Positions 1 through 32,938 of a stretch of 32,938 nt of DNA are shown here, in pieces. The first letter of the stretch is position 1. Each line of letters begins with the position of its first letter. The position numbers and the translations under genes were made by a program. The DNA lies in the NCBI GenBank assembly GCA_947853665.1, contig CANTXF010000019.1:1-32938 (forward strand), written 5' to 3'. Below the pieces are notes generated by a model, which saw nothing but the letters and a program-made list of their open reading frames with translations, searched no databases and was not told the DNA's origin. Source of the stretch: an uncultured Deferribacterales bacterium (GTDB lineage: Bacteria > Chrysiogenota > Deferribacteres > Deferribacterales > Mucispirillaceae).

Positions 1-297
1 TCTATTTCCGCAGGGCTGGATTATCCGGGAATAGGGCCTGAACACGCCTGGCTCCACGATACGGGCCGGGCGGAGTACGTGCCTGTTACGGACGGCGAAG
101 CTGCGGAGGCTTTCGGCTATCTTTCTAAAACGGAGGGGATAATCCCCGCCATAGAAAGCGCCCACGCGGTGGCTTACGCCAAAAAAACGGCCGGTAAAAT
201 GGATAAGGACGATATTATGATAATATGCGTTTCCGGCCGCGGGGATAAGGACGTTGCGGCGATAGCCAGGTACATGGGGGTAAATATAGATGAATAG
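1..297 (+). CDS. trpB: Tryptophan synthase beta chain, C-terminal fragment
   Basis: The reading frame is open from base 1 and encodes the last 98 residues of TrpB, the pyridoxal-phosphate subunit that joins indole and serine to make tryptophan. The fragment opens with [16 protein letters not shown], the conserved TrpB segment, and carries the late SGRGDKD motif near its end. The 5' part lies outside the window, so this is a partial gene by position, not a broken one. Its stop overlaps the trpA start by 8 bases, the usual translational coupling of the two subunits of the alpha2-beta2 complex. Identification is very secure. Confidence 0.97.
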
Positions 298-1072
298 GCT
301 CGACGGCGCTTTTAAAAAAGGGAAGGCTTTTATAAGCTTTATTACGGCGGGCGATCCCAGCCTTGAAAAAACCGCCGACTTTATAAAAATAATGGCCGGA
401 GCCGGGGCGGATATAATAGAATTGGGCATACCCTTTTCCGACCCCATAGCCGAAGGCCCGGTTATACAGCGCTCCAGTATGCGCGCTCTTGAAGGCGGGG
501 CCACGCCCGATAAAATATTCGATACGGTGGAAAAGGCCCGCAGGGACGTGTCCGTTCCCATAGTTTTGCTTTCTTACATCAACCCCATGTTCAATTACGG
601 CTACGACAGGTTTTTCGCCAGATGCGCCCTCTGCGGGGCGGACGGGGTAATAATACCCGACATGCCCTACGAGGAGCGGGGCGAGGTGGCGGATTTCGCC
701 CGGAAACACGGGATATACGTTATTTCCATGGTGGCTCCCACGTCCGATAAACGCACCGGCATGATAGCTATGGGCGCGGAGGGCTTTATATACTGCGTTT
801 CCTCAATGGGCGTTACGGGAGTAAGAAGCGAAATAAACACGGATTTAAGATCCATAATAAATGTTATACGCGGCGCTTCGGATGTTCCCGTGGCGGTGGG
901 TTTCGGCATATCCGAGCCGCGCCAGGCGGAGGAGATCGCAGGATATGCCGACGGAGTTATAGTCGGCAGCGCCATAGTAAAGATTATAGAAGCCCACGGC
1001 GAAAACGCCGGCGAACATATAGCGAAATACGTAAAGGAAATGAAGAAAGCCGTTCTTAAAGGCGGCGCGTAG
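290..1072 (+). CDS. trpA: Tryptophan synthase alpha chain
   Basis: This 260-residue protein has normal TrpA length and a TIM-barrel pattern. TrpA splits indole-3-glycerol phosphate to indole and glyceraldehyde 3-phosphate and feeds indole to TrpB. Visible motifs are FITAGDPS near residue 17, the catalytic Glu in [11 protein letters not shown] (Glu44) and the phosphate-binding GFGISEP and VGSAIV loops near the C-terminus. The second catalytic acid, Asp60 in the E. coli enzyme (ADGP), reads Glu here (AEGP, Glu55), a conservative change that I believe occurs in some other TrpA proteins. The ATG overlaps the end of trpB, so the two are one operon. An imperfect hairpin with a T run lies just downstream. 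Confidence 0.97.
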
Positions 1073-1098
1073 GTCTGTTTTTTAAGGATATACATATC

Positions 1099-1127
1099 AG
1101 GCCCGGCGTTATCTGCCGAGCCTTTTC
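1099..1127 (+). terminator. Likely terminator of the trp operon
   Basis: AGGCCCGGC (1099-1107) can pair with GCCGAGCCT (1115-1123) with one internal mismatch, and TTTT follows. It lies 26 bases after the trpA stop and overlaps the end of the convergent marR gene. Confidence 0.55.
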
Positions 1128-1579
1128 ATTTCCCCTTCCAGATTGAGCCCGCCTTTTCTTATAAGATCAAGGAAAAGGTTTTTTTCTTCTTCCGTAAATC
1201 CGTTAAAGAACATTTTATCGAACTCCTCCAGCACCCAGTCCACCTTGATGAAAAGGCGGAAGGCTTTTTCCGTCATTTTCATGCGCACTTTGCGCGAATC
1301 CTTTTCGTCCGTGGTTTTTATTATAAGCCCGGCTTTTTCCATGCGGTTTACCGTCATGGTTATGGAGGCCTGTGTAACGTTGAGCCTTTCTGCCAGCTCT
1401 TTCTGCGTAAGGTCCGGTTCCATTACAAGGTGCCCCAGAATGGGAGGTTGGGCGCTGTTAAGGCCGATGCTTTCCACATATTTTGACAGTACGCTTTTCC
1501 ACAGCCTTATAAACTTTCCGAAAACGGGTACGGAAGATTTAACGGGAAAGCCTTCGTCGAACAGTTTTATGTTTGCCAA
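1109..1579 (-). CDS. MarR family transcriptional regulator
   Basis: A 156-residue winged-helix DNA-binding protein. The central part (about residues 50-110) has the MarR pattern: LTQKELAERLNVTQASITMTVNRMEKAGLI is the helix-turn-helix and KTTDEKDSRKVRMKMT the wing. MarR proteins are dimeric repressors or activators whose DNA binding often responds to small ligands. The start is TTG at 1579, preceded by AAGGA at a sensible distance; no ATG fits as well. It begins 10 bases after the stop of the DmsC-like gene, so it is the last gene of the ggt-oxidoreductase operon and probably controls it. Two palindromes in the promoter region near 7361 and 7435 are candidate sites. The ligand is unknown. Confidence 0.88.
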   Translation of the reverse strand: MANIKLFDEGFPVKSSVPVFGKFIRLWKSVLSKYVESIGLNSAQPPILGHLVMEPDLTQKELAERLNVTQASITMTVNRMEKAGLIIKTTDEKDSRKVRMKMTEKAFRLFIKVDWVLEEFDKMFFNGFTEEEKNLFLDLIRKGGLNLEGEMKRLGR

Positions 1580-1589
1580 TGTAAAATCC

Positions 1590-2390
1590 TTATCCGAACG
1601 TCCTCGTCATTTCGTACGCCCTTGCGCCTAGCTCCCAGGTTATCGTTCTGAAGCACAGCGCGCCTGCGGCCGCAAATATGAAGGCCGCCGCTTTGGCGTA
1701 CGGATTTTTTGAGAAAAACGTTATCAATAACATCGGCATAATAATACCTGACGCGGCAATACACAACCTTAAATATGCCGCCGGGCCGCCTTCAAGCAGT
1801 TTATTCAGCCGCTCCGGCCGGAGGGCTCCCGTAAGGAAGAGCCGCGCCCCGTAAAAGACGGCGGCCGCAAAAAGCAGGACGGATGCCGCCTGTATAATCC
1901 TTTTATACGCTTCTTCGCCGCCGAATATTCCCGCTGCCGCAGCTCCGGTTATAAAGCCGCCGCACGCGTACGAAAGGGGGACGGCCATAGTATCCAGAGC
2001 GGGTCTTGAAGGCACCGCGCCGCGCATATTAAGCGTTAAGGCCGCGGCCGCGCACAATACCGCGACAACGATATAGGCGGCTTTTGGCAGACTGGCTCCT
2101 TTCAGTACCAGGAACACGGATAGGGCAAGCAGGGCCGCGGCCGTTAAATACTCCTTCGCCACCGGCGATGAAAGGCGGCCCAGTATCCGCAGTATATTTT
2201 CGGGGTGGCCTATGGAAAGAATCAGGGCGGCAAATGCCGCCGATACGAAAACCGCCGCGATGATAAAGGAGGAGAGGGGGAGGAAATCCCTCCCCTCCCC
2301 GTTTGCCCGTGACGACGCCCCCGCGAATAACGCTCCGGCTCCCGCCGTTGAAAGCAGGCTGAAAAGCATTGCTCCGAACTGGGCCGACAT
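1590..2390 (-). CDS. DmsC-type membrane anchor subunit of a molybdo-oxidoreductase
   Basis: A 266-residue, very hydrophobic protein with about eight predicted membrane helices. After helix 2 it has IGHPENILRILGRLSSPVAKE, which follows the DmsC pattern (a GHP or HLG turn, then a helix ending in Ser...Arg/Lys-Glu). DmsC-type subunits anchor the catalytic and ferredoxin subunits to the membrane and oxidise menaquinol. I chose ATG 2390, which has GGAGG nine bases upstream inside the end of the previous gene; an upstream in-frame GTG at 2405 is less likely. It lies directly after its ferredoxin subunit and before marR. Assignment to DmsC rather than the related NrfD family rests on length and this motif. 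Confidence 0.8.
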   Translation of the reverse strand: MSAQFGAMLFSLLSTAGAGALFAGASSRANGEGRDFLPLSSFIIAAVFVSAAFAALILSIGHPENILRILGRLSSPVAKEYLTAAALLALSVFLVLKGASLPKAAYIVVAVLCAAAALTLNMRGAVPSRPALDTMAVPLSYACGGFITGAAAAGIFGGEEAYKRIIQAASVLLFAAAVFYGARLFLTGALRPERLNKLLEGGPAAYLRLCIAASGIIMPMLLITFFSKNPYAKAAAFIFAAAGALCFRTITWELGARAYEMTRTFG

Positions 2391-2392
2391 CG

Positions 2393-2956
2393 TTACATCC
2401 TCCACTTAAGAGTGGTAAGCACATAAGCCATGGAAGGCTTGTTTCCGGAATCCGGCAGCCTGTAAACGTTTTTGCCCGCTTTTTTAAGCGCTATGCTGGC
2501 TTCCGATTTCGGGTCGTCCAGATCGCCGAATATGCGGCATTTAGCCGGGCATATATCGACGCAGGCCGGTTTTTCCCCGCCGTCTATTTTCTGCGCGCAC
2601 AGGTTGCATTTTACGGCTATGTTTTCGGAGTTCATGCTGCGCGCCCCGTAAGGGCAGGCGTCTATGCAGCTTTCGCAGCCGATGCATTTATCGTTTTCTA
2701 TAAGCGTAATGCCGTCTTTACGCTTGTAGGAGGCCCCCGTCGGGCATACTTCCACGCAGGGAGGATTTTCACATTCCTGACATAGTTCCGGCATATAGTA
2801 CATTTCGAGATCCGGGTATTTGCCGTTCGGCCCTACCGTTCTTATTTTGTTCCAGTATATGCCTATATCCACGTTGTTTTCCTGTTTGCAGGCTATCATG
2901 CAGCTTTTGCAGCCCAGACAGCCGTCGAGATCAAAAACCATAGCGTAGCGCGCCAT
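2393..2956 (-). CDS. 4Fe-4S ferredoxin subunit of a molybdo-oxidoreductase (DmsB/PsrB-like)
   Basis: A 187-residue ferredoxin with sixteen cysteines in four groups: CLGCKSCMIAC near the N-terminus, CQECENPPCVEVC, CIGCESCIDACPYG and CNLCAQK...CVDICPAKC. This is the four-cluster DmsB/PsrB/NrfC arrangement that carries electrons between a membrane quinol-oxidising subunit and a Mo-pterin catalytic subunit. There is no signal peptide, as usual for a partner exported along with a Tat-bearing catalytic subunit. Its ATG follows the catalytic subunit stop by two bases, with GGAGG upstream, and the anchor gene follows directly. The family is certain; the substrate of the complex is not. Confidence 0.93.
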   Translation of the reverse strand: MARYAMVFDLDGCLGCKSCMIACKQENNVDIGIYWNKIRTVGPNGKYPDLEMYYMPELCQECENPPCVEVCPTGASYKRKDGITLIENDKCIGCESCIDACPYGARSMNSENIAVKCNLCAQKIDGGEKPACVDICPAKCRIFGDLDDPKSEASIALKKAGKNVYRLPDSGNKPSMAYVLTTLKWRM

Positions 2957-2958
2957 AT

Positions 2959-5520
2959 CTACTTACCTCCGTCTTTTACCGGCAGCATGGCTTTCATCTG
3001 CTCCGGTTCAGTATATATTCCCGCCGGCGCCCCGTCCTTGGACGGGTATATCCTGCATAGCCCGCCGAAGCTTGAGGTGCCTATGGCCGGGTCGTGGATC
3101 TGCTCGTTGGATACGAGAACGTTAGGGTTGCACACAAAGCATCCGTGCAGCTCGTCGGACGCCTCTTTTTCAGGAAACCACCAGTCGTGGTCCATGTGGA
3201 TTACTCCCGGATGGACGGCGGCGGTAACTTCCGCCATCTGCGTGCATTTTCCGTGGCTGGATTCGATATATATCCATTCCCCGTCCTTTATTCCGTATTT
3301 GGCGGCTGTTTCCGGGTTTACCTGAACTCTCGGAAAGCTGTGAAGCTCCCGCATATAAGGCGACTGACGGTATTCCGAATGGAAATACTGGTCGGACCTG
3401 GCCCCGCTTATGAAAATGAGCGGATATTTTTTATAAAGCTCCGGCTCGCTGTAAGGAGAATTGGGCACTTCCACATATTTAGGCACCGGGCCCCAGCCGT
3501 ATTTTTTAAGGGCTTCCGAATACAGGTTGAATTTGCCGTCCGGCGTCGGGAAGCCTGGCTTTTTGTCTTTTCTCAGCCTTCCCGTTTCGTGCTTTTTATA
3601 GTGTATAGGAGCCGTGATATATACTTTTTTCCTGAATCCCTCGAAATCCGTGCCTGCTTTTTTCAGAGACCAGTCGTAGAAGTCCTTGGTGTCCTTCCAG
3701 TGCATATCCACTCCCAGCCTTCTGCCCAGGTCGAAAAGTATGTCTATATCGTCCCTGCATTCTCCTGCCGGCTTGCCGAAAGGCTGCCTTATTAAAATAG
3801 TCTGAGTGGCGGGGAACGGGTGCCCCGTCTGGGGATATTCTATCCTGTCCACCTCGTTCGGGTGGGAGGCGGGAAGCACGATATCCGATATTTCGCAGGC
3901 GGGGGACATAAACAGGTTCACATTGGCGATAAAGTCCATTTTCAGCATGCCTTCAAGGACTTTCTTACTGTCCTCAAGGCCCAGTATGGGGTCGCAGTGG
4001 GCGCCGAAATATGCCCGCGGCTGAAAGGGCTTTCCCGTGACCATAGCGTTTGTTACGGCCGCGCCCCAGCCGCCGAATTCGCCGGATATTTTCTGCGTTC
4101 CTGGTGATACGCTTGTTTTATCCGGGTTTTTAAGGCTGTATTCCCATGCGGCGCTTTTTGGGGGATACATAACGAAGGCCACCGGGCTTGCATGGGGCGT
4201 TTCCCTTATGCAGTTCTGGCCGCCTTCCGCCTCAAAGTTGCCGGAAAGGGCCATAAGAAGGTTGAAAGCGTGGGAAAGGCCGCTGGTATTGGGAGTAAAT
4301 TCGGTTTTCTGCCCGCGGCAGAACGAAGCCCCCGGGCTGTTGTCAAGATACAGGTTTATGGCGGTTTCTATGCGGTCCTTGGGAACCCAGGTAAGCTCCG
4401 CCGCTTTTTCCACAGTCCACTCCGATACGGATTCGGCCAGTATTTCAAAAGAAGTGGGGTAGGTTTTCCCGTTTATCTTATGCTTGCCCCGTATGGCCGG
4501 AACGGCGTTTTCCTCGCTCCAGGAAAGGGTTTCGCCGTCCCAGAAAATGAGCCTGCCGGTTTTTTCGTCCGCCGCGGCCATTTTCTTTTCGCTTCCGCCT
4601 TTCTTTAGGTCGCTTTCGCGGAGCAGGAACCCGTCCTCCTTTACAAGAAATGGCCCGTTCGTCCATTTTCTTATAAATTCCGCGTCGTAGCGCTTTGTCC
4701 GTATCATTACGTTTATGAAAGCAAGGGCCAGAGCCATATCGGAGCCCGGGCGGACAGGCAGCCATACGTCCGCCTTGCAGGAGGTGGAATTAAAGCGGGG
4801 GTCCACCACTATCAGCTTTACACCCCTTTCCTTAGCTCTTTTTACCGTAAGCCAGTCGTAATAGCCGAAAGCTTTTATCTGCCTGCCCCACATTATTATG
4901 CATTTCGTTTTCTGTCCGTCCCAGCCGCTCCACTGGCATGCTCCGCCGTATATTTCCCTCGATACCGCGTCGTGGCCTATTTTGCACAGGTTGCCCACTC
5001 CGAAGCAGGAGGTGGAGCCGTAATTCCAGAAAACGTACTGAAGGGCGTAGATATTAAGCTGGTCCCGGCCGGTTCCGTTGTTGTGTATTATGGTGTGCGG
5101 GCCGTATTTATCTTTTACTTTTTTCAGGTTGCCGGCGATTTCCGTCATGGCTTCTTCCCAGGAGATACGCTTCCATTTGCCTTCTCCCCGTTTGCCGACG
5201 CGCTTCATGGGGTATCTTATGCGCATGGGGCTATACATTGTCTGGGGTATGCTGAAAGCCCTGCTGCATACGGTTCCCTCGTTGTAAAGCTCCGGATTTC
5301 CCTCTATTTTTACAAGGCGGCCGTTTTTAACCGTGCCGTATATTGCGCATCTGCCGTAGCACTGGCGGCAGGCGCTGGGGATTATTTCCTTTTCGCCTTC
5401 GTTCTGCGGCAGCTTGTCCGAGGCCAGAAGCTCCTCCGCGCCTGCGGCTCCGCTTCCGAGGATAGCCGCCGACGATGCGGCTTTCAAAAAACTCCGTCTG
5501 CTGATACCTTCTCCTTTCAT
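2959..5520 (-). CDS. Tat-exported molybdopterin oxidoreductase, catalytic subunit (sulfur-compound or sulfoxide reductase type)
   Basis: An 853-residue member of the DMSO reductase superfamily. The N-terminus has a twin-arginine signal (SRRSFLKA, residues 7-14). A 4Fe-4S site follows with Cys51, Cys54, Cys58 and Cys85 (C-x2-C-x3-C-x26-C). The segment STSCFGVGNLCKIG places Cys179 where a Mo-ligating Cys is expected in polysulfide, thiosulfate, tetrathionate and arsenate reductases, in contrast to the Ser ligand of DMSO reductase. The C-terminal part (FISGARSDQYFHSEYRQ onward) is the molydopterin-dinucleotide-binding domain. ATG 5520 is chosen because GGAGG stands five bases upstream; an upstream TTG at 5532 is possible. 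It lies 14 bases after ggt and two bases before its ferredoxin. The substrate cannot be decided; PsrA/PhsA/TtrA-like enzymes are the nearest by motif. Confidence 0.88.
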   Translation of the reverse strand: MKGEGISRRSFLKAASSAAILGSGAAGAEELLASDKLPQNEGEKEIIPSACRQCYGRCAIYGTVKNGRLVKIEGNPELYNEGTVCSRAFSIPQTMYSPMRIRYPMKRVGKRGEGKWKRISWEEAMTEIAGNLKKVKDKYGPHTIIHNNGTGRDQLNIYALQYVFWNYGSTSCFGVGNLCKIGHDAVSREIYGGACQWSGWDGQKTKCIIMWGRQIKAFGYYDWLTVKRAKERGVKLIVVDPRFNSTSCKADVWLPVRPGSDMALALAFINVMIRTKRYDAEFIRKWTNGPFLVKEDGFLLRESDLKKGGSEKKMAAADEKTGRLIFWDGETLSWSEENAVPAIRGKHKINGKTYPTSFEILAESVSEWTVEKAAELTWVPKDRIETAINLYLDNSPGASFCRGQKTEFTPNTSGLSHAFNLLMALSGNFEAEGGQNCIRETPHASPVAFVMYPPKSAAWEYSLKNPDKTSVSPGTQKISGEFGGWGAAVTNAMVTGKPFQPRAYFGAHCDPILGLEDSKKVLEGMLKMDFIANVNLFMSPACEISDIVLPASHPNEVDRIEYPQTGHPFPATQTILIRQPFGKPAGECRDDIDILFDLGRRLGVDMHWKDTKDFYDWSLKKAGTDFEGFRKKVYITAPIHYKKHETGRLRKDKKPGFPTPDGKFNLYSEALKKYGWGPVPKYVEVPNSPYSEPELYKKYPLIFISGARSDQYFHSEYRQSPYMRELHSFPRVQVNPETAAKYGIKDGEWIYIESSHGKCTQMAEVTAAVHPGVIHMDHDWWFPEKEASDELHGCFVCNPNVLVSNEQIHDPAIGTSSFGGLCRIYPSKDGAPAGIYTEPEQMKAMLPVKDGGK

Positions 5521-5534
5521 CTTTACCTCCAAAA

Positions 5535-7319
5535 TCAGTAACCGGAAACGTTGCCGTCTATGCGGCTTTCCGCTCCGCCGACCTTTACGCCGGTCTGCGG
5601 GTCGATAAGTATTTTCTGCACGTTGCCCGTCATTGGCCTAAAGCCCGCCCATGCGGGGAATTTTTCAGGGGGGATAACGTTGTATCCCATTTTTTTAAGC
5701 TCTGGTATGATCGGCGAAAGCTCCGGCTCAAGAGCCATGGCCGAGCCTCCCGTATAGTGCCTCATGTCGCCCCATATAAATCTTGGCGCGTTTATTGCCG
5801 CCTGAGGGTCCATATTCCATTCGAGCATATTCATAAGCACCTGAAATATGCCCGACATGGTGGTTTCTCCGCCGGAGCCTCCTACAAGGATATAAGGTTT
5901 GCCGTCCTTAAAGATCATGCCGGGAGAAAGCGTCCATCTGTTGCGCTTGCCGGGGGCGGTCACGAGAGGGCTTTTGCCTTCTTCTGACCAGGGATTCGTT
6001 CCGAAATCCGTCCATTCCATGCCGTTGTTTATTACAACTCCCGTATCGGCCATAACGTCGTGGCCTCCGAAAAACGCTCCCAGGGTATGGGTAAAGCTCA
6101 CGCAGTTTCCCCATTTGTCAACCACGGCTACATGGCTCGTGGCGCCGCTGTAAAGCATATTTTCCACCGCGCCTTCGTTTGCCGCCAGTGTGGCTCCGTC
6201 TGCTTTTGCTCCGGGAGTTCCGTACTTTATAAGGCCTTCCGTGGTTTTGTCTTTATTTACCCGCTTTGCCTGAGCGTCCGCGTAGCCGTCCGAAAGAAGC
6301 TCGTCAAGAGGGCTTTTAACGAAGGCCTGGTCTGTGGAATACCGGTATGAATCGGAGTGGGCCAGCCTGTCTATTTCCGCAAGGGTATGTATGTATTTTG
6401 CGGAATTATAACCCATGCTTTTCAGGTCGAACCTTTCTGCTATTTTAAGCGCCTGCATCCACATAAGGCCGCTTGCGGGCGGTTTTACTGCGTAAACGTC
6501 CAGCCCTTTATATACGGTGTGAATAGGCTCGCCCCAGATTACGTTGTAGTCGGCCAGGTCTTTCATCGTCCAGAGACCGCCGTTTTTATTCATGTAGCCG
6601 ACCATTTTCTTGGCGATGGAGCCTTTATAAAATTCGTCCGGGCCTTTTTCTGCTATTATTCTGTATGTTTTTGCAAGTTCCGGGTTTTTCATAATGTCGC
6701 CGGGCAGGGGCCATTTTCCTCCGGGAGCGAATATCCTGCCCAGGTTGGGGAATTTTGCCGGGACGTCTTTCATGCCTCCGAAATAGGAGGAGCCTACCTG
6801 GGTCATGGGAAATCCGTTTTCAAGGTAAAATACGGCGGGCTTGGACACTTCTGCAAAGCTCATGGTGCCGAAACGCTTCAGCACCTCCGTGTATGCCATC
6901 ATGCTGCCTGGTATGGCCATTGATTTATATCCTTCCTTTAAATCAGGCCTGCCTGAAAAGGCTTTCGGCTCCGCCGCGTAAGGGGCTTTAGTGCCAGCGT
7001 CGAGAGTGTGTATTTTTTTGTTTTTCGCGTCCCACATTATCCAGAAGCTTGCTCCGCCGGGGCCGCACATCCAGGGCTCCACCGCGGACAGGGCAAGGGC
7101 CGTGGCCACCGCCGCGTCGAAAGCGTTGCCGCCTTTTTCGAGGATTTCCACTCCTATGTGCGATGCAAGCGGCTGGGCGGAGGATACCATCCCGTTTGCG
7201 GAATATACGGACTGGTTGGATATCTGAACGTTCCTGTTAAATTTAAGCTCCGCGTACGACTCGGACACGGACAGGGCCATAAACACGGCAATCGCCGCCA
7301 AACAGAAGATTTTTTTCAT
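5535..7319 (-). CDS. ggt: Gamma-glutamyltransferase / glutathione hydrolase precursor
   Basis: A 594-residue periplasmic Ntn-hydrolase that removes or transfers the gamma-glutamyl group of glutathione and related compounds. Residues 1-23 form a Sec signal peptide ending in SESYA. The large-subunit start (GMVSSAQPLASHIGVEILEKGGNAFDAA) is typical. The precursor normally cleaves itself before a Thr nucleophile; here that Thr is residue 394 in SGATSHVAVVD, close to Thr391 of E. coli. GGSGGETT and the C-terminal AGFRPMTGNV region also fit. Length is normal. It is the first gene of the minus-strand operon with the oxidoreductase, its two partners and MarR, an unusual partnership discussed in the findings. 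Confidence 0.95.
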   Translation of the reverse strand: MKKIFCLAAIAVFMALSVSESYAELKFNRNVQISNQSVYSANGMVSSAQPLASHIGVEILEKGGNAFDAAVATALALSAVEPWMCGPGGASFWIMWDAKNKKIHTLDAGTKAPYAAEPKAFSGRPDLKEGYKSMAIPGSMMAYTEVLKRFGTMSFAEVSKPAVFYLENGFPMTQVGSSYFGGMKDVPAKFPNLGRIFAPGGKWPLPGDIMKNPELAKTYRIIAEKGPDEFYKGSIAKKMVGYMNKNGGLWTMKDLADYNVIWGEPIHTVYKGLDVYAVKPPASGLMWMQALKIAERFDLKSMGYNSAKYIHTLAEIDRLAHSDSYRYSTDQAFVKSPLDELLSDGYADAQAKRVNKDKTTEGLIKYGTPGAKADGATLAANEGAVENMLYSGATSHVAVVDKWGNCVSFTHTLGAFFGGHDVMADTGVVINNGMEWTDFGTNPWSEEGKSPLVTAPGKRNRWTLSPGMIFKDGKPYILVGGSGGETTMSGIFQVLMNMLEWNMDPQAAINAPRFIWGDMRHYTGGSAMALEPELSPIIPELKKMGYNVIPPEKFPAWAGFRPMTGNVQKILIDPQTGVKVGGAESRIDGNVSGY

Positions 7320-7360
7320 TGTTTCCCTCTCTTAACAAAATATACTTAACTAGTTATGTA

Positions 7361-7376
7361 TGATATTTCTATATCA
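7361..7376. promoter_or_regulatory. Palindrome in the ggt promoter, candidate MarR operator
   Basis: TGATAT-TTCT-ATATCA is a perfect inverted repeat about 42 bases upstream of the ggt start. It overlaps a possible minus-strand -10 box, so a bound repressor would block transcription. Both the role and the link to the operon's MarR protein are inferred. Confidence 0.45.
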
Positions 7377-7396
7377 AATTGTAAAATTAAGTGCAA
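7368..7396 (-). promoter_or_regulatory. Possible promoter of the ggt operon
   Basis: On the minus strand TTGCAC (7396-7391) and TATAGA (7373-7368) are separated by 17 bases and lie about 50 bases upstream of the ggt ATG. The region is AT-rich, so chance matches are easy. Confidence 0.35.
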
Positions 7397-7434
7397 GATA
7401 ATTTATAAAATATTATATTTTATAAATAGTTATA

Positions 7435-7450
7435 TGATTATAATATATCA
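7435..7450. promoter_or_regulatory. Second TGAT-N8-ATCA element in the divergent promoter region
   Basis: TGATTATAATATATCA shares the TGAT-N8-ATCA frame, and the preceding TA, with the palindrome at 7361-7376. The two centres are 74 bases apart, in the gap between ggt (minus) and the porin gene (plus). It may be a second site for the same dimeric regulator. Confidence 0.35.
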
Positions 7451-7578
7451 TGCATAGTATTTAGAGATAATAATTAACCGATTATAAATTAATATATTAA
7501 TTTTTTTGCTTGCTTTATATATTCGTCTATTGTTATTATTTGTTGTCCATAATAAACAAAGAAGGAGGAAGGAGTACG

Positions 7579-8694
7579 ATGAAGAGATTTTTATTTTCCG
7601 TTCTGGCCCTTGCTTTCGCTTTGCCCGCAGCCGCGTTCGAGGTTCCCATGCCGGAGGGCATGAGGCTGAGTTTATACGGTCAGGTGCGTGTCAACGCCTG
7701 GTACTCCTATAAAGACAATTCCTTTAAAGGCGGAGATACGGTAACCGAGACAAGCGATCTGCATTATGACATGGTAAACACATCCAGATTCGGGCTCAGG
7801 TTTAACGCTGGTAATTTTAAAGCCAACATCGAAACCAATTTTGTGGGCGACAATACTGGGGGAGGATTCGGGTTTCGTCAGTTCTGGGGCTCTTACTCGT
7901 TTAAAAACGGTCTGACCGTTACTGCCGGTCAAAAATTTAATGTGGCTTTTAACGGTCAGAATGCGGATATATACAGTTATGACTTCAGCCTGTGCAGCTA
8001 CGGTACTATACGCCATCTTCGGCGGCCAATGATTATGTTAAGCTACGCCGGCTTTGATTTTGCCGTGATAAGCAACGAGTATGATCATAGAAGTAATTTA
8101 GCGGAAGGCGCCGCAGGTATCCATGAAAATTACATTCCCCATTTCGAGCTTGCGTATAATCTGAAATTCAATAATTTTACCGGCCGGGCTTTCGCTTCCT
8201 ACGCGCTTTTCAGCGAGACGACGGACGGCACTAACTATATCAATGTCAACGCCTGGCATGTGGGGATTTTTGCCAAGCCTACCTTCGGCAGAGCGTATCT
8301 TATCGGAGGCCTGTTTTACGGTGAAAACCTTACCATGTACGGAGCATTGCTCCCTTGGGTGGGTAAGCCTTCCATCGTCAGCAATGGAGACGGCTGGGAC
8401 GTTAAAAACGTGGGAACTTTAGGAGCGACTCTGTCTGTTGGCATGAATAATATCGTCAGAAACCTTTCCGCCGAATTGGGGGGCGGCTATTCCATTACTC
8501 ACTATGAAGCCGAGGGAAAGGGAGATCTTAATACCTACGCGGTATATCTTAACTTTTCCTACGGTTTTAATGAATATGTAAGCATAGTCCCCCAGATAGG
8601 CTACTACGGACGTTCGTACGGCAGCGTCGGAGATGGTGAACTTGAGAACCACAATGAAGTTATGGCGGGTATGCAGTTCAGGGTATTTTTCTGA
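7579..8694 (+). CDS. Outer-membrane beta-barrel (porin-like) protein
   Basis: A 371-residue protein with a clean Sec signal peptide (about residues 1-19, cleaved near PAAAF). The mature part consists of alternating short amphipathic strands rich in Tyr, Phe, Gly and Asn, and the last residues are MQFRVFF, the terminal-Phe signature that the Bam machinery recognises. It probably forms a channel in the outer membrane or a related barrel; the solute cannot be read from sequence. ATG 7579 follows GAAGGAGGAAGGAG, a very strong ribosome-binding site, which suggests high expression. The upstream longer frame has no such site. It is transcribed divergently from the ggt operon and has an AT-rich promoter region. 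Confidence 0.82.
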   Translation: MKRFLFSVLALAFALPAAAFEVPMPEGMRLSLYGQVRVNAWYSYKDNSFKGGDTVTETSDLHYDMVNTSRFGLRFNAGNFKANIETNFVGDNTGGGFGFRQFWGSYSFKNGLTVTAGQKFNVAFNGQNADIYSYDFSLCSYGTIRHLRRPMIMLSYAGFDFAVISNEYDHRSNLAEGAAGIHENYIPHFELAYNLKFNNFTGRAFASYALFSETTDGTNYINVNAWHVGIFAKPTFGRAYLIGGLFYGENLTMYGALLPWVGKPSIVSNGDGWDVKNVGTLGATLSVGMNNIVRNLSAELGGGYSITHYEAEGKGDLNTYAVYLNFSYGFNEYVSIVPQIGYYGRSYGSVGDGELENHNEVMAGMQFRVFF

Positions 8695-8712
8695 TATTTC
8701 AGCCCTATCGTT

Positions 8713-8736
8713 AAGGCCCGCTTCAGGGCGGGCCTT
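8713..8736 (+). terminator. Hairpin after the porin gene
   Basis: AAGGCCCGC (8713-8721) pairs perfectly with GCGGGCCTT (8728-8736) around a six-base loop, 18 bases after the stop. There is no T run, so termination may be weak or the hairpin may protect the 3' end. Confidence 0.6.
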
Positions 8737-8767
8737 ACGGATTAGGCGGGAGGCCGCGGGGCGTTTT

Positions 8768-8804
8768 TTCAGGGGCTGGCAGCTTTCGGCAGGGAGCCCC
8801 TGAA
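8768..8804 (+). promoter_or_regulatory. Perfect 10-bp inverted repeat ahead of the NapG-like gene
   Basis: TTCAGGGGCT (8768-8777) and AGCCCCTGAA (8795-8804) are exact inverted repeats with a 17-base loop, ending 37 bases before the start codon. It could be a leader hairpin, a regulator site or a second terminator after the porin gene. Confidence 0.4.
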
Positions 8805-8841
8805 TATTTAACGGTTTCCGGCGGCTTTACGGAAGGTGGCC

Positions 8842-9447
8842 ATGTTTCTGAAAACGGTTTTTTCAAGACGGTTTTTTCTTTTATTCTCTTTCGGCGCCGC
8901 GTTTTCTCTTTTTTCCGGCCGGAAAGCCTTTTCCGGCTCCGGGAGCCGCAGGTTTCTCCGGCCGCCCGGTTCTCTGCCGGAAAAGGATTTCCTGGCGCGC
9001 TGCGTTAAATGTCAGAAATGCGTGCAGGTGTGCCATATGCGGGTGATAATGCCTTTGCCGCTGTCGGCGGGAATCCCTGCGGCGGGCACCCCCGCCGTAT
9101 CCTATAAAAACGGTTACTGCGATTTGTGCATGAAATGCGTTGACGTATGCCCCAGCGGTGCAATCAGGCCCATAGAGAAAGAGGAAACGGCTATCGGGGC
9201 GGCGGTGATAATAAAGGAATCCTGCGTGGCGTGGGACTGGAGCGGCTGCGTGGTATGCGTGGAGAGATGCCCTCTCAAGGCCGTGGAGCTGGACGGCATG
9301 AAACGCCCCTGCATTATAAAAGAAAAGTGCAACGGGTGCGGCGAATGCGAGGCGGCGTGCCCGGCTCCGGCCCTGCGTTCTTCAAAGAAAGGCGGGAAAG
9401 GCATAATAGTCGTTCCCTGGGGAGAGGAGGGCGAATATGAAAGGTAA
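8842..9447 (+). CDS. NapG-like periplasmic ferredoxin (quinol dehydrogenase, four 4Fe-4S clusters)
   Basis: A 201-residue protein of the MauM/NapG ferredoxin family. The N-terminus has a Tat-type signal (SRRFFLLF). Four cysteine groups follow: CVKCQKCVQVC, CDLCMKCVDVC, a looser group ending CVVCVERC, and CNGCGECEAAC. NapG works with the membrane protein NapH to pass electrons from menaquinol to a periplasmic reductase. ATG 8842 is preferred because GGAAGG lies five bases upstream; a GTG at 8836 is an alternative. Its end overlaps the NapH-like gene by 11 bases. No napA or napB lies nearby, so the pair probably serves another periplasmic acceptor, perhaps one of the reductases in this window. 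Confidence 0.85.
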   Translation: MFLKTVFSRRFFLLFSFGAAFSLFSGRKAFSGSGSRRFLRPPGSLPEKDFLARCVKCQKCVQVCHMRVIMPLPLSAGIPAAGTPAVSYKNGYCDLCMKCVDVCPSGAIRPIEKEETAIGAAVIIKESCVAWDWSGCVVCVERCPLKAVELDGMKRPCIIKEKCNGCGECEAACPAPALRSSKKGGKGIIVVPWGEEGEYER

Positions 9448-10237
9448 GGTTTTTACTTTCGGAAATTTACGTCTTGCCGTTATGGTCATGCTTTTTGCGG
9501 CGCTGATTTTCGGAACTGTAAAATATACCGGCACCGGAACCCTGTGCGCCTATTGCCCCGCGGGTATATTGCAGGTAGCTTCCGCCTCTCTTTCCGTAAC
9601 GCTTTTTATGCTGGTCTGCCTGATATGCGCGGCGATTATCGCCCTGTTATTCGGAAGGGCATTTTGCTCCTGGGGCTGCCCCACTTCGTTTTTAAGGAGG
9701 GTTTTCGGAGTAAAGCACAGGGTAAGCGTTTCTCCGGGGGAAGCGGGTAAGCCTGCCGGACTTAAGCCTTATTACGCCTATATGGTTTTGGCGGCTTCCG
9801 CCGCAGGTTCTTTTTTTGCCGGGTTTCCTGTTTTCTGCCTTTTTTGCCCCATAGATCTTTTTTTCGGGTTTATTTTCGCCGTCCACAGGCTTTTCGTGTC
9901 TTACCAGCCGGGCTGGGAGCTTCTTATTTTTCCCGCGGTCATCGCGGCGGAGATTTTTCTGTTCAGAAAATGGTGCGCCTATATATGCCCCATAGGGGCG
10001 TTTTTTAAACTGGCCGGAAAAATTGCCGCCCCTTTTGTGAGGATCGGCGCGGATAAAGCTTCGTGCGCCGTTTTAAACGGCCGCTCCTGCCATATCTGTG
10101 CCGCTTCCTGCGGGGAGGGCATATCCGCTCCGCATAGGCCCGCTTCGGCTGCTTCAGACTGCACTCTTTGCCTTAACTGTAAAGATAAATGCCCTAACGG
10201 AGCCGTAAGGGCAGGCTTTAAGGCGGGAAAGCGGTAA
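9437..10237 (+). CDS. NapH-like polyferredoxin membrane protein (quinol dehydrogenase)
   Basis: A 266-residue membrane protein with about four or five helices. It carries the paired CxxxCP motifs of the NapH/RdxA/CcoG group: LCAYCPAG, FCSWGCPTS, FCLFCPID and WCAYICPIG. The C-terminus adds two ferredoxin-like cysteine groups (SCHICAASC and CTLCLNCKDKCPNG) on the cytoplasmic side in known relatives. NapH oxidises menaquinol and gives electrons to NapG. Coupling with the preceding NapG-like gene is clear from the 11-base overlap, with GGAGAGGAGG upstream of the ATG. The gene ends facing msrAB. The family is secure; the acceptor is unknown. Confidence 0.87.
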   Translation: MKGKVFTFGNLRLAVMVMLFAALIFGTVKYTGTGTLCAYCPAGILQVASASLSVTLFMLVCLICAAIIALLFGRAFCSWGCPTSFLRRVFGVKHRVSVSPGEAGKPAGLKPYYAYMVLAASAAGSFFAGFPVFCLFCPIDLFFGFIFAVHRLFVSYQPGWELLIFPAVIAAEIFLFRKWCAYICPIGAFFKLAGKIAAPFVRIGADKASCAVLNGRSCHICAASCGEGISAPHRPASAASDCTLCLNCKDKCPNGAVRAGFKAGKR

Positions 10238-10287
10238 AAAATAAGCCCGCCCCACAAGTTTTTCAGGGAACAGGCTTTCGCCCTGCC

Positions 10288-11361
10288 TTAATCCACCAGC
10301 GGCAGAAGGTAGCCGTAGCCTTCCTCCTCCATTTTGTCTTTTGGCACGAAACGGAGGGAAGCGCTGTTTATGCAGTATCTGAGGCCGCCAAGCTCCGCAG
10401 GCCCGTCGCTGAAAACATGGCCCAGGTGCGAGTCTCCCGCCCGGCTCCTGATCTCCGTGCGCGTCATTCCGTGGGAGGTGTCTTTATTTTCCGAAACTAC
10501 TTCCGGGTCTATGGGCTTTGAAAAGCTGGGCCAGCCGCAGCCGGACTCGAATTTGTCGGAAGATGAAAAAAGCGGTTCCCCCGTGGTTATGTCTACGTAT
10601 ATGCCTTTTTCAAATTTATCCCAGTACCGGTTTTTAAAGGGCGGCTCCGTGGCGTTCTGCCTCGTTACCGCGTATTGCTCCGGGGTAAGCGTTTTTTTAA
10701 GCCGGGCTTCGTCCGGCAGGGGATATTTTGCCGGGTCGATCACGGACGGGTCTTTGGCCCTTTCCGCCTCCGCAAATTTATCCCTGCCTATATGGCAGTA
10801 ACCTCCCGGGTTTTTATCGAGATATTTCTGGTGGTACTCTTCCGCGGGATAATAGTTTTTAAGAGGGCCGGCTTCCACGGCTATGGGTTTTTCATATTTG
10901 CCGGACAGCTTTTCAAGGGACGCCCTTATCGTTTTTTCATCAAGGGGGTCGGTGTAGTATATGCCCGTTCTGTATTGGGTTCCCGTGTCGTTGCCCTGCC
11001 TGTTTATAGAAGTGGGGTCTATTATTTTGTAGTACATATCAAGAAGGAAGGGCAGCGATACCCGGGACGGGTCGTATATTACCTTTACCGTTTCCGCGAA
11101 TCCCGTTTTCCCGGAGCATACCTCCTCGTAGGTAGGGTTTTCCTTATTGCCGTTGGCGTATCCCACGCCGGTGGATTTTACGCCGTTTATCATGGAGAAG
11201 TATTTTTCCGCTCCCCAGAAACAGCCTCCCGCAAGGTATATTTCGCGGTATTTTTTCATTTCGCCCTTCTCACCGGACGCCCCGGCGCTTTTCCCGCCTG
11301 TCTGGAACGCGGCGAAGGCAATAAGAGCCGCCGCAAGCCCGGTTAATAATTTTATTTTCAT
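10288..11361 (-). CDS. msrAB: Periplasmic methionine sulfoxide reductase, MsrA-MsrB fusion
   Basis: A 357-residue two-domain repair enzyme. Residues 1-29 form a Sec-type signal region, so it acts in the periplasm. The MsrA domain (about 38-195) reduces the S form of methionine sulfoxide and has GGCFWGAE with catalytic Cys47. The MsrB domain (about 215-355) reduces the R form: catalytic Cys330 is in [11 protein letters not shown] and Cys275 in SGCGWPSF is the likely resolving Cys. The usual zinc CxxC pair of MsrB is absent ([11 protein letters not shown] in its place), matching the non-zinc subtype. It resembles the central part of Neisseria PilB but lacks its thioredoxin domain, so an external electron donor is needed. 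It stands alone, facing the NapH-like gene. Confidence 0.95.
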
Positions 11362-11466
11362 ATTTTACCGCCGGTATTTTAAATATAAAAGGCGTTTCTG
11401 CGCCTTATAGTTCAGACTGGCCCCGATGGTCAAAGTTCATTTTAATACTAAAAAACTCTAAATGTA

Positions 11467-11494
11467 TTGTTTTTTACGGGTAACCGTATATAAT
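11467..11494 (+). promoter_or_regulatory. Probable promoter of the cytochrome-flavoprotein operon
   Basis: TTGTTT (11467-11472) and TATAAT (11489-11494) are 16 bases apart, about 48 bases before the cytochrome start. The spacer holds ACGG-GTAA-CCGT, a small inverted repeat that could be an operator. Confidence 0.5.
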
Positions 11495-11541
11495 GATGTT
11501 ATGTGTGGTTATATATACATCTTTCGAAAAGGAGGACAGTC

Positions 11542-12129
11542 ATGAAAATTTTTAGCGTGTTTCTTGCGGCGGCCCTGTCCGCGGCTTGCGCCTGGGCTGC
11601 GGAAGCCGCCGGAGGCGACGATTTGGAGAGCGGCAGGCGTTTGGGCAATTTTTGTTCTTCCTGCCACGGGCCTCAAGGGTCCGGGCCGGGTCAGACAATA
11701 CCTTATATCGGAGGCCAGTCTGCGGAATATCTTGCCAACACGATGATTGAAATGCGCGATAAGCGCAGGGCGGCCACGCTTATGCAGAAAATTTCTCAAG
11801 GGTACAGCGACGGGGATATTGAAAAAATCGCCCTGTACTACTCGAAACAGCCCTGGCGCAGCAATAATAATAAAATCGACGCCAAACTTGCCAAACAGGG
11901 GAAGGCCCTTTCCGAATCCTGCGAAGGCTGTCACGGGGAGGCCGGGTTAAGCGACGGATATACGCCGAGAATAGGAGGCTTTCCCGCCGAGTATATATAC
12001 TACGCACTGCTGGAATATAAAAACGGTCTGCGCAATATGGAAGAAGGCGGGGCGTCTATGGGGCTTGTGTCCGATATGGACGAAAAAGAGTTTAAGGCCC
12101 TTGCCGAATATTATTCGAGCCTGAAATAA
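11542..12129 (+). CDS. fccA: Diheme cytochrome c, likely partner of the sulfide dehydrogenase flavoprotein
   Basis: A 195-residue secreted cytochrome. A Sec signal (about residues 1-20, ending AAEAA) is followed by two class I cytochrome c domains with CSSCH (Cys38, Cys41, His42) and CEGCH (Cys127, Cys130, His131). The two halves share the pattern CxxCHG...P.IGG...Y, typical of the cytochrome c4 / FccA type. In flavocytochrome c the diheme subunit accepts electrons from the FAD subunit. ATG 11542 has AAAGGAGGACAG just upstream; a longer frame from 11503 lacks this support. The flavoprotein gene begins 13 bases later. Cytochrome c4 with another role is the alternative, but the neighbour makes FccA more likely. 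Confidence 0.82.
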   Translation: MKIFSVFLAAALSAACAWAAEAAGGDDLESGRRLGNFCSSCHGPQGSGPGQTIPYIGGQSAEYLANTMIEMRDKRRAATLMQKISQGYSDGDIEKIALYYSKQPWRSNNNKIDAKLAKQGKALSESCEGCHGEAGLSDGYTPRIGGFPAEYIYYALLEYKNGLRNMEEGGASMGLVSDMDEKEFKALAEYYSSLK

Positions 12130-12142
12130 AGGAGGCGGCGTT

Positions 12143-13411
12143 ATGAAAAGAATAAGCAGAAGAACATTGTTAAAATCCGTTCCGGCCGCGGCCGCCGTTT
12201 GCTCCGGCCTGTTTCCGGCGGTTTCGCAGGCGGCTCCGGCAAAAAAGGTGGTTATCGCGGGAGCGGGATACGGAGGCTCCACCGCCGCGAAGTACCTTAA
12301 ACTGCTCGACCCGTCGATAGAAGTTACCCTTGTAGACAGGAAGGACGTGCACGTGTCCTGCGCCATGAGCAACGAAGTTTTGTTTGGGTATAAGGACTTT
12401 AAAGACATAAACATACCCCATAAAATCCTTGCGGACAGATACGGCGTAAAGTTCGTAAAGGCGGAGGTATCGGGCCTTGACCCCAAGAAAAAGCGGCTTA
12501 TTACTTCCGCCGGGGATATGCCTTACGATAAGCTCATAGTTTCTCCCGGCATAGACGTTGATTACGATGAAAAAGCCGGTTTCGACGCGGAGATGCAGAA
12601 GGTGTTTCCCCACGCCTGGATAGCCGGGGACCAGACCCTTATGCTCAAATCCATGATAGACGGCCTTAAAAAGGGGGCTTCCGTGCTTATACGCACGCCT
12701 AAAGCCCTTTACCGCTGCCCGCCGGGGCCATACGAGCGCTCCTCACTTATGGCTGAAAAGCTCAAAGCTCTGGGCGGCAAGCTTACGGTGCTGGACCCAA
12801 ACCCCAAGATAATGTCCAAAGAGCCGCTTTTTAAAAACGGCTTCGAGGGTATTTATAAAGACGTGGTAACATATATTCCGAACGCCAAGGTGCTTTCCTG
12901 GAATAAGGAGAAAAAAGCCGTCGTTACGGACAAAGGCACTTTTACCGCCGACCTTATAAACTTTATCCCCGACCAGAAGGCGGGCCGTATGGCTTTTGAG
13001 CTGGGGCTCGTCAAAGAGGGCGGCAAATGGGCTCCCGTAAGCCCCAAGACCTTTGAATCCACGATTTTCAAAGACGTTTACGTTATCGGCGACGCCATAG
13101 ATTCCGACCCGGTTACCGAAATGCCGAAATCCGGCGTAGTCGCCAACTGTATGGGAAAAACCGTTGCCGAGAATATCGCCAGAGAGTTCCGCGGCCTGGA
13201 GCCGCTGCCTCCTATAATAGGCAACTCCTGTTACAGCCTCGTTACCCATACGGAGGGGATATGGATAGCCTCCGTTTACGAGTACGACCCCAAGGTAAAC
13301 AAAATAGTTGTGCGCAACGGAGCAAACGGCATACCGGAAAAACGCACGGTCGAAAACGGCCGCAACGTAAAAAGCTGGGGCGCCAATATGCTGGCGGACA
13401 CTTTCTATTAA
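12143..13411 (+). CDS. fccB: Flavocytochrome c sulfide dehydrogenase, flavoprotein subunit
   Basis: A 422-residue FAD protein that in known relatives oxidises sulfide to elemental sulfur or polysulfide in the periplasm. It starts with a Tat signal (SRRTLLKS) and then a Rossmann motif (VVIAGAGYGGSTAA, from residue 37). Cys73 in VSCAMSNEV matches the position of the covalently FAD-bound Cys of Allochromatium FccB. The redox pair is present: Cys192 in YRCPPGPYER and Cys363 in NSCYSLV. The second FAD motif (VYVIGDA) lies near residue 315, and the C-terminus is the FCSD flavin-binding domain. It is cotranscribed with the diheme cytochrome and followed by a terminator. Sulfide:quinone reductase is less likely given Tat export and the cytochrome. 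Confidence 0.9.
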   Translation: MKRISRRTLLKSVPAAAAVCSGLFPAVSQAAPAKKVVIAGAGYGGSTAAKYLKLLDPSIEVTLVDRKDVHVSCAMSNEVLFGYKDFKDINIPHKILADRYGVKFVKAEVSGLDPKKKRLITSAGDMPYDKLIVSPGIDVDYDEKAGFDAEMQKVFPHAWIAGDQTLMLKSMIDGLKKGASVLIRTPKALYRCPPGPYERSSLMAEKLKALGGKLTVLDPNPKIMSKEPLFKNGFEGIYKDVVTYIPNAKVLSWNKEKKAVVTDKGTFTADLINFIPDQKAGRMAFELGLVKEGGKWAPVSPKTFESTIFKDVYVIGDAIDSDPVTEMPKSGVVANCMGKTVAENIAREFRGLEPLPPIIGNSCYSLVTHTEGIWIASVYEYDPKVNKIVVRNGANGIPEKRTVENGRNVKSWGANMLADTFY

Positions 13412-13422
13412 AATCCGATTCG

Positions 13423-13452
13423 GGCGGCTTTAACGGCCGCCTTTTTCTTTTG
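13423..13452 (+). terminator. Rho-independent terminator after the sulfide dehydrogenase genes
   Basis: GGCGGC (13423-13428) pairs with GCCGCC (13436-13441) and is followed by a T-rich run (TTTTTCTTTT). It lies 12 bases after the stop. Confidence 0.75.
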
Positions 13453-13552
13453 CTTTTTCTTGATTTTTCCCGCCCGCTTTAAGCGCTGCGGCAGCGCGCA
13501 GGCAGACGCATCCGGCGCCTGTATAAAGGGTTTCTGTAAAAAGGCGGCGTTT

Positions 13553-13885
13553 TTAGCTTTTTTCGATATATTCTTTATATTCCGTTCCCCATTTTTCCAT
13601 TGAAGCTATTATGGGGCGCATAGTCTCCCCAAGGGGGGAAAGGGCGTATTCCACCCTGGGAGGGACCTCGGCGTAAACGGTGCGGGTGACGATACCGTCC
13701 GCCTCCATTGACCTCAGGCTGTCCGTAAGCACTTTTTGGCTTATGCCTTCAAGGGATTTCAGCAGCTCGTTAAAACGCCAGGGACGGTCAAGCAGGTTGC
13801 GGAGTATAAGCAGGCTCCATTTGCTTCCTATAAGCTTGACCGTCGTAGCCACCGGGCAGTCGGGCAGTTCTTCTTTCTTTTTCAT
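13553..13885 (-). CDS. HxlR family transcriptional regulator
   Basis: A 110-residue winged-helix regulator. It has the HxlR pattern: an N-terminal Cys (CPVATTVKLIGSKWSLLILRNLL, Cys at residue 10), then RFNELLKSLEGISQKVLTDSLRSMEADGIV as the recognition helix and VPPRVEYALSPLG as the wing. Many HxlR proteins sense aldehydes, quinones or redox change, sometimes through the N-terminal Cys. I chose ATG 13885 with AGAGG eight bases upstream; the frame extends to 13930 but that would run into the operator-like palindrome. It is divergent from the peptide/radical SAM cluster and so is a candidate controller of that cluster as well as of itself. Confidence 0.88.
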   Translation of the reverse strand: MKKKEELPDCPVATTVKLIGSKWSLLILRNLLDRPWRFNELLKSLEGISQKVLTDSLRSMEADGIVTRTVYAEVPPRVEYALSPLGETMRPIIASMEKWGTEYKEYIEKS

Positions 13886-13910
13886 ATTACCGGCCTCTTT
13901 CTGCGTAAGG

Positions 13911-13933
13911 ATATTGCACCGTATTTGCAATAT
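13911..13933. promoter_or_regulatory. Perfect 8-bp-arm palindrome, probable HxlR operator
   Basis: ATATTGCA (13911-13918) and TGCAATAT (13926-13933) are exact inverted repeats with a 7-base spacer, 25 bases upstream of the HxlR start. Its right arm contains TTGCAA, which with TTATAA at 13948 could be a rightward promoter toward the peptide cluster. Confidence 0.6.
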
Positions 13934-14212
13934 CGCTTTAAACTATATTATAACATCCGCCGTAACGCAACCGCGCCGCCTGGAGCCGGGATTTATTTTT
14001 TTCCGCAGCCGTCTTTTTGCGCGGATAAAGGTAAAGTTATGGGATAGCCGCTTTTTTTGCCGCCGCCAACCCCCGGAAACGCCCAAAGATTACAAAAATG
14101 TGCGTATCCCTATAAAAAGGTGCGTACTTGCCGCGTATAAAAAAAGCGGTAAAGTAGCCAACGCCGGGAGATGGAGCGCATATCCCGGATAATATGATAC
14201 GGAGGAATAACA

Positions 14213-14389
14213 ATGGCCCTTTCAGATCTTTTCGGATGGAGCAAAGCCAAGGCGGCGTCTTCTTCGTGCGGAGCAGGCGATAAACCGGAGGAAAAACCCG
14301 CAGCCTGCGGTTCGGCCTGCGGAGCAGGAGACAAGCCGGATGAAAAACCGGCTTCCTGCGGCTCCGCCTGCGGCGCGGGCGATAAATAA
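14213..14389 (+). CDS. ACGX-repeat peptide, likely substrate of the adjacent radical SAM enzyme
   Basis: A 58-residue peptide. It starts MALSDLFGWSKAKAA and then has three repeats of a Cys-Gly-rich unit: SSCGAGDKPEEKPA, ACGSACGAGDKPDEKPA and SCGSACGAGDK. There are five Cys (19, 32, 36, 49, 53), each in an (Ala/Ser)-Cys-Gly context. The start is firm: GGAGG lies seven bases upstream of the ATG. The next two genes encode a radical SAM/SPASM enzyme and a nitroreductase-fold protein, which is the layout described for the ACGX radical SAM/SPASM system in protein-family collections (recalled, not searched). It is therefore probably a precursor modified at or near its Cys residues. There is no signal peptide. 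Product structure and role are unknown. Confidence 0.85.
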   Translation: MALSDLFGWSKAKAASSSCGAGDKPEEKPAACGSACGAGDKPDEKPASCGSACGAGDK

Positions 14390-14408
14390 AACGCCGCTTG
14401 AGTATCGT

Positions 14409-14432
14409 CTCCCGGCTTACGCCCGCCGGGAG
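14409..14432 (+). terminator. Hairpin between the peptide gene and the radical SAM gene
   Basis: CTCCCGGC (14409-14416) pairs perfectly with GCCGGGAG (14425-14432). There is no T run. It sits 19 bases after the peptide stop and may act as a partial terminator or RNA stabiliser, giving more peptide than enzyme. Confidence 0.55.
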
Positions 14433-14484
14433 CGTCTGTGATCTTATATATACGTTAGCTATCCTTTGAACGGGGAATTTTACT

Positions 14485-15522
14485 GTGAAAGAATACTTTG
14501 CATTTCAATGGCATATTACGGACGAGTGCGATCAGCGATGCAGGCACTGCTATATTTTTGCCGGCAGCGGCGGCATGAAGCCGGGCTTTATGGCATGGGA
14601 GCAGATAACGGATACGTTTTACAACTGCCTTGATTTCTGTGAAACATACGGACGGCTGCCATATTTCTATATTACCGGCGGCGACCCGATTCTCCATCCC
14701 GATTTCTGGAGGCTGCTGGGCCTGCTTAAAAAGCATGGCGTTCCTTTCGGTATTCTCGGCAACCCTTTTCATCTGACGGGGGAGATATGTCTGCGTTTAA
14801 AAGAATACGGATGCCGTAAGTATCAGCTTTCTCTCGACGGGATGAGAAGTACCCACGATTGGTTCCGTAAGCCCGGTTCTTTCGATATTACCGTCGAAAA
14901 GATCGCCGATATTAAAAATGCGGGTATCCGTTCCGTTATTATGACCACCGTGTCTGAAGCGAACATTAACGAGGTGCCCGATATTATCGACACCGCCGTC
15001 GAATATGGGGCGGATGTATTCGCTTTTGCGCGCTACTGCCCGGGAAAAGGGGAGAAAGGAGCGGGGATATCGCCTTTTGAATACAGGAGGCTTCTCGATA
15101 CCTGCCATCGCAGGTTCCGTGAGTACGAGGCCGCGGGCTGTTCCACATATTTTAACAGGAAGGACCATTTGTGGACGCTTTACGAATATGAGGAAGGTAT
15201 TTTTAAAATTCCGGCGGACGCCTGCGAGGGCGTTATTTACGGCGGGTGTAACTGCGGTAATTGCCATATTACGATCTTACCGTCGGGTGATATTTACGCG
15301 TGCCGCCGCGTCCGCGACAGCAAAGTGGGCAATACGCTTAAAGACAGGATAGCGGACGTGTGGACAGGCCGGATGGATGAGTACAGGGATTACTCCAGGT
15401 TTAAAAAATGCTCCGGGTGCGAGCTGCTTGCGTGGTGCAGGGGATGCCCCGCCGCGGCGTGCGGCGGGGACGGCGATTTCTATGCGGCCGACCCCCAATG
15501 CTGGAAAGAGGTAAGGAAATGA
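14485..15522 (+). CDS. Radical SAM/SPASM peptide-modifying enzyme (ACGX-system type)
   Basis: A 345-residue enzyme. The N-terminus holds the radical SAM cluster motif C-x3-C-x2-C (Cys15, Cys19, Cys22 in ECDQRCRHCYIF), which binds the 4Fe-4S cluster that cleaves S-adenosylmethionine. GGDP near residue 69 is the SAM-binding turn. The C-terminal third is a SPASM domain with many Cys: CNCGNCHITILPSGDIYACRRV, CSGCELLAWCRGCPAAACGG and a final QCW, room for two auxiliary clusters. Such enzymes make thioether or carbon-carbon links in peptides. The start is GTG at 14485 with GGGGAA upstream. It overlaps the next gene by four bases (ATGA) and follows the Cys-repeat peptide, its likely substrate. No PqqD-like recognition protein is seen nearby. 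Confidence 0.9.
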   Translation: MKEYFAFQWHITDECDQRCRHCYIFAGSGGMKPGFMAWEQITDTFYNCLDFCETYGRLPYFYITGGDPILHPDFWRLLGLLKKHGVPFGILGNPFHLTGEICLRLKEYGCRKYQLSLDGMRSTHDWFRKPGSFDITVEKIADIKNAGIRSVIMTTVSEANINEVPDIIDTAVEYGADVFAFARYCPGKGEKGAGISPFEYRRLLDTCHRRFREYEAAGCSTYFNRKDHLWTLYEYEEGIFKIPADACEGVIYGGCNCGNCHITILPSGDIYACRRVRDSKVGNTLKDRIADVWTGRMDEYRDYSRFKKCSGCELLAWCRGCPAAACGGDGDFYAADPQCWKEVRK

Positions 15523-16097
15523 ATCTGTTTGAATTGATAAAACGCCGCCGTTCTGTCCGCAAATATGAAAACAGGCAGATTAAACGGGAAGATTTGGAGA
15601 AAATAACGGAAGCGGGGCTTTACGCCCCAAGCGCTGGCGGCGGGCAGAGAACCGTGATCGTGGCCGTCTGTAACAGGGAGCTTTGCGAAATAATAGGGAA
15701 ACTGAATATAGCCAAGTTTGACCGGAAAAATTTATCCGGCTTCCGCGTGTCTTCCGAGCAGCCCAGCATTATCGACGACCCGTCCATAAAAAGCGGTTTT
15801 TACGGCGCTCCGGCCGTCTGCGCCGTTTTCGGGCCGAAAAACTTTTTATACAGCGTGCCGGACGCTTTCTGCTGCGCGGAAAACATGGTTTTGGCCGCTG
15901 CGGAGCTGGGGCTTGCGTCCTGCATTGTGGCGCGGGGTGAGGAAACTTTTGAAAACGAGCGGGGAGCGGCTTTTTTAAAGGAGTGGGAAATTCCGGAAAA
16001 TTATACGGCCCGCTGTTTCGTTCTGCTCGGATATTGCAGAGGCGAGTATCCGGCCGTTAAGGCAAGAAAGGAAAACCGCCTTAAAATCATAGAATGA
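15519..16097 (+). CDS. Nitroreductase-family flavoprotein of the peptide cluster
   Basis: A 192-residue FMN-dependent nitroreductase-fold protein. The N-terminus LIKRRRSVRKYENRQI is the FMN-phosphate-binding signature of this family, followed by YAPSAGGGQRTVIVAV and, near the C-terminus, AAELGLASCIVARGEE and a conserved VLLGYCRGEYP segment. It starts at ATG 15519 inside the stop of the radical SAM gene (ATGA overlap, with GAGGTAAGGA upstream), so the two are translationally coupled and very likely work on the same peptide. Relatives in other peptide pathways dehydrogenate residues or azolines. Generic nitroreductase activity is the alternative. It contains eight Cys by my reading, more than usual for the family. 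Confidence 0.87.
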   Translation: MNLFELIKRRRSVRKYENRQIKREDLEKITEAGLYAPSAGGGQRTVIVAVCNRELCEIIGKLNIAKFDRKNLSGFRVSSEQPSIIDDPSIKSGFYGAPAVCAVFGPKNFLYSVPDAFCCAENMVLAAAELGLASCIVARGEETFENERGAAFLKEWEIPENYTARCFVLLGYCRGEYPAVKARKENRLKIIE

Positions 16098-16147
16098 CGG
16101 CGCGCGGAAATATCATGAACGCCTTTGCGGCGCGGTTATTTTAAAAC

Positions 16148-16167
16148 GGCGGCCGGATAGGGCCGCC
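16148..16167 (+). terminator. Hairpin after the nitroreductase gene
   Basis: GGCGGCC (16148-16154) and GGCCGCC (16161-16167) form a perfect GC-rich stem with a six-base loop, 50 bases after the stop. There is no T run. Confidence 0.4.
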
Positions 16168-16213
16168 CCGGCAGAATACCCGCCGTTTGCCGGTACTTTA
16201 AAGGGAGAATACT

Positions 16214-16648
16214 ATGGAATATACTAAAGACAAAGGCGCCTTTTATATCCGCATAGATAAGGGCGAGTACGTTATGGATAAAATAGAGGAAGTGTGCCTG
16301 CGCGAAAATATACGCGCCGGGTATTTCCAAGGGATAGGCGCATGCGATTCTGCTTCTATCTTAACTTACATACCCGATAAAAACGGCTTTGCGGAGCATA
16401 CGGTTTCCGGCATGCTTGAAATGGCGTCTCTTACGGGCAACGTTTCCGCCGCAGGAGACGGGATTTTAATCCACGGCCACGCCGTTTTTTCATATCTGAC
16501 CCCCGGAGGAGCGCCCGCCGTGACGGGAGGCCATTTAAAGGACGCGCGCGTAAGCTATACCGGGGAAATAATACTTAATAAAGCGGATAAGAAAATCGAA
16601 AAAATTGCCGACGCAGAAACGGGAATAGATATATGGAAACTATCTTAG
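16214..16648 (+). CDS. PCC/DUF296 domain protein
   Basis: A 144-residue protein that is one whole PCC (plants and prokaryotes conserved, DUF296) domain. Diagnostic features are the RIDKGEYVMDKIEEVCLRENI start, the Gly-rich QGIGACDSASI strand, then ILIHGHAVFS and VTGGHL, whose His residues cluster in known trimeric structures. In plants the domain goes with AT-hooks; free bacterial versions have no settled function. A GGGAG ribosome site lies a few bases before the ATG. It lies 116 bases after the nitroreductase gene on the same strand, with a hairpin between, so membership of the peptide cluster is uncertain. Confidence 0.88.
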   Translation: MEYTKDKGAFYIRIDKGEYVMDKIEEVCLRENIRAGYFQGIGACDSASILTYIPDKNGFAEHTVSGMLEMASLTGNVSAAGDGILIHGHAVFSYLTPGGAPAVTGGHLKDARVSYTGEIILNKADKKIEKIADAETGIDIWKLS

Positions 16649-16925
16649 CGAAAACCTCTTGTATAAAATATGGCGGATATTTCCTGACGCCTTGCCTGTA
16701 CCGGCGTAAAATTGCCGGAAGCCTTTATAACCGGGCCGGCAGCGGAGCGTAATATAATTATATGCGGAAAGTTTTTATCTCCGCGGAGCGCGGCCTTAAT
16801 TAAGACCCGCCGGAGAAAGGTATTATAAAGCCTTATGCCGGTTTAGCCGCCGCCGGGATAAAACGCCGGCGGGCAAAAATACCCTCCGGCGTTTTATCCC
16901 ATCCGGTTTATATAAAAGAGGGAGA
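16649..16925. other. Intergenic region with a long inverted repeat
   Basis: No gene is supported here. It holds a short CCGGC/GCCGG hairpin near 16700 and the strong inverted repeat at 16855-16900. Confidence 0.6.
16855..16900. terminator. 15-bp perfect inverted repeat, likely bidirectional terminator
   Basis: GGGATAAAACGCCGG (16855-16869) and CCGGCGTTTTATCCC (16886-16900) are exact inverted repeats; the loop also holds GGG and CCC that can extend the stem. It lies 25 bases beyond the stop of the minus-strand small peptide gene and about 200 bases after the DUF296 gene. There is no clear T run on either strand. Confidence 0.55.
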
Positions 16926-17066
16926 TCACCTTGCCATATTCACGGCGGCCGTGTCGGAGCCTGCCGCAGCTTCGTTCAGAAGGTAAGAACCGGCCCCGGC
17001 GCAGAATATCATCACAAAACCGGTTACCACCATTAAAGCCAGAAAGTTCTTTTTTATGTTTTCCAT
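16926..17066 (-). CDS. Small single-pass membrane peptide behind a Fur box
   Basis: A 46-residue reading frame: MENIKKNFLALMVV begins it, a hydrophobic stretch runs to about residue 30 (VTGFVMIFCAGAGSYLL), and the tail NEAAAGSDTAAVNMAR is polar. The shape is that of a small membrane peptide with a positively charged N-terminus. The ribosome-binding site is weak (GGA a few bases upstream). Support for it being real comes from its position between a well-matched Fur box 25 bases upstream and a strong inverted repeat 25 bases downstream. I do not recognise the family; a role in iron-limited conditions is inference only. Confidence 0.5.
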   Translation of the reverse strand: MENIKKNFLALMVVTGFVMIFCAGAGSYLLNEAAAGSDTAAVNMAR

Positions 17067-17091
17067 AAGTCCGTTCTCATATCAATTTATT

Positions 17092-17110
17092 GATAATGAT
17101 TGTTAATATC
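17092..17110. promoter_or_regulatory. Fur box
   Basis: GATAATGATTGTTAATATC matches the 19-base Fur consensus GATAATGATAATCATTATC at 15 positions, including the whole left half. It lies 25 bases upstream of the small minus-strand peptide gene. No siderophore or iron transport gene is adjacent. Confidence 0.65.
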
Positions 17111-17493
17111 ATATAAAGACGCCTTATGTCAAGCAAAAAAATATGCTGCCCCTATATCTGCGCCGGTTCGCATTGGGATAGGAACGGCCTCGTAATTTTT
17201 TATCGCGGCCATATCCTTACGCATATCAACGTAAAGTTATGGAAAATATTTATAATACGGCGGCTTGCTCCAGGGCAATGGATGATAAGACCAAAACATT
17301 TTACAAGACGCTCTATTAATGGGCGAACGCTTGAATCCGCCCTGCCGCGGAGGTTTTATTATAAATGTTTTTGACTCATGATTTTATTCGCGTGAATTTT
17401 CCGCCCGGTCTTATGTCTGTTGACAGTAGGAGAGGTGTATACTATATTGGCAATATATATTTGTATATATATAATAAAATCCGGAGGAATCAG
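17111..17493. other. Intergenic region ahead of the second molybdo-oxidoreductase operon
   Basis: No convincing gene is present. An 82-codon frame at 17126-17374 has no ribosome site and no protein-like composition. The right end holds the promoter at 17420-17448 and an AT-rich leader. Confidence 0.6.
17420..17448 (+). promoter_or_regulatory. Sigma-70-type promoter of the second molybdo-oxidoreductase operon
   Basis: TTGACA (17420-17425) and TATATT (17443-17448) are separated by exactly 17 bases, 45 bases before the start codon. It is the best promoter match in the window. Confidence 0.7.
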
Positions 17494-20133
17494 ATGGGAA
17501 ATAACGGAGATACCGGACTTAAAGGCGTAACGAGGCGCGGTTTTCTTAAACGCGCGCAGGCGTTCGCTTTGCTGGCGGCGGCTGGGCCGTCGCTTGAAAA
17601 TTCTCTCGCTTCGGCGGCGGAACGGGCGGTGGAGACCGTGCCGAACCCGTCCTTCGACAGGGACGTAAAAGTAATCAACACTCATCACAGGATACACTGC
17701 CACGGCTCCTGTATGCTGAAAGCCTATGTCAAAAACGGAAGGCTCGTGCGGCTTGCGTCTATGGGGGACGTTCCGCGGGAAGGCTCCGTAAAGGCGGACG
17801 AGGATATTCTGCACGGCCAGCGCAGGGCCTGCCCAAGAGGTCTGGCGGAGAAAAAACGCCTTTATTCTCCCGACAGGCTTAAATATCCCATGAAGCAGAC
17901 CCTTGAGCGGGGCAACCCGGCGGGGTTCGTGCGTATTTCCTGGAAGGAGGCGGCTTCTTCCGTTGGCAAATGGCTTAAAGAAATGAAGGAAAGGGAAAAG
18001 ACGCTGGGCTATATGCCGGTATGGGCGGCGGGAGATTCCCCGGCCCAGTATATGGGCGTTACCCTAGGCACCTACGGCCACCATTCGGCAGGCAACGAGA
18101 TGGACGCCATGCACGCCGTTATCGGCCCCAAGGTTCAGGGAAATCCGCCGCGGGATATACTCAATTCCAAGCTCATAATAATATGGTCCACCGATACGAG
18201 AACTACCCAGCCGCAGCACACTTTTCTCCTTGCGAAAGCTAAAGAAGCGGGTATTCCCATAGTTGTGGTGGATACAAGATATACGGACACTGCCGCTTCT
18301 TTTGGCACCGGAGCGGGCAAAGCGCCGGGCTGGATACCCGTAAGGCCGGGGACGGACGCCGCCATGCTTTCCGCCATGGCTTACGTTATTTATAAAAAGA
18401 AACTGTTCGATGAAAAATTCATAAAGGAATACTGCTTCGGGTTTTATCCGGGCGATAAAACGGTAAGCGATTCGCCGGCTAAAAACCCGGTTACAGGAGA
18501 GCCTTATAAAGGCAAAACCTTCGTTACTCCGGAAGGCTGCTCTTTTGTGGAGTATCTTGAAGGTCTCGAAAAGGAGCATAAAAGCTACGCGGGCGTTCTT
18601 AAATGGGCGTCTTCCCTTACGGGCGCCGCTCCGGATGTTATAGAGTCCCTCGCGACGGAATACGCCAAGGCGCAGGCCGCGTCCTTTTTCTGCGGGTGGA
18701 CGACCGGCGGGGCTCAGAGGACTAACGGCGGCCTTTACTATACATGGCTTCTTATAGGCCTTGCCGCCATGACCGGCAATATCGGCAGAAGGGGAGGCGG
18801 CTTCGGCATGGTGTGCCCCCACGAAGGATATAAAATATCCCTGGGCAAAGGGCCTGCCGTTACCGATAAGAAAAAGCACAAGCAGATACTTTTTTCCACC
18901 TTTTTCAGCTCGGAAGTGATAACGTCCGGGCGGGACAGGCGTTCCGCCGCGGAGCTGCGCGACGACGTAAAACGTATGAACGGCATAGACCTTGGCGAAG
19001 ACCCCAGGCTTAAAATCGAAATGATATACCGCGGGGCCGGTTCCGCCGACATATTTAACCAGCGCGCTGGCGTCAATAAAAAGCTCGAGGCCTGGAAAAA
19101 GGTAAAATATATCGTTTCCTACGAGTTTCACATGAGTTCCACCGCCAGGTGGAGCGATATAGTGCTTCCGGCTTCCATGAATCTTGAGCAGTCGTTTTTT
19201 ACCAACGGCCAGATGAACGGCGAGCTGGACGTGGCTAACAAAGTTTCCGAAACCCTTTACGAATGTAAAACCGACGCGGAGATAAACTCCCTTATAGCGA
19301 AGGAAGTTGGCATAGAGCTTAAAACGTACGACGATATCGAGGTTATGAAAGCCCAGTGGAAGGGAGCCTCCATACCGGAAAAATATAAACAGATAAACCC
19401 CGATATGAAGCTGCCTTCTTTTGAGGAAATGGTGAAAAACGCCGAGTGCAGGCTTCCCGTGCCTCTCGATAAAACGTGGATAGACACGGCGTCCTACAAG
19501 CCGGGCCAGTTTCATACGGATACGGGGAAGATAAATTTTTATTCCCCTTTCCTTGCGGAAAGAAAAAGGGTGCAGAGCGGGGTATGCAGGGCGCAGTACG
19601 TGCGGCCGGCAGAAGGCTACGAGGATATTCTCGAGGGCAAAAAAGGCGCCAAGGGCGTTAAATACGGCCTGCAATTCATTACGCCCCACGTTATACACCG
19701 CTCCCACTCGTCTTTCGACACCGTGTCTCTTTTGAGGGAAACTTTTGAGGATTCCGTCGAGATAAACCCGGCCGACGCCGCCAAACGGGGCATAAAAGAC
19801 GGCCAGACGGTTTACGTTTACAACGATTCCGGCTGCGTAAAGCTCCCCGCCAGGGTAACTAAACGTATAATGCCCGGAGTAGTCGCCATATACGAAGGCA
19901 GGCACTATTCGCCCGATTACGGAGATATGTACGAGGCGATGCTCGATACCGACGGTTCGGGAAAATTAAGGCCGGTAAAGGTGCCGGTGGATAAAGGGGC
20001 GAACGTTTCCACCATAACCGCGGATATTGAATCCGGAGCCGGCGACCCGCTTATAAGCGCCGTTACAAACAAATCCGGCGGTTTTGCCGCCGGCGGTATG
20101 CTGTGCGAAGTAAGCGCGCAAAAACTCGTGTAG
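17494..20133 (+). CDS. DmsA-like Tat-exported molybdopterin oxidoreductase
   Basis: An 879-residue catalytic subunit of the DMSO reductase superfamily, DmsA branch. Residues 13-19 (TRRGFLK) are a Tat signal. The 4Fe-4S site is His65-x3-Cys69-x3-Cys73-x39-Cys113: the first ligand, Cys in E. coli DmsA, is His, as in NarG. RLKYPMK, VVDTRYTDTAASFG and WIPVRPGTDAA are DmsA-like motifs. Ser198 (GHHSAG) falls where the Mo-binding Ser of DMSO reductase is expected by recalled alignment. The C-terminal half ends with the pterin-binding domain (HSSFDTVSL, VYVYNDSG). ATG 17494 has GGAGG upstream; longer frames do not. Ferredoxin and chaperone genes follow. An S- or N-oxide reductase is the best guess; the true substrate is open. 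Confidence 0.88.
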   Translation: MGNNGDTGLKGVTRRGFLKRAQAFALLAAAGPSLENSLASAAERAVETVPNPSFDRDVKVINTHHRIHCHGSCMLKAYVKNGRLVRLASMGDVPREGSVKADEDILHGQRRACPRGLAEKKRLYSPDRLKYPMKQTLERGNPAGFVRISWKEAASSVGKWLKEMKEREKTLGYMPVWAAGDSPAQYMGVTLGTYGHHSAGNEMDAMHAVIGPKVQGNPPRDILNSKLIIIWSTDTRTTQPQHTFLLAKAKEAGIPIVVVDTRYTDTAASFGTGAGKAPGWIPVRPGTDAAMLSAMAYVIYKKKLFDEKFIKEYCFGFYPGDKTVSDSPAKNPVTGEPYKGKTFVTPEGCSFVEYLEGLEKEHKSYAGVLKWASSLTGAAPDVIESLATEYAKAQAASFFCGWTTGGAQRTNGGLYYTWLLIGLAAMTGNIGRRGGGFGMVCPHEGYKISLGKGPAVTDKKKHKQILFSTFFSSEVITSGRDRRSAAELRDDVKRMNGIDLGEDPRLKIEMIYRGAGSADIFNQRAGVNKKLEAWKKVKYIVSYEFHMSSTARWSDIVLPASMNLEQSFFTNGQMNGELDVANKVSETLYECKTDAEINSLIAKEVGIELKTYDDIEVMKAQWKGASIPEKYKQINPDMKLPSFEEMVKNAECRLPVPLDKTWIDTASYKPGQFHTDTGKINFYSPFLAERKRVQSGVCRAQYVRPAEGYEDILEGKKGAKGVKYGLQFITPHVIHRSHSSFDTVSLLRETFEDSVEINPADAAKRGIKDGQTVYVYNDSGCVKLPARVTKRIMPGVVAIYEGRHYSPDYGDMYEAMLDTDGSGKLRPVKVPVDKGANVSTITADIESGAGDPLISAVTNKSGGFAAGGMLCEVSAQKLV

Positions 20134-20142
20134 GAGCTTTTT

Positions 20143-20832
20143 ATGAAACAGTGGGGATTTTATTTCGACCAGACAAGGTGCGTCGCGTGCAAAACGTGCG
20201 TTATAGCCTGCAAAGAATGGAACGAGCATAAAAGGGGCGATATAAAGGTAAATCCGGAGTACGACGCTTCATCCGATTATACGGTGAAGGGAAAGGTCGT
20301 ACTTCCGGGGGCGGAGGAGATACGCCGCCGTCACATGAAAGAAAACTGGAGAAGGGTATCGGCGGACGAATACGGGGATTTCCCGCAGGTGAGCGTGCTT
20401 AATCTTTCCGTGTCGTGCAACCATTGCGATAACCCGGCCTGTATTCCCGCGTGCCCGGTTGAAGCCATTAGCAAGGACCAGGAGCGGGGCGTGGTGTTTT
20501 CCGACCCGTCTAAATGTATTTCCTGCGGTTCGTGTCTCGAAGCCTGCCCCTGGGACGCGCCCCAGTTTTACGACGAAAAATTCAGCGATTACGATGAGGA
20601 CGACCCGGCGCGCCCCCGCATGACCAAGTGCGACTTATGCCGGGACCGTATCTTGGAAGGGCTGAAACCAGCGTGCGTGGCCGCCTGCCCCGCAAGGGCC
20701 CTGGACGCCGGGCCTGTGGAGGAGCTGAAAGCCAGATATAAAGGCGCTTCCGCCGTTGCAGGCAATTTTAATTCCGACAGGATAAAAGTGCAGAAACCCA
20801 ATATACTCTTTAAGGCTAAAAAAATTGGATAA
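20143..20832 (+). CDS. DmsB-like 4Fe-4S ferredoxin subunit
   Basis: A 229-residue four-cluster ferredoxin. Cysteine groups are CVACKTCVIACKEW, CNHCDNPACIPACPVEA, CISCGSCLEACPWDAPQF and CDLCRDR...CVAACPARALDAG, in DmsB order. It begins MKQWGFYFDQTRC, very like E. coli DmsB. Such subunits pass electrons from a membrane anchor to the catalytic subunit. An insertion of about 40 residues (30-85) lies between the first and second groups, a usual place for it in DmsB. The gene begins nine bases after the catalytic gene and overlaps the chaperone gene. No anchor gene follows, so its electron donor is not in this operon. Confidence 0.93.
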   Translation: MKQWGFYFDQTRCVACKTCVIACKEWNEHKRGDIKVNPEYDASSDYTVKGKVVLPGAEEIRRRHMKENWRRVSADEYGDFPQVSVLNLSVSCNHCDNPACIPACPVEAISKDQERGVVFSDPSKCISCGSCLEACPWDAPQFYDEKFSDYDEDDPARPRMTKCDLCRDRILEGLKPACVAACPARALDAGPVEELKARYKGASAVAGNFNSDRIKVQKPNILFKAKKIG

Positions 20833-21397
20833 AGACGCGGCGAAAGCAGTAGAGGCGGTTTACTCCCTGTTTTCCAGGGGGTTCGCCCGCCCTCTCGACG
20901 GCTTGTTTTTTAAAGACTGGGACGCCGTCCTTCCCCTGCTGACGAGGCTTACGCCGGAAGCGGAGGAATATCTTAACGCCGTCAGCCGGTTCGGAAGGCA
21001 AACGGATACGGAGGAAATGAACAGGCTTTATTCCTCCCTGTTTCTGACTGGGGCTTTCGGAAAAATACTGTCTCCCTGCGAGTCCGTCTACCTGTCTGAC
21101 GAAGGGCTTGTAATGCAGGAGCAGAGGGATCAGGTGCTTTACGAATACGCGGAGCGTAAAATGGGGCTTGGCCCTTCCTTTAACGAGCCGGAGGACCATA
21201 TTGCGGCGGAGCTTTCCTTTGCGGCGGCTTTGGCCGGGGACAACGGGGCGCGGGGAGAATTTCTGAAAAATCACCCCCTTAAATGGACGGGCCTTTTTGA
21301 AAAAGACCTGGAACGTTTTGGAGGCGGGGTCTATCTGGATATTACCCGCTCGGCGCGTATTTTTATGGAGTTTGACGCGGAAGTTTTATCCGTTTAG
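20825..21397 (+). CDS. TorD/DmsD-type maturation chaperone for the molybdoenzyme
   Basis: A 190-residue, mainly helical cytoplasmic protein of the TorD family. The hallmark is residues 80-140: EEMNRLYSSLF, SPCESVYLSDEGLVM and NEPEDHIAAELSFAA, where the E-P-x-DHI-x2-EL pattern is diagnostic. These chaperones bind the Tat signal of the catalytic subunit and keep it back until the Mo cofactor is in place. The start is TTG at 20825, overlapping the ferredoxin stop by eight bases, with AAGG upstream; the next Met is too far inside the fold. It is the last gene of the operon and is followed by a hairpin. Confidence 0.87.
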   Translation: MDKDAAKAVEAVYSLFSRGFARPLDGLFFKDWDAVLPLLTRLTPEAEEYLNAVSRFGRQTDTEEMNRLYSSLFLTGAFGKILSPCESVYLSDEGLVMQEQRDQVLYEYAERKMGLGPSFNEPEDHIAAELSFAAALAGDNGARGEFLKNHPLKWTGLFEKDLERFGGGVYLDITRSARIFMEFDAEVLSV

Positions 21398-21407
21398 GAT
21401 CTTGCCC

Positions 21408-21435
21408 GGCGGGAGGTTTTTTGCGGCCTCCCGCC
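21408..21435 (+). terminator. Hairpin after the chaperone gene
   Basis: GGCGGGAGG (21408-21416) pairs with CCTCCCGCC (21427-21435) around a ten-base T-rich loop, 10 bases after the stop. There is no T run after the stem. Confidence 0.55.
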
Positions 21436-21776
21436 TTAACTGTTTCAGCCTGCCGTATTCTTCCGCCGATACCGGTTCCATCCGTTCGGCTGGGCCTCCC
21501 TGCCGCCTGCGCCTGTTGCTGCGGCCGCCCGATTAGAAGGCTGCGTTCCCCGCGGGGCGTTTTGATCCGCAGTCTTTCAGCGATCGGTATGGATAGCCGC
21601 GCCGTTCCGGTGAAACGGCCGCCGGTAATCCTTTCGCCTTTGGGAAATAATGTTTTTTAGAATTTTTATCGTTATTCGCTATCGCCGCCTCCTTTCGCGC
21701 AGGTTTTCATGCGTTGTTAAACCTTTGAGCAAGCTCCGGGTCAAGGATTTTTATATTTCAGGCGCGGCGGATAAAA
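21436..21776. other. Region without a supported gene, possible coding remnant
   Basis: No frame has a good start and length. On the minus strand one frame stays open for about 90 codons without a normal start codon and contains ITGGRFTGTARLSIPI, and another yields a 31-codon frame (MEPVSAEEYGRLKQL...) that overlaps the end of the chaperone gene. These may be remnants of a decayed gene or chance. Confidence 0.3.
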
Positions 21777-21805
21777 AAAGACGGAAGCGCGCGGCTTCCG
21801 TCTTT
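21777..21805 (-). terminator. Rho-independent terminator of the Pro/Ala-rich protein gene
   Basis: AAAGACGGAAGC (21777-21788) and GCTTCCGTCTTT (21794-21805) form a perfect 12-bp stem. On the minus strand it is followed by seven T, 40 bases after the stop of the minus-strand gene. Confidence 0.85.
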
Positions 21806-21845
21806 ATAAAGTTTTTTTGCGGTGTTTTTTCGCGGTTCAAACCGT

Positions 21846-22343
21846 TTACTGAACGCCTGTTTGAACTGGAGCGGTTTGAGGGGCGTTTGCGCTTTGGGGC
21901 TGGGCCGCCGGGTTTGCCGCCTGCGCGTCGGGCGCCTGCGCCTGCCCGCCGGGATAAGGGGCTGCCGGAGCCTGAACTCCCGGATATGCCGGATAAGCGC
22001 CCTGAGGGGCGGCTCCGTTTACGGCGGGAGTCTGCTGCGGGGGCGTTGGGCTGTAAAGGTTGTGTTTCTCCGCGTATTTGCGCCAGTAGCGGCAGGTAAA
22101 GCTCCAATCCTCATACCCCAGTATGCAGCCGTAGTAATCTTCAAGGTAATCGTCGTAATCGTCCCTTACATACCAGGGCACGGATACCATAGGCGGCGGA
22201 GGAGGCAGGGAGACCACCCACATTCCGTTATACGGGTTGTAATAGGGCCCCTGGCCCACAGGCATATAATAGTCGTCGGCGAAAGCCGCTCCCGCCCCGC
22301 AGAGCATTATAAGGGCAAAAAACAATAGCCTTGCTTTTTTCAT
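21846..22343 (-). CDS. Secreted Tyr- then Pro/Ala/Gln-rich protein of unknown function
   Basis: A 165-residue exported protein I do not recognise. Residues 1-22 are a Sec signal (MKKARLLFFALIMLCGAGAAFA). The mature part starts with a Tyr/Pro-rich region (DDYYMPVGQGPYYNPYNGMW and a run of five Pro), then an acidic aromatic stretch with two Cys (DDYDDYLEDYYGC and WSFTC) that may form a disulfide. The last 70 residues are low-complexity Pro, Ala and Gln with PYPG/AYPG units, probably unstructured. GAGGTG precedes the ATG and a strong terminator follows, so it is a real single-gene unit. A periplasmic or surface-associated role is possible; the Cys pair and aromatic core are the only folded-looking part. 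Confidence 0.8.
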   Translation of the reverse strand: MKKARLLFFALIMLCGAGAAFADDYYMPVGQGPYYNPYNGMWVVSLPPPPPMVSVPWYVRDDYDDYLEDYYGCILGYEDWSFTCRYWRKYAEKHNLYSPTPPQQTPAVNGAAPQGAYPAYPGVQAPAAPYPGGQAQAPDAQAANPAAQPQSANAPQTAPVQTGVQ

Positions 22344-22461
22344 AAATACACCTCATTAATTGTGTAAAATAACCTCTTTAACCTGTAAGTCGTAATACGG
22401 CCGTATCAGGTTACAATTTTTTTTTGAACTATACGTTTAATTTTAAAAGGGGCGGAAGTTT

Positions 22462-22851
22462 ATGGTTACGGAAATATCGGCGGCTATAATATCCGACGCG
22501 GCGGGCCGCGTATTGATATGCCGCAGGCCGGAAGGAAAAAATCTGGCGCTTTTGTGGGAGTTTCCCGGCGGGAAAATCGAAAAAGGGGAGACGGCGGAGG
22601 AATGCGCCGTAAGAGAATGTATGGAGGAGCTTGACGCGGAAATAAGCGTTATAAACAAATTCGGCGAGGCCTTTCATTCCTACGGCGGGCGTAAGGTGCA
22701 TATAATTTTTTTCTCCTGCCGGTTAAAAAAGGGGGAGCCGGTAAATAAGGAGCACGCGGAAATAAAATGGGCCAGCCCGGAGGAGCTTGCCGGATACGAT
22801 TTCTGCCCAGCGGACGGGGATATTATAAAACGATTGTCCGGCAAAGGCTAA
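22462..22851 (+). CDS. Nudix hydrolase, MutT-like
   Basis: A 129-residue Nudix pyrophosphatase. The Nudix box is complete: GGKIEKGETAEECAVRECMEEL (about residues 35-56) fits G-x5-E-x7-REU-xEE, with Asp in place of the usual final Gly. The preceding LALLWEFPGGK and the EIKWASPEEL segment match MutT/8-oxo-dGTPase proteins, which cleave oxidised dGTP and so prevent mutation. The ATG has GGGGCGGAAG upstream. It is a single gene between two minus-strand genes. The substrate is inferred from the W-E-F-P-G-G motif; other nucleoside triphosphates are possible. Confidence 0.9.
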   Translation: MVTEISAAIISDAAGRVLICRRPEGKNLALLWEFPGGKIEKGETAEECAVRECMEELDAEISVINKFGEAFHSYGGRKVHIIFFSCRLKKGEPVNKEHAEIKWASPEELAGYDFCPADGDIIKRLSGKG

Positions 22852-22935
22852 AAAGGCCGTTTGCCGGGATTTACCGTTTTGAACCGCGTTTTGCCGGTAC
22901 TTTGATATATTTTATAGGCAAATCGCGCCCGCGGG

Positions 22936-23610
22936 TTATTTCATCCTTTTTACCCATGCGGCTATGTCCTTTTCGGCGTTTTGTATATGGTCGCGGGATA
23001 TTGTCAGCCCGTCCCTGCTCAGTATACCGGCGTTCGGCTGCAATCTGCTTATAGTTTCTCTTGTATTTGAAAATCCGCTGCCGCCATGAGTGCCGAACGG
23101 TATAACCCTTTTGCCGGACAGATCGTATCGCTCCAGAAAAGAATATACCGGAGTCGGCAGATCCGCCCACCATATCGGATAGCCCAGAAAGATTAAGCCG
23201 TATTCGTCAATATTGGCTTTTATGGGTTTAAGAGGCGGGCGGTAGTTGTTGTTTTGCTCCGTCTGGGCGAGGGCGATAAGTTTTGCGTGGTCGGTTGTGT
23301 CGTAATTCTTTGCTGTTTCGATGCGCGTTATGTCTGCACCGGCTCCTAAGGTTTCTTGTATAACCTCCGCCATATACTGAGTGTTGCCTAAAATTCTTTC
23401 CCCGATTGTTACCGTGCTGTTTTCCCTGTGTTCCGCCATGCTGCTGTCCGATTCCGGCAGCGAATAATAAATTACCAGCGTGCGCCTGCCTTTTATATTC
23501 GCAGACGAGGCTTCGGCTCCGTCTGAAAATACCGTGCCGTATAAGGCTATTCCTCCCAGATATGCCGCTCCGGCTTTCAGAATATCGCGTCTCGTGAAAA
23601 TATGTTTCAT
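22936..23610 (-). CDS. Tat-exported flavodoxin-like protein
   Basis: A 224-residue protein with a Tat signal (TRRDILKAGAAYLGG) and a flavodoxin-like domain from about residue 42. VIYYSLPESDS is the first strand and the FMN-phosphate loop, YGLIFLGYPIWWADLPTPVYSFLERYDLSGK the central GYPIWW motif, and VIPFGTHGGSG the third FMN loop. This is the secreted flavodoxin_4-type family common in anaerobes, often beside oxidoreductases, whose partners are mostly unknown. Export with FMN bound would explain Tat rather than Sec. It is a single-gene unit. An extracytoplasmic quinone- or metal-reducing role is possible but not shown by sequence. Confidence 0.87.
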   Translation of the reverse strand: MKHIFTRRDILKAGAAYLGGIALYGTVFSDGAEASSANIKGRRTLVIYYSLPESDSSMAEHRENSTVTIGERILGNTQYMAEVIQETLGAGADITRIETAKNYDTTDHAKLIALAQTEQNNNYRPPLKPIKANIDEYGLIFLGYPIWWADLPTPVYSFLERYDLSGKRVIPFGTHGGSGFSNTRETISRLQPNAGILSRDGLTISRDHIQNAEKDIAAWVKRMK

Positions 23611-24234
23611 ATTTTTGCTCCTGATATTATATGCACTAACCTTCTTAACACTGCGGGAAATAGATTGAGGATCCGCGCGGCTTCCATACTTTGCCGGATA
23701 AGGGGCCTCCTTTTTCCGTTAAAAAATAATATAGATAAACCACCGCCTTAAAAATACACATTACTATTAAATTTTTGCCTGATCTATCATTTGGTTTCTA
23801 TAAGACGCCTGCAATATATTTACGGCCGGGGCGGGCGTTTATATGTTACGGCGCAGCACAAACGCCCGCTTGTCCGTTTTAAAGCGTGTCCGGGCATTGA
23901 CGGCTTTTATGCAAATTGAACGCGGCGCTTTGGCTTATATCCTTATGGCGCTGCGCGGAATAAGGGACTTTTTATTCCATATTTGCTTTTTGCTTTACGG
24001 AATCGGGCCGGGCCGTGCGGCGCGGCGGCAACGAGGGTGAAAAACTGCGATAGAGTTTGGTCTGATCCTGCTTTTGCCTGTTCGGGAAAAATAGTTGCCT
24101 GAAAATTTATTTTAATCGAATATATTTGTAGATTTCCTCCATTTTATATATTATAGTTATATAAAATTGTTTTATATTTTAGAATTTTTTAAAATTATAT
24201 TTAATAAGCGTTATTTATAAAAAGAGGTACGGCA
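23611..24234. other. Long intergenic region before the CRISPR-Cas operon
   Basis: I find no supported gene. The left part has an inverted repeat, GCGGGCGTTT (23831-23840) and AAACGCCCGC (23860-23869). The last 120 bases are very AT-rich and hold the likely cas promoter (24126-24154). A 65-codon frame at 23843-24040 has no ribosome site and looks like chance. Confidence 0.6.
24126..24154 (+). promoter_or_regulatory. Possible promoter of the cas operon
   Basis: TTGTAG (24126-24131) and TATTAT (24149-24154) are 17 bases apart in an AT-rich stretch, 80 bases before cas6. The AT-richness allows chance matches. Confidence 0.35.
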
Positions 24235-25038
24235 TTGAAAATAACGGTAATCACGGCGGCTCTGATTGCTTTGAAGCCATGCAGGCTTCCATATTATAAG
24301 TTTTCCACCGTTCGGGGAGCCATAGGGCGCGGTTTGAGGAAAGCCGCCTGTATTAAAAGAACGCATGCCTGCGAAGGGTGCTCGGTTATTTCCTATTGTC
24401 CTTATGCGGAGCTTTTTGACGCGGCTGCCGCGCAAAAAGAGTACCTCCCTTTTGTGTCTTACTGCCAGAATACGCAAACCGATTTTTCTGAAGGGGACGT
24501 TCTTCGCGTTAAATTCACCATTATGGGGGAGGCCGTTAAATACGCGCCCTATGTGCTTCTGGCTCTGGATGAAATGTGCTGCGCAGGTATAGGAGCGGGG
24601 AGGGCTGAATTTACTATGCCGACCGCTCCGGTTGTGGAAGCCGGGGCACTGTCTCTGGTTCGTGGGGAGCCGGGCCGTTATAAGCTCCATATGATAAGCC
24701 CGCTGCGCGCCAAGCAGGGCAGCAGGCTGGCTAAAGGCATATCTATTCTGAAAATACTGAACCTGGCCGCGAACCGGGTAAAAATGCTTTACGGCCTGGA
24801 TACGGAAGAATCGTCCGGAGAGGTAAGGGAGCTTTTCAGCAATGTGGAATGGCTGGATATAGAAAGATACTCTAACAGGCAGAAAAGCAAAATGAGCCTG
24901 GGCGGGTTTGTGGGAGTTATAGAATACGAGGATACGAGGGGATATGCGGCAGGGCTTTTAAATCTTGCGTCCGAACTGCATATCGGCAAGCAGACCACTT
25001 TCGGGTACGGAAAAATAATACAGGAGAAACTGGCATGA
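24235..25038 (+). CDS. cas6: Cas6 CRISPR RNA-processing endoribonuclease
   Basis: A 267-residue Cas6 protein of the COG5551 type, which cuts the CRISPR transcript inside each repeat. Evidence is the N-terminal ferredoxin-like part with a Cys group (Cys46, Cys49, Cys55 in HACEGCSVISYCPY), the GIGAGRAEF segment in the middle and the C-terminal Gly-rich loop LHIGKQTTFGYGKI (about 250-263), diagnostic of Cas6. The start is TTG 24235, seven bases after GAGG; no ATG gives a full-length protein. It is the first gene of the operon, its stop overlapping the cas10 ATG. Which His is catalytic is not clear; His45 is one candidate. Confidence 0.88.
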   Translation: MKITVITAALIALKPCRLPYYKFSTVRGAIGRGLRKAACIKRTHACEGCSVISYCPYAELFDAAAAQKEYLPFVSYCQNTQTDFSEGDVLRVKFTIMGEAVKYAPYVLLALDEMCCAGIGAGRAEFTMPTAPVVEAGALSLVRGEPGRYKLHMISPLRAKQGSRLAKGISILKILNLAANRVKMLYGLDTEESSGEVRELFSNVEWLDIERYSNRQKSKMSLGGFVGVIEYEDTRGYAAGLLNLASELHIGKQTTFGYGKIIQEKLA

Positions 25039-27395
25039 CAGATAATCCGGCATATACGGTAGCCGCGGCGGCCTTGCTGCACGACATCGGCAAATTGTTT
25101 CAGCGGGCGGGCGTGAAATCCGATTTATCGGATATTTACAGGCACGCGCACGCAGCTGTTACCGCGGAATTTTTTACCGGTTCATTTAATAATTTTGATT
25201 ACGGGCCGGTTTTTAAACGGTTCCCCGATTTGAACGGCGAAACGGCGGGAACGCTTGCGTCTATGCATCACAGCCCCGGCACTCCCATGCAGTGGATTAT
25301 AGCCGTTGCCGACCGTTTGGCGGCCGGCTTTGAACGGGCCGAGTCTGAAAAGTATAATGATTATATCAAATCTCAGATGGACAAAGCGAATTTTAAAACT
25401 GTACTTCAGCGTAATATTTTTTATGACGTGTATTACGATAAAAACAGAGGGGACAGCTTTTATCCGCTGAAACCGTTAGATCCCGATTTGCTTCCCGATG
25501 AAAATCCCTTGCTGGGAAAATCCGACGGGGAAGCTTATAGAGATCTGGCTGACGGGCTGCTTGAGGATATAAATAGGCTATCCTGCAAGGCGGGGCAATA
25601 TTCGCTGCCTAACGTATTCGGAGCGTTGTGCGGGATAATGGAGAGATATTGCTGGTGCGTGCCTTCTGCGACGGTTGAAAAGGAAAACGGGCGGTTTGTG
25701 CCTAGGCCGTGCTCTATATCGCTTTATGACCACGGGCTTTCAGCCGGCGCTCTTGCCTGCGCCTTATACAGATATCACAGCGTAAACGATTCTTTGAATG
25801 TTGAAAGCATACGCAGCGACAAAGAAAAGAAATTCTGCGTTATTCAGGGAGATTTCAGCGGTATTCAGGATTTTATTTTCGATAGCGGCGGGCAGTCAAA
25901 CAGGTTTGCCGCAAAGATATTGAGAGCCAAGTCGTTTTTTGTGTCCGCTGCCACTCAGGCCGCCGCTTACGAGCTTTGCGATATGCTGGATATTCCCTAC
26001 GCCGCGATTATCCTGAACGCCGGTGGAAAATTTACTTTAATTACGGGCAATACCGGCATGGAGCAAAGCGCCGTCAATAAATTACGGGCAAGGATAAATG
26101 CCGGGTTCAGGAAGCTTACTTTCGGGCAGACGAAGTTTAACATCGTATGCAGGGTATGCGGCCCGTCCGATTTTACCGGCGTTAATTTCAGCAATTTGAT
26201 GAGGCGGGTCGGTAATCTTATGGAAAGGGAAAAACTGACCCATGACATAAAAGAACACGTATTCGGGGATTATCTGGAATCTGCTGGCGGAAAAGAAATC
26301 TGCGCGATATGCGGCCAACATTGGTCGGAAGTGGAATATGAAGAAGCCCGGTTATGCTCGTATTGCGACGATTTCCGTAAAATAGGCTCGGAGCTGGTAA
26401 AGTCAAAATTTTTATCTTTCGGCAGGGAAAAGGGCGGTTTCAAGCTATTTGACGACAAATATTTTTATTTTAAGGAAAACCCGGGCGGCCTTACGTTTGA
26501 TATTTCTTCAGACAGCGGCTTTAACGGCTACGCCAAAAAACGAGTGTCAGGTTATATTCCTAAAAAAGACGGCTTGCCTCTGACTTTCGATAAAATCGCG
26601 GAAAAAACCGAAGGAACAAATAATCTTGCTGTTCTGAAGGCCGATGTGGACGGGTTGGGGAGCATATTCGGCGGCGGGATCCAGAATAACAGCATATCCA
26701 AGACCGCCACCCTTTCGCGCATGATGGATTATTTCTTTACCGGATGGCTGCAGAAGCGGATAGAGGGACAAAATATATACACGGTCTTTTCCGGCGGGGA
26801 CGATCTGTTTCTTATCGGCGCGTGGAACGAAATAACCGGGCTGGCAGGCGATATCGCCGGGCGGCTGAAACTATATTCCGGCGGAAACCCGGAAGTTCAT
26901 ATCAGCGCCGGGGTCATATTGCGCAAAAGCCAGGTTCCCGTGCGGGAAATGGCCCGTGCGGCTGAAGAAGCGCTGAAATACGCCAAAGACGGAGAGAGCG
27001 ATAGGGATAATCGCAACCGTATAAATATTTTCGGAATTACCGTTAAATGGGAGGATTATTTCCCGCTGATGGAATACGCGGATAAATTGCTGGAGCTGTA
27101 CGCTGGCGGAGAGGCAGCTGTTTCCAGCGGCTTTATCTATCGTTTGCTCGGCTTTGCGGAAAACGCGGAACTGCTTAAAAAATATACCGCGGGCGGGGCT
27201 GTCTCCGCAGACGAGTTTATGGAGGCCGCAAAATGGCAGGCCAGGTTCAGATACCTTGTGAGCCGTAATTACAAAGATAATAAGGAACAGGCCGAGCGCT
27301 TGGGGGAATTGATAGCGCGGTATGGATTGGCCGCTAAAATTCCTTTGTCGATAGTTATTTATGAAAACAGAAAACAGGGAGGAAATAATGAGTAA
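25035..27395 (+). CDS. cas10: Cas10 (Csm1), type III-A large subunit with HD nuclease and cyclase
   Basis: A 786-residue Cas10. An N-terminal HD nuclease domain shows ALLHDIGK (His16, Asp17) and later SMHHSPGTP, which in relatives cuts single-stranded DNA. A treble-clef zinc site (CAICGQHW...CSYCDDF) sits mid-protein. The second Palm domain has FSGGDDLF with GGDD at 587-590, the catalytic motif that makes cyclic oligoadenylates from ATP when target RNA is bound. ILRAKSFFVSAATQAAAYEL is a conserved Csm1 segment. Both activities look intact. Its ATG overlaps the cas6 stop and its end overlaps csm2, so translation is coupled throughout. The two sensor-like proteins at the end of the operon are the expected users of its cyclic product. 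Confidence 0.96.
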   Translation: MTDNPAYTVAAAALLHDIGKLFQRAGVKSDLSDIYRHAHAAVTAEFFTGSFNNFDYGPVFKRFPDLNGETAGTLASMHHSPGTPMQWIIAVADRLAAGFERAESEKYNDYIKSQMDKANFKTVLQRNIFYDVYYDKNRGDSFYPLKPLDPDLLPDENPLLGKSDGEAYRDLADGLLEDINRLSCKAGQYSLPNVFGALCGIMERYCWCVPSATVEKENGRFVPRPCSISLYDHGLSAGALACALYRYHSVNDSLNVESIRSDKEKKFCVIQGDFSGIQDFIFDSGGQSNRFAAKILRAKSFFVSAATQAAAYELCDMLDIPYAAIILNAGGKFTLITGNTGMEQSAVNKLRARINAGFRKLTFGQTKFNIVCRVCGPSDFTGVNFSNLMRRVGNLMEREKLTHDIKEHVFGDYLESAGGKEICAICGQHWSEVEYEEARLCSYCDDFRKIGSELVKSKFLSFGREKGGFKLFDDKYFYFKENPGGLTFDISSDSGFNGYAKKRVSGYIPKKDGLPLTFDKIAEKTEGTNNLAVLKADVDGLGSIFGGGIQNNSISKTATLSRMMDYFFTGWLQKRIEGQNIYTVFSGGDDLFLIGAWNEITGLAGDIAGRLKLYSGGNPEVHISAGVILRKSQVPVREMARAAEEALKYAKDGESDRDNRNRINIFGITVKWEDYFPLMEYADKLLELYAGGEAAVSSGFIYRLLGFAENAELLKKYTAGGAVSADEFMEAAKWQARFRYLVSRNYKDNKEQAERLGELIARYGLAAKIPLSIVIYENRKQGGNNE

Positions 27396-27840
27396 CGCAG
27401 GTATAATCGACGGCTTGTCGTTTGAGCTGGGCAAAGGACCCGACGATAAGCTTTTCAGTGAAACTGCCGAAGGTATAGTTAATGAGCTGAAGGGTGATAG
27501 GTTCGGAGGAAAAAACAATGACAAGGATAAGATATCAACTACCCAGATTCGCCGTTTTTATAACGACCTGCTATCGATAAAAAGCGTTGTGGAGCTGGAA
27601 ACCCCTTCCAAGAGGGCGGCCGCTTTCAGGCTGCAAATTCCTTATGTTAATATGATGGTCGCTAAAGCGAGATACGCTAAAGGGCGGAAAGTTGTAGGCG
27701 AGAAATTTGTTAAATATATCGAAAAATGCGTCGAGCCGTTCGACTCGAATAGGCCGGCGGAAAGCTACGAGCATTTTAAGGTGTTCTGCAGCCTTTTTGA
27801 ATCAGTAGTGGCGTATGCCAGCGACATTATAGGCGATTAA
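27388..27840 (+). CDS. csm2: Csm2 small subunit of the type III-A complex
   Basis: A 150-residue small helical protein. The pattern ISTTQIRRFYNDLLSIKS, followed by RLQIPYVNMMVAKARYA and a C-terminal helix ending AYASDIIGD, is that of Csm2, which lines the inner face of the complex along the guide-target duplex. ATG 27388 lies behind GGGAGG and overlaps the cas10 stop by eight bases. An earlier in-frame ATG at 27361 lies inside cas10 and is less likely. Position between cas10 and csm3 agrees. Confidence 0.9.
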   Translation: MSNAGIIDGLSFELGKGPDDKLFSETAEGIVNELKGDRFGGKNNDKDKISTTQIRRFYNDLLSIKSVVELETPSKRAAAFRLQIPYVNMMVAKARYAKGRKVVGEKFVKYIEKCVEPFDSNRPAESYEHFKVFCSLFESVVAYASDIIGD

Positions 27841-27852
27841 CAGGAGAGAGAT

Positions 27853-28536
27853 ATGAAAATGAAACTGATAGAAATAAAAGAATATACGGGCGTTATAATC
27901 CTTGAAAGCGGCCTTCATATAGGCGCTGGCAGCGACGAGATAAAAATAGGCGGCATAGACAGCCCCGTGGTAAAAAACCCCGTTACCGGCAGGCCATATA
28001 TCCCCGGTTCTTCTCTTAAAGGGAAAATACGCACGCTGCTTGAGTGGAACGAAGGGAATGTTGACGAGAAAGGACTCCCTTTTTCCACAGATAAATCGGA
28101 GAACCTTATCGCCAGGATTTTCGGCAACGGAAAGATTAAAGAGGATTATAATGGCGGCCCTACGAGAGTAAGCTTTAACGACTGCGAGCTGTTGGAAGAA
28201 AGCGCCAGGGAATTGGCGGAAGCGGGCGGCTTTACGGAGGAAAAAACGGAAATATCAATGAACCGCAGGACGGGAACCGCCCGCAATGGAGGGCTCAGAA
28301 ATATAGAGCGGGTTCCTGCCGGGGCAAGGTTTGATTTTTGCGTTACATTTAAAATTTTTGATATGGACGACGGCGGCAAGGTTGACCGCGCCGCTTACGA
28401 GCTGCTTAAACGTGGGTTTAAACTGCTTGAATTGGATTCTCTGGGCGGCAGCGGCTCAAGAGGGTACGGCAGGATAAGATTCGACAATACTTCCGATAAA
28501 TCCGTATGGCCGGAGTCGGGTAATGCGCCGGCTTAA
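27853..28536 (+). CDS. csm3: Csm3 backbone subunit and target RNA nuclease
   Basis: A 227-residue RAMP protein (Cas7 type), the repeated backbone unit of the type III-A complex that cuts target RNA every six bases. It begins with GVIILESGLHIGAGSDEIKIGGIDSPVVKNPVTGRPYIPGSSLKGK: the GSSLKGKIR Gly-rich motif is diagnostic, and Asp36 in GGIDSPV matches the catalytic Asp33 of studied Csm3. LDSLGGSGSRGYGRI near the C-terminus is the second Gly-rich loop. CAGGAGAGAG precedes the ATG. The end overlaps csm4 by 14 bases. RNase activity is expected from the Asp. Confidence 0.96.
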   Translation: MKMKLIEIKEYTGVIILESGLHIGAGSDEIKIGGIDSPVVKNPVTGRPYIPGSSLKGKIRTLLEWNEGNVDEKGLPFSTDKSENLIARIFGNGKIKEDYNGGPTRVSFNDCELLEESARELAEAGGFTEEKTEISMNRRTGTARNGGLRNIERVPAGARFDFCVTFKIFDMDDGGKVDRAAYELLKRGFKLLELDSLGGSGSRGYGRIRFDNTSDKSVWPESGNAPA

Positions 28537-29491
28537 AATAACCGTCAGGCCGGAATCCGCTTTTATAAGCAGGTTGCAGTCCGATACGCTTTTCGGCCAG
28601 TTTTGCTGGACCGTAAAAGAAACGCGGGGCGATAACGCTCTTAAGGCGCTTTTATCCGGTTACGGGCATAATCCTTTTATTATATTTTCCGACGGTTTCC
28701 CAGCCGGATATCTGCCCGTACCGTTTTTGCCGCCTTCGGTTGACGGCCCGGCGGATGCGGATATCGTTAAAAAACGGTTTAAGCATAGAAATTTTGTTAA
28801 AAGCGGCGATTTGTTAAAAATTCTGCCGGAGCTTTCATGGCGGGCGCTTATTAATATATTGAAATCTGACGCCGCCGCCGGAAGAAGCGAGGGTATGTGT
28901 GACGAGCCAGTTGTAAAAAGCGCCGATGTTTATAAAAACTCTATTAATCGCATCACTTCCTCCACCGCCACCGTTAAAGGCTCCGGCAGTCTTTACCATA
29001 CGGAGGAAACGTATTACGAAACCGATATTGATATATATGCCGTATATAACGAGGCTATTATAGACGGCGGCGGTATAACGGAAATATTTAAGCTGATAGG
29101 CAAAACCGGCTTCGGCAGGGATAAATCCACCGGCAAGGGCCGCTTTTCCGTGACGGATACGGTTGAGGAGCCTTGCGAGCTTCTTTCGGGGCGTGATGAA
29201 GGTGATATATTTATATCTCTAAGTAACGGCGTGCAGGCTGATGGGGCGGTTCTTAAATACGGCAAAGTGTTTACCAAATTCGGCAAGCACGGCGGCACGC
29301 TCGCTTCTCAGGGAAAGCATATAAAAAATCCGGTGATAATGCTGAAGCCCGGGAGCGTGTTTTCTTTCACGCGGAGAAATGATTTTTACGGAGCCGGTCT
29401 GGAGCTTGCCCCTAATGCTCCGGGGCATTTTCACAGCGCGTGGATGATACCTCTTTTCGGCAGACTGGCGGAGGATGCGGAAAATGAATAA
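28523..29491 (+). CDS. csm4: Csm4 subunit that holds the crRNA 5' handle
   Basis: A 322-residue RAMP protein (Cas5 type). The start RRLKITVRPESAFISRLQSDTLFGQFCW contains the SDTLFGQ motif typical of Csm4. Further on are TGFGRDKSTGKGRFSV, a Gly-rich RAMP loop, and a C-terminal HGGTLASQGKHIKNPVIMLKPGSVF segment seen in Csm4 proteins. In known complexes it binds the 8-base repeat-derived 5' handle of the crRNA and contacts Cas10. The ATG at 28523 is inside the end of csm3. Gene order and motifs agree. Confidence 0.94.
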   Translation: MRRLKITVRPESAFISRLQSDTLFGQFCWTVKETRGDNALKALLSGYGHNPFIIFSDGFPAGYLPVPFLPPSVDGPADADIVKKRFKHRNFVKSGDLLKILPELSWRALINILKSDAAAGRSEGMCDEPVVKSADVYKNSINRITSSTATVKGSGSLYHTEETYYETDIDIYAVYNEAIIDGGGITEIFKLIGKTGFGRDKSTGKGRFSVTDTVEEPCELLSGRDEGDIFISLSNGVQADGAVLKYGKVFTKFGKHGGTLASQGKHIKNPVIMLKPGSVFSFTRRNDFYGAGLELAPNAPGHFHSAWMIPLFGRLAEDAENE

Positions 29492-30797
29492 ATCTGAACC
29501 TGTCCGTATGGTGATAACGACTAAATCTCCGGTGCATATAGGTTCCGGCGCCGAATATTATCCTACGGATTATGCGCCATTTATAAAAAACGGCGAAAGG
29601 CCGGATTCGCTATATTTTTATGACCGTACTGCTTTGTCTGAAGCCATAGCCGGAGACGAATCGAAGTTTAAGGAATACTGCGATCTCGTTAAAATCAGAA
29701 ATTTCGGCGATAGAGGCAGCATGGAAAGGTTTTATGAATTTATTCGGCCTTATGTCGTTAAGCTGCCGTCTTCATCCTTTTGCCGACTCAGCCCGGAGGC
29801 CGCCTTTAAATTAGGCGAGAATCGCTCCGGAACGCCTATCGCCGCCCTTATAAAAAACAGGTATTTAAAGGAGCCTTATATTCCCGGCTCCGCCGTTAAG
29901 GGAATGCTCAAAAATATAATATATTGGAAGTATTATAGCGATAAGAAGCGGAAACGGCTTGACGATAATGATTTTCCTTTCGGGGACTGCGACCCGTGGC
30001 GGCTTGTGAAAGTGTCCGATTTTCAGCCGGTTAAGGCTTCTGCCGTTATAGATAAGCTTGTTAATCTCCATAAGCCCAAAAAAGGCTCCGGAAGCAGAAC
30101 AGTCAGTGGTATTCCGAACCTGTCGGAGCTGATTGACGCAGGCTCCGTATTTATAGGCACTGTTACCTTTAACCGGGAGCTTTATGAAACAGCTTTAAAA
30201 GGCGATGATCCTTTTTCGCAAAATGTTAAAAAGTTTTTTGAAAATAATCCGTTAAGCGCTGAAAACATTCGCGAGGCCGTAAAGGCCTACGGCGACCATC
30301 TGTTTAAAAAAGAATACTCCGTTTTTAATTTCGGAGGGTTTTTTGACTGCTCAAAAAGCGTTGGCGATAGCAACGCTCTTAAAAAAGGATTTGAAAAATG
30401 GTGGGCTTCATCGAGCGGCGAGGCCGGTAAAAAAACGGCGCGCTTTATTAAATTGGGCAAGCACGCCGGAGCCATATCGAAAACGGTTTACGGCGGGGAC
30501 GATTTTTTTATAGGGGAAAGAAACGTAATTATCCCTCAGCAGAAGGATAAAAAAATTAGAAACGACACCCAGACGACTGTATGGCTTTCTTCTTCCGGCG
30601 AGCCTTTAGGCTGGGCTGCCGTTGAGATAGGAATAAGCGACGAGGAGTGGAATCGATATTTGGCCCGGCGTGAAAACTTTATAAAAGAGCCTGATAAGCC
30701 GCCGGTCGTGCCCGCCGCCGTAGAGCAAAGCCCTGTTAAAAACGAGAAGGAAGCCGTAATGGATAAATATAAGCATAATATTAAACGGCGGCGATAG
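29484..30797 (+). CDS. csm5: Csm5 subunit of the type III-A complex
   Basis: A 437-residue RAMP protein (Cas7 type) that caps the 3' end of the crRNA. The N-terminus PVRMVITTKSPVHIGSGAEY and YIPGSAVKGMLKN near residue 135 are the Csm5 motifs; FIKLGKHAGAISKTVYG in the C-terminal part matches the family too. The tail after residue 400 is charged and probably loose. ATG 29484 has GGAGG nine bases upstream and overlaps the csm4 stop by eight bases; an ATG at 29475 is possible but has no room for a ribosome site. The next gene begins one base after the stop. Confidence 0.93.
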   Translation: MNKSEPVRMVITTKSPVHIGSGAEYYPTDYAPFIKNGERPDSLYFYDRTALSEAIAGDESKFKEYCDLVKIRNFGDRGSMERFYEFIRPYVVKLPSSSFCRLSPEAAFKLGENRSGTPIAALIKNRYLKEPYIPGSAVKGMLKNIIYWKYYSDKKRKRLDDNDFPFGDCDPWRLVKVSDFQPVKASAVIDKLVNLHKPKKGSGSRTVSGIPNLSELIDAGSVFIGTVTFNRELYETALKGDDPFSQNVKKFFENNPLSAENIREAVKAYGDHLFKKEYSVFNFGGFFDCSKSVGDSNALKKGFEKWWASSSGEAGKKTARFIKLGKHAGAISKTVYGGDDFFIGERNVIIPQQKDKKIRNDTQTTVWLSSSGEPLGWAAVEIGISDEEWNRYLARRENFIKEPDKPPVVPAAVEQSPVKNEKEAVMDKYKHNIKRRR

Positions 30798-30798
30798 C

Positions 30799-31293
30799 AT
30801 GAGCGGCGAAATGTTGTGGGAATGTTTGGACCGTGTAAGTATCATTTTTGGGATAATAACCTTTCTCCCTGTTCTATGGGCGGCAGTGCTGTATATCCGC
30901 CGTAACAGCAGGCTTCGCAAAAGTATTCTGGCCGCCGTTGCCAGGGCGGAAACCCACCAGCCCATATATATTGAGCTTACCGGCAAAAACAATCTTACTG
31001 TCGAGGCGGAAAAGTATTTAAACAAACAGAATTTTCCCGGAGAAATTTTAAAAGGTATCGAGCTGATCCGCTCCGGCGTGAAGATGAACGATACCGCCGA
31101 TGTGGAGAAGCTGAAAAATAAAATTATAGACATAAAGCTTGAAGCCCTTGGCCGCGCTCCGGAGTGCATACATCTGTTTTATTCCGGCCCGGTGGCGATA
31201 GGCGTCATGATAGGGGATATATTTTCCAACTGTAAGAATGTGTATATTTATCATAAGGACGAAAGCGGATACGCTTTTACTGCAAAAATATAG
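30799..31293 (+). CDS. Single-TM protein with SAVED-like C-terminal part, candidate membrane effector
   Basis: A 164-residue protein inside the cas operon, between csm5 and the CARF-HEPN gene. Residues 14-33 (SIIFGIITFLPVLWAAVLYI) form one membrane helix; RRNSRLRK follows, so the rest should face the cytoplasm. The soluble part has PIYIELTGKNNLTVEAEKYL and then ECIHLFYSGPVAIGVMIGDIFS...VYIYHKDESGY, which reads like the C-terminal half of a SAVED domain, the cyclic-nucleotide sensor known from CBASS and some type III systems. At about 120 residues it is shorter than a full SAVED domain, so it may need to oligomerise. No nuclease or protease motif is visible, so membrane disruption is the inferred mode. 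CARF-TM proteins are the nearest known idea. Confidence 0.6.
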   Translation: MSGEMLWECLDRVSIIFGIITFLPVLWAAVLYIRRNSRLRKSILAAVARAETHQPIYIELTGKNNLTVEAEKYLNKQNFPGEILKGIELIRSGVKMNDTADVEKLKNKIIDIKLEALGRAPECIHLFYSGPVAIGVMIGDIFSNCKNVYIYHKDESGYAFTAKI

Positions 31294-31304
31294 GAGGGGC
31301 TGGA

Positions 31305-32552
31305 ATGGCCAGAATACTGATAACCATGCTGGGAACGGGGCATAAAAAGGACGGCAAATACAAAATGGCCGACTACGAGATAGACGGCGCTGTTTATCGC
31401 GGCGAGACGTTTATCGCCCATGCCCTTGCCGCGCATTATAAGGCTGATAAAATTTTCATATTGGGCACGTCCGGCTCTATATGGGACAGCGTCTATACCG
31501 TTTTCGGCGGCAGGGATGACGATACTAATCTTTACCTTTATGATAAAAAAGAGAAAGACGACGTTAAAAAGGATGATTTAAAAAGCGTAAACGCGGTTCT
31601 GGACGATTTTACGGGGGTTAAGGGCAGCGCCTGTTTTCTGGTGGACTACGGGCTTAACGACGCGGAGCTTTGGAACAATTTCAGCCAGTATCTGCAGATT
31701 TCGGAGCATATAAACCATGGCGACGAGATTTATCTGGATATTACTCATTCCTTCCGTTCCCTTGCCATGATGTCGTTTCAGATGGTGCAGTTTATCGAGC
31801 AGGTCCGGCGCAGGGACGTTAAACTGCGCGGAATCTATTACGGTATGCTTGAATACAGCGGTAAAAACGGCGGCGTAGCCCCTGTTGTAAATATCAGTAT
31901 ACTGGCTGAAATACAGGAATGGACAAAAGCCATAGGCTATCTTAAATATTCCGGCAGCGCGTCTATGCTCTATGAGCTTATAATGGGCCGCAACGGGGAT
32001 ATAGATAAGAAAACCGCCGGCACTTTCCTGCATATGGCCAATTGTATTTCGGTCGGCAATATAGTATGTATTCAGGAAACCGTTAAAATCATAAAAAACC
32101 GGCTGGACAGTTTAAAAGAAAGCAATAATCCCATAGTTGCCTATATATCCGGCGATATAGAGGATTTTGTAAACCGTTTGGATTATGATAATGAGCCTGA
32201 TTTCAGTATGGCGCTGGCGCGCTGGTTTGGGGAATGTCATAATTACGGAATGAGCTATATCGTATTGGCGGACGCTGTAATATCAAAGGTATGCCATGTA
32301 AAGGGTATTGACCCGGATTCCATAGACGGGCAGGATGAGGCTAAAAAAATAATAAAAGCCTTTAAGAAAAATGAGGGCTTAAAACAGTTTGCGGAAACAT
32401 ATTATACGGTCAACGAGATTCGCAACAGCATCGCTCACAGCACCGGCAGAAAATCCTTAATAAGCGACATAAAAAATTTAAATATATATATTGATAGTAT
32501 AGAACGCGGCTTTAAAGAGCTTGACAGGCAAAAATCCCGCGGCCTTTTATAG
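31305..32552 (+). CDS. CARF-HEPN RNase, Csx1/Csx2 type
   Basis: A 415-residue ancillary nuclease of type III systems. The N-terminal CARF domain (about 1-200) has a Rossmann-like ILITMLGTG start, ILGTSGSIWD near residue 50 and the family signature DITHSFRS (Asp145-Ser152), which lines the cyclic oligoadenylate pocket in Csx1/TM1812-type proteins. The C-terminal HEPN domain has R-x4-H (Arg373, His378 in EIRNSIAHS), the RNase active site. Binding of the Cas10 signal would turn on nonspecific RNA cutting. AGGAGGGG precedes the ATG. It is the last gene of the operon, right before the array leader, and fills the role usually played by Csm6. Confidence 0.92.
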   Translation: MARILITMLGTGHKKDGKYKMADYEIDGAVYRGETFIAHALAAHYKADKIFILGTSGSIWDSVYTVFGGRDDDTNLYLYDKKEKDDVKKDDLKSVNAVLDDFTGVKGSACFLVDYGLNDAELWNNFSQYLQISEHINHGDEIYLDITHSFRSLAMMSFQMVQFIEQVRRRDVKLRGIYYGMLEYSGKNGGVAPVVNISILAEIQEWTKAIGYLKYSGSASMLYELIMGRNGDIDKKTAGTFLHMANCISVGNIVCIQETVKIIKNRLDSLKESNNPIVAYISGDIEDFVNRLDYDNEPDFSMALARWFGECHNYGMSYIVLADAVISKVCHVKGIDPDSIDGQDEAKKIIKAFKKNEGLKQFAETYYTVNEIRNSIAHSTGRKSLISDIKNLNIYIDSIERGFKELDRQKSRGLL

Positions 32553-32742
32553 GAAAAATAGAGCGGTGATGCGGCTGATGAGCCGGTTTTTTCCTCCGCA
32601 GGTTTGCAATATTTTATCTGTATGATAATAAAAGCTTTTTTGTAAATCTGCTTTTGTTTTGCAGAAAAAATACGCTATTGCGCGCAGGTTTGCAAAAATG
32701 CTGCTGTAAGATATTGTTATACGGGAAGTTTTATAGGGGTGG
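32553..32742 (+). promoter_or_regulatory. CRISPR leader
   Basis: An AT-rich 190-base stretch with no gene lies between the last cas gene and the first repeat. The position and the orientation of the repeats mark it as the leader, which should hold the array promoter. It contains an exact 12-base direct repeat, GCAGGTTTGCAA, at 32598-32609 and 32684-32695. Confidence 0.75.
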
Positions 32743-32938
32743 ATGTTAAGACCTGTCGTAATGGACGGGGATTGAGACTAATATTCATCCATTGCCTCTT
32801 CTCTTGAAATTTGTGAGTGATGTTAAGACCTGTCGTAATGGACGGGGATTGAGACCTATGCCTATTTTCTCACGCTTTACGGTATAGCTATGCCTAACAT
32901 GTTAAGACCTGTCGTAATGGACGGGGATTGAGACCTCT
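32743..32938 (+). CRISPR. CRISPR array, leader end, cut by the window edge
   Basis: Three identical 36-base repeats stand at 32743-32778, 32820-32855 and 32899-32934. Each begins ATGTTAAGACCTGTC and ends GGGGATTGAGAC. The spacers are 41 bases (32779-32819) and 43 bases (32856-32898); a third is cut after four bases. The 3' end ATTGAGAC would be the 8-base crRNA 5' handle, typical of type III repeats processed by Cas6. The repeats contain no strong hairpin. Transcription runs left to right from the leader, so the spacers seen are the newest. No cas1 or cas2 is visible; they may lie beyond the array or be supplied from elsewhere. Confidence 0.97.

Follow-up and report, generated by a model that had tools for sequence, protein, structure and literature searches.

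An ACGX-repeat peptide cassette with a divergent HxlR-type regulator in an uncultured Deferribacterales bacterium, a candidate stress-induced intracellular RiPP system

The window, that is, the whole stretch of 32,938 nucleotides that was analysed, carries an ACGX-repeat precursor gene (acgA), a radical SAM/SPASM maturase gene (acgM) and a nitroreductase-family gene in a row on one strand, next to a divergent HxlR-type gene (Table 1). The three genes lie where the first-pass annotation had placed them, with acgA and acgM adjacent and 95 nt apart and the nitroreductase ATG overlapping the acgM stop codon (ATGA). The family-model search that this annotation had suggested bore out its pairing of a precursor with a dedicated ACGX-type SPASM maturase, both models matching well above cut-off; the TIGR04340 match spans residues 3–343 of the 345 in AcgM, and the CxxxCxxC motif occupies residues 15–22. 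Because the TIGR04341, TIGR04340 and PF00881 scores all exceed their cut-offs, the three-gene arrangement was not considered a product of chance. AcgA is an acidic peptide built of repeats; it has no evident signal sequence, a leader reading MALSDLFGW and five Cys, each in a Cys-Gly pair; the Cys-Gly repeats originally counted as three units are real, but they comprise one half unit (SCGAGDK) and two full units (CGSACGAGDK).

The names acgA and acgM are already used in the NCBI annotation of a Roseburia plasmid and, since both family models also exist, the ACGX kind is already a named one; by its family matches, the cassette is a further example of this named but uncharacterised kind, outside Clostridia. 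No papers on ACGX peptides were found within the limited literature searched, the kind being known from family-model catalogues. Rfam gave no match, and PHROGs gave generic matches only. The left flank adjoining the cassette (10288–13411) is a redox-rich setting that encodes a bifunctional MsrA/MsrB on the minus strand, a di-haem cytochrome c and a sulfide-dehydrogenase-like flavoprotein. Further along, a Type III-A CRISPR system occupies 24235–32552 (Csm1 at 25035–27395, Csm4, Csm5), and a CRISPR repeat array (ATGTTAAGACCTGTCGTAATGGACGGGGATTGAGAC..) at 32743–32936 reaches the window end.

Table 1. Features of the ACGX cassette in the window
Feature	Position	Strand	Description	Support
HxlR/DUF24-family regulator	13553..13885	-	divergent from acgA	PF01638 105.9 bits, above cut-off
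Putative conserved operator	~14088..14130	+	ATTACAAAAATGTGCGTATCCC then ATAAAAAGGTGCGTACTTG; two GTGCGTA copies 20 bp apart	
Probable promoter	14128..14155	+	-35 TTGCCG (14128-14133), 16 bp, -10 TAAAGT (14150-14155)	read from sequence
acgA ribosome site	14201-14205		GGAGG	
acgA, ACGX-repeat precursor peptide	14213..14389	+	58 aa	TIGR04341 66.7 bits vs cut-off 28
GC-rich hairpin	14408..14431	+	CTCCCGGC..GCCGGGAG between acgA and acgM, no T-run after	
acgM, radical SAM/SPASM maturase	14485..15522	+	345 aa, GTG start	TIGR04340 584 bits vs cut-off 400
Nitroreductase-family flavoprotein gene	15519..16097	+	192 aa	PF00881 83.3 bits vs cut-off 23.5

Scanning genome contigs yielded 369 relatives, and the 80 best of these were retained (69–77% identity; nearly all Clostridia, many from gut samples); all locus counts below refer to these best 80 of 369, derive from simple ORF and tblastn calls, and describe best-matching loci rather than independent events. 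An acgA homologue was present at 71 of the 80 loci, four of the 71 copies being frameshifted or truncated, and the nine loci lacking it comprise five with <500 nt upstream and four (L013, L032, L074, L048) that show remnants or an assembly gap. The enzyme kept with the peptide lost, the pattern by which the first-pass annotation had proposed to judge the pairing, is thus not what these close relatives present: 71 of the 75 loci with at least 500 nt upstream carry the peptide. With the frameshifted or truncated copies left out, the AcgA peptides of the best 80 contain 2 to 11 Cys-Gly sites each; Gly follows every one of the 426 Cys examined, and Ala precedes 412 of them, while the leader resembles MALSNLFGW. 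The gene order, often with stop-start coupling, recurs over many clostridial genera.

In searches of genome sets, acgM scored above cut-off in none of 99 related genomes of the window's group, the window alone scoring among the 100 searched, and in 10 of 196 genomes of one clostridial order. Genes flanking the cassette on either side have homologues (~60–64% identity) within the window's own family, which places the contig in that lineage; no empty site is demonstrable, because the homologues of two flanking genes lie ~62–65 kb apart in family relatives. In a tree of AcgM proteins only, the window sequence sat on a long branch and a placement was not obtained; with outgroups, it fell within the clostridial AcgM (support of 100/100 for the group and 94/85 for its nearest partner). 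We read the cassette as an old horizontal acquisition, of inferred direction and date. Recent transfer as judged by composition was not supported, the GC and GC3 of the cassette matching those of its neighbours.

Related genes were also seen on viral contigs and a plasmid. A 504-kb, phage-like viral contig from IMG/VR (L158, 4941–6026) carries an orphan AcgM homologue of 51% identity, with both the ACG peptide and the operator absent within ~5 kb of it, and is the single, distant departure from the pairing of enzyme and peptide; a contig from a viral collection (L157, 4740–7325) encodes a peptide with a different leader, acgM and a nitroreductase, followed by an HxlR-type gene on the same strand. 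An ACGX-type operon also lies on a plasmid of the rumen methanogen Methanosphaera sp. ISO3-F5, an archaeon (L160, 4140–7024), and consists of a divergent ACG[TSG]E-repeat peptide, a divergent helix-turn-helix gene, an acgM annotated in two pieces and a zinc-binding, quinone-oxidoreductase-like dehydrogenase.

The divergent HxlR gene, the operator and the acgA–acgM hairpin had been overlooked in the first-pass annotation. The regulator combines an HxlR domain with a single N-terminal Cys, in PDCPVATTV, and so belongs to the one-Cys HxlR/DUF24 type; it is RrpB-like, though below the RrpB model cut-off. Among the best 80 relatives, a divergent HxlR gene stands beside acgM in 67 of the 72 loci with sufficient flanks, and 60 of 70 HxlR proteins have exactly one Cys. 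Between the HxlR gene and acgA the window's operator stretch reads ATTACAAAAATGTGCGTATCCCTATAAAAAGGTGCGTACTTG, and the conserved block in relatives approximates GGTTACAAAAAGGTGACTNNGTAATAAAAAAGTGCGTACTT with a TAYAAT-like box ~20 bp beyond, at the same distance as the window's -10. Its invariant core GTGCGTACTT (14120–14129, the only exact copy in the window) is exact in 61 of 72 acgA upstream regions of the best 80 and within one mismatch in 70 of 72, 81–125 bp upstream of the start codon, whereas shuffled sequences would be expected to yield 0.005 occurrences for the whole set. The core and the second GTGCGTA copy overlap the -35 box. Elsewhere in the genome, a near-copy (TAAATGTGCGTACTTG; L151, 1134–2219) lies between a second HxlR-type gene and a divergent gene for a flavodoxin-like reductase, and its position beside another HxlR-type gene supports the prediction that the operator is an HxlR-type site. 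A strong hairpin between acgA and acgM was found at 58 of 67 loci among the best 80, versus 2 of 67 shuffled controls, and is a plausible means of making more AcgA than AcgM. In Bacillus, an N-terminal Cys allows the DUF24 regulators HypR, YodB and CatR to sense HOCl, quinones and diamide, and the genes under their control encode nitroreductases or azoreductases (PMC6943732).

As for the chemistry of AcgM, its second-ranked NCBIfam model is SbtM (TIGR04082, 153.5 bits; next model 114), which also has the best E-value after ACGX itself for 31 AcgM members; against an SbtM cut-off of 350 bits, AcgM is not a member of that family by score, and because the score is so far below, its reaction could differ. 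AcgM and SbtM nonetheless group at 99/93 against the other nearest SPASM enzymes, in a tree of limited sampling and long branches. SbtM takes four hydrogens from Cys or Sec to form a thio(seleno)oxazole (PMC11002830). By sequence relationship, a thiooxazole is the leading guess for the AcgM product, at slightly under an even chance. It is rather unlikely that AcgM instead forms thioether bridges, as in ranthipeptides or sactipeptides: SkfB, CteB and SuiB are among its solved relatives by sequence and fold, and Cys-dense repeat peptides often serve as ranthipeptide substrates, but the closest characterised family is SbtM, Gly follows every AcgA Cys and conserved acceptor positions are few in the repeats. 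An AlphaFold model of AcgM (pLDDT 75) matched SkfB, SuiB, CteB and anSME in Foldseek; as a prediction it confirms the SPASM fold and cannot decide the reaction. Two other loci were noted. Upstream of one SbtM, an SbtA-like peptide (L162, reverse strand, 1009–1410) has TGA (Sec) codons in frame, and two of these fall within SG-U-GG. At L090 (1465–2913), a further SPASM radical SAM gene precedes a PqqD-like ORF of 101 aa and a 46-aa peptide whose C terminus reads RQCSGCHGCR, an arrangement that looks like a separate RiPP cassette.

The nitroreductase had been proposed as a possible second modifier, together with a count of its co-occurrence. Among the best 80, it does adjoin acgM in 46 of the 69 loci with sufficient flanks, but it is a replaceable partner: a PIG3-like quinone oxidoreductase occurs at 16 of 67 loci, lies downstream in 15 of 69 and never stands alongside the nitroreductase, and 8 of 69 loci have neither. 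Because an unrelated oxidoreductase thus takes the same place, the nitroreductase was rejected as the default tailoring enzyme of the peptide, and co-regulation of a reductase does not show that it acts on AcgA. A PCC/DUF296 gene at 16214 was dropped as a cassette member, being next to acgM in 0 of 63 relatives among the best 80.

Other partners recur in the best 80, namely a protein with a PNPOx domain and two 4Fe-4S motifs (39 of 67 loci), a Sir2 protein (34 of 63) and a macrodomain (22 of 60), and in more than half of the clostridial loci the operon runs on into a class M sirtuin (SirTM), often plus a Zn-macrodomain (Zn-Macro) protein. Of the solved structures, Streptococcus pyogenes SirTM (5a3a, 268 bits) is the best match to the Sir2 protein; 40 of 40 Sir2 proteins carry the class M QG motif, and the macrodomain protein scored above the cut-off for 'protein-ADP-ribose hydrolase' (NF003163). 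In the window's genome there was no match to SirTM or to the PF01661 macrodomain, the same SirTM query having found its target in 19 of 20 clostridial genomes; by these searches, the window holds a compact cassette without SirTM. The earlier description of a complete pathway was right as to precursor and maturase, and too strong otherwise, given the overlooked regulator and the extra genes of most clostridial versions (PNPOx-ferredoxin, Zn-Macro, SirTM).

These partners might also form a loose stress island, in which an HxlR promoter drives unrelated stress genes and nothing ties AcgA and AcgM functionally to the nitroreductase, PNPOx-ferredoxin or SirTM. Exchangeable or missing partner genes would fit this, as would the wide occurrence of SirTM without acgM (38 of 196 genomes of the clostridial order with SirTM, 10 with acgM, five with both; one-sided Fisher p 0.025). 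The order is tight, however, often stop-start coupled across many clostridial genera and partly kept in an archaeon, and SirTM lies within 4 kb of acgM in four of the five genomes with both, that is, in four of the 10 acgM genomes sampled, so that we regard a loose island as distinctly unlikely.

Among the ~80 loci (best 80 of 369), no conserved exporter or protease was found, nor any conserved leader peptidase or immunity gene. The lack of a conserved exporter or protease makes it likely that the product is intracellular, in agreement with the first-pass annotation. Short peptides paired with SPASM enzymes often prove to be exported bioactives; with these absences, and with AcgA acidic and devoid of a visible signal sequence, an exported antimicrobial or signalling RiPP is very improbable here. 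The main rival, to which we assign a low probability, is a metal-buffering peptide that would chelate Cu(I) or some other soft metal at its modified Cys-Gly sites, in the manner of the MNIO-made bufferins and bulbicupramide. AcgA is Cys-dense and appears intracellular, and the Cys-Gly thiooxazoles of a Microbulbifer repeat peptide, which arise at Lys-Cys-Gly sites, bind Cu(I), with no protease encoded nearby (PMC12538549). Against metal buffering, the conserved regulator is an HxlR protein and not one that senses copper or zinc, and the recurrent neighbours in the best 80 include reductases and SirTM but no metal transporter or chaperone.

An intracellular thiol/electrophile sink or redox carrier is favoured because of DUF24-type sensing, the recurrence of reductases, SirTM and Zn-Macro, and the lack of a recurrent exporter or protease. 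We consider it an even call that the cassette is an electrophile- or disulfide-stress-induced intracellular RiPP, probably with thiooxazoles at Cys-Gly, that acts as a thiol/redox sink, its chemistry and function both being deduced. The one-Cys HxlR protein would repress acgA until a change to its Cys, caused by quinones, aldehydes or disulfide stress, frees the promoter. AcgA would be made in excess over AcgM via the hairpin, and AcgM would recognise the MALSxLFGW leader and oxidise Cys at every (A)CG site, probably yielding a thiooxazole with loss of four hydrogens per site, as SbtM does. Modified AcgA would stay in the cytosol as a multi-site soft nucleophile or redox sink, the co-induced nitroreductase (elsewhere the quinone oxidoreductase) may reduce the inducing electrophile or recycle AcgA, and in many Clostridia reversible ADP-ribosylation by SirTM and Zn-Macro may gate the system, a layer that the window organism appears to lack. 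Counted for the stress-induced sink were the conservation of HxlR and operator, the exchangeable NAD(P)H-type reductases, the retention of acgA with acgM, the strict Cys-Gly pairing, the grouping of AcgM with SbtM, the Sec before Gly in the SbtA-like peptide, the near-copy of the operator beside a second HxlR-type gene, and the archaeal plasmid, which keeps a divergent helix-turn-helix gene, peptide, acgM and quinone-oxidoreductase-like gene; counted against it were that HxlR regulators sense aldehydes and other signals too and that about half of the best 80 loci have no SirTM nearby.

The control switch and neighbours in ~80 gut bacteria (best 80 of 369) suggest intracellular thiol-stress defence, and thus a testable job for the ACGX peptide. 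Its function can be tested directly because the predictions are now specific, namely -4 Da per Cys-Gly site, a named regulator with a putative binding site, and a partner set. More speculatively, and with little probability, the SbtM-like modified Cys-Gly peptide may be a redox carrier that replaces lipoyl-GcvH-L, with clostridial SirTM/Zn-Macro reversibly ADP-ribosylating the peptide or its reductase (off/on) and HxlR sensing stress; if true, this would make a RiPP a regulated intracellular thiol cofactor. The ACGX peptide system is likewise a candidate answer to the question, raised by the authors of the Zn-Macro work, of the SirTM/Zn-Macro target where GcvH-L is lacking.

Several known systems resemble the cassette in part. 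The Roseburia sp. 831b plasmid system shares its peptide, maturase, nitroreductase, divergent helix-turn-helix regulator and operator, but continues with a 4Fe-4S protein, a protein-ADP-ribose hydrolase and a Sir2 protein, whereas the window version ends after the nitroreductase. The Bacillus subtilis HypR, YodB and CatR regulons likewise join a DUF24/HxlR Cys sensor to nitroreductase-type genes; we know of no RiPP in them. The SbtA/SbtM system has a related SPASM enzyme and a peptide with Cys or Sec followed by Gly, although SbtM, unlike AcgM, is extended by ~200 residues at its N terminus, and Sec codons are used in the SbtA-like peptide. Bufferins and bulbicupramide are, like AcgA, Cys-Gly repeat peptides with predicted or known thiooxazoles and are thought to be intracellular, but depend on the MNIO enzyme class (multinuclear non-haem iron) and are copper-linked (PMC12538549). 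Elsewhere, the SirTM/Zn-Macro ADP-ribosylation pair acts on the lipoylated carrier GcvH-L and is tied to oxidative stress (PMC4518038, PMC11490716); no GcvH-L or LplA cluster was seen at ACGX loci among the best 80. The extended SirTM/Zn-Macro/GcvH-L/LplA2 operon and the clostridial ACGX operons both set SirTM and Zn-Macro beside an oxidoreductase and a candidate sulfur-bearing carrier, which in the ACGX operons is the Cys-Gly peptide, whereas in the window organism the peptide stands without the SirTM/Zn-Macro layer.
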